Below are positions 1 to 64,000 of a stretch of 64,000 nt of DNA, piece after piece. This DNA comes from Natronobeatus ordinarius. GTDB taxonomy: Archaea > Halobacteriota > Halobacteria > Halobacteriales > Natrialbaceae. The notes under the pieces are model-generated. The model had not been told where the DNA came from. It ran no database searches and was given only the letters and a program-made list of their open reading frames with translations. The DNA lies in assembly GCF_024362485.1 (NCBI RefSeq), contig NZ_CP101456.1:3968001-4032000 (forward strand), read 5' to 3'. Each line of letters starts with the position of its first letter. The first letter of the stretch is position 1. The translations under genes were made by a program, and so were the position numbers.

Positions 1-1
1 G

Positions 2-3000
2 GTGGCAAGCCTCCAGAGTCAGGCTGCTGAGTCTCAAGAACCCGTCGTTACCGAACTCGAGACGCTCGATGGCGTGACGGTAGACCGCCAGTTCTGGATC
101 GGTAACATCGTGAGCGTGACGGTCGATCTCGACGACCAGGAGCTCGAGCGCCTCGCCGAGATCGACGGCGTCGAGCAAGTGGTGAAAAACTACGAGATCG
201 AGCCACCAGCGCCGGTCCCAACCGACGGGGAGGCTCCCGATGAGTACGAGGACGTCACGTACGGCCTCGATCAGATCAATGCACCAGACGTCTGGGAGGC
301 CTACGGCACCCAGGGTGACGGTGCGGTCATCGCCATCCAGGACAACGGATTCGACGTCGATCACCCCGACCTCGACTTCGAAGAGGCGGTGAGACTCGAC
401 GGTGACGGAAACGTCGTCGGACCGGCTGAGGTCGACGACGTCCAGGCACACGGCACTCACGTGGCCAGCACGGCTGCGGGTGGCAACGCTTCCGGAACCT
501 GGATCGGCGTCGCACCCGAAGCCGAACTCCACGGACACGACATCTTCTCCGAGGGAGGTGTCGTCGGTGCGTCCATCGGTTCCATGCAGCTAGCCGTCGA
601 GAACGACGCCGACGTCGTCAGTGGAAGCTGGGGCTCCGGCTGCAACGTGAACTTCCCACCACCGGTGTACAACGACGTGATGGTCGAGCCGATCGAAAAC
701 ACCTACGAGTCCGGTGTGAGCGTCGTCAGCTCCAGCGGCAACGCCGGCGAGAGCTGTGTCGGTGGCTTCGCCAGCGACTTCAACTCGTTCTCGATCGGGA
801 ACTCCATGGCAGATCTGGGTATCAACCCCAGCTCGAGTGGCTCGCTGATCGACAAGTACCACGGACAGCCCGACTGGCCCGAAGAGTCGTACGAAGGGAT
901 GCCCGAAGAAGACGAAGATTCCAGCTACGTGAGCTTCGACGACCCGCCGGCCGACTGGCCACAGCAGTGGATCGATCCGGACGTCTCCGCACCGGGAACG
1001 GCCGTCTACGGCGCACTCCCGGGTGGTGGATACGGCGAACTGACCGGGACGAGTATGTCCTCGCCGCACGTCGCGGGGGCAATCGCGCTGGTCCAGTCTG
1101 CGACTGACGAACACCACGAGCCGAAAGAGATCGAAGCGGCGCTGCTGGAAACGGCCCACAAACCAGCCGAGTGGGACGAGTCCGAGGCGCGCTGGGAAAT
1201 CGCGAACAAAGACAGCCGGTACGGCGTCGGTATCATCGACGTCAAAGCGGCCATCGACCAGCTCGAGGAGACCGGCGTCGAAACGGTCACTGGTACCGTC
1301 ACCGACGAAGACGGCAACCCGGTCGCCGGTGCACAGGTCACGACCGAAGACGGTCAGGTCACCGGCACCGACGAAGACGGCAGCTACGAGCTCACGCTGG
1401 CCACCGACGAAGCGACGCTCACCGCCGGCGGCGTCGGCTACACGCCCGACACAAAGACGGTGACCGTCGAAGATGGTGCAACAGCTGACTTCACCGTCGG
1501 CGTCACGCTCGAGCCACTCGAGGACTTCTTCGACGACCAGCCGGTGTACGCCGAGATCGGTAGCGAGTTCGAGTTCGGTGGTGAAGTGGTCAATCTCGAA
1601 TCGTACACGCCCGAACTGTCCGACGAGAGTACGGTCGAAGCGAGTGACGTGTCCCTCGAAGTGAACGGTGAGGAAGCCACACTCGGTGAGACCATCGATC
1701 TCAACGAGTCGACGATCGAGATCGTCGTCGAGACGGCCGATGAGCTCTCCGAAGGCGACCTCGTCGGATTCGAACACACGTTCGGCGGACACGGTGCAAC
1801 GGAAACGCTCGTCACCGGTCCGACCGAGATAACCGAAGAGCTCGAACCGGCGTTCTTCGAGCTCTCGGACCTCGAGGCACCGGAGACGATGCCGCTCGAG
1901 AACATCCCGGCCGAGGTTACGGTGACGAACACCGGGCAGGAAACCGACACCGTCGAGCTCGATTACTTCATCGACGAGGCCGGGATCGCGGCACTCGACA
2001 CGGTGACGCTCGATCCCGGCGAATCCGAAACGCTCCAGTACAGCATCGGCGGCGCCGACGCGCTCTTCGAGTACGGCGACACCGTCGAACACGGGTTCGT
2101 GACCGTGACCGAGCGCGATTTCCTCGGTAACCCAACGGAGATCGACGACGAGATCTCCGCTGACCTCACGTTCCTCGCCGACGGGACGCTCTTCCTCGTC
2201 GAGGAGTTCGACGCCCCGATGGAGGGCGAGCCCGGTGAGGAAATCGACGTGAGTGCAACGATTACGAACTACGGCCTGGACACTGACACACAGACCGTCG
2301 CGTACCACGTCGATGGGGACGAAGTCGAAACGATGGACGTCGAACTCGCGAGCGAGGAGACCACGACGGTCACGTTCGAGAACGTTACCCTCCCCGACGT
2401 AGAGGGGTACTACGTCCACGGTGTCGAGACCGCCAACGATAGTGCCGAGTCCAACGTCGGCATCGGCGTCGAGTTCGTCACCGTGACGGTCGTACAGGAC
2501 GGAAGCGGAGAGTACGGTGAATCGACCGCATCGGTCATCGCCGATCACGTCTCCGCTGAGTTCATCGTCGACGTCGTCGAGAGCGGCGACGCCGCCGCAC
2601 ACGTCGACGACACCGACGTGATGGTCTTCCACGACATCACCGAGGACGACGCCGAAGACGTCCTCTCTGCAGTCGAGGACGACCCGACGACCGGTGCAGT
2701 CTACCTCGACCAGTGGGGCGGGAACGCAGACGCAATTCCCACCCGAAGTGACGTCATCGGTGATCCGGCGACCACTGACGAGGCGTTCGCTTTCGATGGC
2801 GAGCCGATCATGACCATCTCGGAAGAGCACGAACTCTTCGACGGCGTCGGCGACCCCGGTGACTCCTTCGTGATCCACCACGGTGGCTCGGCGGACATCA
2901 CCTGGTTCGAGGGAGCCAGCGGCGACACGCTCGCCGAGGCCGAAGTCGACGGCGACAGCGGACCCGCGCTGGCCGTCGATCCAGACACGAACGCCGTTCT

Positions 3001-4270
3001 CCTCTCGTCGATTGCGACCAGCAGCTACGTCTCCACTGACGAGCTCACCGAGGAGTCTGCAACGCTTCTCGCCAACGCGGTCGAGTACGCCGAAGACCAG
3101 CGCAGCTTCACCGGCTCGATCGCCGGCGAAGTGACTGACTCGAAGACCGGCGTTCCCGTCGGCGACGTCACGGTCCAGGCCGAGAACGACGCTGGAGACA
3201 CCTTCATCGCCGTCACCGACGACGACGGCGAGTACTCGATGAGCGGTCTCGAGCCCGGCCAGTACGTCGTCAACCCGGTCGGCGTCCCCGACGATTACGA
3301 GGACCTCGAGGCCATCGTGACCGTCGAGATTGCGGAAGTCAGCGAGGCGAACTTCGAAGTCGACCCGGTCCAGTCGACCATCGCCGGAACCGTCGTCGAC
3401 CAGAACGATGAGCCACTCGAGGGCGCTGAGGTATTCGATGCGGACGGCGATGCCTTCAGCGCAGTGACCGACGAGAAAGGAATGTTCGCGATCGACTCCG
3501 ACGCGTTCGAGCAGGGCGACACGGTCGCCCTCCGCGCGGACAAAGACGGCTACGACGAGTCGACCATCGAGTTCCTCGATCTCGGACCCGGAACGAACGA
3601 GCTCTCGTTCGAGCTCCAGAAACAGCCCGAGCCCGAGATCGACCTCAGCGACGTCGAGAACGCGAGCTTCGTCCTCGGGGGAACCTACGAGGAACTCACC
3701 GCGTCGATCGACTTCGGTGAGGGCTACGCAGCTGACGAGGAGTACACCGTCGTGTTGATGGTCGAAGACGAAGCCGGCGAGCCGGTCGACTTACTCGACA
3801 ACGAAGGCGTCGAGGTCGAACAGTTCGTCCTCATCGACACCGGCGAGGAAGTCGACATCGTCGACATCGGCGATGGCTACTTCAAAGTCGACAAAGCCGA
3901 GCTCGGTTCGGAGATCGAGGGTGAAAGCCTGATCGCCCAGCTCGACATCGCGATCGAGAGCGACGCCGCCGAAGGGGACTACACGTTCACCACGGCGGTC
4001 GCCGAGTGGGACAGCGACGACGAGACGATGACCGACGTCGTCGGCGAGCCAGCGGTCGCTCCGTTCACGATCACCGAGAGCGAGTTGGCCCAGTACGCCG
4101 ACGAGGACGGTATCATCGCCACTGACGGGCTCCGGAACGCCATTGACGACTGGCGTGATGGCGAGATCGAAACCGATCTCCTGCGCGACGTCATCGACGC
4201 GTGGCGCTCCGGAGAGAACGTCGTCGAACCGACTGCGAGCGTCCAGCCATCGCTGGTGGTTGCGGCGTAG
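2..4270 (+). CDS. Secreted subtilisin-like serine protease (S8), multidomain, 5' end cut by window edge
   Basis: Secreted endopeptidase of family S8. The catalytic triad is visible: Asp114 in IQDNGFDVDH, His153 in HGTHVAS and Ser351 in GTSMSSPHVAG. The first 65 visible residues look like the end of an I9-type propeptide. Downstream are a carboxypeptidase-regulatory-like beta domain (about 430-500), two CARDB-like domains (about 630-800), a ThuA/flavodoxin-like stretch (about 830-1030), two more regulatory-like repeats (about 1040-1190) and a C-terminal dockerin-like pair of DxWR helices (about 1365-1405). The frame is open to base 2, so the signal peptide and true start lie outside the window. 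The Asp motif has Asn where Thr or Ser is usual. Substrate unknown. Confidence 0.9.
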   Translation: MASLQSQAAESQEPVVTELETLDGVTVDRQFWIGNIVSVTVDLDDQELERLAEIDGVEQVVKNYEIEPPAPVPTDGEAPDEYEDVTYGLDQINAPDVWEAYGTQGDGAVIAIQDNGFDVDHPDLDFEEAVRLDGDGNVVGPAEVDDVQAHGTHVASTAAGGNASGTWIGVAPEAELHGHDIFSEGGVVGASIGSMQLAVENDADVVSGSWGSGCNVNFPPPVYNDVMVEPIENTYESGVSVVSSSGNAGESCVGGFASDFNSFSIGNSMADLGINPSSSGSLIDKYHGQPDWPEESYEGMPEEDEDSSYVSFDDPPADWPQQWIDPDVSAPGTAVYGALPGGGYGELTGTSMSSPHVAGAIALVQSATDEHHEPKEIEAALLETAHKPAEWDESEARWEIANKDSRYGVGIIDVKAAIDQLEETGVETVTGTVTDEDGNPVAGAQVTTEDGQVTGTDEDGSYELTLATDEATLTAGGVGYTPDTKTVTVEDGATADFTVGVTLEPLEDFFDDQPVYAEIGSEFEFGGEVVNLESYTPELSDESTVEASDVSLEVNGEEATLGETIDLNESTIEIVVETADELSEGDLVGFEHTFGGHGATETLVTGPTEITEELEPAFFELSDLEAPETMPLENIPAEVTVTNTGQETDTVELDYFIDEAGIAALDTVTLDPGESETLQYSIGGADALFEYGDTVEHGFVTVTERDFLGNPTEIDDEISADLTFLADGTLFLVEEFDAPMEGEPGEEIDVSATITNYGLDTDTQTVAYHVDGDEVETMDVELASEETTTVTFENVTLPDVEGYYVHGVETANDSAESNVGIGVEFVTVTVVQDGSGEYGESTASVIADHVSAEFIVDVVESGDAAAHVDDTDVMVFHDITEDDAEDVLSAVEDDPTTGAVYLDQWGGNADAIPTRSDVIGDPATTDEAFAFDGEPIMTISEEHELFDGVGDPGDSFVIHHGGSADITWFEGASGDTLAEAEVDGDSGPALAVDPDTNAVLLSSIATSSYVSTDELTEESATLLANAVEYAEDQRSFTGSIAGEVTDSKTGVPVGDVTVQAENDAGDTFIAVTDDDGEYSMSGLEPGQYVVNPVGVPDDYEDLEAIVTVEIAEVSEANFEVDPVQSTIAGTVVDQNDEPLEGAEVFDADGDAFSAVTDEKGMFAIDSDAFEQGDTVALRADKDGYDESTIEFLDLGPGTNELSFELQKQPEPEIDLSDVENASFVLGGTYEELTASIDFGEGYAADEEYTVVLMVEDEAGEPVDLLDNEGVEVEQFVLIDTGEEVDIVDIGDGYFKVDKAELGSEIEGESLIAQLDIAIESDAAEGDYTFTTAVAEWDSDDETMTDVVGEPAVAPFTITESELAQYADEDGIIATDGLRNAIDDWRDGEIETDLLRDVIDAWRSGENVVEPTASVQPSLVVAA

Positions 4271-4372
4271 TCGCGAACCGACTCCGACCTGATTTTTTCG
4301 GCGGCGCCGACCGACCCACCGCCGCGAGCGCGGTCAGTAACGGCCTTACCCCTCGAGCGTCTCGCTTCGAGC

Positions 4373-5248
4373 ATGAACGTCGAGAGCGTCGTCTTAGACG
4401 TAGACGGGGTGCTCGTGGACGTCGCCGACTCCTACCGGCGGGCGATCCTCGAGTCGGTCGAGCAGGTCTACGGCCGAACGATCCGACGGGACGACATCCA
4501 GCGGTTCAAGGACGCGGGCGGCTTCAACAACGACTGGGAGCTCACCTACGCCGCCGCGCTGTACGTACTGGCGACCGGCGAGGGGTATCGGAACTCGATC
4601 GACGGGTTTACGGACGCCATCGCCGTGGAAGGTGGCGGCCTCGAGGCCGCCGAGGCGGTCGTCCGCGCGGACCTCGAGGCGACGGCTGCCCAGCGCGTCC
4701 GGGATCGCTGGGACCGCGAGGGGTTGCGCGACGTCTTCCAGCAGCTGTACCTCGGCGCGGACCTCTACCGCGCGCTCGAGGATGGCGAGCCCGAGCGCGA
4801 GACCCGGGGATTCATCCACGACGAGCCGGTCATCCTCGATGCCGAGACCCGCGAGCACCTGACCGAGCGCTACGACGTGGGGATCCTGACAGGGAGGCCC
4901 GCCGCGGAGGCCGAGATCGCCCTCGAGCGAGTCGGCCTCGAGGTGCCCCTCGAGCACCGCTTTACGATGGACGACTGGGAGGAAGGAAAGCCTCATCCGC
5001 GGGCGCTGACGACGCTCGCCGAACGGTTCGACGCCGACGAGGTCGCCTTCGTCGGCGATACCCTGGACGATATCCGGACGGCCGTCAACGCGAGCGAGGC
5101 CGACCCCGACCGGACCTATCACGGGATCGGCGTGCTGACCGGCGGGCTGACCGGCGAGGAGGGTCGCCGAAAGTACGAGGCGGAGGGTGCGAGCGCCGTC
5201 TGCGAGTCGGTGAACGAGGTGCCGGAGCTGCTCGAGTCGTCCCGGTAG
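4373..5248 (+). CDS. HAD-superfamily hydrolase, subfamily IA (TIGR01548-like)
   Basis: Predicted cytosolic phosphatase or phosphoglycolate-phosphatase-like enzyme of 291 aa. HAD motif I is [11 protein letters not shown] at the N-terminus, motif II is [10 protein letters not shown], the motif III lysine is in EEGKPHPRA, and motif IV is FVGDTLDDI. The helical cap (about residues 20-160) is large, as in the haloarchaeal group resembling TIGR01548, whose substrate is not established. The ATG follows the protease stop by about 100 bp with its own spacer, so it is probably a separate unit. Nothing looks broken. Confidence 0.85.
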
Positions 5249-5278
5249 TGGTGGACTCGCAGTCCGTCCCGCCCGCCG

Positions 5279-5530
5279 TCACTCGAGCAGCCCGGCGCGG
5301 ACGGCGACTCTGAGGACGGCGTAACAGCCGGCAGCAATCAGTGCAGCGAGCAGTACCGTCTCGTCGTCGATGGCGTCCTCGAACAGTAGTGACGCACCGA
5401 CGACGAGCCACAGCGCCAGTAACAGCACGTCCGTGAGAACTCGTGAGATCGGTTTTCGGCCCCGGACGGAGCCGATGACGAGACCGACCGCGAAGAGACA
5501 GACGATCGACCAGAGAACGACGATGAGCAT
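5279..5530 (-). CDS. Small membrane protein, paralogue of the next gene
   Basis: 83-aa hydrophobic protein with about three predicted membrane helices (residues 3-22, 32-50 and 58-78) and an RGRKPI basic loop between the first two. It aligns over its length with the 82-aa product at 5596..5844, including the R-G-x-KPI loop, so the two are tandem paralogues on the same strand. Function unknown. The ATG at 5528-5530 was chosen because the longer frame upstream is low-complexity Arg-rich antisense translation. It is convergent with the HAD gene. Confidence 0.7.
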   Translation of the reverse strand: MLIVVLWSIVCLFAVGLVIGSVRGRKPISRVLTDVLLLALWLVVGASLLFEDAIDDETVLLAALIAAGCYAVLRVAVRAGLLE

Positions 5531-5595
5531 GGTCGTACGCCCACGTACGCCGCTGGCGGTTACGACCTTTCCGACTGACGATCCGTCGGGCGCTG

Positions 5596-5844
5596 CTAGA
5601 GCACTTCCTCTGCGACCTTGACCAGGACGACGAGAATCGCGAGCGTCCAGATAGCGCCCATCGTCGTCTCGTTCTCGGGAACGATCCCGAAGATCCGAAT
5701 CGAGCCGACGAGGAGCCACAGGACCACCAACAGGGCGTGCACCGCGAGCGTCGGGATCGGCTTTCCGCCCCGAATCGAGGCCGCGACGAGCCCGACCATG
5801 CCGAGACAGACCACCACCCAGAGAGCAGTCAGGAGGAGCGACAT
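5596..5844 (-). CDS. Small membrane protein, tandem paralogue of the neighbouring gene
   Basis: 82-aa protein with three hydrophobic segments and an RGGKPI loop, matching the RGRKPI loop of the downstream paralogue. The ATG at 5842-5844 has a strong purine-rich GGAGGA-type ribosome-binding sequence complementary to the window at 5831-5836 only on the other strand, so the start rests on homology between the two copies. It lies upstream of, and probably cotranscribed with, the 83-aa paralogue, and is divergent from the FAD/Rieske oxidoreductase. Function unknown. Confidence 0.7.
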   Translation of the reverse strand: MSLLLTALWVVVCLGMVGLVAASIRGGKPIPTLAVHALLVVLWLLVGSIRIFGIVPENETTMGAIWTLAILVVLVKVAEEVL

Positions 5845-5977
5845 ACCGTTCGATATCGACCAGCCCGATAAGTCGATTCCGGTCCGTTCCCCGCCGGATG
5901 CCGTCGAATCGGGCCGACGTCGGTTCGCTGCCAGCCGCCCCTTTTTGACGGTCCTCGGTGTACGTCGCCGGTGAGCA

Positions 5978-7528
5978 ATGCACGAGGCGTTCACCCGCGG
6001 TCCGGCCGACCTGCCCGGCGAGCCGACGTCACCGTGGCTCGAGTCGACGACCGAGACGGAATACGACGCCCTCGAGACCGACCTCTCCGTCGACGTCGCC
6101 GTCGTCGGCGCCGGCATCGCCGGTCTCTCGGCTGCGACGCGGCTCCGCGAGCGGGGACGATCGGTCGCCGTCCTCGAGCGCGACCGGATCGCGGCGGGGA
6201 TCACGGGCAAGTCGACGGCGAAGCTCACGAGTCAGCACGGGCTGTGTTACGCCCACCTCCGCGATGCGTTCGACCGGGAACGGGCCCGACAGTACGCCAC
6301 GGTGAACGAGGCGGCCATCGACGAGGTCGAGCGCCGACTCGGCGAGCTCGCGGTCGACGCCGGCTTCGAGCGTCGGCCGGCGTACGTCTACGGTGACAGC
6401 CGGGACGCGATCGAACGGGAGGTCGACGCCGCCCGGGAAGCGGGACTTCCGGCGTCGTTCGTCACCTCGGTGCCGCCGTTCGATCGCGCCCAGTGCGCGG
6501 TTCGCTTCGACGACCAGGCCCGTTTCGACCCGCGGGCGTACCTGCTGGCGCTGGCCGACGACCTGACGTCGCAGTCGGGAACGGCCATCTTCGAGGGAAC
6601 TCGCGTCACCGACGTCGCCCCCGGCTCACGCCCGCAACTCGAGACGTCCGGCGGGGCCGTCCACGCCGACGCCGTCGTGATCGCGACCGGCTTTCCGATC
6701 CTCGACCGGGCGGGCTACTTCGCCCGGCTGACCCCGAAACGGTCCTACGTCCTCGGGATGACGCTCGCAGGCGAGCCGCCCGAGGGGCTGTACTACCGGT
6801 CTGGTGAGCCCTATCGGTCGGTCAGGGCTCACCACGACGGGGATCGGACGCTCCTGCTCGTCGGCGGCGAGAACCACAAGACCGGTCAGGGCGGCTCGGC
6901 GGCCGACCGCTACCGCCGACTCGAGGGGTGGGCACGCGAACGCTTTCCCGTCGACTCGATCGAGTACCGCTGGTCGACCCAGGACTACGTCTCGGCCGAC
7001 GGCGTCCCCTTCGTCGGTCGGCTCGGTGCCGGTGCCGAGAACGTCTTCGTCGCAACCGGCTTCGGCGGCTGGGGCATGACGAACGGCGTCGCCGCCGGCG
7101 GGCTGCTGGCCGACGCGATCGAGGGCCGCGACCGGCCCGAACTCGAGCTTTTCGACCCGCTTCGGTTCACCCCGAAGGCCTCCGCGCCGAAGACGCTCAC
7201 CGAGAGCGCCGACGCGGCCAGCCAGTTCGCCACCGACTGGGTCCGGACGCTGTTCTCACAGGATCTCGAGTCGATCGGCCCCGGCGAGGGACGGGTGATC
7301 CGCAAGGGGACGACCCCCGTCGCGGTCGCTCGCGACGACGAGGGGACCCTGCACGCGGTGTCGGCCGTCTGCACCCACATGGGCTGTCTCGTCGAGTGGA
7401 ACGACGCCGAGGCCAGCTGGGACTGTCCTTGCCACGGCTCGCGCTTCTCACCCGAGGGCAACGCACTGGAAGGGCCGGCGACCGAGGACCTCCCGCGACG
7501 AGCGAGCGACGACCGACGACCGACTTGA
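5978..7528 (+). CDS. FAD-dependent oxidoreductase with C-terminal Rieske [2Fe-2S] domain
   Basis: 516-aa two-domain redox protein. The N-terminal two thirds is a DAO-type FAD domain, with the dinucleotide motif VVGAGIAGLSAATRL near residue 42 and a GFGGWGMTNG FAD-contact segment near residue 363. The C-terminus is a Rieske cluster domain with ligands Cys465 and His467 (CTHMGC) and Cys483 and His486 (CPCHG). The same fusion occurs in bacteria and haloarchaea, where the substrate is generally unknown. It sits directly upstream of the arsenic genes: its stop codon at 7526-7528 is inside the first ArsR-type operator, so link to arsenic metabolism is possible but not shown. Confidence 0.88.
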   Translation: MHEAFTRGPADLPGEPTSPWLESTTETEYDALETDLSVDVAVVGAGIAGLSAATRLRERGRSVAVLERDRIAAGITGKSTAKLTSQHGLCYAHLRDAFDRERARQYATVNEAAIDEVERRLGELAVDAGFERRPAYVYGDSRDAIEREVDAAREAGLPASFVTSVPPFDRAQCAVRFDDQARFDPRAYLLALADDLTSQSGTAIFEGTRVTDVAPGSRPQLETSGGAVHADAVVIATGFPILDRAGYFARLTPKRSYVLGMTLAGEPPEGLYYRSGEPYRSVRAHHDGDRTLLLVGGENHKTGQGGSAADRYRRLEGWARERFPVDSIEYRWSTQDYVSADGVPFVGRLGAGAENVFVATGFGGWGMTNGVAAGGLLADAIEGRDRPELELFDPLRFTPKASAPKTLTESADAASQFATDWVRTLFSQDLESIGPGEGRVIRKGTTPVAVARDDEGTLHAVSAVCTHMGCLVEWNDAEASWDCPCHGSRFSPEGNALEGPATEDLPRRASDDRRPT

Positions 7529-7569
7529 ATACAGGTTCAGATAGAAGCGCCTATATGAATACGAATTCA
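7526..7569 (+). promoter_or_regulatory. Paired operator and TATA box for the arsR-ACR3 operon
   Basis: Two copies of TGAA-N6-TTCA (7526-7539 and 7556-7569), exactly 30 bp apart, lie within a longer direct repeat of about 17/20 matching bases. A TATA-like CCTATATGA (7550-7558) sits between them and overlaps the second copy, about 27 nt before the arsR ATG, implying a leaderless transcript. The palindrome spacing suits a dimeric winged-helix repressor such as the ArsR product, so autorepression is inferred. Confidence 0.7.
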
Positions 7570-7580
7570 AATAGCAGTCG

Positions 7581-7976
7581 ATGGCAGAGACCCGAACTCG
7601 CCTTCGCCGGCTTCTGGCGGAGACACTCGAGGAGTGCTGCGAAGCGGACGTGGACCGCCGACTCGAGGAGTTGCACGCGTTGACCGACGCGACGTTCGAC
7701 GAGGATCTGGTTCGTCCCGTCTTCGCCGTGCTCGGGAACCGGACCCGGTATCGGCTCGCGCGGACGCTCGCCGTCACGGACGACGAACGCTGCGTCTGCG
7801 AACTCGAGCCGGTCGTCGACGTGAGCGAAAGCGCGGTTAGTCACGCGCTGTCGGACCTCGTCGACGCGGGACTCGCGACCCGCCGGAAAGCGGGCAACTG
7901 GCGGTACTACGACGCGACGCCGCTCGCGGAGTCGCTATTCGAAACCGCCGATCGCGAGGTGGGCGCGAGTGAGTGA
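7581..7976 (+). CDS. arsR: ArsR-family metalloregulator, probable arsenic-responsive repressor
   Basis: 131-aa winged-helix DNA-binding protein. The ArsR core runs from about residue 44 (VFAVLGNRTRYRLARTL) to 112 (GNWRYYDAT). The Cys71-Val-Cys73 pair in ERCVCELEP matches the ELCVCDL metal-sensing motif of ArsR sensors of As(III)/Sb(III), and Cys19-Cys20 near the N-terminus could supply further thiols. Metalloid binding should release the promoter. The paired operator just upstream indicates autoregulation. The stop overlaps the ACR3 start by 8 bp, giving a translationally coupled operon. Confidence 0.88.
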   Translation: MAETRTRLRRLLAETLEECCEADVDRRLEELHALTDATFDEDLVRPVFAVLGNRTRYRLARTLAVTDDERCVCELEPVVDVSESAVSHALSDLVDAGLATRRKAGNWRYYDATPLAESLFETADREVGASE

Positions 7977-9150
7977 GCACGAACATGAACACGGCCCCGA
8001 CTGTGGCTGTCCCGACTGCGGCGATCCCCGGTCGATGGACTTCCTCGATAAGTATCTCACCGTCTGGATCTTCGCCGCGATGGGGATCGGCGTCGGCCTC
8101 GGCTACGTCGCGCCCGGCGTCGTCGAGCCGATCCAGGACTACTACCTCGTCGAACTCGGACTGATCGCGATGATGTACCCGCCGCTGGCGAAGGTCAACT
8201 ACGGCCAGCTGCCGCGGGTGTTCAGCGCCTGGCGCGTGCTCAGCCTGAGTCTCATCCAGAACTGGCTGATCGGGCCGACGCTGATGTTCGCCCTCGCGGT
8301 GGTCTTCTTCAGCGGACTCGTGCCGCCGTTTCCGGCCCACCCCGAGTACTTCCTCGGACTGATCTTCATCGGGATGGCCCGCTGTATCGCAATGGTGCTC
8401 GTCTGGAACGACTTGGCGGATGGCTCGAGCGAGTACGCCGCCGGGCTGGTCGCGTTCAACAGCGTCTTCCAGATCCTTACCTACGGGGTGTACATCTGGT
8501 TTTTCGCGCTGTTTTTGCCCCCGGTCCTGGGCATGGACGCGCTGGTCGCCGGCATCGGCACGTTCGACATCACCGTTTCCCAGGTGTTCTGGGCGATCGC
8601 GATCTTCCTCGGCGTTCCCTTCGCCGGTGGCATCCTCACCCGTCTCGGTGGGGTGCGCGTCAGGGGCGAGGAGTGGTACGAAGAGCAGTTCGTGCCGAAG
8701 ATTAGCCCCGTCACGCTGCTCGCACTGCTGTTTACGGTGATCGTGATGTTCGCCACCCAGGGTGAGAACATCTTAGCCCAGCCGACGGACGTGCTCTGGA
8801 TCGCCGTCCCGCTGACGATCTACTTCGTCGTCATGTTCCTCGTGAGCTTCGCGATGGGGCGGGGAATCGGTGCAGACTACTCGACGACCACCGCGATCGG
8901 CTTTACCGCCGCCTCGAACAATTTCGAACTCGCGATCGCCGTCGCCGTCGCCGTCTTCGGGGTCGGCTCCGGCGTCGCCTTCGCCACCGTCGTCGGCCCG
9001 CTGATCGAGGTGCCCGTCCTGCTGGCGCTGGTCAACGTCGCGATCTACTTCCAGCAACGGTTCGACTGGGCCGGCTACGAGACCGGCCAGCTCGATCCCA
9101 CGACGCCAGCGGGCGACGAACCGACGCCGTCCAGAACGAACGACGACTGA
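7969..9150 (+). CDS. acr3: Arsenite efflux permease, ACR3 family, with Cys/His-rich N-terminal extension
   Basis: 393-aa integral membrane transporter with about ten helices, exporting arsenite. The signature MARCIAMVLVWNDLA carries the conserved intramembrane Cys139 required in ACR3 proteins, and the later ASNNFELAIAVAV segment is typical of the family. The N-terminus (residues 1-20) adds His4, 6 and 8 and Cys12, 14 and 17, absent from the core family, and resembles a metalloid- or metal-binding tail. The GTG start at 7969 overlaps arsR and keeps this extension in frame. The last 25 residues are hydrophilic and acidic. Confidence 0.92.
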   Translation: MSEHEHEHGPDCGCPDCGDPRSMDFLDKYLTVWIFAAMGIGVGLGYVAPGVVEPIQDYYLVELGLIAMMYPPLAKVNYGQLPRVFSAWRVLSLSLIQNWLIGPTLMFALAVVFFSGLVPPFPAHPEYFLGLIFIGMARCIAMVLVWNDLADGSSEYAAGLVAFNSVFQILTYGVYIWFFALFLPPVLGMDALVAGIGTFDITVSQVFWAIAIFLGVPFAGGILTRLGGVRVRGEEWYEEQFVPKISPVTLLALLFTVIVMFATQGENILAQPTDVLWIAVPLTIYFVVMFLVSFAMGRGIGADYSTTTAIGFTAASNNFELAIAVAVAVFGVGSGVAFATVVGPLIEVPVLLALVNVAIYFQQRFDWAGYETGQLDPTTPAGDEPTPSRTNDD

Positions 9151-9165
9151 CCACCAGGACTGACC

Positions 9166-10113
9166 ATGGCATTCGACACACTGCTGATCCCGACCGACGG
9201 AAGCGAATCGGCCGAAGCCGCAGCCCGACGGGGGTTCGACCTCGCCGAAGCGCTCGAGGCGAGCGTCCACGTTCTCTCGGTTGCAGACAGTTCCATCGCG
9301 ACCGGGGCTGGCTACGCGGGCGATTCGCCGTCGATCCGCCGCCGGCTCCGCGAGCAGGCGGACGGACGAGCCAGCACCCTCCGCGAGACGGCCACCGAGC
9401 GTGGCCTCGAGGCGACGGCCGCGACCCGCGAAGGCATCCCGGCCAGGGAGATCGTCGACTACGCCGACGAGAACGGCGTCGACGCGATCGTCATCGGCAC
9501 GTCCGGCCGCGGCGGCGTCACGCGCGCGATCGTCGGTAGCGTCGCCGACAAGGTCGTTCGAACCGCATCCGTGCCCGTCGTGACGATCACCGCGGACGCA
9601 GCCAGGAGGGACGATCGACCGACGGAGATCGACTCGATTCTCCTGCCGACCGACGGAAGCGAGGCAGCGACGGAAGCGGTCGAACGAGCGCTCGACCTCG
9701 GGACACAGCTCGAGGCGACCGTCCACCTCTTCTCGGTCGTCGACGACGAACTCGCGAGTACGCTCGAGGCCGTCTCGGGAGCCGACGTCGACGCCGCTGA
9801 CTTGCGCGAACGGGCGCAAGCAAACCTCGAAGCGCTCGCGGCCGATTTGCGAGCGCGCGACCTCGACCTCGAGGTCGTAACGGCGACGACAACGGGGCGC
9901 CCAGCCGCGGAGATCGTCGACTACGCCGACGAGAACGACGTCGGTGCGATCGTCCTGGGAACGCACGGGCGAGGCGGGTTCGAGCGGCTGGTCGTCGGAA
10001 GCGTGGCCGATCGCGTGATGCGGACGGCGTCGGTGCCCGTCGTCACCGTTCGCCCGACTCCCACGACCGCCGAGGCGGGTGGCGACGGGCCCGACAGCGA
10101 GCGCAGAGACTGA
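9166..10113 (+). CDS. Tandem-domain universal stress protein (UspA x2)
   Basis: 315-aa cytosolic protein made of two UspA domains (about 1-145 and 150-297). Both carry the ATP-binding pattern G-x2-G-x9-G-S/T: GTSGRGG then VGSVADK in the first, GTHGRGG then VGSVADR in the second. Each domain begins with a LLPTDGSE or LIPTDGSE strand. It starts 15 bp after the ACR3 stop, close enough for cotranscription with the ars operon. Usp proteins are stress-induced nucleotide binders in haloarchaea; a role in arsenic stress is only inferred. Confidence 0.9.
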   Translation: MAFDTLLIPTDGSESAEAAARRGFDLAEALEASVHVLSVADSSIATGAGYAGDSPSIRRRLREQADGRASTLRETATERGLEATAATREGIPAREIVDYADENGVDAIVIGTSGRGGVTRAIVGSVADKVVRTASVPVVTITADAARRDDRPTEIDSILLPTDGSEAATEAVERALDLGTQLEATVHLFSVVDDELASTLEAVSGADVDAADLRERAQANLEALAADLRARDLDLEVVTATTTGRPAAEIVDYADENDVGAIVLGTHGRGGFERLVVGSVADRVMRTASVPVVTVRPTPTTAEAGGDGPDSERRD

Positions 10114-10142
10114 CCGAGAAGGGGAACCGACCGACGCGCTCG

Positions 10143-10272
10143 ATATAGTATTCGTTGAAACGAGTTACACCCGGTCACAGCCGAGCGGTCAGCCTCGACC
10201 TCGTCGACGAGGTCGAGGCCGACCGCCGATGGTCGTGACCGGATGTGCAATGACTTTCAACGGTTACGATAG
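10143..10272. repeat. Dispersed hairpin repeat A, copy 1
   Basis: About 130-bp palindromic element between the convergent usp and GDPD genes, ending one base before the GDPD stop codon. The outer arms read TCGTTGAAA and TTTCAACGG. The middle contains CCCGGTCAC and GTGACCGG arms around a long perfect CCTCGACC/GGTCGAGG stem. Copies 2 and 3 are at 52107 and 52717. The central stem here differs in sequence from the others but still pairs, which suggests the fold is conserved. Confidence 0.8.
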
Positions 10273-11223
10273 TTACGCGGTCGGGCTGCGCTCGCTCGAG
10301 TCCGTACCGAGCGCGGGATACTCCGCGATGATCCCGTCGACGCCCGCCTCGCGGAGTTCGTCGAACTGCACCCAGGTCTCGATCGTCCAGACGTTGACCG
10401 CCCGGCCCTCCTCGTGGGCGACCGCGAGCACGTCCACCTCGGGTTCGCTCGCCGGCAATCCGTAGTACTCCTCGCCCGTCATCGCCGTCCCGGTCACCGC
10501 GTTTCGCGGCGGGTGGATCGCCTCACAGTCGTACCGCCGGGCGACCTCGAGGCCGTCTGCGAGCGAGTCCCAGACGAGCGTCGCGGCAGCGTACTCGGGG
10601 GCGACGTCGCGGGCCGCCGCCAGCGCCCCCTCGAAGAACGACGAGAAGAGGAGCTCGCCGCCGAAGGCGTCGCAGTCGTCGACGACGCGCTCGACGAACG
10701 GCGACCACAGCTCGCGTCGGGGGTCGCGGTCGCGCTCGGGCAGCGCCTCGGCGAAGCGGACGTCGGCCGTCCCCGGATTCTTCAACTCGACGTTCACGGC
10801 CACCGTCTCGGGGACTGCCTCGAGCAGTTCCGCGAGCGTCGGCACCGGCTCGCCACTGCCGAGCACGTCCGTTTCTCGAAGCTCCTCGAGTGGCGTCTCC
10901 CAGACGAGACCCTCGGCGTCGGTGATCGGCCGGCCGTCCCGGGTTCCCTCGAGGCGGTCGTCGTGGAACACCACGGGCGTGCCGCAGGCGGCGGGCTGGA
11001 CGTCGATCTCGAGCATCGACGTCTCCTCGCGGTCGGCGGCGGCGACGGCCGCGCCGACGGTGTTTTCGGGAAAGACCCCGGCGAAGCCGCGGTGGGCGAT
11101 CACGGCCGGCTCGGTCGTCGGTCCGTCGACGGCCGATCCCTCGCTTATCGGTCCGTCGGTCGTCGGTCCGTCGACGGCTGACCCCTCGCTCGTCGACTCG
11201 TTGCGCGGTGGCTCGGCGCTCAT
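10273..11223 (-). CDS. Glycerophosphodiester phosphodiesterase
   Basis: 316-aa metal-dependent hydrolase of the GDPD/PI-PLC TIM-barrel fold, cleaving glycerophosphodiesters to glycerol-3-phosphate and an alcohol. Active-site motifs are AHRGFAGVFPENT, EIDVQ, FHDDRLEGT and VELKNP. The C-terminal GVDGIIAEYP strand is typical. The N-terminal 37 residues precede the barrel and contain an exact internal duplication of SEGSAVDGPTT, seen in DNA as a near-perfect tandem repeat at about 11115-11200. A later start within this tail is possible. The stop codon abuts hairpin repeat A. Confidence 0.9.
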   Translation of the reverse strand: MSAEPPRNESTSEGSAVDGPTTDGPISEGSAVDGPTTEPAVIAHRGFAGVFPENTVGAAVAAADREETSMLEIDVQPAACGTPVVFHDDRLEGTRDGRPITDAEGLVWETPLEELRETDVLGSGEPVPTLAELLEAVPETVAVNVELKNPGTADVRFAEALPERDRDPRRELWSPFVERVVDDCDAFGGELLFSSFFEGALAAARDVAPEYAAATLVWDSLADGLEVARRYDCEAIHPPRNAVTGTAMTGEEYYGLPASEPEVDVLAVAHEEGRAVNVWTIETWVQFDELREAGVDGIIAEYPALGTDSSERSPTA

Positions 11224-11315
11224 GTCCTCACTCGACGGCCGGCTCGGAGTTGTATCTGTCCCCCTCCGTCGCTCGCAGGCTCGGCGTTGATGCGGTCGGC
11301 TCCCGAAAGGCAGGT

Positions 11316-11576
11316 ATGACCGACGCGACCGAGCCGAGCCTCGAGCGAGTCGAAGACGACCTCGAGCGGGCGACCGAACTCGCCGCCGAGGAGGCGATCG
11401 ATCGCCTGCGGGAGGCCCACCGCGAGCTCCAGGCGCTTCGATCGGCGGACGTCGACGAGGAGCGGCGGCAGGCGCTCGAGACGCGAGTCGAACAGCGTCT
11501 CAGCGAGGTAGGCGAGCGCGATCGGTACGACAGCGAGATGGGAGCGGCGATGAACCCCGACGACGACGCGCCCTGA
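11316..11576 (+). CDS. Small acidic coiled-coil protein, haloarchaeal, unknown function
   Basis: 86-aa protein, very rich in Glu, Arg and Ala, predicted to be one long amphipathic helix or coiled coil from residue 8 to about 70 with leucine heptads (LERVEDDLERATELAAEE). It recalls the short helical DUF7553-type proteins of haloarchaea, but I cannot confirm family membership. The ATG at 11316 follows the pattern CAGGT and is the first plausible start; the longer frame upstream is antisense of the GDPD gene end. It is divergent from GDPD and 66 bp before npdG. Confidence 0.6.
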   Translation: MTDATEPSLERVEDDLERATELAAEEAIDRLREAHRELQALRSADVDEERRQALETRVEQRLSEVGERDRYDSEMGAAMNPDDDAP

Positions 11577-11610
11577 CCGCGAGCAGGTCGAGCCCGGGTC
11601 GCCTCCCACC

Positions 11611-11620
11611 CTTTTATTCG
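11611..11620 (+). promoter_or_regulatory. TATA-like box for npdG
   Basis: CTTTTATTCG, centred about 28 nt before the npdG ATG, preceded by a purine/CCC tract. The distance fits a short-leader or leaderless haloarchaeal promoter. Confidence 0.5.
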
Positions 11621-11642
11621 TCCGCCCCATCCAGAGGACGGT

Positions 11643-12311
11643 ATGCGAATCGCGTTACTCGGCGGCACGGGCGACATCGGCCAGGGACTCGCGTTGCGGT
11701 GGGCGTACGACACGGACCACGAGATCGTGATCGGCTCGCGCGATCCCGAGCGCGCACGGACGGCGGCCGAGGAGTACGAGACCGAACTCGACAGCCGTGG
11801 GCTCGATCGGAAAATAACCGGCTTCGCGAACGAGATGGCGGCCGATCGCGCGGACGTGGTCGTCCTCGCCGTCCCGCCGTACCACGTCGGCGACACCGTC
11901 GACGCCGTCGCCGAAAAACTCGACGAGGGGACGATCCTCGTCAGCCCGGCCGTCGGGATGCGCCGCGACGACGACGGGCTCCACTACAACCCGCCGCCGG
12001 CGGGCAGCGTGACCCAGCTCGTCGCCGATCGCGCCCCCGAAGGGGTGCCCGTCGTGGGCGCGTTTCACTCCCTCTCGGCCGACCGGCTGGCGAACTTAGC
12101 CCTCGAGTTCGACCTCGACACGCTCCTCGTTGGTGACGATCCGGACGCAAAATCGACCGTCCGGTTACTCGCGGAGGGAATCGAAGGGCTGCGCGCGCTC
12201 GACGCCGGGCCGCTCGCTAACGCCGCCGAAGTCGAGAGCCTGACGCCGCTGTCGATCACCGTCGGCCGCTACAACGACGGCCTCCACGACCTCGGCGTCC
12301 GGTTCCGCTGA
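11643..12311 (+). CDS. npdG: NADPH:coenzyme F420 reductase
   Basis: 222-aa cytosolic enzyme transferring hydride between NADP(H) and F420. The N-terminal Rossmann motif is LLGGTGDIGQGLALR, followed by IGSRDPERA, the NADP-phosphate-recognising S-R of Fno/NpdG enzymes. VVLAVPPYH, SPAVGM and VVGAFHSLSA are family blocks, and the C-terminal helix ends in GRYNDGLHDLGVRF. Length is normal. It has its own promoter-like box and is convergent with the thioredoxin gene. Haloarchaea use F420 for redox exchange although they are not methanogens. Confidence 0.93.
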   Translation: MRIALLGGTGDIGQGLALRWAYDTDHEIVIGSRDPERARTAAEEYETELDSRGLDRKITGFANEMAADRADVVVLAVPPYHVGDTVDAVAEKLDEGTILVSPAVGMRRDDDGLHYNPPPAGSVTQLVADRAPEGVPVVGAFHSLSADRLANLALEFDLDTLLVGDDPDAKSTVRLLAEGIEGLRALDAGPLANAAEVESLTPLSITVGRYNDGLHDLGVRFR

Positions 12312-12358
12312 GCGTCAGCTGGTGGAATTGCGTCCCGAAAACGCGCGTAGGGCCGGAC

Positions 12359-12637
12359 TCAGGCACCGGCCGACTCGAGTGCTTCTTCGATGTCCTCGCG
12401 CTGGGTGACGCCGACGAACCGGTCGACGACGCCGTCTTCGTTCTCGATGATGAGCGTCGGGAGCGAGCGTACCTGGTACTCGTTGGCGACGTCCTGCTGT
12501 TCGTCGACGTTGACCTTCTCGACCTCGAATCGGCCGTCCCAGTCTGCCTCGAGTTCCTCGAGGATCGGATCCTGGGTTTTACAGGGGCCACACCAGTCCG
12601 CGTAGAAGTCCTTGAGCGTAACAGTCATGCCGTTCAT
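12359..12637 (-). CDS. Thioredoxin-family protein
   Basis: About 92-aa thioredoxin-fold disulphide reductase. The active site is WCGPC within FYADWCGPCKTQ, and the cis-proline is in VRSLPTLII. The frame is open to an ATG at 12661, but that codon overlaps a TATA-like CCCTTATG (about 12658-12665 on this strand), so transcription should begin near 12637. I therefore took the ATG at 12635-12637; the ATG at 12626-12628 (MTVTLKDF) is an equally good alternative and matches the usual family start. It is convergent with npdG. Confidence 0.9.
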   Translation of the reverse strand: MNGMTVTLKDFYADWCGPCKTQDPILEELEADWDGRFEVEKVNVDEQQDVANEYQVRSLPTLIIENEDGVVDRFVGVTQREDIEEALESAGA

Positions 12638-12727
12638 CGGTAGTTTCGGTCGGTCGCGCATAAGGGTTTCCCACCTGCGTGCGCTTGCCGCGAAACCGTC
12701 CGAAACGCCCGAAACGCCGCCGAGAGG

Positions 12728-14263
12728 TCACTCGAGCCACTCGAGGAACGTCCCGTCGATGAGCGTCTCGGACTGGTGGTCGACGTACGATCGGCCCATC
12801 CCGGTGATCGCCTCGGCGAGGGAGTCGCCGGCCTCGAGTCGTCGCCTGACGACCTGCCGTTTCCAGCTGGCAGGAGTCACACCCCGGTCGACCCGCGCCT
12901 CGAGCAGACGAAGGTGGTCGTCGACCTCGGCGGGCGAAATGGCGCGCAGCTCGAGCCCATCTCGCGCGGCCGCGAAGAGGTCGTCGTAGAGTTCCTCGAG
13001 ATTCGTCGTCTCCGTCCCGTCGGCGGTGATCCACGTCAGATCGGCCGCGAGGCCGTCGCGTGCGGCGGCGTAGAAGTTCTCCCGGGCGTCCTCCCAGGGC
13101 AACGCCGCGACGGGGTGTTCTCGCCGCGGGAGGCTCTCCATGAGCCCCGCGAACGCCGCGAGGAAGGCGACCGAGTCCCGGATCGTCGGCTGGGCGGGCA
13201 ACGGCCGGAACTCGATACGGGCGTTCGCCGCCGACTCGCTCGGCGCGTCGAACACCGGCCGAACCCAGCGCCAGTAACTCCCGTGTTTGTACTCGAGGTG
13301 GGCGTACCGGTCGTCGAACCGACCGCAGCCGTCGACCGTCTGGGGCACGATCGGCTCGTCGGCCACGAGGCGATCGATCGCCTCCGCGACGGTCTCGAGG
13401 TCACGCGGGAATCGAACCTTCCCGTCGCGCTCCCGGTCGCCCCGTCGCCAGTCGGCTGGATTCAACACCGTCTCGAAGACGTCGATTCGCTGCTCCGCCC
13501 AGCCGTCCTCGAGCACCGCTTCCGGATCGACGCCGTCGTCGTACAGCTCCGGCGGGAAAAACGGCGCGTTCACCCCGAGAGCGAGCAACGGGCCGGCGGC
13601 CCGCAACGCGTATCGGAAGGACGCCGGCAGGTCCGGCGCGTGGGACACCTGGTAGTGAGGCTGGATCGACGTGATCAGCGCCTCGAGGAGGACCGTCTCC
13701 GCCGAACAGGAAACGTGGGGCGCGTCGATCGCCATGCGTGGCTCGTACGGACTGTTCGACATCGCGTGATACCGGACGTCGCCGCTCATGTTGGTGGTGA
13801 GGGTGATGCCGTCGTGCTCGACGGTGTCCGTGAGGTAGTCGATCGTCGACTCGCCCGTGGGCGGGATCGTCCACAGCCCGTCGCTCACCAGGGTAATTCC
13901 CTCCGCTCGCGTCCGCGCCAGCGCGGCCTCGAGGCGCGCCTGGACCTCCGTCCGCTGGGTTGTCAGGCCGTAGCCGTTCAGCGGCTGGGGGCTCGTGTTC
14001 ATCTCGGCGTTGTGGAGCCCGATCTCCTTCTCGAAGCCGATGAGTCGGAGCAACTCTCGTGGCACGCGTCGAAGGGCCTTCGTTTCCTCGTCGACGCCGT
14101 AGAACTCGTACTCGAGGCCGACGATCGACTGGGAGTTGTTGAAGATTCCCCGGTCGACGTCGCGTTTGAGCCGCTCGGCTTCCTCCTCGACGCGCTCGGC
14201 GAGCACGGCCGGATCGGCGAACGCATCGCGCACCTCGGCAGCGAACTCCGTAGTCGACGCCAT
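12728..14263 (-). CDS. GCS2-family carboxylate-amine ligase (glutamate-cysteine ligase-like)
   Basis: 511-aa protein related to glutamate-cysteine ligase family 2 (YbdK/GshA-like), ATP-dependent enzymes forming amide bonds. Key segments are [39 protein letters not shown] and the HVSCSAE strand. In haloarchaea, gamma-glutamylcysteine is the main thiol and this family is the candidate synthase; the exact substrate of this copy is not proven. The start at 14261-14263 (MASTTEF) was preferred to an upstream ATG because it removes a non-conserved ten-residue extension. Confidence 0.8.
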
Positions 14264-14489
14264 ACCCGGCCAGTCTCCCTCGAGTGCAATCAACCGTTCC
14301 CATCGTTCGAATTCGACTGCAGCTGAAAGATACCGGACGCAGAGCCCGGATCAGCCACGGTGCCCGGAGCGAACCGGAAGGCGCGAGCGGGGGTCCGGGC
14401 GGGTAGCGCTCGACCGTCGCTCGAGGACCGATCGGAGCGGGGCGCCACTCAACGAAAGGTTTAGTGTGGGGGCGATCAGTAACGTGGGT

Positions 14490-14651
14490 ATGGACAGAGG
14501 ACAGAACACTGGTGGGCTGATGTCCAGTGCCGGGCTCGTCCGGTACTTCGACGCAGAGGACTCGAAAGCCATCCGAATCGACCCGAAGACCGTCATCGCG
14601 ACGGGCGTCCTGCTGGGCGTCCTCGTGCAGCTGCTGTCGTTCGTCTCCTGA
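14490..14651 (+). CDS. secG: Preprotein translocase Sec61-beta (archaeal SecG)
   Basis: 53-aa tail-anchored subunit of the SecYEG translocon. The N-terminal cytoplasmic part [17 protein letters not shown] is the archaeal signature, followed by IRIDPKTV and one membrane helix (about residues 35-52). It is short and complete. A TATA-like AGGTTTAGTG lies about 29 nt upstream (near 14458-14467), giving a leaderless transcript. It is divergent from the GCS2 ligase. Confidence 0.95.
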
Positions 14652-14794
14652 ATTGGCCCACCTTCTTCCACGAGCCATCGAATTGAGCGATAGCCACAGA
14701 CAGACAACGGCTCTCGAGGCGTGGCGCACACCCGATCGCGAGCCCCCGAGATCGTGACGCGCAGCTTTTGATTCCCCTGTACGTAACCGCCCCT

Positions 14795-15385
14795 ATGACA
14801 CTCACTGCAGGCGTCGTCGGCGTCCAGGGGAACGTCGCCGAACACGCCGCGGCCATCGAGCGCGCAGCGTCGGATCACGGCGAAGACGTCGTCGTCCACG
14901 AGATTCGCCAGTCGGGCGTCGTCCCCGACTGTGACCTCCTCGCGCTCCCGGGTGGGGAGTCGACGACCATCTCCCGGCTGCTCCACACCGAAGGCATCGC
15001 CCCCGAGATCCGCGACCACGTCGCCGCCGACAAGCCGCTGCTCGCGACCTGTGCGGGCCTGATCGTCGCCTCGAGCGACGCCCGCGACGACCGCGTCGAG
15101 GAGCTCGGACTGCTCGACGTCACCGTCGAGCGCAACGCCTTCGGCCGGCAGGCCGACAGCTTCGAGGCCCCGCTCGAGGTGGCGGGACTCGAGGCGCCGT
15201 TCCCCGCGGTGTTCATCCGCGCGCCGGCCATCGACGCGGTGGGCGGAGCGACGGTGCTCGCCGAGTGGGACGACCGACCGGTCGCCGTGCGGGACGGTCC
15301 GGTGCTCGCGACGGCGTTTCACCCCGAACTGACGCCCGACTCGCGGCTCCACCGGCTGGCGTTCTTCCGCGGGAGCAGCGACTGA
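14795..15385 (+). CDS. pdxT: Pyridoxal 5'-phosphate synthase glutaminase subunit
   Basis: 196-aa class I-type glutamine amidotransferase that supplies ammonia to PdxS for PLP synthesis. Visible are VVGVQGNVAEHAAAI, the substrate loop LPGGESTTISRLL (53-65), the nucleophile Cys86 in ATCAGLIV, and the C-terminal His-x-Glu in TAFHPELT. pdxS is not in the window, so the partner is encoded elsewhere. The ATG at 14795 follows a TATA-like TTTTGATT by about 27 nt. The TGA stop shares its last base with palindromic repeat B, copy 1. Confidence 0.95.
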   Translation: MTLTAGVVGVQGNVAEHAAAIERAASDHGEDVVVHEIRQSGVVPDCDLLALPGGESTTISRLLHTEGIAPEIRDHVAADKPLLATCAGLIVASSDARDDRVEELGLLDVTVERNAFGRQADSFEAPLEVAGLEAPFPAVFIRAPAIDAVGGATVLAEWDDRPVAVRDGPVLATAFHPELTPDSRLHRLAFFRGSSD

Positions 15386-15465
15386 TACCGACGGTTGTGA
15401 GTCAGTGCCGACGCAACCGCGACCGCCTTGCGGTTGCATCGGTAGCCGGTCACAACCGCCAGTAT
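15385..15465. repeat. Palindromic repeat B, copy 1
   Basis: 81-bp element with terminal arms ATACCGACGGTTGTGA and TCACAACCGCCAGTAT (14 of 16 positions pair) and a perfect inner stem GCAACCGC/GCGGTTGC. The first base is the last base of the pdxT TGA. A copy about 75-80 percent similar by eye lies at 16858..16939. Confidence 0.8.
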
Positions 15466-15535
15466 GGCTCCGACCCCGATTCGGGCGGCAGACGGTCGAT
15501 TCGTCGGGCATCCACGGACCCGAGGTGACGTCCCG

Positions 15536-16201
15536 TCAGAACAGCTCGACGCGAATCCCCTCGCCCTCGAGTTCGTCGGCGAACGCCTCGGCGTCGGTCT
15601 CGATGGGCTCGAACGTGTCGTAGTGACACGGGAGGACGAGATCGGGGTCGACGTGCCGGGCGAAGTCGGCAGCCTCGTGGCGGTTCATCGTGTAGTGGCC
15701 GCCGATCGGCGGGACGAACACGTCGGCTTCGATTCCCTCGTGGTGGGGAAGAAAGTCCGTGTCGGAGGGAACGAAGACGGTCGTGCCCTCGAGGTCGAGT
15801 CGGAGCCCGATCACCTCGCCGTCGGCGTGGAACGGGTTCCCGTCGTCGTCGACGTGGTCGCCGTCGGGGTCGTTGTACGCGGGGACGGTCTCGACGTCGA
15901 TGCCGTCGACGGTCAACTCGCCCTCGAGCGGGAGGTCGACGACGTCGAACGCGAGGGCCCCGGTGTCGATCGCCTCGTAGGCGGCGACGGTGGTGTCCTC
16001 GCCTGCGACCGCCGCGATGGCGTCGGGGTCGTAGTGGTCGAAGTCGTCGTGGGTGACGAAGACGACGTCGGCGTCGCCCGGCTCGCCCCCGAGGACGTCG
16101 CTCCAGGGGTCGACGTAGACGACGCGACCGTCGTCGGTTTCGATGCGAACGCTGGCGTGACCGAGTCGCTCGAACGTCAGGCCGTCGTGCTCGACTGACA
16201 T
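15536..16201 (-). CDS. Metallo-beta-lactamase-fold metal-dependent hydrolase (UlaG/UPF0173-like)
   Basis: 221-aa single-domain MBL hydrolase. The metal motif is THDDFDHYD, so the second His of the canonical HxHxDH is Asp, as in several UlaG-like and UPF0173 proteins. Other ligands are likely in PSDTDF and LPCHYDTFEP near the C-terminus. Substrate unknown. The ATG at 16199-16201 (MSVEHDGL) fits the family start better than the upstream ATG. It is divergent from the rhodanese gene, and the two genes are bracketed by repeat B copies 1 and 2. Confidence 0.85.
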   Translation of the reverse strand: MSVEHDGLTFERLGHASVRIETDDGRVVYVDPWSDVLGGEPGDADVVFVTHDDFDHYDPDAIAAVAGEDTTVAAYEAIDTGALAFDVVDLPLEGELTVDGIDVETVPAYNDPDGDHVDDDGNPFHADGEVIGLRLDLEGTTVFVPSDTDFLPHHEGIEADVFVPPIGGHYTMNRHEAADFARHVDPDLVLPCHYDTFEPIETDAEAFADELEGEGIRVELF

Positions 16202-16362
16202 GGTCGCGGGTACGCCGGACATCCGTATAATACTCCGGTCGAAGGGACGTCAGCGACCCTCGAGCGACCGTCGTGGCGTGGCTCTCGAGTACTCGGCGTG
16301 GCGTGGTCCTCGAGCCGTTCGGGCCGTGGTTCTTATTCGTCTCGCCGTCCAATTCCTGCCAA

Positions 16363-16719
16363 ATGGACGGCGAAATCTCCACCGACGAGCTACACGACCT
16401 CCTCGAGGACGGTGCCGACGTACACATCGTGGACATCCGTGATCCGATGAGCTTCGAGCGAGGACGGATCCCCGACAGCGAGAACGTTCCGTTCGCCGAA
16501 CTCCCGGCACGGATCGAGGAGTTCGAGGACGCCGAACGGATCGTGACGGTCTGTCCGAAAGGACAGTCGAGCATCCAGGCGGCCCGGCTCATCAGCTCCT
16601 ACGAGGGGTCGGCCGACGCCCGCGTCGAGAGCATGGCCGGCGGGCTCGAGGAGTGGACGGAGTCGTACGAACTAATCGCAGACGAGGAGAAAGCGGGGAA
16701 CGCGGACGCGCCGTTCTGA
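16363..16719 (+). CDS. Single-domain rhodanese-like sulfurtransferase
   Basis: 118-aa rhodanese fold, moving sulfane sulfur or acting in thiol chemistry. The IVDIRDPMSFERGRIPDS stretch (about 24-41) and the active-site loop VCPKGQSS, with its catalytic Cys, are clear. The C-terminal MAGGLEEW motif is typical. A TATA-like TTCTTATTCG (16330-16339) lies about 28 nt before the ATG, so the start at 16363 is likely leaderless. The longer frame upstream is not supported. Confidence 0.9.
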   Translation: MDGEISTDELHDLLEDGADVHIVDIRDPMSFERGRIPDSENVPFAELPARIEEFEDAERIVTVCPKGQSSIQAARLISSYEGSADARVESMAGGLEEWTESYELIADEEKAGNADAPF

Positions 16720-16857
16720 TCGGGAACGACCGGCGCCACGGCTGTCGACTCGAGAACGAACTCGACCGGGCGAGGTGACGGGGTGACCGGTCGAGCGAGA
16801 GAAGCGATGCGCGATCGAACCGCGAGATCGGAAGTCGGTTCAGATCATCGTGGACTC

Positions 16858-16939
16858 ATAACGGCTGTTGTGCGTCTGGGCCGATGCAACCGCGAACCGT
16901 CTTGGGGTTGCATCGAGAGCCAGTCACAACGGACGTTAT
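16858..16939. repeat. Palindromic repeat B, copy 2
   Basis: 82-bp element with arms ATAACGGCTGTTGTG and CACAACGGACGTTAT and an inner GATGCAACC/GGTTGCATC stem. Its right end supplies the A of the SUI1 TGA stop on the minus strand. Together with copy 1 it brackets the MBL-rhodanese gene pair (about 1.4 kb). Confidence 0.8.
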
Positions 16940-17232
16940 CAGGCGACGTTGAAGCCGCGATCCCGAAGGAAATCTTCGACGCGGCCGGTGTGGTTGCCCT
17001 GGAGTTCGATGTGGCTGTCTTCGACCGTCCCCCCACAGGCGAACTTCGACTTCAGATCCGACGAAAGACTGTCGAGATCGACGTCCTTCGGGTCGAATCC
17101 TTCGATGATCGTTACCTCCTTCCCGTATCTGCGCTCGTCAATGCGGATATTGAGTTGCTGTTGCCCCTTGGCCACGTCCTCACAGACGCAAAGCTCTTCG
17201 GGGAGCCCGCACGTCGAGCAGACTTCCGACAT
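16939..17232 (-). CDS. Translation initiation factor SUI1 (aIF1)
   Basis: 97-aa ribosome-binding factor that governs start-codon selection on the small subunit. The SUI1 domain spans about residues 25-95, with [11 protein letters not shown] and [10 protein letters not shown], the latter being the conserved basic-to-Gly loop. The N-terminus carries [15 protein letters not shown], a likely zinc site common in archaeal copies. The start at 17232 is about 28 nt after a TATA-like GTTTAATATG, so the message is probably leaderless, notable for an initiation factor. The stop codon is built into repeat B. Confidence 0.95.
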
Positions 17233-17255
17233 TACGTACAGAGCTACGAAATGGA

Positions 17256-17265
17256 CATATTAAAC
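17256..17265 (-). promoter_or_regulatory. TATA-like box for the SUI1 gene
   Basis: On the minus strand GTTTAATATG is centred about 28 nt upstream of the SUI1 ATG, the archaeal spacing for a leaderless transcript. Confidence 0.6.
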
Positions 17266-17318
17266 ACTATCGGGACCCACACGCTCTCGTGCGGTTCTTT
17301 TTAGGAGTTGGCGGACTC

Positions 17319-19613
17319 TCATCGGAGCCGACCAGTCAGCGACGACCGTTCGCTGACCAGTTCGTCGACGAGCGAAACGGCGGCGTCGGCCTCCGCTCGC
17401 GTCACGCCGTCACCGTAGGTCGCCCGTTCGTAGTACCGCCCGACGCGGTATGCACGCTCGTCGATGGGCACGTCCCCCTCGGACGCCGACGAGAGCGACG
17501 AGAGGTACTCGCGAACCGACTCCGACCGTCGCCGTGGTCGGTACGCGCGCTCGAGCAGGCACTCGAGTCGACGGTAGGCACGGTCGACGTCGGCGTCGGG
17601 GTCGTCGCCGGTGACCTGCCAGCGCAGCCGGAGTGCACGGCGCACGCGACCGGGGGCGCCGGCGCGGTAGGCGCCGGCGACGAGGCCGACGAACAACGAC
17701 AGCCCGAGGACGACGGTCTGGACGCCCGGCCACGTGATACCCTCGTCGTCGGCTTCGTCCGCCTCACCAGCCGACTCGCTCGAGTCCGCGTCGCGTTCGG
17801 CCGCCGTCGAGTCGTCGATCGTGGGTGGGTCGTGAGTCGGCTCGTCCTCGGCGGGGTCGCCGCTCGGACCGTCGTCGGTCGCCGGGTCGGTCGAATCGTC
17901 TGTCTCGAACTCTTCGAGCGGCTCTTCGTCGGTCGCCGGATCGGGCGAGTCGGTCGAGATCGGGACGTCTTCGCTGGCGTCGGTATCTACACCCGCTTCG
18001 TCGGCGAGCCGAGCCGTTTCCAGTCGCTCGGTGTGTACCGCATCGCGGGAATCGCCGGGCGTCGGTTCGAACGCGACCCACCCGTGGCCGGGGAAGTACA
18101 CTTCGACCCAGGCGTGGGCGTCCAGGCCGCGAACGACGTACTCGCCGTCGTCGATCTCCTGGCCGCTCGTGTAGCCGACGGCGTAGCGGGCGGGAACGTC
18201 CTCCGCGCGCAGCATCTGGACCATCGTCGTCGCGAAGTAGACGCAGTAGCCCTCGTCCATCTCGAAGAGGAACTCCTCGGCGACGTTGCCGTCGGGCTGG
18301 TCGACCTCGAGTGAGTAGCTCTTCGACGTTCGGAGATGCGTCTCGATGGCCAGGGCCGTCTCGTAGGGGTTCTCGGCGTCCGCGGTGAGTTCGGCGGTGT
18401 ACGCTTCGAACTCACTCGAGACGTCTTCGGGCGTCTGCAGGTAGCGCTCGGTGACGTGGTCGGGGTAGTCCGTCCCGGCCATCCTGAGTGCGTCCGGCGA
18501 CGGGTCGACCACGTCGCTTTCGACGACGTACGTATCACCCTCGACGAGCCGGTCGGCGGGTCGAAGCTGGCCGTGGGCATCCAGTTCGGTGTACGTCGCG
18601 GTTTCCTCGTCGACCGCCACGGGGTGTGGGGCTGCGGGCATGACGTCGGCCGGCCCCTCGAGCGTAACCGTCTGTGTGATCGTTTCGTCACCGGCAGTCG
18701 ACGACACCAGTGGCCCCTCGTACGGCCGTTCCTGCCCGGTACGGATCCACTCGTCGCCGGTGAATCGGTCGTAGACACCGGTTCGCCAGTAGGACGGTTC
18801 CTCGCTCGCGACGGTGAACCGGACCTCGGGAGAGAGGTCGACCTGGCCGCCGATCCCCGATCGGTCGGGGGCGGACGCGATCGTTCCCTCGAGGGTCCCC
18901 TCGCCACCGCTGAGCGCCGCGTCGGACGAGCCGTTGGGGACGATCGGGACGGTCATCGAGAGAACGATCATCGCGGCGATCAGGATCGTGAGGACGTCGA
19001 GCTGGGCGACGGTTCCACCCCGGCGCTCGAGTTCGCCGAAGCCGACGGTCACGACGCCGCCGACGACGCCGAGAACCGTCGTCGCGAGCGACGCGTCGCC
19101 GGTGAGAACGAGAAAGAGGAGGGCGAACCCCCCGGGAACGACGCTCAGGGCGTACTGCCGTCGCAACGCGAGGTACCACGAGAGGAAGACGGGACCGGGT
19201 ACGAATCCGAGCGTCCAGGTGCCGGCGTCGATCATCCGGAGCAACGGCAGTCCGTTCGCGAGGGTGATCGTGTCGGAGACGAGTGTGTCACCCGCCGAGA
19301 AGGCGGCGCCGATCCCGACGCCAGCCGCATCGAGGTAGTAGGCGAACCCGACAGCGGCGGCGACCGCGGCGACGAGCGTCGCCGTCCGGGGGCTGATCGT
19401 CCGCTCGAGAACCGTCGCCGCGGCCAGCATTGCGACGACGAGTGCGAACAGCGACTCGGTGCCGCCGACGACTGCCGTCACCTCCCGCAACACACTCACG
19501 TACGACGCCGTCAGGACGAGCACGCCCCCGAGTGCGAGCAGGCGAACCGTCCGCGCGTTCGTCGTGTTCGCGTCGGTCACGGCCGACGCCGCACGACCCG
19601 TGTTCGCGCTCAC
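17319..19613 (-). CDS. Membrane-anchored transglutaminase-like protein (TgpA-type: DUF3488/DUF4129)
   Basis: 764-aa protein. The N-terminus has about seven or eight membrane helices (residues 20-230). An extracellular transglutaminase core follows, with Cys in MDEGYCVYFAT, His in GLDAHAWVEVY and the acidic residue in VAFEPTPGDS. After a long acidic Asp/Glu/Ser/Pro linker comes another helix (about 640-660) and a DUF4129-like cytoplasmic tail. It is last in a moxR-DUF58-transglutaminase operon, overlapping the DUF58 gene by 4 bp. The set is conserved across archaea and bacteria, but its substrate in haloarchaea is unknown; cell-envelope protein assembly is the usual guess. Confidence 0.88.
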   Translation of the reverse strand: MSANTGRAASAVTDANTTNARTVRLLALGGVLVLTASYVSVLREVTAVVGGTESLFALVVAMLAAATVLERTISPRTATLVAAVAAAVGFAYYLDAAGVGIGAAFSAGDTLVSDTITLANGLPLLRMIDAGTWTLGFVPGPVFLSWYLALRRQYALSVVPGGFALLFLVLTGDASLATTVLGVVGGVVTVGFGELERRGGTVAQLDVLTILIAAMIVLSMTVPIVPNGSSDAALSGGEGTLEGTIASAPDRSGIGGQVDLSPEVRFTVASEEPSYWRTGVYDRFTGDEWIRTGQERPYEGPLVSSTAGDETITQTVTLEGPADVMPAAPHPVAVDEETATYTELDAHGQLRPADRLVEGDTYVVESDVVDPSPDALRMAGTDYPDHVTERYLQTPEDVSSEFEAYTAELTADAENPYETALAIETHLRTSKSYSLEVDQPDGNVAEEFLFEMDEGYCVYFATTMVQMLRAEDVPARYAVGYTSGQEIDDGEYVVRGLDAHAWVEVYFPGHGWVAFEPTPGDSRDAVHTERLETARLADEAGVDTDASEDVPISTDSPDPATDEEPLEEFETDDSTDPATDDGPSGDPAEDEPTHDPPTIDDSTAAERDADSSESAGEADEADDEGITWPGVQTVVLGLSLFVGLVAGAYRAGAPGRVRRALRLRWQVTGDDPDADVDRAYRRLECLLERAYRPRRRSESVREYLSSLSSASEGDVPIDERAYRVGRYYERATYGDGVTRAEADAAVSLVDELVSERSSLTGRLR

Positions 19614-20668
19614 GCGACCACCCCCGATCCGGAGGGCGTCTCCTCAGCGCTCCGGGTTCCGTCCGACGGTCGCCGATCGTCTCCGGACGCCGACTCGTCG
19701 ACGCGGAGTCGGTCGAACGGGGTCTCACCCGCTTCAGTCCGGACGACCGTCCCGCGCTCGTCGGATCGGATCAGAACGTCGGCCTCCCGTCGCTCTCGCT
19801 CCAAGAAGTCACCCGGGCCGGTCGTCGCGAGCAGTTCGAACAGCGCCCGACGACCACGCTGCTCGTCGCTCACCTCCCGTTCGCCGTCCGGTACGATCAC
19901 GCGGACCGGGACGCCGGCTGCGAGCAGGGAGGCCGCCACGCTCGCCGCAGCCGTCGCCATCTCGTCCGCCCGACCGGGGGCCGATTCGGCGACGAGGTCG
20001 ACGCGGCCAGCGGCGTCCTGGTCGGCGAACTCCTTGACCATCAGCTCGTCGTCGGGCCGCCTGGCGGCCGACTTCCAGTGGACGTCCCGGAGAGAGTCGC
20101 CCCGTTCGTACTCCCGCAGGTGGTCGAACTCGTCGCGTTCGTAGCCACGAGCCCCGTCGGCGAGCGCCCGCAACTCGGCGCTCGCACTCCCACGCAGGTC
20201 GTACACCCGCGGATAGACGAGCACCCGCCCTCGCCCGTCGTCCGTGAACCGACGCCGCACCAGCCCGAGTACGTCGGTCACCGTCACCGAGACCGGCCCG
20301 ACCTCGTGGTCACCGCGCTCGAGGAGCGTGACCTCGTAGCGGTAGCCGTCGTCGGTCAGTATCGTCTCCGCGACGTTGCCGCGAGCGGAGAGTCCGTCTC
20401 CGACGGCGTCAGCGACGGTCGCGGGCGTCGACGAACCGACGTCGAACTCGAGGTCGACGGGTCGACCGTCGCCGACGTGGCCCGCCTCGATAGGCGCTCG
20501 GGTGACGGTCGGCTCGCCCGCCCGAGCGACCGTGACGACTCCGGCGGCGAGTGCGAGGAGCACCGGGACGACGAGCGCGTTCAGCGATCGGGCGCCAGAC
20601 TCCCACGCCATGAGCAGGCCGAAGCCGACGAGCGCGACGAGCGCCCACCCGCGTCTCGTGAGTCTCAT
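19610..20668 (-). CDS. DUF58 domain protein (vWA-like), moxR-operon partner
   Basis: 352-aa protein with two N-terminal helices (about 8-45), a beta-rich extracellular or periplasm-like region and the DUF58 block: VYPRVYDLRG, then REYERGDSLRDVHWKSAAR. The last 60 residues are a disordered acidic/Ser tail. It overlaps its neighbours by 4 bp on both sides (20665-20668 and 19610-19613), so translation is coupled. DUF58 proteins act with MoxR ATPases as a chaperone-like pair; the client may be the transglutaminase downstream. Confidence 0.88.
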   Translation of the reverse strand: MRLTRRGWALVALVGFGLLMAWESGARSLNALVVPVLLALAAGVVTVARAGEPTVTRAPIEAGHVGDGRPVDLEFDVGSSTPATVADAVGDGLSARGNVAETILTDDGYRYEVTLLERGDHEVGPVSVTVTDVLGLVRRRFTDDGRGRVLVYPRVYDLRGSASAELRALADGARGYERDEFDHLREYERGDSLRDVHWKSAARRPDDELMVKEFADQDAAGRVDLVAESAPGRADEMATAAASVAASLLAAGVPVRVIVPDGEREVSDEQRGRRALFELLATTGPGDFLERERREADVLIRSDERGTVVRTEAGETPFDRLRVDESASGDDRRPSDGTRSAEETPSGSGVVA

Positions 20669-21654
20669 TCGATCGGAACGCGCTCGAGTGCGTCCGCCAC
20701 GACGGTCCGACCGTCGTGGGCGCGGTCGCTCGCGGACGTCTTGAGTCGGTGGCTCAGGACGACCGGCGCCTCCGCCTTGACGTCGTCCGGGATCACGTAC
20801 TCCCGGCCGTCGACCACGGCCCGGGCCTGAGCGGCCCGGAGGAGGGCGATCGTCCCGCGCGGACTCGCACCGATTTCGGCGTGCTCGCGAGTGTACGTCG
20901 AAAGCCGCGTCGCGTACTCGCGGACCGGAGCTTCGACGGCTACCCGCGCGACGGTCTCGCGCGCCCGGACGACCGTCTCGAGGTCGGTCACCGGTTCGAG
21001 CTCCTCGATCGGATGGTGCCCGACGATCCGGGCGAGTAGCTCAGACTCTTCTGCCGGGTCGGGATAGCCGAGTTCGAGTTTCTTCGTGAAGCGATCGACC
21101 TCGGCGAAGGGCAGTTCGTACGTCCGGTTCGGCTCGACGGCGTTCTGCGTCGCGATGACGGTAAAGGGCGTCGGCAGCGGGCGGCTCTCGCCGTCGACGG
21201 TGACCTGGGTTTCCTCCATCGCCTCGAGCAGGGCGGCCTGGGTCTTCGGCGGCGCGCGGTTGATCTCGTCGGCCAGCACGACGTTGCCGAAGATGGGGCC
21301 GGGCTGGAACTCGAACTCGCGGGTCTGCTGGTTGAAGACGTTCACGCCGGTGACGTCGGTCGGCAACAGGTCCGGCGTGAACTGAATCCGGCTGAACAGA
21401 CAGTCGATCGAGGTCGCGATCGACCGGGCGAGCATCGTCTTGCCGACCCCGGGGACGTCCTCGAGCAAGACGTGTCCGCGCGCGAGGAGGGTCGTGATCA
21501 CGTGCTCGATCTCGTCGTCGTGGCCGACGATCACCCGGCTCACGTTCGCGGCGACGGCGTCACACAGCCGCGAGACGTCGGTCACCGAGAGCGGGTCGAC
21601 CGACTCGAGGCCGGGTTCCTGTTCGGACGGGAGTGGCGTATCGGCGTTCGTCAT
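20665..21654 (-). CDS. MoxR-family AAA+ ATPase
   Basis: 329-aa ATPase. Walker A is EDVPGVGKTMLARS, Walker B is NVVLADEINRAPP, sensor 1 is FTVIATQN, and the arginine-finger region is ELPFAEVDRFTKKLELGYP. MoxR proteins remodel or activate partner proteins, here most likely the DUF58 and transglutaminase products of the same operon. It is the first gene. The ATG at 21652-21654 was chosen because the upstream 29 codons are not AAA-like. Confidence 0.93.
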   Translation of the reverse strand: MTNADTPLPSEQEPGLESVDPLSVTDVSRLCDAVAANVSRVIVGHDDEIEHVITTLLARGHVLLEDVPGVGKTMLARSIATSIDCLFSRIQFTPDLLPTDVTGVNVFNQQTREFEFQPGPIFGNVVLADEINRAPPKTQAALLEAMEETQVTVDGESRPLPTPFTVIATQNAVEPNRTYELPFAEVDRFTKKLELGYPDPAEESELLARIVGHHPIEELEPVTDLETVVRARETVARVAVEAPVREYATRLSTYTREHAEIGASPRGTIALLRAAQARAVVDGREYVIPDDVKAEAPVVLSHRLKTSASDRAHDGRTVVADALERVPIE

Positions 21655-21942
21655 GGATGGAGTTGAGTCGTGTCGCGGGGACCGCTGGTCGTACGTGTTG
21701 TGTGTCTGAAGGGAGTCACCAGTATAGGCGTTGCCCCTCACCGCGGTTTCCAGCGCCGAAACAGCGATCTCTGAGCGATCACGGACGCGTCGGTCACGTC
21801 CCTATCCACCCCCTGACGAATATATCACCCCCACCACCAGCCGCGTGGAGACTGACTCGATCAAGCGGAGAGATCCAGCCGTCTCCGATACCAGTGGCTG
21901 TCCGGCGTGACGATCGGAAAACGATACCGCTACTGAACCGTC

Positions 21943-22137
21943 TTACAACCGTTCGACGTTGGTTGCGCGCGGACCTTTATCGGCCTCGACGATGTCGAAC
22001 TCGAGTTCCTGCCCCTCCTCTAAGTCGGGGCCGCCAACATCCTCCATGTGGAAGAAGACGTCGTCGTCTGCATCGTCAGTTTCGATAAATCCGTAACCGC
22101 CAGTGTCGTTGAAGAACGCGACCGTACCTTTCGCCAT
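21943..22137 (-). CDS. cspA: Cold-shock domain protein
   Basis: 64-aa single cold-shock domain, a nucleic-acid chaperone. The two RNA-binding motifs are GYGFIETD and DVFFHMED. The start MAKGTVAFFND is the standard haloarchaeal form, and the longer frame upstream has no support. A TATA-like box lies about 31 nt upstream. The gene stands alone on the minus strand between the moxR operon and a zinc-ribbon gene. Confidence 0.95.
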   Translation of the reverse strand: MAKGTVAFFNDTGGYGFIETDDADDDVFFHMEDVGGPDLEEGQELEFDIVEADKGPRATNVERL

Positions 22138-22162
22138 TGCATCTTCACAGAGCCCCGACAGA

Positions 22163-22172
22163 GGCATAAATG
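22163..22172 (-). promoter_or_regulatory. TATA-like box for cspA
   Basis: Minus-strand CATTTATGCC is centred about 31 nt before the cspA ATG, leaving a leader of only a few nucleotides. Confidence 0.5.
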
Positions 22173-22256
22173 TTCTGGACCATTGAACGCACTTTCGGGT
22201 TCGAGTGTGCGTTTCGACGGTCGTTCGACGGCCGTTCGCGGTCGGCGTGGACCGAC

Positions 22257-22613
22257 TCACCACGATTTACACGCAGGACAGACGGGCACCCCCTCGTCAA
22301 ACCAGACCCGTTCGACGCTCGAGCCGCAGTCGTCACAGGTGTACACTCCCCACGCGGACGTCGGGACGGCGGGTTCGACTGCTGGTTCGCCGTCGTTCCC
22401 GTCGGACGCGGCCGTGTCGTCTTCGTCGACCGCAGCCGTGTCGTCCTCACCGATCGTGGCCGTGTCGTGTCCGTCAGTCGTTGACGCGCCGTCGTCGGCA
22501 GTCATCGACGACCCGGTACCGTCGGTCGTCGACGCGTCGGAAGTGTCCCCGTTGCCCGTCGAGCCGTCGGCTCTCCCCTCGAGAAAGTCGGTGAGCGTCG
22601 CGTCGTCGGTCAC
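22257..22613 (-). CDS. DUF7573-type protein with C-terminal zinc ribbon
   Basis: 118-aa protein. Residues 1-80 are a low-complexity Asp/Thr/Ser/Gly tract, probably disordered. The C-terminal 30 residues form a two-knuckle zinc ribbon, YTCDDCGSSVER and PVCPACKSW. This arrangement, with the protein ending at the second knuckle, matches the haloarchaeal DUF7573 family, whose function is not known. Nucleic-acid binding is a guess. It is divergent from the small membrane protein at 22716. Confidence 0.8.
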   Translation of the reverse strand: MTDDATLTDFLEGRADGSTGNGDTSDASTTDGTGSSMTADDGASTTDGHDTATIGEDDTAAVDEDDTAASDGNDGEPAVEPAVPTSAWGVYTCDDCGSSVERVWFDEGVPVCPACKSW

Positions 22614-22715
22614 GGGCGACCGTAGGACGTCGATCCGCTTAGTCGCTCCGACGGCCGGCTGGATCGCCTGTCACGGATCGCCACGGCCAAGTACTCCGGG
22701 CGAGAATCCGCGCCC

Positions 22716-22910
22716 ATGGACACCACGCCAGTGTTGAACGTGATCGTGGACAACATCGTCGAGATGAACGACCTCTTCACCGACGTCGCCATGGGTGACG
22801 GGCTCGCCCCCGTCCTCGTCGCGATCGGGACGCTCATCGTCGTCTTCTCCCTCGGGGTCTTTGGCCTGCTCACCCTCGGCGCGGTCACGAGCCTCTTCAC
22901 CTCCGCCTAG
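22716..22910 (+). CDS. Small single-pass membrane protein, unknown
   Basis: 64-aa protein with an amphipathic N-terminal stretch (VLNVIVDNIVEMNDLF) and one strong hydrophobic helix (about residues 32-60). I do not recognise the family. It is preceded by a spacer with GTACTCCGGGCG and no clear Shine-Dalgarno. It lies between the zinc-ribbon gene and the HtrA gene and could be cotranscribed with the latter, although 120 bp separate them. Confidence 0.6.
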   Translation: MDTTPVLNVIVDNIVEMNDLFTDVAMGDGLAPVLVAIGTLIVVFSLGVFGLLTLGAVTSLFTSA

Positions 22911-23031
22911 ACACCCCCTCGTCCCGCCGCCCGCTCACTGGCGACGAGTCCGGATCAACCACCGCTCGCCAACCGGTCGGCGTTCGGGACCGTAGCCGTG
23001 GGTTCAAGGTCATCGAATTCTACACTCGAGT

Positions 23032-24153
23032 ATGGAAGAGACGCGACTGGACCGCCGAAGCGTTCTCGCGGCGGCTGCAGGCGGTCTGCTCGCCTCGGTG
23101 GCCGGCTGCGCCGAACCCAGGGCCAGAACCGGTGTCTCGTTCGAAGGCTCTCACTCGGACCACGACCGCGAGGTCGGCGGCGGGTCGGCGTACACGGCGA
23201 TCTACGAACGCACGATCGACTCCGTCACGCTCGTCAGGGTCTTCGGCGTCAACGATCCGCTCACCGGCGGCGAGGGACAGGGACAGGGCTCCGCGTTCCT
23301 CGTCGACGAGAACCACGTCGTGACGAACGAGCACGTCGTCGCCGGCGGAGAGGAGGTCGACCTCCAGTACGTCAACGGCGACTGGACGACGACCGAACTC
23401 GTCGGTACCGACGTCTACAGCGACCTCGCCGTCCTCGAGGTCGAACACGTTCCCGACGAGGCCACACCGCTCACCCTGGCGGAGACGACGCCGGCCGTCG
23501 GCCGGGAGGTGCTCGCGATCGGCAACCCGTTCGGCCTCGAGGGAACGATGACGCAAGGGATCGTCAGCGGCGTCGACCGCTCGCTCGGCGTCGGCGGTCG
23601 AACCGGGCGGGCCCGATCGTTCCCGAACGTCATCCAGTTCGACGCCGGCGTCAATCCCGGCAACAGTGGCGGCCCGCTGGTCGACTTAGACGGCGAGGTC
23701 GTCGGCGTCATCAACGCCGGCGGCGGCGACAACATCGGCTTTGCGATCTCGGCCCCGCTGACCCGACGCGTCGTCCCGGCGCTGATCGACGACGGCGTCT
23801 ACCACCACCCGTACATCGGCATCGTCCTGCAGACGGTCGACCGCGCCATCGCCGAGGAGAACGACCTCGATCGGCCCGGCGGCGTGATCGTCGTGGACGT
23901 CGCCGACGACACACCCGCCAGCGGCGTCCTGCGAGGCAGTGACGACCAGGTCACGCGCTACGGCGATCCTATCCCAATCGGCGGCGACGTGATCCTCGAG
24001 ATCGACGACCACCCGGTCCCCGATCGACACACGCTTTCGGCGGTGCTCACCCTCGAGATGAGCCCCGGCGACACCGTGCCGGTAACGATCCGCCGCGACG
24101 GCGAACTGACGACCGTCGAGTTGACACTCGGCGAACGGCCGTCGTCGCCATAA
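23032..24153 (+). CDS. HtrA/DegP-like serine protease, Tat-exported lipoprotein
   Basis: 373-aa S1C protease with a C-terminal PDZ domain, a surface quality-control protease. The N-terminus has a twin-arginine motif (LDRRSVLAAA) and a lipobox ASVAGC with Cys26, so it should be Tat-exported and lipid-anchored. The catalytic triad is His101 (NEHVV), Asp131 (YSDLAVL) and Ser212 (GNSGGPL). The PDZ domain runs from about 255 to 365. One PDZ domain rather than two is normal for this archaeal group. It appears monocistronic. Confidence 0.94.
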   Translation: MEETRLDRRSVLAAAAGGLLASVAGCAEPRARTGVSFEGSHSDHDREVGGGSAYTAIYERTIDSVTLVRVFGVNDPLTGGEGQGQGSAFLVDENHVVTNEHVVAGGEEVDLQYVNGDWTTTELVGTDVYSDLAVLEVEHVPDEATPLTLAETTPAVGREVLAIGNPFGLEGTMTQGIVSGVDRSLGVGGRTGRARSFPNVIQFDAGVNPGNSGGPLVDLDGEVVGVINAGGGDNIGFAISAPLTRRVVPALIDDGVYHHPYIGIVLQTVDRAIAEENDLDRPGGVIVVDVADDTPASGVLRGSDDQVTRYGDPIPIGGDVILEIDDHPVPDRHTLSAVLTLEMSPGDTVPVTIRRDGELTTVELTLGERPSSP

Positions 24154-24455
24154 CCCGCTCTCTCGGTTCGGACACCACACTCGATCCCGTCCGCAGACGT
24201 GAGCAGCGAGCGCCAGGGTGAGGTCGGTGACACGGCTCTCGAGGGCGGAATCCACGACCGCAGTCGTACCCTCTTGCCGGCTAACGGCTCCATACACGTT
24301 GTCGTTCGACACATTATTTCCATCCGTTATTCTCCAGCCGAATTGACCGATGAGGCGGCGCCTACCACGCCGGTCGAGGGCGGTAGTCACTCGATAACAA
24401 TAGTCATCTCGCGCGTATCGTCGGGTCGGAGGCCAGCCCGCCGCTCTCCAACCCC
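24154..24455. other. Intergenic region of about 300 bp
   Basis: No convincing gene. It holds one AT-richer stretch, ACACATTATTTCCATCCGTT around 24307-24326, that could be a promoter element, but it is about 130 nt from the next ATG. A weak GTG-initiated frame (24199-24459) has no family resemblance and was not called. Confidence 0.4.
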
Positions 24456-24656
24456 ATGAGCTACGATGCCGACATCCGACCCACTCGTATCGACCCCTCC
24501 GAACCGGTCGTCGACCTCGAACACGTCACGATCGAGCCGGACGACGCCCCCGCCGAGTGTGCGATCTTCCCCCGCGACGGAACCGAAGCCGAACTGCACA
24601 CCCAGTGGATCACCGCGCAGGAACGGTCGTTCACCAGCCTCGAGTCGATGCGCTGA
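24456..24656 (+). CDS. DUF7511-type small haloarchaeal protein
   Basis: 66-aa protein with VDLEHVTIEPDDAPAECAIF, FPRDGTEAEL and the ending WITAQERSFTSLESMR. This block order matches the haloarchaeal DUF7511 family as I know it. Function unknown; likely cytosolic and compact. The next gene starts 6 bp later, so the two are probably one transcript. Confidence 0.8.
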   Translation: MSYDADIRPTRIDPSEPVVDLEHVTIEPDDAPAECAIFPRDGTEAELHTQWITAQERSFTSLESMR

Positions 24657-24661
24657 GGACA

Positions 24662-24904
24662 ATGAGCCTCGGTAGCACGCTCACCGCCGTCGCGTTCTGG
24701 CTCGGCACGCTCTTGCCGGTCGTCTACATTCCCGTGGTCATCGCCGGCCTCGACTCGCTCGCTCGACTCACCCTGTTCGTCGGGCTCCTCGGGCTCAACG
24801 TCGTCGCACTCGCCCTCGGTCGCGACTACCCCGAGACCCGCTCTCGGGAGGTGTCCGTCTCGACGTCCCGAAGCGAGACGGACGACCCGACCGGCTCGAG
24901 ATAA
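24662..24904 (+). CDS. Small two-helix membrane protein downstream of the DUF7511 gene
   Basis: 80-aa protein with two hydrophobic helices (about residues 5-27 and 32-52) and a polar Ser/Thr/Arg tail. The ATG at 24662 begins 5 nt after the DUF7511 stop. The association of a DUF7511 protein with a short membrane partner is suggestive, but I know no function. Confidence 0.65.
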   Translation: MSLGSTLTAVAFWLGTLLPVVYIPVVIAGLDSLARLTLFVGLLGLNVVALALGRDYPETRSREVSVSTSRSETDDPTGSR

Positions 24905-24946
24905 CCGGATTCGGTCCCGACCGGACCCGCTCACACCGGGTCCGCC

Positions 24947-25105
24947 TCACCAGAACTGTACCCGTGGCGTTCCGCAGTCGTCACAGACGACCGCCAGATT
25001 TCCCTTGTACGTCGTCTGAACGAGTTCACCCGCTGTACAGAGCGGACACGCTCGTCCCTCGAGCCTACTGAGTACCTGCCGTCCGGACGACTGAACGTGC
25101 GTCAT
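24947..25105 (-). CDS. HVO_A0556-like small zinc-finger protein
   Basis: 52-aa protein read on the minus strand, beginning MTHVQSSGRQVLSRLEG and ending DDCGTPRVQFW. It has two Cys knuckles, GRACPLCTAGEL and VVCDDCGTP, forming one zinc ribbon. Size, knuckle spacing and the ELVQTTYKGN linker match the haloarchaeal HVO_A0556-type zinc-finger microproteins; one such protein in Haloferax has been tied to biofilm and swarming phenotypes, but no function follows for this one. An in-frame stop lies 8 codons upstream, so the ATG at 25103-25105 is the only ATG start. Confidence 0.75.
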   Translation of the reverse strand: MTHVQSSGRQVLSRLEGRACPLCTAGELVQTTYKGNLAVVCDDCGTPRVQFW

Positions 25106-25252
25106 GTCCGCTCTCTCGCCCGAGTCAGGCTAATCGGTTGACCATGCGTATGCAACCCGCGAGCGGGCGATCCGGCCCTCGCACACGACCGCCACCGTCC
25201 GCGCCGACTCGAGTCGAAGCGGCTATTCGTCCGCTCGCGTAACCACCGGGAT

Positions 25253-25813
25253 ATGTGGCCCTGGGGACACCTCGCCGTCGCCTACCTCCTCTACACTGCC
25301 TACACGCACCGCCGGTTCGACCGACCACCCCTCGCCCTCCCGGCGATCGCCCTCGCCATCGGTTCGCAGTTTCCCGACCTCGTGGACAAACCGCTGGCGT
25401 GGACGTTCGACGTCCTGCCGGGCGGGCGCACCCTCGGCCACTCGCTGCTCTTCGCTGCCCTGTTGATCCCAGCCGTCTACGCCATTGCCCTCCGGCTCGA
25501 CCGCCTCGAGGAAGGGACCGCGTTCGTCATCGGCCACCTCTCACACCTCCTCGCCGATATTCCCCCGTCCGTCCTCACCGGGGACCGCTCGGGGACCGAG
25601 TTCCTCCTCTGGCCGCTGCTCGAGCCACCCCAGGAAACCGCCGTCGACGGCATCCTCGACGCAATCTTCACCTACTACGCGATGGGACCGTACGAGTGGT
25701 TCCAGCTCGCCCTCTTCGTCGCCGGGGCGCTCGTCTGGTACCGCGACGGCGCCCCCGGCCTCGAGTACGTTCCCTTCCTCGGCCGGTACGCACCCGTCGC
25801 CGACCGCGGTTGA
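25253..25813 (+). CDS. YdjM-like membrane-bound metal-dependent hydrolase family protein
   Basis: 186-aa membrane protein with about four helices. Conserved histidines and acids fit the YdjM/DUF457-type group: WPWGHLAVAYLLY, GSQFPDLVDKP, TLGHSLLFA and IGHLSHLLADIPPSV. These His/Asp positions would form a metal site at the membrane surface. Biochemical function is not established for the group. It ends 47 bp before trmY on the same strand. Confidence 0.8.
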   Translation: MWPWGHLAVAYLLYTAYTHRRFDRPPLALPAIALAIGSQFPDLVDKPLAWTFDVLPGGRTLGHSLLFAALLIPAVYAIALRLDRLEEGTAFVIGHLSHLLADIPPSVLTGDRSGTEFLLWPLLEPPQETAVDGILDAIFTYYAMGPYEWFQLALFVAGALVWYRDGAPGLEYVPFLGRYAPVADRG

Positions 25814-25860
25814 CCGGCCCACCACAGAGCGTATATCCGGCTGCCCGCCAACGCTCCCGT

Positions 25861-26457
25861 ATGCGACAGTTCGTCCTCATCGGCCACGACGCCCCCACCG
25901 AGCCCGACTTCTCCCTCGACGACCTCGCCGGCGGCGCCGGCCGCCTCGACGCCCTCTGCCGGTCGATCACCGCGGCGTTCGTCACCTCCCACGGCATCCG
26001 CGAGGCCGTCCGCGTCCACCTCGTCCTCCAGGACGAGCTCACCATCAGCTTCGACGGGGCCGAGCTCCGCCGGCTCAACCCCGACGAGCGCTCGACGGCC
26101 GCCCTCGTCCGGAAGGCCTTAGAGCACCGCGAGGAAGCCATCGGCGCACTGCCCGCCGAACCCAGCCCCGGCATCGAGCTCTACCGACGCGGCCTCGAGC
26201 CCACCCTCGAGACCGTCGACAGCACGGTCGTCCAGCTCCACGAGGACGGCGCGGCGATCACCGACGTCGGCGTCGACGGCCTCGCCGACCCGGTGTTCGT
26301 CCTCTCGGACCACCACGACTTCACCGCGCGCGAAGCTGAGGCGCTCGAGTCGGTAGCCGACCGCCGGCTCAGCCTCGGGCCGACGCGGCTGCACGCCGAC
26401 CAGGCGATCACGGTCGCTCACCACTTTTTAGACACCGACGGCTACGAACGGTTCTGA
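25861..26457 (+). CDS. trmY: tRNA (pseudouridine(54)-N1)-methyltransferase
   Basis: 198-aa SPOUT-class enzyme that methylates N1 of pseudouridine 54 in the T-loop of archaeal tRNAs. Family blocks are MRQFVLIGHDAPT, GAGRLDALCRSI, FVTSHGIREAV and the SAM-knot region LGPTRLHADQAITVAHHFLD. The start at 25861 follows YdjM-like gene by 47 bp with a GTATAT box about 28 nt before. A tRNA gene lies 80 bp downstream, which is probably coincidental. Confidence 0.95.
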   Translation: MRQFVLIGHDAPTEPDFSLDDLAGGAGRLDALCRSITAAFVTSHGIREAVRVHLVLQDELTISFDGAELRRLNPDERSTAALVRKALEHREEAIGALPAEPSPGIELYRRGLEPTLETVDSTVVQLHEDGAAITDVGVDGLADPVFVLSDHHDFTAREAEALESVADRRLSLGPTRLHADQAITVAHHFLDTDGYERF

Positions 26458-26536
26458 TCGCGTCAGTCGGTGGCAGGGGACGCACTCGCGGGAACAAAGC
26501 AAGAATTATACCCGGCCGTCGCTTTCCCTCGAGTGC

Positions 26537-26609
26537 GGGCCGGTGGGGTAGCTTGGCATCCTTCGGCCTTCGGGTGGCCGTAACCGCAGTTCGAATCTGC
26601 GCCGGCCCA
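26537..26609 (+). tRNA. tRNA-Pro (anticodon CGG)
   Basis: 73-nt cloverleaf. The 7-bp acceptor GGGCCGG/CCGGCCC pairs perfectly. The anticodon stem CGGCC/GGCCG closes the loop TTCGGGT with anticodon CGG, reading proline CCG codons. The T-arm is CGCAG/CTGCG around TTCGAAT, with a four-base variable loop and discriminator A. CCA is not encoded and there is no intron. The last 21 bases are duplicated 159 bp downstream, so this tRNA seems to have served as an integration site. Confidence 0.93.
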
Positions 26610-26768
26610 TCTTACTCCCGCACTCAACACCGCCGAGCGGCGCGTCGCGACGCGAGGCACCCAGAGTGCGGGAGTCGATGACGGCGCGCAGATTCGAACA
26701 CGCGAGTCGCAGCGTGCGAACGAAGTGAGCGCGACCGTCTCGCATCTGTTCGAATCTGCGCCGGCCCA
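26610..26768. mobile_element. Attachment-site remnant: duplicated tRNA-Pro 3' end with intervening palindromes
   Basis: The terminal 21 bp of tRNA-Pro (26589-26609) recur exactly at 26748-26768, the signature of tRNA-targeted integration. Between them lie a 12-bp perfect inverted repeat ACTCCCGCACTC (26614-26625) and GAGTGCGGGAGT (26664-26675), and an inverted copy of part of the T-arm, GCGCAGATTCGAAC at 26686-26699. No integrase gene is present in this 138-bp stretch, so it is either a residual scar or nested att sites of a larger island. Confidence 0.7.
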
Positions 26769-27007
26769 CTGGAGATATACTTTTCCCCGAATTTCAGATA
26801 TTTAGCCAGAGCTCTGAAAACCTGTTTACGGAACTGTGGAACTCGGAAGCGGTTGACACACTACAGAAATATACGGAAAGTTATCACTTTTAACAGTACA
26901 GGTCCATGGATCGATAGATTGCTGTAAACAATTTCGATGATGGTGATCTTTTGGTTGTGGGGAATATCCACACGAATTTTTAATTAGATCGACAACAATT
27001 AGATAAC
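26769..27007. other. AT-rich non-coding stretch at island start
   Basis: About 240 bp with much lower GC than the rest of the window (runs such as GATATACTTTTCC and GGAATATCCACACG). TATA-like sequences occur at 26866 and at about 26978 (TTTTTAATTA), the latter about 28 nt before the next ATG. The composition suggests recent acquisition. Confidence 0.6.
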
Positions 27008-27721
27008 ATGGAAACCCAGGAGGCAAGGCGCGAACATAAATTAGTGATGTATACTTCGTCAGGACTGCTAAATCAGTATTTCAGCCGGTATTCCGACGAC
27101 ATTTCAAAAATTGTTGAACGGGAAAGTGAGGTTACATCTAAGGAATTTAGTGGAGGTGTCAGTGGTGTACTGGGAGCATTGAAGGGAGCTTTGAAGAAAA
27201 AGTCGGGCAAGGAACTGATCAAAGAGATAAATTTGAATGAGGACTACCGTCAGGTCCGTGCACTAATGAATGTCTTTTCTGACAGTGATCTCGTGCTCCC
27301 AGTTGAGGCCTTGATAGAAGAGAAGGAGTCTCCCACCGGCCTTTACAGATTTGACACGAATTTGCAACTCGTACATACACAGGAGACAGAGGACACAATG
27401 ATCCAAGTTAGGGGGATAGAGAATGAAGTTGACTTTTCGGGATTAACCTCGCCCGAGAACTGGTCTTCACGTAGTTTCGTCTACACAGCGTTGAAAACCA
27501 TCGACCCATTCCCATTCGAAGGAGTGTTCTTACCCGTTGAGAGAGGCGAGACATGGTACCGGGAAACCGATGAAGGATTCCAACTCGACATGCTTGAACT
27601 AAAAGTACAATTTCTCTATATACTCGCCCCAGATCCGGACGACTATATCAATTGGTCGAATTACCAGAAATTAGTAAGGGACCATCCTAAGGACATCGAC
27701 CAATCCGGTATAGAAAAATAG
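27008..27721 (+). CDS. Orphan protein with atypical AT-rich codon use
   Basis: 237-aa protein I cannot assign. The N-terminus HKLVMYTSSGLLNQYFSRY, followed by a polar helix and a Gly/Lys-rich loop (residues 48-70), then a mixed alpha/beta C-terminus, faintly recalls DUF6414-type proteins that begin with a YLDxxLLNxY segment; this is a weak impression. No signal peptide or membrane helix. Codons are rich in A/T and the protein is far less acidic than its neighbours, so it was probably transferred in, beside the duplicated tRNA end. A TATA-like TTTTTAATTA lies about 28 nt upstream. Confidence 0.65.
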   Translation: METQEARREHKLVMYTSSGLLNQYFSRYSDDISKIVERESEVTSKEFSGGVSGVLGALKGALKKKSGKELIKEINLNEDYRQVRALMNVFSDSDLVLPVEALIEEKESPTGLYRFDTNLQLVHTQETEDTMIQVRGIENEVDFSGLTSPENWSSRSFVYTALKTIDPFPFEGVFLPVERGETWYRETDEGFQLDMLELKVQFLYILAPDPDDYINWSNYQKLVRDHPKDIDQSGIEK

Positions 27722-27787
27722 TCGCTTTCTCCTGTGCTGTACGGGGAGGTCCTCACCGACTGAAATTAAGCCGCGGTGATCCAGAGT

Positions 27788-28077
27788 TCACTGTTCACCT
27801 TTCTTGACGACAGAGACCTCGGTTTTGACGTCGAACGTCACGGCTCGAGTGCTGAGCGTTTGGCGATCTTGCGACGCTGCTCGAGGGAGAGGTCGTCACG
27901 CTCGAGGACGCGACGAGCTGCACGAACGAGCGTGTCGACGTCTTCGCAGGCGAAGGCGACGGCGTTCGATCGGTTGCAGTCGTAGAAGTCGGCGGCCTTC
28001 TCGATAGCGTGGTTACACCACCCATTACCCTCGTCGGTGCGGATCCGGACTGAACCGGGAACCTCGCTGCAAACCAT
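27788..28077 (-). pseudogene. DUF7692-type protein gene, frameshifted near its 3' end
   Basis: The minus-strand frame starting at 28077 encodes VRIRTDEGNGWCNHAIEKA, FYDCNRSNAVAFACEDV and VLERDDLSLEQRRKIA, the body of a haloarchaeal DUF7692 protein. It then runs into a stop at about 27838. One base out of frame the reading continues as TLSTRAVTFDVKTEVSVV and ends at 27788, exactly the expected family C-terminus. The break maps to about 27863-27868, where one base seems missing in GCCAAACG. It is either a decayed gene or a sequencing error. The start could also be the upstream ATG at 28116. Confidence 0.75.
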
Positions 28078-28194
28078 GTCCGTGAACACGATCCCGAATG
28101 TTAGTTTTTCGAGCAACCGAACGGGTCAGCCAGCGAGTGAAGGTGCTCTGTGGTCGTGGTGAGGGGGTGTGGGAACACACTCGAGGACGACACC

Positions 28195-28440
28195 CTACCG
28201 GTGGTCGTCGATCCACCGGCACCACTCGTAGAAATCGTCGGCGCCACACTGGTCAGCGATCGATCGAAGCGTCCCGATCGCCACCTCGTCGTGCTGTGGA
28301 ACGTCGACGAGCCGAACCTCGCCCGTCTCTGGATGTTCGTATCGAAGCCGAACGTGACTCCCCTTCCGAGAGACGGGGACGTAACCGAAAGAGCAGAGGA
28401 CTTTCACGACTTCTCGGCCGGAGAACGTCGTCCGGACCAT
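28195..28440 (-). CDS. hicA: HicA-family mRNA interferase toxin
   Basis: 81-aa dsRBD-like toxin that cleaves mRNA on ribosomes. The pattern is typical: TTFSGREVVKVLCSFGYV, then RKGSHVRLRYEHPE with the catalytic His in GSHVR, and VPQHDEVAIGTLRSIADQCG. It is slightly longer than usual because of the C-terminal FYEWCRWIDDHR. It follows hicB by 3 bp, giving an antitoxin-first order. It lies in the putative island next to tRNA-Pro. Confidence 0.9.
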   Translation of the reverse strand: MVRTTFSGREVVKVLCSFGYVPVSRKGSHVRLRYEHPETGEVRLVDVPQHDEVAIGTLRSIADQCGADDFYEWCRWIDDHR

Positions 28441-28443
28441 CCG

Positions 28444-28716
28444 TCACCGCATGAAGTCGGGGGCGTCCGAGTCGTCGACCTCGAGTTCGTCGGGATCGAT
28501 GTCGAACTCCTCACGGAGGAACTCGTCGGGGTCCTCGAGCGACTCCCCACCGCCTTCGTGGAGCTCGAGAACCTCCGCGAGCTGAGCGAGCGCCTCCGCA
28601 CGCGTCTCACCGCCACGGGCGAGGCCGGTCTCGAGATCCCTGGCGGTGACGGTGCCGTCGCTCTCGTAATAGAATTCGACCCCTTCGGAGCGGTCGTCTC
28701 GGGTCGCACTCGCCAT
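28444..28716 (-). CDS. hicB: HicB-family antitoxin
   Basis: 90-aa antitoxin with the RNase H-like partial fold: FYYESDGTVTARDLETGLA, GGETRAEALAQLAEVLELH. The C-terminal part is acidic (DPDEFLREEFDIDPDE) rather than a clear helix-turn-helix or ribbon-helix-helix, so DNA binding and autoregulation are uncertain. It is the first gene of the pair. A short AT-richer stretch (28720-28755) upstream holds the promoter, including a TCTTATTGATC-like box about 30 nt before the ATG. Confidence 0.85.
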   Translation of the reverse strand: MASATRDDRSEGVEFYYESDGTVTARDLETGLARGGETRAEALAQLAEVLELHEGGGESLEDPDEFLREEFDIDPDELEVDDSDAPDFMR

Positions 28717-28857
28717 GTGGCCGAGAGTACGGGCATTCGATCAATAAGACTTTGCACTACTCGTCGTCGGGCGCGTACTCGAGCGTCGCTGTCCAGAGCA
28801 CTTCGGACTCGTCGCAGTACCACACCGTCTCGCGCTCCCGAGTCCGCCGAGACGCCG

Positions 28858-29250
28858 TTACTCCCCTCGAGCGTCCTCACCCTCCGCTTCCCCCGCCTCG
28901 ACGTTGATCCGGTAGGGCTCCTGGCGTGGCTCGGGTTCGTCGTCCCCGCCGCCGATGGGGATCTTGGTTCCGAGCCGGCTCGCGACGGACTCGACGCGGT
29001 CGAACAGGGTCTTGACTTCCTCTTCGAACGCCTCGACGGTTCGTTCGACGTAGTGGACCTTCTGGGCGGGGATCCGGCGGACGATGTCCCGACCCTCGTC
29101 GTCCTCGTCGGTCTTGATGAGCCAGTGGTCCTGGAAGTACGCTACGTGTTCGTTCGGCACCGTTTTCTCGACCGTGCCCTCGTGTGGGTCCTCGTAGACG
29201 ATCGTCGCCTCGCCGAGGTCTTCCTCGAGTTCGAGATCTTCGTCGACCAT
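28858..29250 (-). CDS. Conserved-looking acidic haloarchaeal protein, unknown
   Basis: 130-aa cytosolic protein: an N-terminal beta-rich half (EATIVYEDPHEGTVEKTV, VAYFQDHWLIKTDEDDEG, DIVRRIPAQKVHYVERTV) followed by a helix (residues 72-98, coiled-coil-like) and a disordered acidic tail. No family recognised. The start at 29248-29250 was chosen because the 74 upstream codons are not protein-like. It is divergent from the PNPOx-fold gene with a 169-bp shared upstream region. Confidence 0.7.
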   Translation of the reverse strand: MVDEDLELEEDLGEATIVYEDPHEGTVEKTVPNEHVAYFQDHWLIKTDEDDEGRDIVRRIPAQKVHYVERTVEAFEEEVKTLFDRVESVASRLGTKIPIGGGDDEPEPRQEPYRINVEAGEAEGEDARGE

Positions 29251-29419
29251 ACGGGAGCTACCACCGAGACGGCAGTAGTCGTGTTGCTTGCGGACGGACG
29301 GCTCGCAGCCGAGACCGCCGGCGACGAACTCGACTCGAGCGAGAGCGAGCGGCCACGACCGTCGCGGCTGACCGACAGTCGTAACAACAGTTAACACCCC
29401 GGCAGTACTGCTGCACGTC

Positions 29420-29995
29420 ATGCGAGAGAGTGTGCCAAAAGTTGACTCAGATTCTATTCGGTACCGGGGCAAGGCGGTCGACGATTCGGCGTGGATCGTC
29501 GAGTTCCTGGCCGGCCAGGAGACCGGCGTCCTCGGGCTCGTGGACGAGGACGAGCCCCACCTCGTGACGCAGCTGTTCGTCTACGACGAGGACGAGGGCG
29601 CGATCTACGTCCACGGCGCCCGGGCGGGCCGCACCCACGACGTCGTCGAACGAGAGGGGAGCCTCCGGGCCTGTTTCACGACGAGCGACAGTGGGCGGTA
29701 CATCCCTGCCGACGAGCCCGTGAACTTCACCGTCGAGTACGCCAGCGTGGTCGCCTACGGCGACGTCGACCTGCTCGAGGGGCGGGCCGAAAAGCGCCGC
29801 GTTCTCGAGGCGTTCATGGAGAAGTTCGCCCCGCACCTGACCCCCGGCGAGGATTACGAGGAGATGAGCGAGGAGTCGATCGACCGAACGGCAGTCTACC
29901 GGCTCGACGTGGCGCGCTGGAGCGGCAAGGAAGGGGAGAAGCCGCCGGCGTATCCCGGCGCCTACGATCTCGAGGCCGTCCGCGACGCGGAGTGA
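29420..29995 (+). CDS. Pyridoxamine 5'-phosphate oxidase-fold protein (NimA-like)
   Basis: 191-aa flavin-binding split-barrel protein. Signature segments are ETGVLGLVDEDEPHLVTQLF, AIYVHGARAGRTHDVVE and VEYASVVAYGDVDLLEG, in the order of the nitroimidazole-resistance/general PNPOx group. It probably binds FMN, F420 or heme; the cofactor cannot be told from sequence. A C-terminal helix and GKEGEKPPAYPGAYD are typical. It starts after a 20-bp spacer with a TTAACA box and is monocistronic. Confidence 0.82.
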   Translation: MRESVPKVDSDSIRYRGKAVDDSAWIVEFLAGQETGVLGLVDEDEPHLVTQLFVYDEDEGAIYVHGARAGRTHDVVEREGSLRACFTTSDSGRYIPADEPVNFTVEYASVVAYGDVDLLEGRAEKRRVLEAFMEKFAPHLTPGEDYEEMSEESIDRTAVYRLDVARWSGKEGEKPPAYPGAYDLEAVRDAE

Positions 29996-30067
29996 CGTCT
30001 CGAGGGATGAGAGAGTCCCGCAAATCGTATCGACCGCTTATGCGGGTGGCACACGACTAGCGGGAGC

Positions 30068-31375
30068 ATGAGCCGCCGGGAGCCCGATCGATCGGATCGC
30101 GAGCGGCCGCGCGCACGTGGGTCGAACCCCTTCGCCCGGGGCGTCGACCGGCGGCGGGTCCTCCGGTCGTCGGCGACCGTCGGCGCGGCCGCGGCGCTGT
30201 CGGGGTGTGGCGCTCCGACCGCGGCGGGCGGCGAGCGCGCACCGACGGTCTCCGTCTTCAACAACGGCGACCGCACGGTGACGATCGTCGACGCCGAAAC
30301 CGACGAGGCCCTCGAGACCGTCCACATTGGAACGACCGCCTCGTTCCCGGCGAACCAGTACGGCACCGGGGCGGAGTCGACCTACGACATCTGCTGGCTC
30401 AACGTCGACGGGGGCGTCAGGGCGCTCGACGCCCGCACGCTCGAGGAAGTCGCCGACGTCGAGACCGGCCTGGGGCCGAACTATCCCAACCTGACGCCGG
30501 ACGAGCGCCACCTGGTCGTGGCCGCCGGCGGGACGCTCACCCTCGATCCCGACCCGGCAGAGCCCGAGGAGCACCGGCTCGTCCGGGTGGACGCCGACCC
30601 CGAGAGCGAGACGTTCGGCGAGGTGACGGCCGAACTCGAGGTCGGCTACACGGGGCCCTGTGACGTGACGCTGGGCCCCGACGGCGAGTACGCCTACGTC
30701 GCCGACGTCGCCAACGAGACGCTGAGCGTCGTTCGGGTCGATCCCTTCGAGATCGTCGCCCGAATCGACGCCGGCGACCCGGTCGGTGAGGGAGACGTCC
30801 TCCCGTTCATGTGCACGGCGTCGTTCGACGGCGCGTACCTGCTGGTCGAAAACGGCGAGGGCGACCTCGGCCCCGACCCGGACGTCCCCCGGGAGGGATC
30901 GGCGGGGATCTGGGATCTCTCCGATCCCGAGGAACCCGTCGAACGCGAGCGGCTCACCCGCGAGGACGGCCTGCCTGCGCTGCCGATCACGAGCGAGATC
31001 GATCCCGACAGCGAGGCGGCGTATCTCTTCACGCCCGACGCCGACGCGGTGACGGTGCTCGACCTCGAGGAGCGGGCGGTCGACCGGGTGCTCGACGTGG
31101 GCGGAAGCTCGATCTCGGGGGCGTGGGGACCCCACCGGGAGAAGCTGTACGTCCCCATCCAGACCGAGAACCGGGTGGCGGTGATCGACCACGCCGAACG
31201 CGACGTCGTCGCGACCCTCGAGGCGGGCGAGTCGCCGACCGGTGCCGTCGGTGGCATGGTACGCCCGGAGACGGACGCCCTCGAGCGCGTCCGCGGCTCG
31301 CTCGCCTCGCTCGGCCTCGCCGTCGGCTCGCGGGAGCCGACGTTCTGCCCGGACGACCACTGCTACTGCGGCTGA
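30068..31375 (+). CDS. YncE-like beta-propeller, Tat lipoprotein with C-terminal Cys cluster
   Basis: 435-aa extracellular protein. The N-terminus has a twin-arginine motif (GVDRRRVLRSS) and lipobox AALSGC with Cys47. The rest is a seven-bladed-type propeller made of repeats such as GDRTVTIVDAETDEALETV, YAYVADVANETLSVVRV and RVAVIDHAERDVVATLE. The last nine residues, CPDDHCYCG, form a tight three-Cys motif unlike the propeller itself, possibly metal or heme binding. Ligand unknown. It is convergent with engB, 5 bp apart. Confidence 0.85.
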   Translation: MSRREPDRSDRERPRARGSNPFARGVDRRRVLRSSATVGAAAALSGCGAPTAAGGERAPTVSVFNNGDRTVTIVDAETDEALETVHIGTTASFPANQYGTGAESTYDICWLNVDGGVRALDARTLEEVADVETGLGPNYPNLTPDERHLVVAAGGTLTLDPDPAEPEEHRLVRVDADPESETFGEVTAELEVGYTGPCDVTLGPDGEYAYVADVANETLSVVRVDPFEIVARIDAGDPVGEGDVLPFMCTASFDGAYLLVENGEGDLGPDPDVPREGSAGIWDLSDPEEPVERERLTREDGLPALPITSEIDPDSEAAYLFTPDADAVTVLDLEERAVDRVLDVGGSSISGAWGPHREKLYVPIQTENRVAVIDHAERDVVATLEAGESPTGAVGGMVRPETDALERVRGSLASLGLAVGSREPTFCPDDHCYCG

Positions 31376-31380
31376 GGTCG

Positions 31381-31998
31381 TCAGAAGAACTTGAACAGGT
31401 CGTCGCGCTGCTGGTCGTGGAGGTGCGTCCGGACGGCCTCGTACAGCGGCTCGAGCTGGCCGCGTTTGGCGCTGATGGGCGCGACGGTGTCGCTCCACTG
31501 CTGCCACGGCGGGAGGAGGCCGAGTCGGTCACAGAGCTCGTCCAGCCGTTCGTCCTCGTCGTCGACTTTGTCCATCTTGTTGACGGCGACGACCGTTGGA
31601 ACGTCGAGTTCGCGCAGGAAGTGAAACATCTCGACGTCGTAGGGAATCTCGCCGCGGTCGGTGTGGCGATCGATGATGTCGATCACGCTCTTGCCGTCGA
31701 CGACGAGAATCGCGACGAGGACGTGGTCGGCGTACTCCTCGAGGTAGCGGACGATGTCGGTCTTGATCTGCTCCTGGCGGTCGGCTTCGACGCCGCTCAT
31801 GAAGCCGAAGCCGGGCAGGTCGGTGATGACGAAGTCCTCGGGCGCCCAGTCGTAGTGATTTGGCTTCCGGGTGACGCCCGGTTTGCCGCCGGTATCGAAC
31901 TGGTGGCCCGTCAGTTCGCGCATGAGCGTCGACTTGCCCACGTTCGAGCGGCCGACGAGGGCGACCTCCGCGTCGCGGTCCGGGCGAGTGTCGAACAT
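31381..31998 (-). CDS. engB: Ribosome-biogenesis GTPase EngB/YihA family
   Basis: 205-aa TrmE-Era-EngA-YihA-type GTPase. G1 is [13 protein letters not shown]2 is [12 protein letters not shown]3 is [11 protein letters not shown]4 is VAVNKMDKV and G5 lies in APISAKRG. Length and order match archaeal EngB proteins, thought to help large-subunit maturation. Complete. It is divergent from the DUF389 gene, with promoters for both in the 104-bp gap. Confidence 0.93.
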
Positions 31999-32070
31999 GC
32001 TCGAGGCTACGGCGGCCGACCGTAATAAGGGCCGCGAGCGGTCGGTGGGCGCGCTCTGCGTTCGTCATCG

Positions 32071-32080
32071 GAATTATAAC
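32071..32080 (+). promoter_or_regulatory. TATA-like box for the first DUF389 gene
   Basis: GAATTATAAC is centred about 28 nt before the GTG at 32103, so the message is probably leaderless and begins with GTG. Confidence 0.55.
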
Positions 32081-32102
32081 ACCGGCACTCGTCGGTTCGG
32101 TC

Positions 32103-33392
32103 GTGCGGCTCGTACAGCTGACGATTCCGACGGGTAAACGCGAAGCGGTCCTCGAGACGCTCGACGAGACGGGCGTCGACTACGTCGTCACCGACGAGAC
32201 GAGCGGTCGGGAGTACACGGCAGTCGTCTACTTTCCATTGCCGACGTCGGCCGTCGAGTCGGTGCTCGACGCCTTGCGCGACGAAGGGATCGAAGAAGAC
32301 GCCTACACGGTCGTCGTCGACGCGGAGACGGTCGTCTCCCGAAAGTTCGAGGCGTTGCGCAAGGAGTACGAACGAGGAGACGTCGAGGAGGATCGGATCT
32401 CGAGACAGGAGCTGAGCAGCCACGCCGAGGACCTGACGCCGACGTTCGGCGTCTACGTGACGCTGACGGTCATCAGCGCGGTGGTGGCGACGGCGGGACT
32501 GTTGCTCGACTCGCCGGCGGTCGTCGTCGGCTCGATGGTGATCGCGCCGCTGATCGGCCCCGCGCTCGGGGCGACGATCGGGACGGTGCTCGACGACACG
32601 GACCTGCTGTACGGCGCCCTGAAGTACCAGGCGCTCGGCGTCGCCCTCGCGATCGCTTCGGCGGCCGTCTTCGCCTGGCTGGTCAGGATGGGGAACATCG
32701 TCCCCCCAGGGATGGCTATCGCGGACGTCGACGAGATCGCCGAACGGCTCGCACCCGACCTGCTCTCGCTGGCGATCGCCCTCGGCGCTGGCGTCGCGGG
32801 CATCCTGAGCATCGCGACGGGCGTCTCGGTGGCGCTCGTCGGCGTCATGATCGCCGCCGCGTTGATCCCACCGGCGGCGGCCGCCGGGATCGCGATCGCT
32901 TTCGGCGAGCCCTCTGCCGCCATCGGCTCGACCGTCCTCGTGCTCGTCAACGTGCTCTCGGTCAACCTCGCGGGGCTGGTGACGCTCTGGTACGCCGGCT
33001 ACCGCCCGGAGAGCTTCTTCGACCTCGAGCCGACCCAGAAACGCGTTCGCCGACAGATCGGCACCCTCGCGCTCGTGGTGTTGATCTTCTCGGCCTTTCT
33101 CGGCGGGATCACCTACAACTCCTACGTCGCGGGGAGCTTCGAGCAGGACGCCCGCGACGAGGTCGAGGCCCTCCTCGAGAACGAGTACCAGCAACTGCAG
33201 CTCGTCGACCTCGAGGTGACGCTGGAGGACGACTACCCGTTCCGCAGCCCCGATCGAGTGGTGGTCACGATCGGCGGCCCGCCCGGCGAGACCTACCCCG
33301 AACTCGCCGAACGCTTACACGAACGAGTCAACCAGCACGCCGGCGAAACGGTGGCCGTCGAGGTCCGCTACGTCGAGGTGATCGAGGCCTGA
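32103..33392 (+). CDS. DUF389/TIGR00341 membrane protein, copy 1
   Basis: 429-aa protein. The N-terminal 110 residues form a soluble ferredoxin-like domain (VRLVQLTIPTGKREAVLETL at the start). The DUF389 core follows, with about six helices and the signature LLLDSPAVVVGSMVIAPLIG, then GVMIAAALIPPAAAAGIAIA. A soluble C-terminal domain (about 350-425) ends it. Function unknown; transporter-like. A paralogue with the same layout is at 34251..35543, so the pair arose by duplication. The GTG start is supported by the TATA box. Confidence 0.88.
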   Translation: MRLVQLTIPTGKREAVLETLDETGVDYVVTDETSGREYTAVVYFPLPTSAVESVLDALRDEGIEEDAYTVVVDAETVVSRKFEALRKEYERGDVEEDRISRQELSSHAEDLTPTFGVYVTLTVISAVVATAGLLLDSPAVVVGSMVIAPLIGPALGATIGTVLDDTDLLYGALKYQALGVALAIASAAVFAWLVRMGNIVPPGMAIADVDEIAERLAPDLLSLAIALGAGVAGILSIATGVSVALVGVMIAAALIPPAAAAGIAIAFGEPSAAIGSTVLVLVNVLSVNLAGLVTLWYAGYRPESFFDLEPTQKRVRRQIGTLALVVLIFSAFLGGITYNSYVAGSFEQDARDEVEALLENEYQQLQLVDLEVTLEDDYPFRSPDRVVVTIGGPPGETYPELAERLHERVNQHAGETVAVEVRYVEVIEA

Positions 33393-33711
33393 TCGGCGGT
33401 CGGGTGGCCGAGTCGGGGTTCGATCGCGGGAGAAGCGTGTCATAGAAGAGTTCTCATGGAATTGTCCAAGTTTCGACCGCGTCCTCGCTGCCGAGTACGG
33501 TCAGTAGCCCTGCGAATGGAACGGTAGGGACGGACCCAGCATCCGCGAGCGAAGCGAGCGGTTCACCGCCGGAGCGGGGTGAAACCCCGCGACGCCGGCC
33601 TTTTGGCATCAACGGGTTTTACCGGGGTTCGACCGAACGAGCGCAGCGAGTGAGGGAGGACCCCGGTAAAAGAGGTTGCTGGACTGACCGTTCGTCGGGG
33701 AGCGTAGAGAG
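33393..33711. other. Non-coding gap with strong inverted repeats
   Basis: No gene seen. It contains a perfect 7-bp hairpin GCGGGGT-GAA-ACCCCGC (33574-33590) and a perfect 12-bp inverted repeat TTTTACCGGGGT (33617-33628) with ACCCCGGTAAAA (33660-33671), enclosing GAACGAGCGCAGCGAGTGAG. These look like terminators or a small palindromic element rather than protein-coding DNA. The TAAAAGAGG at 33667 may also serve as promoter for the next gene. Confidence 0.5.
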
Positions 33712-34146
33712 ATGGCGAACTATTCGACGGCGTCTTCCGGGGAACCTTGCAATCGAACACCCCGCCTTGACGACGCCGGTCGGCGTCGGTTCACTCGTAT
33801 GGCGCTCCAGCAGATCGACCACGCGGACGAGGAGATTCGAGCATGCATCGACAACTGTCTCGAGGCGGCCCAGGCCTGCGAGTGGTGTGCCGACGCCTGT
33901 CTCGACGAGGGCGAGGAGATGGCTCGCTGCATCCGGCTCTGCCGGGACGCGGCCGACCTGGCGACGCTCCACGCCCGCTTCATGGCCCGGAACTCGGGCT
34001 ACCACGCCGATCTGGCGGGCGTCTGTGCCGACGCCTTAGAGGAGTGCGCAGAAGAGTGTGAACAGCACGAGCACGACCACTGCCAGCTCTGTGCCGAGGT
34101 GTTGCCGGACGCCGTCGAGACCTGTCGTGAGATGGCCGCCCACTGA
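33712..34146 (+). CDS. Four-helix-bundle copper-binding protein (Csp-like, Cys-rich)
   Basis: 144-aa Cys-rich helical protein. From residue 30 it reads MALQQIDHADEEIRACIDNC, then CLEAAQACEWCADACLDEG, MARCIRLCRDAADL, VCADALEECAEECEQH and HDHCQLCAEVLPDAVETC, the pattern of Csp1/Csp3-like proteins that store many Cu(I) ions in a thiolate-lined bundle. About 14 Cys are present. The ATG at 33799 (residue 30) is the family-like start; the first 29 residues may be untranslated. It lies between two DUF389 paralogues. Confidence 0.85.
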   Translation: MANYSTASSGEPCNRTPRLDDAGRRRFTRMALQQIDHADEEIRACIDNCLEAAQACEWCADACLDEGEEMARCIRLCRDAADLATLHARFMARNSGYHADLAGVCADALEECAEECEQHEHDHCQLCAEVLPDAVETCREMAAH

Positions 34147-34250
34147 GTGTGGGTCGTCGCGCCGTGGTGATCCCCTCGAACCCCGACCACTTGGTTCGGA
34201 GGCGTGCGCATGGCTGAATCTTATCCCACGCGCCGTGGTGGGACGTTCCA

Positions 34251-35543
34251 GTGCGCGTTCTGCACGTCGTCGTCCCGCCGGATCGCCGCGAGGCCGCCAG
34301 CGAGGCCCTCGAGTCCCAGGAGTTCACCTTCGTCGCCATCCCGCTCGAGGAGGAGTCGGGCGTCCTCCTCGAGGCCCCGTTACCGAGCAACGCCATCGGC
34401 GATGCTCTCGATGCGCTCGAGGAAGCCGAGGTCGACATCGAGGAGTACACCGTCATCGCGAGCGGCGAGGCGGCGCTGACGGCGACCTCGGAGACGCTCG
34501 AGCAGCGCTACGCCGGCGACTACGAGCCGCTGACGGGCGTCGAGCTGCGGACGAAAGCGCGCGACCTGAGCCGCGATACGGCTTCTTACGTCGCCCTGAT
34601 GACTCTCGCCGCCGTCATCGCCACGGCTGGGTTACTGGTCGACTCGCCGGCGATCGTCGTCGGCTCGATGGTGATCGCGCCGATCATCGGCCCGGCGCTG
34701 ACCGCGAGCGTCGGCGTCGTCACGAGCGACCGGCGGATGATCGTCGAGAGTCTGTGGATGCAGCTGTACGGCCTCGGCCTGGCGGTACTCGCCGCGACGG
34801 CGCTCGCCTCTGCCTTCCGATTCGGCGGCTTCGTCCCGACGCGTCTCGACCTGCCCGCGCTCGACCTCCTCGGCGTCCGCGTCGCGCCGAACGCACTCTC
34901 GCTCGTCGTCGGCCTCGCGGCCGGCTTCGCGGCCGGAATCGGGCTGACAACCAAGGGACCGACCTCGATCATCGGCGTCATGATCGCCGCTGCGCTGATC
35001 CCGACCGCCGGCGCGACGGGCATCGCCATCGCCTGGGTCGAACCCGAACTCGTCCTCGGCACACTCACCCTGCTCGTTGTCACGATGCTCCTGATCAACG
35101 CCGCCGTCCTCACCGTCCTCCTCGGCTTCGGCTACCGGGGCAAAGAGCGTGCCACGTGGAACCGCGACGTCGCCCGATCGTGGGCGAAAGTCGGCGCCCT
35201 CGCGATCGTCGTCGTTGCGATCACGCTCGCGGTCGTGGTCGCCACGGCCGGCCAGGTCGTCGTCGACCGCGAGGTCGTCCAGGCGACCGAGGACGTCTTA
35301 GAGGAGCCTGCCCACGAGGACCTCACGGCGGTCTCGATCCAGACGCAGTACACCGACTTCTCGCCGTTTACCGGCCCGCTGGAGGTGACCGTCGTCGTCG
35401 CCGAGGAGGGCGACGCCGAACCCGACGCGTTCGCCGCCGACCTCGCGGATCGGATCGAGGACCGAACCGGGGAGTCGATCGACGTCCGCGTCCAGTCCCT
35501 CGAGTACGAATCCGCGACGGCTGGTGGGACGGCCACTGGTTAG
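34251..35543 (+). CDS. DUF389/TIGR00341 membrane protein, copy 2
   Basis: 430-aa paralogue of the protein at 32103. An N-terminal soluble domain (VRVLHVVVPPDRREAASEAL) is followed by the core LLVDSPAIVVGSMVIAPIIG and GVMIAAALIPTAGATGIAIA and a soluble C-terminal domain. A TATA-like GAATCTTATCC (about 34214-34224) lies about 30 nt before the GTG start. The next gene (35587) begins soon after. The role is unknown; no metal motif is seen that would tie it to the copper protein upstream. Confidence 0.88.
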   Translation: MRVLHVVVPPDRREAASEALESQEFTFVAIPLEEESGVLLEAPLPSNAIGDALDALEEAEVDIEEYTVIASGEAALTATSETLEQRYAGDYEPLTGVELRTKARDLSRDTASYVALMTLAAVIATAGLLVDSPAIVVGSMVIAPIIGPALTASVGVVTSDRRMIVESLWMQLYGLGLAVLAATALASAFRFGGFVPTRLDLPALDLLGVRVAPNALSLVVGLAAGFAAGIGLTTKGPTSIIGVMIAAALIPTAGATGIAIAWVEPELVLGTLTLLVVTMLLINAAVLTVLLGFGYRGKERATWNRDVARSWAKVGALAIVVVAITLAVVVATAGQVVVDREVVQATEDVLEEPAHEDLTAVSIQTQYTDFSPFTGPLEVTVVVAEEGDAEPDAFAADLADRIEDRTGESIDVRVQSLEYESATAGGTATG

Positions 35544-35586
35544 ATCGTTGAAAAGAACTATGTGGGTCGACGGTCCAGTACCGCAC

Positions 35587-36042
35587 ATGGAGACGCCCGC
35601 CCGGCGATCCGTCCAGGTTCTCAGAATCGTCCGCGGCCTCGAGGCCGCCCTCGCTCTCCTCGTCGTCGTTACCGCCGTCCTGTGGCTCAGCCAGCACGCG
35701 CTGTGGGAACGGCTCGTCAGCGGCCCCGACCTGTGGCCGTTGTTCGTACAACTCGGCGTCCCGGCCCTCCTCGGCGTCGTCGTGATCGTCGGCGCCGTCC
35801 TCGATGGGCTCGAGGTCGGCTCGGTCCTCGTCGCCGTCCTGGGACTGGTGACACTCTGGATCGCGGCCTCGAGCGTCCACACCCTGCTGTTCCCGCCTGA
35901 GGGCGGTGGCGTGTTCTTCGGCGGGATCTTCACGATGTACGCCGGCCTCGCCCTGGCGCTCGCCGTCGGCCTCAGGACGGCCGGACACCTGCTCGCGCCC
36001 GTCGTGGTGCCGTCGGTCCGGGAACGACTCGAAAACCGATAG
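35587..36042 (+). CDS. Four-helix membrane protein, unknown
   Basis: 151-aa protein with four hydrophobic helices (about residues 18-38, 52-74, 80-102 and 112-135) and a GGGVFFGGIFTMYAGLALA segment. No family recognised. The frame extends upstream into the DUF389 gene, but the ATG at 35587 follows a GAAAAGAACTATG box at about -30 and gives a normal N-terminus (METPARRSVQVLRIV). It is convergent with the NOG1-like gene. Confidence 0.65.
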   Translation: METPARRSVQVLRIVRGLEAALALLVVVTAVLWLSQHALWERLVSGPDLWPLFVQLGVPALLGVVVIVGAVLDGLEVGSVLVAVLGLVTLWIAASSVHTLLFPPEGGGVFFGGIFTMYAGLALALAVGLRTAGHLLAPVVVPSVRERLENR

Positions 36043-36066
36043 TCGGTCGCCACCGCGTGGCGTGAC

Positions 36067-37056
36067 CTAGCCCTCGAACGGTAGCTCCGGTTCGTAGCCG
36101 ATCGCGTCGACGGCCGCCTCGAGGACGTCCTCGACGTTCTCGCCGGTCTCGACGCTCATCTCGTAGTCGACCTCTTCGGAGACGTCGCGCGTCCAGCGCT
36201 CGGCGCGGTCGACTTTGTTCGCGACCGTGATGACCGGGGCCGCCTCGAACTGGGCTTCGATGTCCTCGCGCAACTCGAGCTGGGACTCGAGGGGGTAGCC
36301 ACACTCCCCGCTGGGATCGAGCAGGACGAGGACGCAGTCGCCGAGGTGCTCGAGGGCGCTGACGGCCTGGGACTCGATCTCGTTTCGTTCCGCCGGCGGG
36401 CGGTCGAGCAGGCCGGGCGTGTCGACGATCTGGTAGCGGAGGTGATCGCGCTCGAAGTGGCCGACGCCGACGCCTTTCGTCGTGAACGGGTAGGAAGCGG
36501 TCTCGCCGCGGGCGCGAGTCACGTCGTTGACGAACGAGGACTTCCCGACGTTGGGGTAGCCCGCGACGACGATCGTCGGCTCCTCGGGGTTGATTTCGGG
36601 GAGCGTACGCAGGTCGTTTCTGGCCGCGTTGATCGCGAGCAGGTGATCTCCGACCTGCTCGACGATGTCCGCCAGCCGGGCGAAGGCCTGCTTGCGGTGT
36701 TTGCGCGCGGTGTCGACGTCCGTCTTGCGCAGCCGCGGCTGGTACTCCTGGTTGATTTCCCGGGCTTTCCGACTCGCCCACATCACCTCAGAGAGGCTCT
36801 GGCGGAGCTCGTCGACGTCCACGATGGCGTCGGCGAGCTCGTAGTAGAACGGGTGGACCTCCTCCTCGTAGCCGAAGTCGGGCCACGCCGTCACCACGTT
36901 CTCGAGGTTGTCCGAGATGATGTTCGACGCCGTCTGGAGCATCGACTGCTGGGCCTCGAGCCCCCCCTGGGCCCTGCCGGCCCGTGCCGCCCGGGAGAAC
37001 GCCTTGTCGATCAGCTCTTCCGACGTGGGCGTCGTCGGAAGGTCTTCGAAAATCAT
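36067..37056 (-). CDS. NOG1-family GTPase
   Basis: 329-aa GTPase of the Obg/NOG1 group, implicated in large ribosomal subunit assembly. An N-terminal helical NOG1 domain (residues 1-155, MIFEDLPTTPTSEELIDKAF) precedes the G domain: G1 IVVAGYPNVGKSSFV, G2 in ASYPFTTKGVGVG, G3 VDTPGLLDRPP and G4 VANKVDRAE. It is shorter than eukaryotic NOG1, as usual in archaea. The ATG at 37054-37056 was preferred to a TTG two codons upstream. Promoter region is the AT-richer stretch at 37076-37088. Confidence 0.92.
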   Translation of the reverse strand: MIFEDLPTTPTSEELIDKAFSRAARAGRAQGGLEAQQSMLQTASNIISDNLENVVTAWPDFGYEEEVHPFYYELADAIVDVDELRQSLSEVMWASRKAREINQEYQPRLRKTDVDTARKHRKQAFARLADIVEQVGDHLLAINAARNDLRTLPEINPEEPTIVVAGYPNVGKSSFVNDVTRARGETASYPFTTKGVGVGHFERDHLRYQIVDTPGLLDRPPAERNEIESQAVSALEHLGDCVLVLLDPSGECGYPLESQLELREDIEAQFEAAPVITVANKVDRAERWTRDVSEEVDYEMSVETGENVEDVLEAAVDAIGYEPELPFEG

Positions 37057-37138
37057 GGCCAACGGTACGACCTCCGTTCATAAAAGGTCGTTCGTTACGC
37101 GCGCGGACCTTTTGTCCCCTCGAGCCCTACAGAATGCC

Positions 37139-37510
37139 ATGACGAACTGGCGCGCCGTCGTAATCGGCTTCCTCCTGGCGGTCGTGATCGGACTCGTCGG
37201 CATCGCGTTGCCGGGACTCGGCCAGCTGACGGCGGGGCTCGTCGGCGGCTTCGTCGCCGGCTTTCTCGCTGGCGGCGGCCTCTTGAGTGGCTTCTGGCAC
37301 GGCCTGCTCGCTGGCGCACTCGGCGGCATCGTCGGCGGACTGCTCATCGCCATCGTCGTCGGCGTCGCCGGCATCGCGCTCGGCCCGGTCGGGGCACTCC
37401 TCTCCGGGCTCGCCGGCGTCGGTATCTTCGGCCTCGCCGTCCTGATCGCGTTCGTCATGGCCCTCGAGAGCGCGATCGCCGGCGCGATCGGCGGGCTGCT
37501 CAACCCCTGA
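37139..37510 (+). CDS. DUF5518-type membrane protein
   Basis: 123-aa Gly/Ala-rich protein of three or four membrane helices, with GLVGGFVAGFLAGGGLLSGF and a Gly-rich repeat pattern typical of DUF5518 haloarchaeal proteins. Function unknown. The ATG at 37139 follows NOG1 divergently with an 82-bp spacer containing CGGACCTTTTGTCC at about -30. The longer upstream frame is antisense to NOG1. Confidence 0.8.
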   Translation: MTNWRAVVIGFLLAVVIGLVGIALPGLGQLTAGLVGGFVAGFLAGGGLLSGFWHGLLAGALGGIVGGLLIAIVVGVAGIALGPVGALLSGLAGVGIFGLAVLIAFVMALESAIAGAIGGLLNP

Positions 37511-37563
37511 TGGGCGTCGCTGTCCCGACCGACTCAGTCTCGAGAACGAGCCACCGCTGTCGA

Positions 37564-38160
37564 CTACTCCGGCCGGCCGACGGAGCGAGCGATCGAGACG
37601 ACGAGTGCCGCCGTCGTAACGCCGAGGACGAACCACAGTCCGGCCCCACCACCGAGCGGCAGGACTCCGGCTCCCGCGACGACGAGGGCGACCCAGACAG
37701 CCGAGAGAAACAGTGTAACGTGCGTCCAGCGGGCTGAGTCGTCGGACTCGCGTTCGATGTGGTCGCGGAGTGTCGCCAGCTCGGGGTTCGGTTTCACCAC
37801 TCCCGAACTGCTGTCGTACTCGATAATTCCCAGCCGGTCCATCTTCGGCAGGTGCGTCTGATACAGCGAGATGTACACTCGCTTTCGTTGTTTGTAGGTC
37901 ACCTCCGGCAACGAGACGTCGTTCTCCCACGCCGCGAGCTGTTCGGCCAGGGTTCTGAGTCGAACCGCTCCGTCCTCAGCCTGGTCAAGGTACCTGATCG
38001 TAAACCGGCGACGTGGGTTCGAGAGGATCTCGAATATCTCGTTCTTCGAAAGCTCCTCACGATCGGTAGTCTGTGCGTAATTCAACTGTGTTGCGTCCCG
38101 TAACTGTTCGCGCTGACTTGAGTGCACGTTCTGGCCACCCCCGCCGACCTGGTATTTCAT
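37564..38160 (-). CDS. DUF7344 winged-helix membrane-anchored regulator, copy 1
   Basis: 198-aa protein. Residues 35-135 form a winged-helix domain of the DUF7344 type: EIFEILSNPRRRFTIRYL, LAEQLAAWEN, KRVYISLYQTHLPKMDRLGI, IEYDSSSGVV. Two C-terminal membrane helices follow (about 150-192). The family is abundant in haloarchaea and thought to be regulatory. Its DNA target is unknown. Another member is at 39332..39862, with a membrane-associated Cys protein between them. Confidence 0.85.
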   Translation of the reverse strand: MKYQVGGGGQNVHSSQREQLRDATQLNYAQTTDREELSKNEIFEILSNPRRRFTIRYLDQAEDGAVRLRTLAEQLAAWENDVSLPEVTYKQRKRVYISLYQTHLPKMDRLGIIEYDSSSGVVKPNPELATLRDHIERESDDSARWTHVTLFLSAVWVALVVAGAGVLPLGGGAGLWFVLGVTTAALVVSIARSVGRPE

Positions 38161-38454
38161 GTTACTGATTAAGTATGAAGTTGTTTCTACACTAACCTGG
38201 AACGTAATATCTCACTAACGTACTTCGTTTGATAGATCAGTCGCCAGTGAGCGGTCCCGGATCCGGGCTGCGTCGCCGCGAGTCGATCACTCCCGACCGA
38301 CGACACTCACTCGATTCACAGCCGGCCCCTCGGGGGCTCGAGTGAGAGACACAGCCCACCGCTCGAGGCACCGGCCGCAGTTCGACGCTCGAACGACGGT
38401 CTCACCCACCGGTATGCCCGTCGTAACTACCGCCCGTCACACCAATTGGCTGGT
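38161..38454. other. Divergent promoter region, about 290 bp
   Basis: Lies between the divergent DUF7344 gene and the Cys-containing membrane protein. The left part is AT-rich (TTACTGATTAAGTATGAAGT at 38162-38181), with a TTAAGTAT-like box suited to the minus-strand gene. No gene or clear operator palindrome seen. Confidence 0.45.
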
Positions 38455-39297
38455 ATGTTCGAGGAGCGTTCGATCCCGACCGTCACAGCCCTGAAAAACC
38501 CGGCCTACACCGGAGCGAACAGGTGCATCCCGTGTACCGTCCTCAACGTGCTGCTCGCGGCCGCACTGGCCGGAACCGCAGGTATCCTGTCGAGGGGATG
38601 GACGACCGAGGGCGGGCTCGTCGCCGTCGCCATCTTCCTCGCGTCGGCCGGCGTGATTTACCTTCGTGGCTATCTCCTCCCGGGAACGCCGGCGCTGACG
38701 AAGCGGTTCCTGCCGGAGGCAGTGCTCGCACGGTTCGATAAGCTGCCGACCGTCACCGACGGTCCACGCGATCCGGGTGCGGCGCTGCGTGCGATCGGCG
38801 TCGTCGAGGACGCGCCGACGCGCGACGACCTGATTCTCGTGCCCGCGTTCGAACGGGCGTGGCTCGAGGCGATGACCGAGCACGCGGCGACCGACGACGC
38901 CCTCGAGCGGGGACTCGCGGCGGTGATGGAACTCGACGGGAGCCACCTCGAGGTCGAGCGCCGGACCACCTCCGTCGCCGCCATCCACGAGGGAACCGTG
39001 GTCGGTAAGTGGGAGTCCAGAGCCGCCTGCCAGGCGGACGTAGCCGCCGCCGCGGTACTGCCCCGGTTCGATCCACGGTGGTCTCGGCGCCCGGTCCTCG
39101 AGCGACTGGACCTCCTCGCAACGCTCAGGCTCTTTCTCGAGGCGTGTCCGGCGTGTGGCAGCGAGGTCTCGCTCTCTCATGAGGTCGTCGAGTCGTGTTG
39201 TCGAAGTCACGACGTCGTCGCCACGGCCTGTGACGCCTGTAGCGCCCGGCTGCTGGAGACGCCGATCGATGCCGAGGCGCTCGAGGAAGAGAGATGA
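38455..39297 (+). CDS. Membrane protein with C-terminal Cys pairs, unknown
   Basis: 280-aa protein. Two N-terminal membrane helices (about 27-46 and 50-70) follow a CIPC motif (NRCIPCTVL). A soluble middle domain (75-215) precedes a C-terminal zinc-finger-like region with ACPACGS, ESCCRSHDVV and ACDACSARLLETP. I do not recognise the family but the layout (thiol pair, helices, zinc ribbon) is seen in haloarchaeal membrane proteins. ATG at 38455 chosen over a TTG three codons earlier. It lies between two DUF7344 genes. Confidence 0.7.
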   Translation: MFEERSIPTVTALKNPAYTGANRCIPCTVLNVLLAAALAGTAGILSRGWTTEGGLVAVAIFLASAGVIYLRGYLLPGTPALTKRFLPEAVLARFDKLPTVTDGPRDPGAALRAIGVVEDAPTRDDLILVPAFERAWLEAMTEHAATDDALERGLAAVMELDGSHLEVERRTTSVAAIHEGTVVGKWESRAACQADVAAAAVLPRFDPRWSRRPVLERLDLLATLRLFLEACPACGSEVSLSHEVVESCCRSHDVVATACDACSARLLETPIDAEALEEER

Positions 39298-39331
39298 GTG
39301 GTCGTTCCCGCGCGTTGCGTATGAGTGGTCG

Positions 39332-39862
39332 TTACCTGCGCATCGCGTGGGCGATCACCCACCGGTTCGACCACAGCTGCGTGCCGATCGTCACGGCGAA
39401 GATCGTCAGGAAGAGACTCGACCACAGCAGCGGGTCGACGCTGGAGACGACGGGGAAGTCCGTAAGCGCGGCGAGCACGACGGCGAGCGAGAGGACGCCG
39501 AGCGTGCGATAGAGCTCGCTCCAGGTCACCCCGTAGCCAGTGACGACCTCCATGTATCGATCGACGTCGCGGGCGCGCTGGCGCACCTGAACCGTTCGCT
39601 CCTCGCGGTCGTACTCGACGACGCCGAGCTCGTGGAGCTTCGGGAGGTGCGTCTGGTGCAGCGAGTTGTACACGCTCTCTCGAGCGCCACTCGGCGGCGG
39701 CGACTCGCCGGTCTCCCGCGTGGCGACCGCCCTCGACAGCTCGTGCAGGGAAATCGGCCCGCTGCCTCCCGAGACCGTCAGCTGCTTGATCGTCTCGCGG
39801 CGTCGGCGGTTGGCGAGTATCTCGTAGATCTCCCCCTCCGGAATCGCGTGTGTCCTGAACAT
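39332..39862 (-). CDS. DUF7344 winged-helix membrane-anchored regulator, copy 2
   Basis: 176-aa protein: winged helix in residues 8-110 (GEIYEILANRRRRETIKQL, LHELSRAVATRETGE, ESVYNSLHQTHLPKLHELGV, VEYDREERTVQV) and two membrane helices at about 128-170. It is divergent from the SipW-substrate operon across a 429-bp region, so it is the obvious candidate regulator of that operon; this is positional inference. The ATG at 39860-39862 was chosen because the 58 upstream codons are unrelated to the family. Confidence 0.85.
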   Translation of the reverse strand: MFRTHAIPEGEIYEILANRRRRETIKQLTVSGGSGPISLHELSRAVATRETGESPPPSGARESVYNSLHQTHLPKLHELGVVEYDREERTVQVRQRARDVDRYMEVVTGYGVTWSELYRTLGVLSLAVVLAALTDFPVVSSVDPLLWSSLFLTIFAVTIGTQLWSNRWVIAHAMRR

Positions 39863-40291
39863 CGTCACCCCCAGTAGCCGAAGTCGACTCGAGCGACCTC
39901 GACCACCCCTAATTCGGGAATACAGAACGACTACTATCACTACGAGGTACTTACCGGCGCCGGTATGGGTTGCCTGGTTCGACGCTGCGTGAGGATACAG
40001 CCCGTTTCTTCGCTCCGGGATCGGCCTAGGAAGCACATATGGCGAAACCAGTCACGTAAACGATGTATTTATTTTCACGACTGTCACCGAAGCGGTTAGT
40101 TTGGTGGCCGTCCTCGAGGCTAATCGACTATTCGACGCCGACGAATGGGTGATTCGAATCGACACCGAATCGGCTATCGTCTCGTTCGATCGTGACGTGT
40201 TGGATCGTAACTACGTGGGGAAAGACGGTTGTTGAGCACGACCTCAGCCGCTTGCCAACGCAGGGCGCGGCTGGGGAGATGGAGAAAGATC
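39863..40291. other. Divergent regulatory region before the SipW-type operon
   Basis: 429 bp without a gene. It contains GTACTTACCGGCGCCGGTA (39949-39967, palindromic GGCGCC core), an AT-rich GATGTATTTATTTTCACG (about 40060-40077) that is a good TATA candidate on the plus strand, and an imperfect repeat GATTCGAATC/ACCGAATCGG near 40151-40175. The distance from the TATA candidate to the first ATG (about 220 nt) would imply a long leader. Confidence 0.45.
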
Positions 40292-41080
40292 ATGACAGAC
40301 GACAACACCATTGGACTGTCCCGGAGACGCGTACTGGGCGGGCTCGGCGCCATCGGCGTCGCCTCCGCCGGCGCGGGTATCGGGACGACGGCGTACTTCA
40401 GCGACCAGGAACAGTTCGACGACAACACGATCACCGCCGGCGAGTTCGGCCTGACCGTCAAACAGGCGGTCACCGAGGTCGATCAGGACGGCATCGGTCC
40501 CGACGAACTGACGTTCAACAGTAACGTAGAGGAGTCGGAATACGGGGTCTGGGCTACGGACACGATTACCATCGAGGACGCAAAGCCCGGAGACAAGTAC
40601 GAGTTCTGCTGGAAGCTCAAAGTCCACGACAACCCCGGCTACGTCGCGGTTGCGGGCGATCACACCGACGAGAACGGTGTTGACGCAGGCAACGTTTCGG
40701 TGGACGACCTCTGGGACATCGATGAGGAAGGGGAGCTGTCGACCCTCGGTGACGAGGTCCTGGTCGATTCCCTCAAGATCACGAACGGGAAGAAAGAGGT
40801 CGGCTACGAGTACGGAGAGTACTACGACACGCTCGGGGAGCTTCTCGAGGACCTCGAAGACGGCGTGCTCTTGCACACCGACGACGGTGATGTGCCCATC
40901 ACGTTCGAACCCGGTAAGAAGTGGTTCCTCTGCGTGAAGCTGTCGATCCCGACGGACGTCGGGAACGAGATCCAGGGCGCCTCGCTCGAGTGGAACAAGT
41001 CGTTCTACGCCGAGCAGGCGCGCCACAACGACGACACGGACGCCTTCGTTGGACGTGCGGTCGGTGCACACGGGGACTGA
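40292..41080 (+). CDS. SipW-dependent-type exported protein 1 (TasA/camelysin-like)
   Basis: 262-aa exported protein. The N-terminus combines a Tat-like LSRRRVLGGLG with the SipW-type motif GTTAYFSDQEQF, then NTITAGEFGLTV. The body carries the blocks KLKVHDNPGYVAV and the C-terminal SLEWNKSFYAEQARHND, shared with the following paralogues. This is the pattern of TasA/CalY/AbpA-like beta-sandwich fibre or matrix proteins. First gene of a six-gene unit that ends with its likely peptidase and a sixth SipW-type protein. ATG at 40292 follows GGAGAAAGATC. Confidence 0.82.
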   Translation: MTDDNTIGLSRRRVLGGLGAIGVASAGAGIGTTAYFSDQEQFDDNTITAGEFGLTVKQAVTEVDQDGIGPDELTFNSNVEESEYGVWATDTITIEDAKPGDKYEFCWKLKVHDNPGYVAVAGDHTDENGVDAGNVSVDDLWDIDEEGELSTLGDEVLVDSLKITNGKKEVGYEYGEYYDTLGELLEDLEDGVLLHTDDGDVPITFEPGKKWFLCVKLSIPTDVGNEIQGASLEWNKSFYAEQARHNDDTDAFVGRAVGAHGD

Positions 41081-41093
41081 ACAGGAGTGAACA

Positions 41094-42515
41094 ATGCCCA
41101 ATGATTTCGAACTGACACGTCGGAAAGCGCTCGCTGGGATCGGCGCGATTGGCGCGGCTTCGGTCGGGGCCGGCCTCGGTACGAGTGCGTACTTCAGCGA
41201 TCGGGAGACGTTCGATGGCAACACGCTGACCGCCGGTGAACTGGACCTTCGGATCGACTGGCAGCAGCTGTACTTCGGGCCGGAGGCGAACGCCCACCAC
41301 TACGCTCCGTACGGGAAAGCAGGTTATCCGTACGTCAATGCGCATCCGGATCACGATACGACCGGAGAGCAATCGCTAGACAGCGACGACTTTGACTCCG
41401 TCCCCGATCACGGCGTAGTCCGCTACTCCGACGAGGACGCGAACATTCAGGAGTACCTGACCTGCGAGACGCTCGAGAACTTCGAGGCCCCGGACGATTT
41501 CGACAACGGCGTTGGCGAACCGCAGAGTAGCCTGATCGAACTCGAGGACGTCAAACCGGGCGATTGCGGAGAGGTGACGTTCAGTCTCCATCTCTGTGAC
41601 AATCCCGGGTACATCTGGTGGATCGGCCAGGTAAACGAGTTCGACCACGACCTGGCGAAAGCGATCAAAGTCAAGGCGTGGTACGATCTCGGGTGTACCA
41701 ACGAGTTCGACGAGGAAGACGGTGACAAGATACTCGTCGAGTGCACGGACCTGCACACCTTCGTTCAGGATCGGCTCACTCCGAACGGTCGGTTCCTCAA
41801 CCCCAACGTCTACGACGGGGCTGGCGTCGGTGGAGACGACGCGCTCGACGGTGAACCCGAGATCGACTGTAGGGACCTCGATAAGATCGAGTTCGAAGAA
41901 GACGGGCCGGTGATGGAACATGGAGAGATCCTCGATGTGTTCGTCGAGGACGGCGAGCTGAAGCTCGTCGCGCTCTTCCGTTCGCCTGACGGCGACGTGG
42001 AGATCCTCGTCCAGTTCTCGGAGCTCATCTACAAGGACGAGGACGACAACGAGGTGCTGGCAACGAGCGAGGACGAGATCGACTGGGAAGAGATCGTCGA
42101 GTACGACTGGGACATCCTCGACAGCTACGACGGGTACGAAACCACTGATGACGCCGGAATGTGTGAGAAGACGATCAAGTCGGGCACAGCTGAGGAGACG
42201 AGCAATCTGATCACGTCGTTGGGCTGTACGACCGGGCAGACGAACGTCCGGACACCAGGGACTGGTCCCCAGCAGCAACCGCAGGGAATCAGCCACATCG
42301 AGTTCAGGTACTGCGCGTCCGAAGCACCGCCGCTGTGCTTCCCCGAGGAAGAGACGTTCTGCGTCGCGTTCGAGTGGTGCTTGCCGACGTCCACACCAGA
42401 ACACGTCGACGACATCAACGACCTGCAGGGTCAGTCGATCAGCTTCGACCTCGGCTTCTACACCGAGCAGTGCCGACACAACTCGAACCCGAGTGGCCCA
42501 TCCGGGTTCGTCTAA
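41094..42515 (+). CDS. SipW-dependent-type exported protein 2, large
   Basis: 473-aa paralogue of protein 1. Its N-terminus is LTRRKALAGIGAIGAAS followed by GTSAYFSDRETFDGNT and TAGELDLRIDW. It has the DNPG block (FSLHLCDNPGYIWW) and the C-terminal FDLGFYTEQCRHNSNPSG. It contains a large Asp/Glu-rich insertion (about 200-380) and about ten cysteines, more than protein 1, so disulphide-stabilised. Starts 13 bp after protein 1; same transcript likely. The size suggests a fibre cap, anchor or second subunit, which is inference. Confidence 0.82.
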   Translation: MPNDFELTRRKALAGIGAIGAASVGAGLGTSAYFSDRETFDGNTLTAGELDLRIDWQQLYFGPEANAHHYAPYGKAGYPYVNAHPDHDTTGEQSLDSDDFDSVPDHGVVRYSDEDANIQEYLTCETLENFEAPDDFDNGVGEPQSSLIELEDVKPGDCGEVTFSLHLCDNPGYIWWIGQVNEFDHDLAKAIKVKAWYDLGCTNEFDEEDGDKILVECTDLHTFVQDRLTPNGRFLNPNVYDGAGVGGDDALDGEPEIDCRDLDKIEFEEDGPVMEHGEILDVFVEDGELKLVALFRSPDGDVEILVQFSELIYKDEDDNEVLATSEDEIDWEEIVEYDWDILDSYDGYETTDDAGMCEKTIKSGTAEETSNLITSLGCTTGQTNVRTPGTGPQQQPQGISHIEFRYCASEAPPLCFPEEETFCVAFEWCLPTSTPEHVDDINDLQGQSISFDLGFYTEQCRHNSNPSGPSGFV

Positions 42516-42608
42516 CCGCGGAGTCGAGCGACGACTCCCGATCTCGACCCACACTGGTGCAGCAGACTGTTCCCACATCGTGGGAGCACGTTTCTCCTTG
42601 CTGAAGAC

Positions 42609-42634
42609 GGTGGTTCGATTCCACCGGTGGGCCC
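42609..42634 (+). other. tRNA T-arm-like 3' fragment
   Basis: GGTGGTTCGATTCCACC is a perfect 5-bp T-stem with canonical TTCGATT loop, followed by GGTGGGCC, which would fit an acceptor 3' strand. No matching cloverleaf is found upstream, so it is a tRNA-like remnant or chance. A short hairpin CCCACATCGTGGG lies just before it (42575-42587). Confidence 0.35.
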
Positions 42635-42653
42635 TCACATCACTCGAGACCGT

Positions 42654-43355
42654 ATGACATCGAACCGAATCACTCGTCGAAACCTGCTCGCCGGGATGGC
42701 TGGCGGGAGCGTCGCCTCGTTCGCCTGGCTGGCGATCACGGCCGGCGGCGGCCGCGGACGCACCGACCCGAACGACGCACAGACGGCCGTAACTGACAGC
42801 CTCCGGCTCACCTGGTGGGAGACGTACAACGGAGCGACGCTGACGACATCGACCGCCAGCACCGACGGTGGCGCGGCCGCTGGCCCGGCGATCTCGCTCG
42901 GAAACGTGCTCCCGGGGGATTTCGGCACGCTCACTATCCGACTGCGCCTCGACTCGGAGACGGCCGACGAGGTCGCCGTGAAGCCGGTACTCAGCGTCTC
43001 ACTGATGGGCGAGCCGAGGTCGTCCGGCCTCGAGGAGTTCCTCGACGCCACCGTCTGGTACGACACCGGGGTGTTCGGAATCGACGCCTTCGGCGCCCAC
43101 AACGGCGAACGGAATTTCGGCGAGCGCCTCGTCAATCCCGACGCGGACGGGACCCTTGCCGACGTCGCGGCCGCCCTCGAGGATGGTCTCGTCCTCGATC
43201 CAGCGCCGTTCCTGCCCGGAACGAGCTGTCTCGAGAACGACGACGACGTGACGATCACTATCGGCTGGTCGTTTCCGCCGGAACAGGAGCACGTCAACGC
43301 TGCCCAGGGAACGTCCGTCGAGTTCGACCTTCGGTTCGACGTCGAGCAATGCTGA
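42654..43355 (+). CDS. SipW-cluster exported protein 3
   Basis: 233-aa exported protein with a clear twin-arginine start (RITRRNLLAGMAGG) and hydrophobic stretch, but no AYFSD motif. The middle contains GDFGTLTIRLRLDSETADEV and the C-terminus ends VEFDLRFDVEQC, matching the terminal motif of proteins 1 and 2 but stopping right at Cys. It is a divergent paralogue that has lost the SipW box; cleavage may be by the general machinery. 138 bp separate it from protein 2, with a tRNA-like fragment in the gap. Confidence 0.75.
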   Translation: MTSNRITRRNLLAGMAGGSVASFAWLAITAGGGRGRTDPNDAQTAVTDSLRLTWWETYNGATLTTSTASTDGGAAAGPAISLGNVLPGDFGTLTIRLRLDSETADEVAVKPVLSVSLMGEPRSSGLEEFLDATVWYDTGVFGIDAFGAHNGERNFGERLVNPDADGTLADVAAALEDGLVLDPAPFLPGTSCLENDDDVTITIGWSFPPEQEHVNAAQGTSVEFDLRFDVEQC

Positions 43356-43650
43356 TCCACCGCAGCCCTGGACCCCATCGGAGACGGCCGTTCACTCGAG
43401 GTCGGCCCCGGACGGCGATTCTGCGCCGTAGTAATCGATCATTACTCCGGTTGAACGTCACGGTAGGTAACACATTCATATCAACCGTCGTGTCGTCGGT
43501 GTCGGTGAGCCAGCCGCTCGATACGGGGCGAGTGCTGGGGGAAGAACGATAGATGAGGGGGAAACAACGGAAGACTGGGTTCGCTGGAGGGGACGAACTG
43601 ACGGAGACCAACACGACGGCTGAGCCACGTCCGCAGCGGAGGTGGATCAC

Positions 43651-44718
43651 GTGACCGATCGGTCCACCGGGCCGACTCGACGGCAGCTGCTGGGGGCCGT
43701 CGCCGGCGTGGGTGCCGTCGGCGCCACCGTCGGTGTGACGGCCGCCCACCTGCACGATCGGGACGGCGGTGCGATCACGATCCAGGCGGGAGCGGTGTCG
43801 ATCGACGTCGACTGTGGCGCGTGTTTCGAGGCGGACGGATCGATCGGGTTCGAGTTCGGCGACCTCGAGCCCGGAGGCGACGTTCGCCGAGAACCGTTCG
43901 CACTTTCTGTCGAGGAGAACCCGGCGCGACTCTGGGTTAAGACGGCGTGTCCACCCGCCGTCGACCCGCTCGGGGACGCCCTGCAGGTGCGACTCCTCCT
44001 CGAGCGAACCGACGGGGAAGCGCAGCTCTTCCCCGCAGTAGACGACGCGTTCGGTACCCTCGGTTCACTCAAAGACGAGTTCAGCGATGGGATTCGACTC
44101 GACGATCGTCTCGACGGCCCCTGCCTCTCGAGTGAGGACGAGCTCTCGCTCGTGCTCGAGTACGTACTCCCCGAGGATGCCGACTGGACCGCCGACCTTC
44201 GGACCGAGCTCCGCTTCGAGGTCTTCGCCGAACAGTGCAGGCACGTCTCCGAAGACGACGTCGGCGATCCGTTCGCGGAGGCCACAGGCGCCTGCCCCGA
44301 ACTCGAGTGTCCAGCGTGTGAGCCACTCGGAAAACTGGACGTCGTCGGCGACCGACTCGAGCCGGGAACGTACGCCTTCGACGAGCTCTACGGCGAGTTC
44401 GAAGCCGACGGTCACGTGTACGAACTCGGCGTCCTGACGGCCACGAACAAGGACGATGGTGGCAGTGAGGAGACGATCTGCGCCAGCTTCAGGCTGCTGA
44501 AGGACGGTATCGAGCTGAACGCGCCACCGATCTGCACCGTCGACGTTGCCGGGGGCCCCTCCAGAGAGCCCGGGCCGGCGACCGAGACGTACGAGATCGA
44601 TCCCCCGCTGACGCGCACCACCGAGGAACTCTGCACGGAGAACGGAATCGCAGCGATCAGCAACGTCACGGTGTCCGTCTGCCCCGATGGGGACGACGAC
44701 GGGGGTGCTGACTCGTGA
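43651..44718 (+). CDS. SipW-cluster exported protein 4
   Basis: 355-aa exported protein: GPTRRQLLGAVAGVGAVG signal, then TAAHLHDRDGGAITIQAGAV, a degenerate form of the TxAYFSDxE...TAGE block. It has EYVLPEDADWTADLRTEL and LRFEVFAEQCRHVSED, the shared terminal motif at about residue 190, followed by an extra Cys-containing domain (CPELECPACEPLGKLDVVG to the end). The GTG at 43651 is preferred to the GTG three codons upstream. Its stop overlaps the peptidase start by 4 bp, so translation is coupled. Confidence 0.77.
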   Translation: MTDRSTGPTRRQLLGAVAGVGAVGATVGVTAAHLHDRDGGAITIQAGAVSIDVDCGACFEADGSIGFEFGDLEPGGDVRREPFALSVEENPARLWVKTACPPAVDPLGDALQVRLLLERTDGEAQLFPAVDDAFGTLGSLKDEFSDGIRLDDRLDGPCLSSEDELSLVLEYVLPEDADWTADLRTELRFEVFAEQCRHVSEDDVGDPFAEATGACPELECPACEPLGKLDVVGDRLEPGTYAFDELYGEFEADGHVYELGVLTATNKDDGGSEETICASFRLLKDGIELNAPPICTVDVAGGPSREPGPATETYEIDPPLTRTTEELCTENGIAAISNVTVSVCPDGDDDGGADS

Positions 44719-45731
44719 ACTACCGACGGATCGCGAGCGTGCTCGGCTTCGTCGTTCTGCTCGTGCTGGTGACCCCGTTTCTCGTGTACGCGGTCCCCGG
44801 AGCGATCGGGGCCGACCACAGTTTCGTCGTCCTCTCGGGGAGCATGGAGCCGGAGCTCTCGCCTGGCGACGTCGTGATCGTCGAGGAGACCGATCCGTCG
44901 ACGGTCGAAACGGGTGACGTCGTGACGTTCGTCCGCGAGGGAGAGGGTGCACCGGTCACGCACCGGGTGATCGGCGTCGAGGAGCGAAACGGCAACGTCG
45001 CGTTCGAGACGCAGGGCGACGCGAACCCGGAGCCGGATTCGGGACTCGTCCCGGGAGAGAATCTCGTCGGTGCTGTCGTCCTCACGATCCCACTCATCGG
45101 GCACGTCATCCAGTTTGGGAGCACGACAGAAGGGCTCGTACTGCTCGTCGGCCTGCCTATCGGGCTGTTGGTGCTATCAGAGCTCTGGGCGGTTATGAGC
45201 GCTGTCAAAGACGACTCGAGCACGGACGAAGCGGCCCGATCCGACAGTGGTTCAGCCGAGGGCAACGCCGCGAGCACGGAGGCGGAAGACGAGATCAGCG
45301 TTCACGTAACGGATCTGACGACCACACTCGGCGTCCTGGCGCTGGTGGCACCGTACACCATCTACGTCGCACTTCAGTTGCAGACGACGATCGCGATCAC
45401 CGCCGCGTTTGCGGCGAGCCTTTCGGCGCTCGGACTCGGCGCCGTGTGGCTCTCGGCACGACTCACGGGAGACCGCGGAGGAAAATCGACGGCTGCCGAC
45501 TCCTCGAGTGAGACGCCCGACGCGGCGACTCCGAAAGCCGGCAGCGAACCCGCGCTGGAACCGGGACGATCCGATTCGGTCGGCGAACGCGCGGTCACCG
45601 TCTCCCCGGAGTCGGAGACGGGAGTTTCGCTCGAGAACGGATCGTCGGAGCCGATCGCCGGCACCGCAGCGCACAGAGCTGAGCCAGCTTCCGGTGGCGA
45701 TTCGGAGACCCAGGGAGGTGAGCGAGAATGA
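44715..45731 (+). CDS. SipW-like archaeal signal peptidase I (S26B)
   Basis: 338-aa membrane peptidase. One N-terminal helix (about 8-28) precedes the catalytic box VVLSGSMEPELSPGDVV with nucleophile Ser43. THRVIGVEE supplies His83, the Ser/His arrangement of archaeal/ER and Bacillus SipW enzymes in place of Ser/Lys. GDANPEPDSG is the conserved acidic box. Two further helices follow (about 140-165 and 205-260), then a Ser/Glu-rich tail. Embedded between substrate genes with 4-bp overlaps on both sides, it should process the cluster proteins. Confidence 0.88.
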   Translation: MNYRRIASVLGFVVLLVLVTPFLVYAVPGAIGADHSFVVLSGSMEPELSPGDVVIVEETDPSTVETGDVVTFVREGEGAPVTHRVIGVEERNGNVAFETQGDANPEPDSGLVPGENLVGAVVLTIPLIGHVIQFGSTTEGLVLLVGLPIGLLVLSELWAVMSAVKDDSSTDEAARSDSGSAEGNAASTEAEDEISVHVTDLTTTLGVLALVAPYTIYVALQLQTTIAITAAFAASLSALGLGAVWLSARLTGDRGGKSTAADSSSETPDAATPKAGSEPALEPGRSDSVGERAVTVSPESETGVSLENGSSEPIAGTAAHRAEPASGGDSETQGGERE

Positions 45732-46504
45732 ACCTGGCTACCAGGGGAGCTGTGGTCGTGGTCTGTCTCGTCGTCGTCTCGAGCGCGTTCGTCGGCGCGT
45801 TTGGAACCGTCGCGTTATTTACCGATGCAGAACGCGCATCCGGCGAGTTTTCGACCGCCGAGAACTATGGCGACGCCGTCACGACGGTCAACTCGTCCGA
45901 CCTGATCCATGGTGACTCCGGTATGATCGAAGACGGAGCGACGGCCGGGGATAACGAGACAGCCGTATCCGAGTCGGACGAGGACGAAGCAGACGCCGCC
46001 AGCGAGGACGGAGCGAACGAGGCGGATGAAGAACTCGAGGACGGACCGGATGGGGACGACGCAGACGAGGCGGACGCAGACGAAACAACCACGGACGAGG
46101 ACTCTGGAGACGACTCGGAGGAAGAGTCAGAGACGGACAACTCAGAGGAAGAATCCGAAGCTGACGACTCAGATGAGGAATCTGAAACCGACGACTCGGA
46201 GGAAGAATCCGAAGCTGACGACTCAGATGAGGAATCTGAAACCGACGACTCGGAGGAAGAATCCGAAGCTGACGACTCAGATGAGGAATCTGAAACCGAC
46301 GACTCGGAGGAAGAATCCGAAGCTGACGACTCGGAGGAAGAATCCGAAGCTGACGACTCGGAGGAAGAATCCGAAGCTGACGACTCGGAGGAAGAATCCG
46401 AAGCTGACGACTCGGAGGAAGAATCCGAAGCTGACGACTCGGAGGAAGAATCCGAAGCTGACGACTCAGATGAGGAATCTGAAACCGACGACGCAGACGA
46501 GTAA
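45728..46504 (+). CDS. SipW-type leader plus acidic 9-residue repeat protein
   Basis: 258-aa protein. A signal helix (residues 5-27) runs into FGTVALFTDAERASGEFSTA, a good SipW-type processing motif. After a short linker, residues 85-258 are almost only Asp, Glu, Ser, Thr and Ala, ending in 14 copies of a nine-residue unit of the type DDSEEESEA. The polyanionic tail would be extended and highly hydrated, suited to binding cations or coating the surface. Gene overlaps the peptidase by 4 bp and is last in the operon. Confidence 0.82.
   Translation: MNLATRGAVVVVCLVVVSSAFVGAFGTVALFTDAERASGEFSTAENYGDAVTTVNSSDLIHGDSGMIEDGATAGDNETAVSESDEDEADAASEDGANEADEELEDGPDGDDADEADADETTTDEDSGDDSEEESETDNSEEESEADDSDEESETDDSEEESEADDSDEESETDDSEEESEADDSDEESETDDSEEESEADDSEEESEADDSEEESEADDSEEESEADDSEEESEADDSEEESEADDSDEESETDDADE
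46109..46486 (+). repeat. 27-bp tandem repeat, 14 units, coding
   Basis: Fourteen in-frame 27-bp units encode nine-residue repeats. Two variants occur: DDSEEESEA and DDSDEESET. Units 3-8 alternate, then six identical DDSEEESEA copies follow, then one DDSDEESET. The six identical DNA copies suggest recent slippage or unequal exchange. Confidence 0.92.
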
Positions 46505-46558
46505 TCGAGTAGGGTGTAGCGCAGCCGTCGCCTATTCACTGCGGGGAGAACGTCACGC

Positions 46559-47644
46559 TCACGGACTGTGCTTGCCCTCGAGCACGGCCTCGAGCGCGTC
46601 CATCGTCTGTTCGACAAGTTCGACGCGGGCGTTGTGCCCCATGTGTCCGACGCGGAGGATCTCGTCCTCGAGATCGACCAGTCCCGTCGAGAGGACGATG
46701 CCGTGCTCCTCGAGCAGCCGTTCTTGCAACTCGCCGGCCCGACCCTCGACGTGCAGCGCCGTGACCGTCGGTGAGGCGAGCGTCTCGTCGTCGGGATACA
46801 GCTCGAGGCCGAGTTCACGGGCACGCTCACGACACAGCGCCGCCGCCTCCTCGTGGCGGGCGTAGACGTTCTCGAGGCCTTCCTCTAAGAGGAGCTCGGT
46901 CGCGGCGTCGAGCGCGAGCAGGTTCGACGGCAGGTGGGTGTACGGGAACCACTCCGCGTCGGCCGCACCGCGCCAGGGCGCGAGGTCGGCGTAGTACGAC
47001 CGGGTGTCGAACGACTCGATCTGCTCCCAGGCGCGATCGCTCACCGAGCACACCGTCAGTCCCGGCGGCGCGCTGAAACACTTCTGGGTCGCGCCGATGG
47101 GGACGTCGATCCGCTCGACCGGAACCGGCGCCCCGCCGAGCGAGGAGACGGCGTCGACGACACTGAGCACGTCGTGGGCCTCGAGCAGGTCGAGGACTGG
47201 CTCGAGGTCGTTCAGGGTACCAGTCGGCGTCTCGCAATGGACCATCGTCGCGACCGCGAACTCCGACGCCTCGAGTTCGGCTTCGACTCGCTCGAGGTCG
47301 TACCCCCCGGTAGACAGCGACGAGCAAACCACGGGCTCGCCGCCGTACAGTTCGACGAAGTCGGCGAATCCCTCGCCGTAGAGCCCGTTGGCGATGCAGA
47401 GGACGCGGTCACCCTCATCGACGAGCGAGGCGACGGCGGCCTCGAGCCCGAGGATGCCCTCGCCGCCGAGGATCAGGATCTCGTCCTCGCCGTAAACGGC
47501 CTCGAGTTTCCCCTGGAGCTCCCGGTAGAAGTCGAAAAACGCCGACTCGACGTCGGGGTTCGGGGTCACGTCGCTCATCCGTTCGCGAATCGCCGCCGGC
47601 ACCTCCGTCGGACCGGGCGTCATGCGCAGTCGGTGGTCGGTCAT
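46559..47644 (-). CDS. Class V PLP aminotransferase (alanine-glyoxylate/serine-pyruvate type)
   Basis: 361-aa PLP enzyme. The N-terminal MTPGPTEVPAAIRERMSD, the VVDAVSSLGG strand and the Schiff-base lysine Lys188 in GATQKCFSAPPGL are typical of alanine-glyoxylate/serine-pyruvate aminotransferases; the C-terminal LRVGHMGHNAR is family-specific. It probably makes glycine or serine from glyoxylate or hydroxypyruvate, but substrate is not fixed by sequence. Complete; convergent with the acidic repeat gene and divergent from the subtilase. Confidence 0.92.
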   Translation of the reverse strand: MTDHRLRMTPGPTEVPAAIRERMSDVTPNPDVESAFFDFYRELQGKLEAVYGEDEILILGGEGILGLEAAVASLVDEGDRVLCIANGLYGEGFADFVELYGGEPVVCSSLSTGGYDLERVEAELEASEFAVATMVHCETPTGTLNDLEPVLDLLEAHDVLSVVDAVSSLGGAPVPVERIDVPIGATQKCFSAPPGLTVCSVSDRAWEQIESFDTRSYYADLAPWRGAADAEWFPYTHLPSNLLALDAATELLLEEGLENVYARHEEAAALCRERARELGLELYPDDETLASPTVTALHVEGRAGELQERLLEEHGIVLSTGLVDLEDEILRVGHMGHNARVELVEQTMDALEAVLEGKHSP

Positions 47645-47800
47645 AGCCGAGAGGCCGCGGCGAGGGTGTATAAAACCGCCGTGAATCGTCGAAGCCGGCC
47701 GAGGCGGCGCTCGAGGTAAGTAACTGTTTGGGTTCGTTTCATCGCCGGCGAATACCCTATCGAATTATTATTGGAATTTGTGAAAGGGACACACGCTACA

Positions 47801-49234
47801 ATGAAATTCACGAGACGGAAACTGATGCAGGGAATCGGTGGAACGGGTGCGACGCTCGCGTTCGCTGGGATCGCGAGTGCTGACGAACACGACCAGCAAG
47901 TCCAGTACATCGTCATCGGTGGCAACGGCGTCAGCCGACGACTCGAGCGCGCCGGCTTCGACGTCGTGCAGGAACTCGCCGGCGGCCAGGTCTTCGTCGC
48001 CTACGGCCCGGCAGGAGCCGATCCGGCGTCGATACGAGGCGTAACCCACGCCGCGGAAGGCGCACGGTTTCGACTCGAGGAACCCGGACTCGAGGATGGC
48101 GTCACGGAGGCGAGCGTGGAATTGCCGGCGTTCTACGAGGAGTACCTCTGGGACAAACAGGTCACAGAATCACTCGAAGCGAACGAGTATGCAACGGGCG
48201 AAGCTCAACAAATCGCGATCGTCGATACCGGGATCGACTACGCCCATCCCGAACTCGTGCCGAACCTCGATGAAGACGCCGGACGGCTGTTCAGGGAAGG
48301 AGAGATCCGCGAGGGTGAATGCGAGGTCGTGGTGCCCGACGATTACGGTGCTCCGACGGAGTTGACGACCGAGGAGTTCCACGTCGCCGACGAACAGCAG
48401 GGCCACGGCACGCACGTTGCGGGGATCGCCGCCGCTGCCGACGGGGATGGCGTGATCGGCACCGCACCCGACGCGACGCTCACCTCGCTTCGCGTCTTCT
48501 GGTGGGATCTGGTGCCGGACGAAGAGGCGGGGGAACTGGTGCCGGCGGCCGTCACGACGAGCGGTGACGTCCTGACCGCGATCGACTACGCCGCGAGCGA
48601 GGGGCACGACGTGGCGAACCTCAGCCTCGGCACGGCCCCGCTCCCGCCCCAGCTGAACGGCGAGACGTTCGTCCGGGCGTACAAACTGGTCGTCGAACAC
48701 GCCGTCCAGCAGGGGACGGTGATCGCCGCGAGCGCGGGGAACGCCGAGACGAACCTCCAGCAGGGCGGCCTGTTCAGCCTCCCGAACAGCATCCGTGGCG
48801 CGATGAGCGTGAGCGCGACCGGGCCGAACGACGAGCTCTCGTTCTACTCGAACTACGGGACGAACGAGATCGACGTCGGCGCGCCGGGTGGCGGATACGA
48901 AACGCTGGAGAAGACGGTCGTCGAAGATCCCGAAGAGGTCGACTGGCCGTTCCCGACCAACCTCGTGTTCTCTGCGACCTCCCTTCGTGTCGAAGGAGCG
49001 CTCTACGGCTGGAAGGCTGGCACCTCGATGGCTGCCCCACAGGTCGCCGGACTCGTCGCGCTCGTGCGCGAACTCGAGCCCGAGGCGAACGCGCGGCAGG
49101 TCGAATCCGCCATCAAGGCGGGTGCCGAGGGGGCGACCGGGAGAAGTGACGCTGCGCTCGGTGCCGGTCGGATCAGCGCACTGAAGACAGTCGAGGATCT
49201 CGACGGAGACGGCCCAGGCGGCAGCAGTCGGTAA
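47801..49234 (+). CDS. Tat-exported subtilisin-like serine protease (halolysin-type S8)
   Basis: 477-aa secreted protease. Twin-arginine signal KFTRRKLMQGIGG, cleavage probably after IASADEH. Propeptide to about residue 120, then the S8 domain: Asp142 (IVDTGID), His205 (GHGTHVAG), oxyanion Asn314 (SAGNAE) and Ser409 (GTSMAAP). No C-terminal extension beyond the catalytic domain. ATG at 47801 follows a TATA-like CGAATTATTA at 47761-47770. It stands close to the SipW cluster but on its own promoter. Confidence 0.93.
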   Translation: MKFTRRKLMQGIGGTGATLAFAGIASADEHDQQVQYIVIGGNGVSRRLERAGFDVVQELAGGQVFVAYGPAGADPASIRGVTHAAEGARFRLEEPGLEDGVTEASVELPAFYEEYLWDKQVTESLEANEYATGEAQQIAIVDTGIDYAHPELVPNLDEDAGRLFREGEIREGECEVVVPDDYGAPTELTTEEFHVADEQQGHGTHVAGIAAAADGDGVIGTAPDATLTSLRVFWWDLVPDEEAGELVPAAVTTSGDVLTAIDYAASEGHDVANLSLGTAPLPPQLNGETFVRAYKLVVEHAVQQGTVIAASAGNAETNLQQGGLFSLPNSIRGAMSVSATGPNDELSFYSNYGTNEIDVGAPGGGYETLEKTVVEDPEEVDWPFPTNLVFSATSLRVEGALYGWKAGTSMAAPQVAGLVALVRELEPEANARQVESAIKAGAEGATGRSDAALGAGRISALKTVEDLDGDGPGGSSR

Positions 49235-49307
49235 CGATCGACCAACCGGCTTCAGATCGCTCGCTCGAGCGACAACGTTTAGCCCCTTTAGAAAGACAGC
49301 TCAGTTG

Positions 49308-50087
49308 ATGCGCTCGCGTCGACTTTCGATCTTCCTCTGTCTTCTCGCCGTCGTCGTCCTCGCGGGCTGTACGTTCGCCGAGACGCCGTCCGACGAGCCC
49401 GATCCCGACGAACTCTGGGAGCGGACGTTCGTCTACGACGAGCGTCTCGAGGACGTCACCGGCGAGCGAACGAGTGAAGCCACGACCAACGGCGAAACGG
49501 TGTCCGAAACGGTCCGCGTCCACGAACGACCGTTCGTCGACTACCGCACGGAGGTACTCGACTCGTCGAACTTCGATCGGGAAGGCGACGTCTACGTCTC
49601 GAACGCGACGATCACGTGGTGGTACGACGAGGGGGCGAACGCCGCAAGCTACTTCCAGCCCGACGAGCCGTTCGGGAGCGAGGCGGTCCGGGACGCCCGG
49701 GCCGAGCAGGCCGCCGAGCAGCGCGACCTCGTGGTCCTCGAGTACGACGGGACGGAGACGGTCGCCGACCGCGAGGCCCACGTCCTCGTCGTCGAGGCGC
49801 GAAACGAGAGCGTCGCCGACGGAATCAGTCTCCTCGTCGGTGACACCGAGTTCGTCTACGCCCTCGAGACGGTCGATCCGACCGAGAGCGTCGGCGCCAC
49901 GGAGGCACGGGTCTGGCTCGACGCCGAGTTCGGCTATCCGCTGAAAGAGGAGGTCGTTTTCGACGTCCCAGGCGAGGAGCCGTATCGCTACACCGAACGA
50001 TTCGAGACGGTGTCGTTCAACGACGGCCTCGAGGACGAGCAGTTCGCCTTCGAGCCGCCCGCGGATGCCACGGTCGAGGAGTGGTGA
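49308..50087 (+). CDS. LolA-like lipoprotein
   Basis: 259-aa lipoprotein: MRSRRLSIFLCLLAVVVLAGC with lipobox and Cys21, followed by a beta-rich half-barrel resembling the LolA/LppX fold (ETVRVHERPFVDYRTEV, NATITWWYDEG, EARVWLDAEFGYPLKEEVVF). Haloarchaea lack an outer membrane, so the name reflects fold only; it may carry lipids across the cell wall region or act as a sensor. Hydrophilic acidic ending. Convergent with the methyltransferase, with a palindrome between. Confidence 0.8.
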   Translation: MRSRRLSIFLCLLAVVVLAGCTFAETPSDEPDPDELWERTFVYDERLEDVTGERTSEATTNGETVSETVRVHERPFVDYRTEVLDSSNFDREGDVYVSNATITWWYDEGANAASYFQPDEPFGSEAVRDARAEQAAEQRDLVVLEYDGTETVADREAHVLVVEARNESVADGISLLVGDTEFVYALETVDPTESVGATEARVWLDAEFGYPLKEEVVFDVPGEEPYRYTERFETVSFNDGLEDEQFAFEPPADATVEEW

Positions 50088-50095
50088 ACGGGCTC

Positions 50096-50171
50096 ATACT
50101 GACGGTTGGTACTATTTCCCACTGATCACCCCACTGGACAACCACCGGTGCGAGGCGACAACCATCGTTAG
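50096..50171. repeat. Degenerate palindromic repeat B, copy 3
   Basis: 76-bp region between convergent genes with arms ATACTGACGGTTGG and CAACCATCGTTAG resembling repeat B ends. Its right end provides the TAA stop of the methyltransferase on the minus strand. The interior is not clearly homologous, so this is a tentative copy. Confidence 0.45.
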
Positions 50172-50824
50172 CACCCGACGAACGACGCGTCTCGTCGCCG
50201 CTGGAGCCGCCCACGAACGAACGGGATCGGCGACGGCACCGGGAAGTCGACCCGTTCGACCTCGAGGACGTCGAACGCGCCGGTGCCCACGAACCGTTCG
50301 ACGGTCCGGCGATCCAGGTTGCAGCCCCCGGCCAGCCGTCGCCACGCCGGATTGAACAGTTCCTGGGTCGCCCCGAGCGGGCCGTCGGCGTGGACGTGCT
50401 CGAGGAAGCGAAACTCGCCGCCGGGTTTGAGGACGCGGGCGACCTCCTCGACGGCACTGTCGGGATCGGCGATCGTACAGAACACCATCGCCGAGAGGAC
50501 GACGTCGAAGGCGTCGTCGGGGTAGGGGAGCGACTCCGCCCGCACGTCACGGAGGTCGACCGCGAGACCGACGTCACGAGCGGTCGCTCGCGCCCGGTTG
50601 CGCATGTACGGGTCGGGTTCGATCGCGTGGTACTCGAGGGCATCGGATCGCTCGCGGGCGACGTGAGCGAACATCGCCCCGGTTCCAGTTCCGATCTCGA
50701 GAACGCGTCCGAAGAGGTCGGCTGCGAGCGCCGCTCGCTGGGAAGCGAACAGCGTCCGTTCGGGAACGACCAGATCGTAAATCGATGCGACGAACGGGTG
50801 GGAAATCTCGGCTCGCTCGGTCAT
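50168..50824 (-). CDS. Class I SAM-dependent methyltransferase
   Basis: 218-aa methyltransferase. Motif I is RVLEIGTGTGAMF, motif II YHAIEPDPYMR, motif IV AFDVVLSAMVFC and the post-motif VEEVARVLKPGGEFRFLEH. It belongs to the broad UbiE/Methyltransf_11 group; substrate not known. The TAA stop lies in a repeat B-like palindrome. Cys/Phe-rich C-terminus RRDASFVGC is unusual but short. Confidence 0.88.
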   Translation of the reverse strand: MTERAEISHPFVASIYDLVVPERTLFASQRAALAADLFGRVLEIGTGTGAMFAHVARERSDALEYHAIEPDPYMRNRARATARDVGLAVDLRDVRAESLPYPDDAFDVVLSAMVFCTIADPDSAVEEVARVLKPGGEFRFLEHVHADGPLGATQELFNPAWRRLAGGCNLDRRTVERFVGTGAFDVLEVERVDFPVPSPIPFVRGRLQRRRDASFVGC

Positions 50825-51087
50825 AGGCGGCTGTAGGAAGGGAAGACGGGTAGTCGTTCGGACCGGGTTCGATGTCGGTTCGTGCTCAGTCTCGTGGGTA
50901 GAGCCCGTGCTCGAAACACGATGGTGTGACCTACCGATCCCGACGAGTTCACTAGCGTTCTCTCATTTCATTAGATCAGAATGATTCTGCACGATTCCCA
51001 ACTCATGTCGCACCTCTTGAAAGAGGAGAGTCTGTCTGATAGTGCTACGTTCTCGGCCATTTGTAATGACAGGTAGGTACGCGTCAT

Positions 51088-51097
51088 AACATATATG
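51088..51097 (+). promoter_or_regulatory. TATA-like box for the toxin-antitoxin candidate
   Basis: AACATATATG is centred about 29 nt before the ATG at 51122, arguing for that start and a leaderless transcript. Confidence 0.6.
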
Positions 51098-51121
51098 ACT
51101 CTCCCCGTCAAACGTCGCTGT

Positions 51122-51448
51122 ATGAGCGGATCAAGCTACGACAAGACGATTCAGTTCCGTGCCGGAGCCGAAAAAGAGGCCGCGGAACTCCTCGATGAAA
51201 TCCACATCGGTGGCATCAACGTGAGCGAGCTCGCCCGCGTCGGGCTAGTCGAAATGCTTCGACAGTCATTAGACGAACAAGACAAGATCGCGGTGTACGA
51301 ACGATACAGTCGCGGTGAGATCAGTGAGGACGTGGCCCGTGTCCTTCTCGGTGAGAAACTCAATCGGATGGATGAGGAGAAAGAGTCGTTCGAGGCGGCT
51401 ATGGAACGAGACACGTCCGCGTTCTTGACGGGCAGCGATGGCGAGTGA
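51122..51448 (+). CDS. Putative antitoxin, RHH-like N-terminus
   Basis: 108-aa protein preceding a PIN-domain gene, which it overlaps by 11 bp. The N-terminus, YDKTIQFRAGAEKEAAELL, is a beta strand followed by helices NVSELARVGLVEMLRQSL, resembling a ribbon-helix-helix DNA-binding domain. The rest is helical and charged (RGEISEDVARVLLGEKL) and could wrap the toxin. The longer frame from 51095 overlaps the TATA box and is rejected. Less GC-rich than neighbours, so possibly mobile. Confidence 0.75.
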   Translation: MSGSSYDKTIQFRAGAEKEAAELLDEIHIGGINVSELARVGLVEMLRQSLDEQDKIAVYERYSRGEISEDVARVLLGEKLNRMDEEKESFEAAMERDTSAFLTGSDGE

Positions 51449-52052
51449 GGCTCGCTATCCGATACTGGCTGATACGAGTTCCTTGATCGCGGTTGCGAAC
51501 ACCACTCAGTGGGAACTGCTGAAAGACGCGATCCACCTTACAACGACAAACGTCTGCAAGCACGAACTGCAAAACCACGTCAGCTCGAACAAATACCCGC
51601 CTGAGGGCAGCCGTGAGCACTACTTAAAACAAGGAAGCCAACGTGTTCTTGAACATCTAGACGAGGATTCGTCGCCGTGGTCGTGCGTAACTGTCGTTCC
51701 CCGCCCGCATGGGCCAGACGCAGGCGAGCAATCGCTCAAGCAGGAGCTTTCTGAGCATGCTTCTTCGTATCAGATCGTCTCGATTCTTGACTCAGCTGCG
51801 AGACGGTCAATTCGGCGTCTCATTGAGGACAACGCGTACGACATCGACGTTGTGGGACCACCGTATCTCCTCTACATCCTGCTTGATAACGACCTCATCG
51901 CAAAGCCTGAATTCTGCGAGGCAACCGTGGAGATGATTCGGACGGAAGGGTGGACCGGGTACGAAGTTGTGAAGAACGCGTGGACCAGTATTCCCGTCGA
52001 TTGTTCCGAAATCCTTGGCGGCGAATATGATGACGCTCTTCCACCAACCTGA
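51438..52052 (+). CDS. PIN-domain-like ribonuclease, putative toxin
   Basis: 204-aa protein. The N-terminus ILADTSSLIAVANTTQWELL has the first PIN Asp; TNVCKHELQNHV supplies the Glu; DAGEQSLKQEL resembles the conserved GE..L loop; later acids (VSILDSAARRSIRRL) may complete the metal site. It is longer than typical VapC (about 130 aa), with an inserted region at 55-100. Start overlaps the antitoxin gene by 11 bp, a translational-coupling pattern of TA modules. Repeat A copy 2 follows 55 bp after its stop. Confidence 0.72.
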   Translation: MASEARYPILADTSSLIAVANTTQWELLKDAIHLTTTNVCKHELQNHVSSNKYPPEGSREHYLKQGSQRVLEHLDEDSSPWSCVTVVPRPHGPDAGEQSLKQELSEHASSYQIVSILDSAARRSIRRLIEDNAYDIDVVGPPYLLYILLDNDLIAKPEFCEATVEMIRTEGWTGYEVVKNAWTSIPVDCSEILGGEYDDALPPT

Positions 52053-52106
52053 TCCGACAAACTGTGTTCCAGCTGACCAGTACAGAGCAAGCAGGCACCG
52101 GAGCAG

Positions 52107-52230
52107 CTATAGTACTCGTTGAAACGGTTTACACCCGGTCACAGCCGAGCGGGCAGCCTCGACCTCGTCGACGAGGCTGCCCGACAACGGTCGTGACCAG
52201 GTGTGCAATGACTTTCAACGGCTACTATAG
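52107..52230. repeat. Dispersed hairpin repeat A, copy 2
   Basis: 124-bp element with terminal inverted repeats CTATAGTACTCGTTGAAA and TTTCAACGGCTACTATAG and a perfect central stem GGGCAGCCTCG/CGAGGCTGCCC. The whole unit can fold into one long imperfect hairpin. It lies after the PIN gene. Confidence 0.88.
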
Positions 52231-52716
52231 TGATCACCAGGACACTGATTTTATGTAGCAGTATATAGTTTATACCGGAACGGGTGGCTGCTCGAGCCCG
52301 TCATCGACCGCTCGAGGAGTCGTCGCGTCGACGAGGAGTGCGTTCCAACCGTTGTGAGTACGATCGGGCTCAGCTGAGACCGAGACCCGTGAGAACGCCC
52401 TCGAGTGATACTGCCGGACCGGTTCACACATCGATCGCACGCGACCGGCCGTCGGATTCGCTGACGGCCGGTCACAGCGCGATCGAGTGGGGACTGACTG
52501 TTGTCCAGTAGTATGAACTAACCAGTTCTCGACGCCGCCCGTTGACCGTTCTCGCCGCAGTGGTATGCGAACGCGCGCACGGAGGGGAGGACCGAGACCG
52601 AACGGAATCGATCCCGACTCACCCAGCCGACGGCGCGGACGAGCCCCACCGTCGCGGTCTGAACGTCGAGCGGCCACTCGTACTCGAGTGAGCCGCGACG
52701 TGTCGCCTCCGGACGG
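52231..52716. other. Non-coding spacer between repeat A copies
   Basis: 486 bp with stop-rich or Arg/Ser-rich low-complexity frames only; a 135-aa minus-strand frame (52270-52677) has no family features and is judged spurious. A short AT-rich run (GATTTTATGTAGCAGTATAT, 52249-52268) could be a promoter or an old gene end. Confidence 0.5.
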
Positions 52717-52840
52717 CTATAGTGCTCGTTGAAACGAGTTACCCCCGGTCACAGCCGGGCGGGCAGCCTCGGCCTCGTCGGCGAGGCTGTCCGCCAACGG
52801 TCGTGACCGGGTGTGCAATGACGTTCAACGGTTACTATAC
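52717..52840. repeat. Dispersed hairpin repeat A, copy 3
   Basis: 124-bp copy: CTATAGTGCTCGTTGAAA left end, GTTCAACGGTTACTATA right end, outer stem CCCGGTCAC/GTGACCGGG perfect, central GGGCAGCCTCG/CGAGGCTGTCC with one G-T pair. About 90 percent identical to copy 2 by eye, in the same orientation, 610 bp away. Confidence 0.88.
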
Positions 52841-53432
52841 CGAAGCGGCCAGTATACGGGTCGCGCGACCCACCCAGTCCGGCCGACGCCGGGAGCAACC
52901 GGGGCCGTGAACCTCGATCGGGCAGCGAAACGTCCGATGGCGAGACGCCTACCAGGCGAGAGGCGTGCAGCGACGCGAGTGAGCTGGTCAGCCAGCACGC
53001 GAGCGTGCGGTCCGAAGTCGGAGGTTGCGTCCCGAAGCCCAGGTGAGAAGCAGTCGCCTTGAAAGCACCTTGGCAGCCGTCACCCAACCAGGTTCGAGCG
53101 GTCTCGGGTCCTGACGAGCGACAGCCCGAACGAGCCGCCTCGAGCCCGGCCACCTGACGTCGCCGACGACCCCACCCCGATAAACCAAATTCCACGATAT
53201 AGAATCGGCGACTGGTGGTCGATCACGGCCGAAGTGACGAGTCCGTCGACATCGCGACTGAGAGCCGGTCCTCACGAAATCACACACCGGAACCCTCGAG
53301 GACGTCGGCTGCCTCGAGCGTTCGTCCGGTTGGCGTCTGACTGGTCGCTGGTGTCTTCGACCTGGCTACACGATGTTCGAAAACAGTCCTCGGTCAGTCA
53401 CCGACCTCGAGTCCGTTCGTCGCGCTGGCCGT
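52841..53432. other. Non-coding block rich in small perfect hairpins
   Basis: 592 bp without a credible gene. It holds the perfect palindrome GGGTCGCGCGACCC (52858-52871), the stem ACGCCT/AGGCGT (52945-52966) and GCACGC-GA-GCGTGC (52995-53008). A GATAAACCAAATTC (53179-53192) could be a TATA region for a transcript reading to the left (minus strand). A structured RNA gene is possible, but I could not match RNase P RNA or SRP RNA signatures. Confidence 0.4.
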
Positions 53433-54500
53433 TCACTCGAGTCGGTAGCGCAACAGTGCCGCGATCCCTCCCAGGTTCGACAGTTGCTGACCGGGCGGGA
53501 ACTCACTCGAGAAGACGGTCACCTCGCCGCCTTTCTGTTCGGCCGTGCGGACGATCTCGTCGACGTCGACGGTCCACTCGCCGTCAGGGCCGCGTTCCTG
53601 ACGCAGGCGGTCGTCGAGTACGAGCAGGCGCTCGATGGCGCCGTACTCGGCGGCCTTCGCCACCTCTTCGGGACCGTAGGCGGCTTTCGCCCCCTCGGCG
53701 ATGCGCCGAGTGAGTTCGTCGATGTCTTCGGCCTCGCTCTCGATCCGGGTCTCCTGCTGGACGTCCGCGACGGCCCCCCGTTTGAGGACCTCGTGGACGC
53801 CGCGGTCGCCGACGCTCGCCGTGTCGACCATCGTGACGAGGTCGGCGACCTCGGGCTCGTTCTGTTCTACGTACTTGTAGGCGTCCTGCTTCGTGAAGCC
53901 GGGGCCGGCGAGGATGATGGCGTCGACCTCGAGTCGTTTCAGGACCGTCGCGAGTTCGGCGAACAGCTCCGAGCGCTCGCGGGCGTACTCGCCTTTGCCC
54001 GTCGGCCCCGTGATGGTCGCCCGTTCCTCGGTGCCGTACTGGGCGACCGTGTGGACGTGGGCCTGCCCCTCTTCGACGGTGGCGATGGCGACGTCGGGGC
54101 TCTCGGCGGCTTCCTCGGCCTCCTCGAGTCGCTCGCGCTGGTCGGGTTTCCACCACTTATCGATCGAGATCTCCTCGCGCTCTTCGACGTTGAGCGTGTG
54201 GTGGAAGCCGAGCTGATCCTCCCGGGAGCAGGCGACGATCTCGCCGCCTACCCGCAGCCGGTTGGCGAACTTGTGGAACTCGACCGTCTCGACGGCGATC
54301 GCGACCCACATGTGCTCGCGCTCGCCACCCGTATCGCGCATCTGGTCGTCGTTGCGCTGGATCCGCCGGGTGGTGTCGCCGGCGACGCGGTCGCCGGGCT
54401 CGAGGACGTACTGGAGGTGCCAGAGGTCGTCCAGGCTCTCGGGGACGACGGTGACGCGCTCGCGGCCACCCTCGAGCTGCTCCCGGCTCTTGATCTGCAT
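53433..54500 (-). CDS. pelA: mRNA surveillance protein pelota (Dom34)
   Basis: 355-aa ribosome-rescue factor that, with aABCE1, splits stalled ribosomes. Domain 1 is Sm-like ([20 protein letters not shown] to about 130), domain 2 is eRF1-like central fold ([19 protein letters not shown]), domain 3 the eRF1 C-terminal fold ([49 protein letters not shown]). No GGQ motif, as expected for pelota. The RqcH gene lies on the same strand 250 bp upstream, so two steps of ribosome quality control are neighbours. Confidence 0.95.
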
Positions 54501-54584
54501 GGGAACTCGTTCACGGGGAGGCGGTAAGTGGGCTGCGATCGATCTGTCCGGGCCGGGTCGGCGTCACTCGAGCGACGGCTGAGG

Positions 54585-54594
54585 AATTATTAAG
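54585..54594 (+). promoter_or_regulatory. TATA-like box for the 31-aa membrane peptide
   Basis: AATTATTAAG is centred about 29 nt before the ATG at 54619, a strong box in this GC-rich DNA, supporting a real transcript. Confidence 0.6.
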
Positions 54595-54618
54595 TAACCG
54601 AGCTGTGAATAGAACTGC

Positions 54619-54714
54619 ATGATCCTGGACGCTCTCAAAGTCGCCATCGTGCTCTCGATATCGATTCTCGCCATCTTCGCCGCGATTCACTGGGTGAACG
54701 TCACGCTCTTCTGA
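54619..54714 (+). CDS. 31-aa single-pass membrane microprotein
   Basis: 31 residues, starting MILDALKVAIVLSISILAIF and ending WVNVTLF. It is a single hydrophobic helix with a short polar N-terminus. A strong TATA-like box at the right distance and a clean stop favour expression; no family is known to me. It is convergent with RqcH (32 bp from its end) and divergent from pelA. Confidence 0.6.
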   Translation: MILDALKVAIVLSISILAIFAAIHWVNVTLF

Positions 54715-54746
54715 GGACGATCGGCGCGAGTCGACGCTCGCGACGG

Positions 54747-56861
54747 TCAGTCCTCGACGACCCGACTCCCGCCCGGCGGCAAGAAGTGCTGGATCTTGTC
54801 CGGGCTGGCGATCTTGCGAACGAACGACTCGTCCTCGAATCGCTCGCGCAGCCGCCGGTAGATCCGCTTGGCCGCGTCGGCCTGGGCGAACCGACCGGGT
54901 TCGACCCGGATCGTCGTCACCGCAACCTCCTCGATCGCCGACGGGGGTCCGCCGACGACCTGCGTGGTGGGTTCACACTGGATGCCGACCGCGACGCCCA
55001 CGGGCGTATCGTCGAAGTACGTCCGCTCACCCCGGATCGCGAAGCCACCTTTCTCGAGGTACTCGCCGCTTTCCGGCGTCTTCGTCACCTGGTCTGAATC
55101 CACCATGTAGACGTCGCCCGCGTAGCGGCCGTCCTTCCAGACCGAGGCGTAGGAGACGGCGAACTGGGCGGCTTCCTCGAGGCTCGAGTCGGGGATCTCG
55201 ACGTCCGCGCTCGAGGGCTCGCTCGGGTCGGTCGCCTTGAGCACCGTGACGGGGCCGCCGTGAGCCTGCGTGTGAAACACCTTGTCGCCGCGCTCTAAAT
55301 ACTTCTTCACGAGTTCTTCGTTCTGGTCGGCGTTCCGGCCGCCGATGACGAGGAAGTCGTCGCTCGTGTGGAACCACCGGAAGCGTTCGTACCACTCCTC
55401 GGTCCGGCGGACGGGGACGGAGGGTTCGGCGAGCCAGTCACGCTCCTCGTCCTCGTCCTCGTCGGCCTCATCCGGCTCGCCGTCGTCGGCCTCCCACTCG
55501 TCGCGGCGACGTTCGATCTCCGCCAGCTGCTCGCGGGTGTCCTCGATGGCGGCGAGGGCGCCCTCTTTCTTTTCGGCGACGCGTTTCGCCTCGGTGTAGA
55601 GCCGGTCGGCGTTCTTCTCGACGCCGTGGCGAGCCACCAGGTCGATTCGCTCGCCGTCGACGTCGACGGTCACCATCCCCTCGCTCCCGTCGACGGCGAC
55701 GACCGCCTCGGCGGCCTCGATGCCGCGTTCTTTGCCCTCCTCGAACAGTGCCTCGATCTCCTCCCACGGGCGGTCCTGCTCGCGGGCGCGCTGGACCGTC
55801 GAGAGGATCTCGTCCACCAGCCCGTAGTTCGCGTACAGCAACTCGGCCCGTTCGCGTTCGGCCTCCGCCTGCTGTTCGAAGCCCTCGATCGCCCCCTCCT
55901 GCTGTGCGACGATCCGCTCGTGTTTGGCGATCTGCTCCTCGAAGTCCGGCCGCTGGGTGCCCGGCTCGGGCTCGCCGTCGTCCAGCTCGAGGCGGAAGAA
56001 GTAGTCGTCGAGCGCCGCGAGGAACGTGTCGGAGGGTTCGGCGGCGAGGTGAGCGTGTTCTTCGAGCGGGAACGGCGTGACGTCGACGACCCGTCCCTCG
56101 GCGTCGTCGCCGTCCTCGAGGTAGAGCCGCGGCTCGACGTTGCCGTTTCGGACGTCGATCGCGAGGCGCTCGAGTGCCCCGTAGAGCCGGTCGTACACCT
56201 CCTCGTCCGCGTCGTCGATGTCGAGGGCCTTCTCGACGCCCGCCCGGGTGCACAGCTCCTCGGCGTAGAGCCCGCCGAGGTTGAGCTGGGTCGCGAGGGT
56301 TCGGACGACGTCGGTGTCCGACTCGTCCATGTGGTGATCGAACGCCTCCCGTGAGACCGACAGTGGGTCGAGACGGCTCTCTGGGAACTCGTATCGGGAG
56401 CCGGGCGCAACGGTTCGAGATTTCAGCCGAACCGTCTCGAGGGAGTCGATCACCTCGTACTCGCCGTTCGTGACGGCGACGTTCCCCTGGCCGAACAGTT
56501 CGACGATGAGTCTCGTCATCCCGTCCTCGCGGTCGAAGACGAACTCGAGGATGCGGTCGAACTCGTACTGCTCGACGCCGACGAAGTCGGCGCCCGACAG
56601 GCGGTTTCGAAGCATCATCGCGAACTGGGGTGGCCGGCCGGGTGCATCGGGGACGCGCTCGGGCGAGACCGTGTGGGCGCGCTTGACCTCGCCGACCTCG
56701 ATCAGTACCTCGAGGCGGCCCCGGTCGAAGTCGCGCATCTTGAGCCGGAGGAGGTCGTCGCCGTAGAGGTAGGCCTTGTCGACTTTCGCCCCCTCGTAGG
56801 CCCCGAACTCCCGAACGAGGGCGGCGAGGTCGACGCTAGTGAGTTCCCGCTTCGGATCCAT
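54747..56861 (-). CDS. rqcH: Ribosome quality control protein RqcH/Tae2 (NEMF family)
   Basis: 704-aa protein of the NFACT family that binds stalled 50S subunits and in bacteria and eukaryotes recruits tRNA-Ala to add C-terminal tails. NFACT-N (about 1-260, MDPKRELTSVDLAALVREFG), HhH region, a long coiled coil (about 290-460) and NFACT-R (about 490-690, WYERFRWFHTSDDFLVIGGR then KVFHTQAHGGPVTVLKA). Archaeal copies are known but little studied. Same strand as, and just upstream of, pelota. Start at 56859-56861 chosen because the upstream 81 codons are unrelated. Confidence 0.93.
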   Translation of the reverse strand: MDPKRELTSVDLAALVREFGAYEGAKVDKAYLYGDDLLRLKMRDFDRGRLEVLIEVGEVKRAHTVSPERVPDAPGRPPQFAMMLRNRLSGADFVGVEQYEFDRILEFVFDREDGMTRLIVELFGQGNVAVTNGEYEVIDSLETVRLKSRTVAPGSRYEFPESRLDPLSVSREAFDHHMDESDTDVVRTLATQLNLGGLYAEELCTRAGVEKALDIDDADEEVYDRLYGALERLAIDVRNGNVEPRLYLEDGDDAEGRVVDVTPFPLEEHAHLAAEPSDTFLAALDDYFFRLELDDGEPEPGTQRPDFEEQIAKHERIVAQQEGAIEGFEQQAEAERERAELLYANYGLVDEILSTVQRAREQDRPWEEIEALFEEGKERGIEAAEAVVAVDGSEGMVTVDVDGERIDLVARHGVEKNADRLYTEAKRVAEKKEGALAAIEDTREQLAEIERRRDEWEADDGEPDEADEDEDEERDWLAEPSVPVRRTEEWYERFRWFHTSDDFLVIGGRNADQNEELVKKYLERGDKVFHTQAHGGPVTVLKATDPSEPSSADVEIPDSSLEEAAQFAVSYASVWKDGRYAGDVYMVDSDQVTKTPESGEYLEKGGFAIRGERTYFDDTPVGVAVGIQCEPTTQVVGGPPSAIEEVAVTTIRVEPGRFAQADAAKRIYRRLRERFEDESFVRKIASPDKIQHFLPPGGSRVVED

Positions 56862-56997
56862 ACCACAACTGCCGGGCCCGGTCAAAAAGACGTGTCGCTC
56901 CCGCTCGAGTCGGTGGCGGGCTCGATCCGCACCCGGGAAACCGGCTCGAGCGAGCGCACTCGTGGTCTTTATCCGTTCTCGCCCGTTGCACAAACGC

Positions 56998-57036
56998 ATG
57001 GAAACAGTCGTCGGTGCCGGGGGGGTCGTTCGATGA
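56998..57036 (+). CDS. 12-codon leader ORF overlapping the next gene by ATGA
   Basis: METVVGAGGVVR followed by TGA at 57034-57036; the TGA overlaps the ATG of the next gene. A TATA-like GTCTTTATCC (56965-56974) lies 28 nt before this ATG, so it should be at the very 5' end of the mRNA. It spans a run of seven G. It is either a leader peptide or the true N-terminus of the next gene broken by a G-run length change. Confidence 0.45.
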   Translation: METVVGAGGVVR

Positions 57037-57755
57037 CCGCCGACATGTACGGACCGCCGAAGGACGACGACGACGCGGACTCGGAACCGGACGACGACGT
57101 CCACCGGTTCGACTCGTTCGTCGATCGGTTAGAAGCGGCGGGTGGCCTCGACGTCCGCGCGCTGGTCGCCGAAGCCGCTCCCGACCTCGATATCGAGGGC
57201 GTCGTCTTCCACTACCGCGGCGTCCGGGTGCCCGCCTACAACGGGATGTTCGTCCGCGAACCCGTCGGCTCGCGAGACGTCCCGGCGTTCAGCCTCGAGG
57301 TCGACGCCGTCGGCCCCCGGAGCACCTGGGCCGTGTTCGACGTGACGCTCGGCTGGGACTGGTACCTCGTCCAGACCGACGAGGCGGTCGTCCTCGCCTG
57401 GATGACCGACGAGGAGTTCGAGGCCGAGGAGGCCACGCAGTTCGACTCGAAACGCGAGGCGGTGGCCGCGGGCCAGTTCTCCTTCGGCCTCTTCCTCTAC
57501 GGCGGGGAGTCCTGGGCCGAGCGCCTCGAGGTGATCCAGGCGACCGACTCGCCGGCGCTCGTCCAGCTGCCGGACGGACGGACGCTCGTTCCAGACAACC
57601 AGCCGGACTTCTACAGCCTCGTCGAGTCCTCGCCGGAGGCGTTCCGGGCGGGCGCTGGCGCACCCGACTACCTCGGCCTGCTCGAACTCGAGGTGTCGAT
57701 CGACGCCGACGCGCCCGGAGACGGGGACGACGCGCCCGAGCCGGACGACGCCTGA
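57033..57755 (+). CDS. Acidic haloarchaeal protein, unknown function
   Basis: 240-aa soluble protein. An acidic N-terminus (PPKDDDDADSEPDDDVHR) precedes a globular region with AAPDLDIEGVVFHYRGVRVP, WAVFDVTLGWDWYLVQTDEA, SFGLFLYGGESWAERLEVI and VPDNQPDFYSLVESSPEAFR. No family recognised. The start is uncertain because of the overlapping 12-codon ORF and G-run upstream. A perfect 15-bp hairpin follows its stop. Confidence 0.7.
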   Translation: MTADMYGPPKDDDDADSEPDDDVHRFDSFVDRLEAAGGLDVRALVAEAAPDLDIEGVVFHYRGVRVPAYNGMFVREPVGSRDVPAFSLEVDAVGPRSTWAVFDVTLGWDWYLVQTDEAVVLAWMTDEEFEAEEATQFDSKREAVAAGQFSFGLFLYGGESWAERLEVIQATDSPALVQLPDGRTLVPDNQPDFYSLVESSPEAFRAGAGAPDYLGLLELEVSIDADAPGDGDDAPEPDDA

Positions 57756-57774
57756 GACGGATCAGTATACCGTT

Positions 57775-57814
57775 TTACCGGTGATCGCTGCCCTGTTCGA
57801 GCGATCACCGGTAA
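57775..57814. terminator. Perfect 15-bp inverted repeat after the acidic protein gene
   Basis: TTACCGGTGATCGCT (57775-57789) and AGCGATCACCGGTAA (57800-57814) pair perfectly around a 10-base loop, 20 bp past the stop codon. It could be a terminator, an operator for the ZIP transporter gene 90 bp on, or another palindromic repeat. Confidence 0.6.
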
Positions 57815-57903
57815 CGAAGTACAACAGACCGAATGAGTACGCCCGTTCACAGCGAGCGCGAAGCGGGCCGTAGCCTTTGACACTCGAGCGCGAAGCCACC
57901 GCC

Positions 57904-58728
57904 ATGGCCTCGCTCGGCGAGGTACTCCTCGTCGCCACGCTCGCGGGCTGTGCGACCGGCCTCGGCGCGCTGCCGACGCTCGTCACCGACCGGGTCAGCC
58001 ACCGCGTCTACGACGGCGCGATCGGGTTCGCCGGCGGCGTCATGGTCGGGGCCGCAGTGTTCGCGCTCGTCGTCCCCGGCCTCGAATTCGGCTCGCCATG
58101 GGAGGTCGTCGCCGGCGTCCTCGCAGGCGGCGCGTTTCTGCTCGCGGCGAACGCCCTGCTGCCGCACTTGCACCTCCGCTTCCGTGGCGAGGCCGCCGAG
58201 GGGACCATCGTCCTCGAGGACCCAGCCGAGAACCTCCCCACGCTCGAGGCGTCCCGCGAGGACGCCGACCGGACGGACGACCTCCGGCGGGCCGTCCTCG
58301 TCGGGAGCGCGGTGACGATCCACAACGTCCCCGAGGGACTGGCCGTCGGCATCGCCTTCGCCAGCGGCGAAACGGGACTCGGGTTCGCCATCGCGACCGC
58401 CATCGCCGTCCAGAACGTCCCCGACGGCTTCGCGATGGCCGTCCCCGCCGCTCGAGCGGGCGTCTCACGGTCGAAGGTCGTCCTCTACACGACCCTCTCG
58501 GGGGGCGTTCCGGAACCGGTCGCCGCCGCCGTCGGCTTCTCGCTCGTCGTCCTCGTCACCGGCCTCTTTCCGCTCGCCGCAGGCTTCGCCGCCGGCGCGA
58601 TGATCGCCGTCGTCTTCCGGGAACTGGTGCCCTCGAGTCACGGCCACGGCTACGCCGACACGGCGACGGCGACGTTCGTCCTCGGCTTCTCGCTCATGCT
58701 CGTCGTCGACACCGTGCTCGCCGTGTGA
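57904..58728 (+). CDS. ZIP-family metal transporter
   Basis: 274-aa membrane protein with about eight helices, importing Zn(II) or related divalent metals. The paired signatures TIHNVPEGLAVGIAF (helix 4) and VQNVPDGFAMAVP (helix 5) supply the metal-site His, Asn, Glu and Asp. The cytoplasmic loop (about 90-125) contains HLHLRF. ATG at 57904 chosen over a GTG-less longer frame because the preceding residues are hydrophilic and unrelated. A perfect palindrome lies 90 bp upstream and could be a metal-dependent operator. Confidence 0.9.
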   Translation: MASLGEVLLVATLAGCATGLGALPTLVTDRVSHRVYDGAIGFAGGVMVGAAVFALVVPGLEFGSPWEVVAGVLAGGAFLLAANALLPHLHLRFRGEAAEGTIVLEDPAENLPTLEASREDADRTDDLRRAVLVGSAVTIHNVPEGLAVGIAFASGETGLGFAIATAIAVQNVPDGFAMAVPAARAGVSRSKVVLYTTLSGGVPEPVAAAVGFSLVVLVTGLFPLAAGFAAGAMIAVVFRELVPSSHGHGYADTATATFVLGFSLMLVVDTVLAV

Positions 58729-58794
58729 CGTGACGTCGACACGGCGCTCGCCGGGTGAGGTGGCTTTTTACCGTCCTCGTGTGAACTCGAGGGC

Positions 58795-59568
58795 GTGACA
58801 CTCGCAACGACGATTCGCGAACGGGAACCGGCCGTCGGCAACTGGCTCACCCTTCGGGATCCCGCCGTCGCCGAGATCAGCGCCGAACTCGGCTTCGACT
58901 TCGTGGTGCTGGACGTCGAGCACACGCCGAACAGCCTCGAGACGGTACTGGCGATGGCCCGCGGGATGGACGCCGCGGGGACCGACACCGAGGCGATCGT
59001 CCGCCTGCCGTGGAACGATCCCGTCGTGGTCAAGCGCGTCCTCGACGCCGGCGTCAGCGGCGTGATGGCGCCGATGGTCGGCACGGCCGAGGAAGCCGAG
59101 GCGCTCGTCGAGGCGACGCGTTACCCGCCCGAAGGAATCCGCGGCGTCGCCGGCGAGCGCGCCGCCCGGTACGGCCTCGACCTGCCCGAGTACGTCCGGG
59201 ATGGCCCCGACCCGATCACCATCGCCCAGATCGAGACGCTCGAGGGCCTCGAGAACGTCGAAGCGATCGCCGCCGTCCCCGGCCTCGACGGGCTGTTCGT
59301 CGGCCCCGCGGACCTCTCGGCGAACCTCGGCGTCTTCGGCGAGTGGGACGACGAGGAGTTTCTGGCGGCCGTCGACCGGATCCTCGAGGCCGGCCACGCG
59401 GCCGAGACGGCCGTCTCGACGCTCGCGCTCTCCGAGGCGGACGTCGAGCGCTGGCTGGCCCGCGGCTTCGACTTCATGATGGTCGGGCTCGACGCGAACT
59501 ACGTCGTCGACGGCAGCCAGCGGGCGAAGGCGGCGTTCGAGGCGGCACTCGAGGAGCGAGACGGCTGA
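58795..59568 (+). CDS. HpcH/HpaI-type aldolase
   Basis: 257-aa class II aldolase of the 2-keto-3-deoxy-L-rhamnonate/HpaI type: VGNWLTLRDPAVAEISAELG, FVVLDVEHTPNSLE, GVMAPMVGTAEEAE, the metal-ligand Glu in IAQIETLEGLENV and Asp in FVGPADLSANLG. It would cleave 2-keto-3-deoxy acids to pyruvate and an aldehyde; the specific substrate is not clear. GTG start after a TTTTTACCG box at about -28. Complete. Confidence 0.9.
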   Translation: MTLATTIREREPAVGNWLTLRDPAVAEISAELGFDFVVLDVEHTPNSLETVLAMARGMDAAGTDTEAIVRLPWNDPVVVKRVLDAGVSGVMAPMVGTAEEAEALVEATRYPPEGIRGVAGERAARYGLDLPEYVRDGPDPITIAQIETLEGLENVEAIAAVPGLDGLFVGPADLSANLGVFGEWDDEEFLAAVDRILEAGHAAETAVSTLALSEADVERWLARGFDFMMVGLDANYVVDGSQRAKAAFEAALEERDG

Positions 59569-59631
59569 GCGAGGGTCGGTCGTCGCTCGAGCGACCGGGA
59601 GCTATTTTTCTCGGCAGGAAGGAGGAGGGAT

Positions 59632-59838
59632 ATGCAACGCGTTCGCGCCGCCATCGGCGGCCTCGTGGTCTTCGTGGCGATCTTCGGCGGCTACGTGGTC
59701 GTCCGGACCCTGACCCGGCTCCTGTACGCGATCGTCTGGTTCACCGAGACGGTCGCGACGTTCGCGTTCGCGCTGGTCGTCGGCTACCTCGCCTACCGGA
59801 TCTTCTGGGGCGTGAGCGACGATCCCCGCCGCCACTGA
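59632..59838 (+). CDS. Small two-helix membrane protein
   Basis: 68-aa protein with hydrophobic helices at about 8-27 and 33-58, then DDPRRH. No family recognised. It starts 63 bp after the aldolase, with a CTATTTTTC box at about -28, so it can have its own promoter. Downstream is a CCTGATGGATCAGG hairpin (59849-59862). Confidence 0.65.
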   Translation: MQRVRAAIGGLVVFVAIFGGYVVVRTLTRLLYAIVWFTETVATFAFALVVGYLAYRIFWGVSDDPRRH

Positions 59839-59928
59839 GGACGACGACCTGATGGATCAGGTGCCCCCCTTAGTCCCGTCGGCGACCTACTGATAGTCGA
59901 TTCTCTTCCTGGAGAGTCGGTGAACCAC

Positions 59929-60612
59929 ATGGTCAAATACACCTCACAACCGGTGTCGCTACCAGCGGGCCGATGGACGCCACACCGCGTTCGCCTCGCC
60001 GGCAGCGCGGGCATCCTTGGCGCGCCCCTCCTGTTCGCATACATCACGATTTCGACGATCGTACAGGCACAGGGAGCCGTCCCCGTCTGGCACGAGATCG
60101 GGAGCCTTCCCTACTACATGGGTGAAGGCTCCCTGTTCCTCGCGTGGACGGGGATGTTCGCCGGCTTCGTGGCGCTTCGCGCCCGGATGCTGGGCGCCGA
60201 CGATCGCCTCTGGCGCATCGGCGTCGACCTCGCCGTGATTGGTTCTGCGATGGCCGCCGTCGGCTTCCTCGTCGTGACCGCTGCGCCAGCCGTCGGTGCC
60301 GTGGAGGTAGTCGATCCCGGGAACGCGGTCATCGGGCTCGGACTCATGATCTTCATCAACGTGGGAGCGTTGCTCATGGGCGTCTCGCTCCTCCGGACGG
60401 GGATGCTGCCCAAACTCGTCGCCGGACTGCTGATCCTCGTGCTGCCCGCTACCCTGCTCGCGGGCCCCGTCGGCGAGGCGCTCGGCCTCGGACCGATCGT
60501 CGGCGCGATCATGATCGCTCCGTTCGTCGCGGCGGTGGCGCTCCTCGGAGAGTACCTCCGGTCTGAGACGCCCGACGACGCGGTCCGTCTCGAAGAAGTC
60601 CCGGACGCGTAG
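59929..60612 (+). CDS. Multi-pass membrane protein, unknown
   Basis: 227-aa protein with six predicted helices (starting at about 25, 60, 90, 125, 160 and 185). The sequence GMFAGFVALRARMLGADDRLWRI and GLGLMIFINVGALLMGVSLL recall DUF4386-like membrane proteins, but weakly. A GTG three codons upstream (59920) is an alternative start. It is convergent with elp3. Confidence 0.6.
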   Translation: MVKYTSQPVSLPAGRWTPHRVRLAGSAGILGAPLLFAYITISTIVQAQGAVPVWHEIGSLPYYMGEGSLFLAWTGMFAGFVALRARMLGADDRLWRIGVDLAVIGSAMAAVGFLVVTAAPAVGAVEVVDPGNAVIGLGLMIFINVGALLMGVSLLRTGMLPKLVAGLLILVLPATLLAGPVGEALGLGPIVGAIMIAPFVAAVALLGEYLRSETPDDAVRLEEVPDA

Positions 60613-60649
60613 CCCGAGGTACCGCATCGATTTTTCGGCCGGTCGCTGC

Positions 60650-62299
60650 TCAGAGCCGCTTGCTCACGTACGGCCCGTCCTGGTGGTAGCCGAGTTTCTC
60701 CCGGTAGTACTCTCGAGCGCCGATGCCCGAGATGACGCTCAGCTTGTCGTAGCCGGCGTCGGCGGCCAGTTCCTCGGCGCGGTCCATCAGCCGGCGGCCG
60801 TAGCCCTGGTGCTGGTGAGCACCGTCCTCGCCCTCGTCACCGACCGACACCTCCGAGCCGTAGACGTGGAGTTCTCGGAGTAGCGCGGCGTTCTCGAGTT
60901 CCGGCCGCACGGGCTCGTTGGGAAACCGCAGCCGACAGAAGCCGACGAGCAAGTCCTTCTCGAAGTCCTCGAAGGAGATGAAGTGTTCTGTGCCGCCACA
61001 GGCCTCGTACTCGAGGACGTCGAGTTCGACGTGTTCGGGCTCCTCGTCGTTCATCCCGGCCTCGCGACAGCGGATGCACTCGCAGTTCCAGCCGTGCTCT
61101 TCCATCCGCTGTCGGGCGAGCTGTCGGAGGTTCGACTTCCAAACGCCAGCGTCGATGAAGTCCGCGGGGATGTCCCGCTGAACGCGCTGGAGACGGGTGT
61201 AGCGGGGAATCATCGACTTGATCTCGGCGACCAGCTCGGCGGCCGTCTCGTTGTCGAGGGGGTCGTACTCCCCTTTGTACCACCAGTCGTAGGTCGCCGT
61301 CCCACGGACGACGAGCGTCGGATAGATCTTGAGGTAGTCGGGGCGCCACTGCGGCGAGTCGAACAGCTCCCGAAAGTCCTCGAGACACATCTCCGTGCTC
61401 ATCCCGGGCTGGCCGGGCATCATGTGGAAGCCGACTTTGAACGCCGAATCGCGCAGCCGCCGGTTGGCGTCGATCGAGTCCGCCGTGCCGTGGCCGCGGT
61501 GCATCTCCCGATTGATCCGCTCGTAGGTCGTCTGGACGCCGACCTCGACTTTGGTGCCACCGAGCTCGAGCATCCGGTCGATCTGCTCGGGATCACACCA
61601 GTCCGGTTTGGTCTCGAACGTCGTCCCGATGTTTCGGACGTCGGCGGTCTCGTTCTCGGCGATCACGTCCTCGACGTAGCTGAACTCGTACTCAGAAGGC
61701 TCCTGGGCGAAACTGACGCCCTCGGCGGGCTCGGGCTCCTTTTCGACGTCGTAGTCGTTCATCGCCTCGAGCGCCCGCTTGACGAACCACTCCTGGTAGT
61801 CGTGAGAACGGGCAGTCATCGTCCCGCCCATGAGGATCAGCTCGACCTTGTCGACGGGGTGGCCGATCTCCCGGAGTTGCTCCAGGCGCAGCGTCACCTG
61901 GCCGTACGGGTCGTAGTCGTTCTGGACGCCGCGGGCGGCGGCGGGCTCCTCACCGGTGTAGCTCTGGGAGCTCGAAAACTCCGAGTCCGGCCCCCCGGGA
62001 CAGTAGAGACACTTGCCGTGGGGACAGCGTTCGGGCGAGGTCATAATCGCCACCGGCGAGACGCCAGAGGCGGTGCGAACGGGTTTGCGCTGGAGTACGG
62101 CCTCGAGCTCCTCGCGGTGTTCTTGCGGTGCGTGATCGAGGATCTGAGAGTTCTTCGGCACCGTCGGGGCCGAGTGCTCGGCACACGCCGCGAGCTTGGC
62201 CTGTTCGACCTCGTCGCGATCGATCTCACCCTCGAGAATTCGCTCGGCGAGGGTCTCACAGACCCGCTCGAGCGTCTCCGTCTCGCTGGCACCGCTCAT
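60650..62299 (-). CDS. elp3: tRNA U34 carboxymethyltransferase Elp3 (radical SAM/GNAT)
   Basis: 549-aa enzyme that puts the cm5 group on wobble uridine. The radical-SAM cluster motif is RCPHGKCLYCPGG, followed by LILMGGTMTA and RNIGTTFETKPDWC. The C-terminal acetyltransferase domain has the acetyl-CoA loop QHQGYGRRLMDRAEELA and ends SVISGIGAREYYREKLGYHQ. A zinc-site stretch ECIRCREAG is present. ATG at 62297-62299 (MSGASETETLE) preferred to the upstream frame. Complete and of normal archaeal length. Confidence 0.95.
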   Translation of the reverse strand: MSGASETETLERVCETLAERILEGEIDRDEVEQAKLAACAEHSAPTVPKNSQILDHAPQEHREELEAVLQRKPVRTASGVSPVAIMTSPERCPHGKCLYCPGGPDSEFSSSQSYTGEEPAAARGVQNDYDPYGQVTLRLEQLREIGHPVDKVELILMGGTMTARSHDYQEWFVKRALEAMNDYDVEKEPEPAEGVSFAQEPSEYEFSYVEDVIAENETADVRNIGTTFETKPDWCDPEQIDRMLELGGTKVEVGVQTTYERINREMHRGHGTADSIDANRRLRDSAFKVGFHMMPGQPGMSTEMCLEDFRELFDSPQWRPDYLKIYPTLVVRGTATYDWWYKGEYDPLDNETAAELVAEIKSMIPRYTRLQRVQRDIPADFIDAGVWKSNLRQLARQRMEEHGWNCECIRCREAGMNDEEPEHVELDVLEYEACGGTEHFISFEDFEKDLLVGFCRLRFPNEPVRPELENAALLRELHVYGSEVSVGDEGEDGAHQHQGYGRRLMDRAEELAADAGYDKLSVISGIGAREYYREKLGYHQDGPYVSKRL

Positions 62300-62421
62300 C
62301 GAGACACATTCGCCGCGGATCGCGGTTAAGCGTGTCGCCTCGGCCGTGACGGCTACGGTCGGCCGGAGCCGTGTGCGAGGAGTCGGGGAGCCCTTTTGCT
62401 CTCCCCGACCCAACGCTGGCT

Positions 62422-63645
62422 ATGAACCTTCCACTCGGGGCGGGGACGATCGAGGTGCAGTTGCCGGCGTGTGACGTGACGGTCGCCGAGGCGCCGGGTC
62501 GCCCGCCCGTCGACGTCCGGGAAGCGGCCGAAGCCGCCCTCGCCGACCCGCACGGCCCACCGCTCGTCGAGCGCGTCGACCCCGACGACGAGGTGGCGAT
62601 CGTCGTCACCGACGTTACCCGCAACGTGCCCGACGACGTCCTGCTCGACGTCCTGCTCGAGGAGTTAGCCGACATCGGCGTCTCTCGCGACCAGCTCACG
62701 GTCGTCGTCGGCCTCGGACTCCACCGGCCGATGACCGACGCCGAACTCGAGGCGATGCTCGGCCCCCACGCCGACCTCGCGGTGAACCACGATCCCGAAT
62801 CCGTCGTCGAGGTCGGCGAGGTCGACGGCGTCCCGATCGAGGTGGGCGAGCCGGTCGTTGCGGCCGACAGCGTCCTCTCGACGGGCGTCGTCGAGCCCCA
62901 CCAGTACGCCGGCTTCTCCGGCGGCGCGAAAACCGTCGTCATCGGGGCCGGCAGCGAGTCGATCATCCGGTACACCCACGGTCCCGACGTCCTCTCCAGG
63001 GCGGCCGTCCGGCTGGGGCGACTCGAGGGGAACCCCTTCCGCGAGATTCTCGACCGGGCGGGCGACCTCGTGGGGATCGACTGTAGCCTCAACCTGACCC
63101 ACGGCCCCGACGGCATCCTCGGGGTGAGCGCTGGCGACGGTCGCGCGGTGGTTCGAGAGCTCGCCGACGTCGCTCGAGACGCCCTGTCGGTCCCCGTCTC
63201 CCGCGAGTACGACGCCGTCGTCTGCGGCGTCGGCGCGCCCAAGGACGCGAACCTCTATCAGGCGACGCGGGCGGCGACGTACGTCGCGCTGGGCGATCGG
63301 AACCCGCTCCGTGAGGGGGGACGGCTCGTCGTCCCGGCGACCCTCGAGGAAGGGGCCGGCGAGGGGAAAGGCGAACGGCGGTTTTACGACCGCCTCCGGA
63401 ACGCCGACGACGCGGCGTCGCTCTACCGCGAGCTGCGCGAGGGGTACGACCCCGGCGCCCAGCGAGCGTTCGTCGTCGCTCGCGTCCTCAGAGATCACGA
63501 CGTTTACGTGACAAACAGCCACTCGCCCGACGTCGTCGAGGCGTGTCTCATGCGTGCCGAGGCGACCGTCGAGGACGCCCTCGAGCCCGGAAGCGACGTG
63601 CTCGTCGTCCCCGACGCGTTGCACACGTTGCTCGTCGACGGCTGA
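62422..63645 (+). CDS. larA: LarA-like nickel-dependent racemase (DUF2088)
   Basis: 407-aa protein of the lactate racemase family, which uses the nickel-pincer cofactor made by LarB, LarC and LarE (none of which is in this window). Domain 1 includes GLGLHRPMTDAELEAMLG and YAGFSGGAKTVVIG with the His and Lys region; VRLGRLEGNPFREILDRAGD and VGAPKDANLYQATRAA complete the core. Substrate may be a 2-hydroxyacid other than lactate. ATG at 62422 chosen; divergent from elp3. Confidence 0.85.
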   Translation: MNLPLGAGTIEVQLPACDVTVAEAPGRPPVDVREAAEAALADPHGPPLVERVDPDDEVAIVVTDVTRNVPDDVLLDVLLEELADIGVSRDQLTVVVGLGLHRPMTDAELEAMLGPHADLAVNHDPESVVEVGEVDGVPIEVGEPVVAADSVLSTGVVEPHQYAGFSGGAKTVVIGAGSESIIRYTHGPDVLSRAAVRLGRLEGNPFREILDRAGDLVGIDCSLNLTHGPDGILGVSAGDGRAVVRELADVARDALSVPVSREYDAVVCGVGAPKDANLYQATRAATYVALGDRNPLREGGRLVVPATLEEGAGEGKGERRFYDRLRNADDAASLYRELREGYDPGAQRAFVVARVLRDHDVYVTNSHSPDVVEACLMRAEATVEDALEPGSDVLVVPDALHTLLVDG

Positions 63646-63773
63646 GGAGACGACGGCCGGGGTCAGTCGATGCTCGACTCGAGCGCGATCCTCGAACTCG
63701 ACGGGGAGAGCCGCGAAATCCTCGAGACGCCCGCGGTTTCCGGCTTTATCCCCGTCGGCGTCGTGGGCACCCT

Positions 63774-64000
63774 ATGCTCGACCGTTTGCGTGCTCGAGGG
63801 CGCCGACCCGGCGTCCACGTCGCCGTCTGGCTCGTCGTCGCCGTCGCGCTCACCTCGATCGCGACTGGGATCGTGGCCATCGTCACCGAACCCGCGCTCG
63901 AGGGCGAGGGAGTCGTCGAAACCGTCCAGGCGGTCGCGGAGTTCAGCGGCACGATTGTCGGCTTCGCCCTGCTCGTCACCGCGTGGGGCATGCGCCGTGG
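63774..64000 (+). CDS. Membrane protein, partial at window end
   Basis: At least 75 residues, MLDRLRARGRRPGVHVAVWL onward, with two hydrophobic helices (about 16-37 and 55-72) before the window ends. A TATA-like GGCTTTATCC at 63741-63750 lies about 28 nt before the ATG, giving a leaderless start. The family cannot be named from this fragment. Confidence 0.6.
   Translation, partial: MLDRLRARGRRPGVHVAVWLVVAVALTSIATGIVAIVTEPALEGEGVVETVQAVAEFSGTIVGFALLVTAWGMRR

Follow-up and report, generated by a model that had tools for sequence, protein, structure and literature searches.

What kind of surface structure, if any, is built by a run of haloarchaeal genes in which four related exported proteins are followed directly by a signal peptidase? 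The window analyzed here is a 64,000-nt stretch of the Natronobeatus ordinarius genome (GCF_024362485.1, contig NZ_CP101456.1, positions 3,968,001 to 4,032,000, forward strand). Between positions 40292 and 46504 of the window, six consecutive plus-strand genes encode the related exported proteins P1 to P4, the SipW-like signal peptidase P5, and the acidic repeat protein P6, exactly as a preliminary description had read them. That description took the six genes for a self-contained fibre or matrix locus akin to the SipW/TasA system of Bacillus; absent from it were the regulatory genes, the twin-arginine motif of P1–P4, and an RNA element between P2 and P3.

A conserved gene cluster in Halobacteria

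The features of the locus, in window coordinates, are as follows.

37564..38160, minus strand: DUF7344 protein, a predicted regulator, second copy (Pfam PF24035, E 2.3e-32; in many loci, homologues lie no more than about 3.5 kb ahead of the first subunit gene)
38446..39297, plus strand: 283-aa protein (U283) whose N-terminus has two hydrophobic segments and whose C-terminus is rich in Cys; seen at this same place in many loci
39332..40036, minus strand: DUF7344 protein, a likely regulator, divergent from the putative fibre operon (PF24035, E 4.3e-27)
40292..41080, plus strand: P1, twin-arginine SipW-type leader and predicted TasA-fold subunit, mature from Tyr35 (TIGR04088; AF2 model; TasA as top match)
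41094..42515, plus strand: P2, second P1-family subunit, with a long insert (TIGR04088; family profile; synteny)
42572..42641, plus strand: tRNA-like RNA element (T-arm hairpin at 42609–42625; CCCAC/GTGGG acceptor-like pairing; covariance-model match)
about 42654..43355, plus strand: P3, divergent single-copy subunit with a twin-arginine leader and no SipW site, ending in EQC (profiles; synteny)
about 43651..44718, plus strand: P4, predicted TasA-fold domain and Cys-rich C-terminal domain, degenerate SipW site (AF2 model; VIA)
44715..45731, plus strand: P5, SipW-like (ER-type, Ser/His) signal peptidase with a long membrane and disordered C-terminus (TIGR02228; SEC11C; Ser43/His83)
45728..46504, plus strand: P6, Sec-type SipW leader, donor-strand-like N-terminus, and disordered polyacidic repeat tail (leader; composition; alignment)

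Synteny, which the preliminary description had left to genome searches, is conserved. A profile-guided search found 74 homologous loci in Halobacteria, and most of them have the same gene order, with one to five P1/P2-type subunit genes followed by P3, P4, and the peptidase gene. In these loci, the P3–P4 and P4–peptidase overlaps are typically 4 bp and the gap between subunit genes has a median of 118 nt. The window itself has two 4-bp overlaps, P4/P5 at 44715–44718 and P5/P6 at 45728–45731, as had been described, and a P3–P4 gap of about 295 nt. The start of P4, a GTG, was set by its closest homologues (L050 and L051), which begin 'MTD..PTRRQ'.

In 57 of the 74 loci (tallied by inspection), the first subunit gene has a divergent DUF7344 gene at most about 1.1 kb upstream; beyond it there is often another DUF7344 gene, together with a gene for a 283-aa protein homologue. 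Because of this recurrence, the conserved unit is 37564–46504: the six genes stand as a cluster, but the unit is larger and reaches upstream to 37564. Regulation of the putative fibre operon probably falls to the divergent DUF7344 gene. U283 was considered as a marker specific to the system and rejected; it belongs to a generic haloarchaeal family present in 55 of 61 genomes and with eight matches in its own genome, of which the paralogue at this position is conserved at these loci. A gene for a twin-arginine subtilisin-like protease is located just beyond the locus (window 47771–49234).

The gene cluster appears to be common to much of the class Halobacteria. Proteins with SipW leaders occur in 134 of 292 sampled Halobacteria genomes and in 49 of 77 genera, and P1 has a match in 20 of the 61 genomes searched; the module is thus patchy. 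We found no openly available paper on a haloarchaeal SipW/TasA system.

Leaders and motifs of P1 to P4

The SipW-leader model TIGR04088 (cut-off 19 bits) scores P1 at 34.1 and P2 at 33.3 bits, the two being its only matches in the whole 4.2-Mb genome; P3 and P4 have no match to it. The earlier reading of the leaders of P1, P2, and P4 as intact or degenerate is borne out, the SipW site being degenerate in the window P4, intact in most P4 homologues, and absent in P3. PF12389 matches the leader region only (P2 23.2 bits, cut-off 22.5; P1 18.8), with no full-length match in P1 or P2, and a search of the N. ordinarius genome with this family gave no matches, so that Pfam alone would miss the proteins. 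A twin-arginine motif opens each of P1–P4, and none is found in the window P6. Across the 74 loci, RR is present in 207 of 214 P1/P2-type, all 56 P3-type, and 65 of 66 P4-type subunits, and 203 of the 214 P1/P2-type subunits have a SipW-type site.

Iterated profiles recovered P1–P4 as homologous across the whole domain. The C-terminal motif that they had been said to share reads FYAEQARH in P1, FYTEQCRH in P2, and VFAEQCRH in P4, and P3 stops at FDVEQC. This ending at the Cys is real in the window but is no family trait, since most P3 homologues continue past the Cys, and we dropped it as a hallmark of P3. These features are not chance, because P1 and P2 are the sole TIGR04088 matches in the genome and the gene order recurs in most of the 74 loci. 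Among ten long subunits scanned, five have von Willebrand A (vWA) domains that lie inside the TasA-like domain or follow it (L061:14173–15819, L071:8282–9862, L083:7978–9750, L100:10001–11755, and L108:2944–4833), and their domain content suggests that these subunits of related loci are adhesive variants.

Predicted fold of P1 and P4

AF2 models were built for mature P1 and for P4 from separate alignments. The P1 model (51 sequences) has a pLDDT of 83 and a pTM of 0.81, with the first 10 residues averaging 50; the P4 model has a pLDDT of 88. In Foldseek, the TasA fibre 8aur is the only PDB match of P1 under 1e-3 (E 9.5e-4), and the TM-scores of the TasA matches are low (0.39). In VIA, TasA takes ranks 1–3 for both models, with Z of 8.8, 8.0, and 7.5 for P1 (the top match over 155 residues) and 8.6, 8.1, and 7.9 for P4, a Z of 8–9 being barely above the noise level of which the tool warns. 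The Saci_0406 thread is at rank 4 in both cases (for P1, 7pnb with Z 6.2), and AbpA 7ueg is at rank 28 for P1 (Z 5.1). The fold search with P4 barely covered its C-terminal domain (about residues 187–319 of the model), which is Cys-rich and has a conserved CxxxxCxxC after the RH motif.

When a profile of the mature P1 family was run against 177,635 PDB sequences, the two top matches, both weak (E 0.037 and 0.046), were to TasA, and the KPGD and C-terminal QGxSxxxxFxAxQ motifs are colinear. No single line is conclusive, but because Foldseek, VIA with both models, and the sequence profile together point the same way, P1 and P4 are likely related to TasA. The structural models, to which the preliminary description had entrusted its claim of a TasA/AbpA-like fold, both rank TasA first, and an unrelated fold was not obtained.

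The fold alone says nothing about polymerisation, and the four paralogues could instead be TasA-fold monomers, secreted or associated with the S-layer, that the peptidase merely processes. Large inserts or vWA domains in some subunits and the missing SipW site of P3 fit such monomers. However, the leader-strand and KPGD/QG..AEQ.RH motifs are conserved as in TasA, several tandem paralogues come with a dedicated peptidase, and P6 resembles a donor strand (see below), and we regard monomers as unlikely. The TasA fold ranks and the synteny with a dedicated peptidase support the reading as a fibre or matrix locus; fibre formation itself we infer.

A dedicated signal peptidase

P5 matches the archaeal signal peptidase I model TIGR02228 with 117.6 bits (cut-off 51.85) and is the best match to this model in its own genome; its best PDB match is SEC11C. 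Its catalytic-type residues are Ser43 and His83, as previously assigned. The equivalog model for Bacillus SipW (NF046067) scores P5 at 100.4 bits, below the cut-off of 190. Judging by these profile matches, P5 may work like SipW though it falls outside the Bacillus equivalog.

P6, an acidic protein with a donor-strand-like N-terminus

The SipW-type leader that had been noted on the last gene is present in P6, with a TIGR04088 score of 12.9 bits, below the 19-bit cut-off. Of the 64 loci with room, 54 have an ORF with a SipW-type leader that starts no more than 10 nt from the stop codon of the peptidase gene. In three of the 54 (L101, L110, and L116), the P6 slot is taken not by the acidic protein but by a twin-arginine protein that looks folded and has an LTD leader. 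Past residue 55, the window P6 is 58% Asp/Glu and has almost no hydrophobic residues. The hydrophobic fraction after the first strand has a median of 0.06 in P6 proteins versus about 0.30 in P1–P4, so no folded domain is possible; an Ig-like domain as in TapA is absent from P6, whose tails are too poor in hydrophobic residues. The tail is encoded by a tandem DNA repeat (window 46100–46500) of (D/E)-S-rich units, and its length is likely variable between strains.

In 53 aligned P6 N-termini, position +2 is hydrophobic in all 53, position +12 is Phe in 44, and position +18 is Phe or Leu in most. The donor strand of TasA uses F29 and F39, at +2 and +12 when counted from the mature N-terminus (PMC9674648), and the P6 pattern matches this register, as a register of sequence only. 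The N-terminus of TapA nucleates TasA, and secreted TapA residues 44–57 alone restore the Bacillus biofilm (PMC10151520). We consider P6 a candidate TapA-like initiator or cap that consists of a donor strand only, because it is conserved past the cleavage site in the TasA register, has no foldable tail, and has a parallel in the TapA 44–57 result. The main rival is that P6 is merely a secreted or membrane-anchored polyanion, serving in salt or cation buffering or envelope charge, with no part in initiation. The acidity of the tail and its scarcity of hydrophobic residues suit a polyanion, as does the wide variation of the tails among species, but conservation beyond the cleavage site to Phe +12 and Phe/Leu +18 would be superfluous for a mere leader, and P6 is locked to the peptidase gene; we hold a pure polyanion to be conceivable but rather doubtful. 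If the initiator reading is right, the P6 family is a natural donor-strand-only initiator, comparable with TapA 44–57.

A tRNA-like RNA element upstream of subunit genes

The fibre-subunit genes are preceded by what appears, from its conserved sequence, to be a previously undescribed hairpin that copies part of a tRNA. The typical element reads GGCGG TTCGACT CCGCC GGTGGG; after it comes, in most cases, a CCCC/GGGG hairpin and then the next start codon. Its T-loop consensus, GGTTCRANYCC, is that of tRNA, and it is mostly located 38–48 nt upstream of start codons. The window element (42572–42641) stops 12 nt short of the P3 start; its part at 42607–42641 has 40 nt from the T-loop to the P3 ATG, and the window lacks the CCCC/GGGG hairpin here. 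ARAGORN found no tRNA at 42572–42641, Rfam contained no known RNA matching the element, and we found no openly available papers on such an RNA element in pilin operons.

A strict sequence pattern occurs in 73 of 140 subunit–subunit, 11 of 55 subunit–P3, and 2 of 10 subunit–P4 gaps, and in none of 110 P3–P4 or P4–peptidase gaps. In 1.38 Mb, 86 of the 108 plus-strand matches fall in subunit gaps, and the minus strand has only 8 matches. The T-stem is 98.8% paired, with 29 doubly changed cells versus 5.1 in shuffles, but T-stem pairing was in part a criterion for choosing the elements, and this covariation is therefore partly selected; before the filter, all four outer pairs were formed in 86 of 97 core matches. 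An acceptor-like helix scores at least 6 in 41 of 74 cases (13 expected), with a linker of varying length. CCCAC is found in 48 of the 74 elements with GTGGG and in 2 of the 17 variant elements, and 8 of the 17 variants have the complement of their own 5-mer (3.0 expected). These counts lend the outer helix (CCCAC/GTGGG and its variants) moderate support, less than for the T-arm. The minimum-energy fold of the window element is a four-arm cloverleaf with an energy that is not unusual (z −0.5), and the folding z-scores of single elements are modest. Because single-sequence folding energies are weak, the case for the element rests on conservation, covariation, and position.

A covariance model has a single match at E ≤ 0.01 in the N. 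ordinarius genome, the window element (40.2 bits). Searched across the class irrespective of gene context, it matched 55 of 155 genomes and 27 of the 60 genera sampled. The best match per genome was inspected in 26 of the matching genomes, and all 26 are upstream of a twin-arginine exported subunit gene, most by 32–45 nt. The downstream genes comprise 20 with SipW-type leaders, five of a GTGAF/GPGAF pilin family related to PDB 9p0a (counting L180, which was scored 'other' automatically), and one P3-type gene at 294 nt. Two distinct exported-subunit families therefore share the element, which, if this reading is true, is a simple sequence marker for exported-pilin operons in Halobacteria. The second, 9p0a-like pilin system with the same T-arm element is seen at L152:148–4446 and L154:2141–8103, and the L152 system has its own signal peptidase gene.

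RNase P and tRNase Z act on known tRNA-like elements, or t-elements (PMC4326828). We tentatively suggest that the tRNA-mimicking element serves at least two exported-pilin systems and that tRNA-processing enzymes may cut their operons, which would set fixed, unequal amounts of subunits and assembly factors. If true, the element is a new means of tuning pilus operons with tRNA-processing enzymes. A serious alternative to operon segmentation is translational control by a start-codon hairpin or, more broadly, action in translation or transcription (as a Shine-Dalgarno-masking hairpin, attenuator, or promoter) and not as a cleavage site. The position shortly before start codons and the CCCC/GGGG hairpin that often follows agree with this, yet a masking hairpin would require far less conservation than the tRNA T-loop shows, which leaves such control credible but on the doubtful side. 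Attachment sites are often copies of tRNA 3′ ends, and the element could also be a tRNA relic or an integrase attachment site. In halovirus HF2, a tRNA-like gene serves as an attP (PMC8707807). However, the element is repeated ahead of successive subunit genes within one operon, it is spread over the 27 genera with compensatory stem changes, and its single match in the N. ordinarius genome means that no resident tRNA fits it well; this origin, already disfavoured, is highly improbable.

A model for the locus

The whole is best explained, and in our view probably so, by a TasA-type surface fibre locus with trimming by P5, initiation by P6, segmentation of the RNA, and regulation by DUF7344 proteins. 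P1 and P2, together with the minor single-copy subunits P3 and P4, would be exported via Tat as folded beta-sandwich proteins. The dedicated P5 would trim the subunits and P6 between A and (Y/V/L)(F/L)(S/T)(D/A), freeing an N-terminal strand that would, like that of TasA, insert into the next subunit. P6, with a strand of its own but without the receiving fold, would start or cap the fibre like the TapA N-terminus, its acidic tail staying outside or near the envelope. P3–P4–P5–P6 would be a minor cassette for assembly, whose parts are closely coupled in most relatives, and the T-arm-like element would separate the subunit genes from it, and often from each other. Cuts at the element by tRNase Z and/or RNase P would yield mRNA segments that provide subunits and assembly factors at different levels, and the divergent DUF7344 gene would regulate the operon. 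The missing SipW site of P3 and the degenerate site of the window P4 count against a fibre.

We thus see the locus as a likely TasA/SipW-type system, in a variant form widespread in Halobacteria that has twin-arginine leaders, more than one subunit, P6 as a likely initiator, and an undescribed RNA element. If this is right, TasA-type matrix fibres are a widespread and so far uncharacterised surface structure of halophilic archaea. Twin-arginine subunits are presumably folded already, which constrains how donor-strand exchange can start.

Comparison with known systems

The locus resembles the tapA-sipW-tasA operon of Bacillus subtilis in its SipW-type leader and cleavage context, its dedicated Ser/His signal peptidase, a donor-strand-like N-terminus, and an accessory gene that overlaps the peptidase gene, and its subunits resemble TasA in the predicted beta-sandwich and the KPGD and C-terminal QGxSxxxxFxAxQ motifs. 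Unlike TasA, which is Sec-exported, P1–P4 have twin-arginine leaders. The haloarchaeal locus also differs in having several tandem subunits and the conserved P3 and P4, DUF7344 regulators in place of SinR, and RNA elements between subunit genes; P6, unlike TapA, is encoded downstream of the peptidase and has no Ig domain. The AbpA bundling pili of Pyrobaculum and the Saci_0406 threads of Sulfolobus are likewise archaeal donor-strand beta-sandwich filaments and are among the structural matches of P1, but they belong to other lineages and are less similar to P1 than TasA is.

The haloarchaeal pilin PDB 9p0a, whose family we take to be DUF1102-like, shares with the locus twin-arginine exported subunits, a nearby signal peptidase gene (L152), and the same T-arm RNA element; it differs in its leader, GTGAF.S.EADR, and its similarity to P1 is weak and restricted to the leader region. 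The t-elements of Haloferax volcanii, which precede 5S rRNA, are also tRNA-like RNAs within a haloarchaeal transcript, whereas the element described here lies between protein genes of one functional class, has a CCCC/GGGG hairpin after it in most loci, and is putatively processed.
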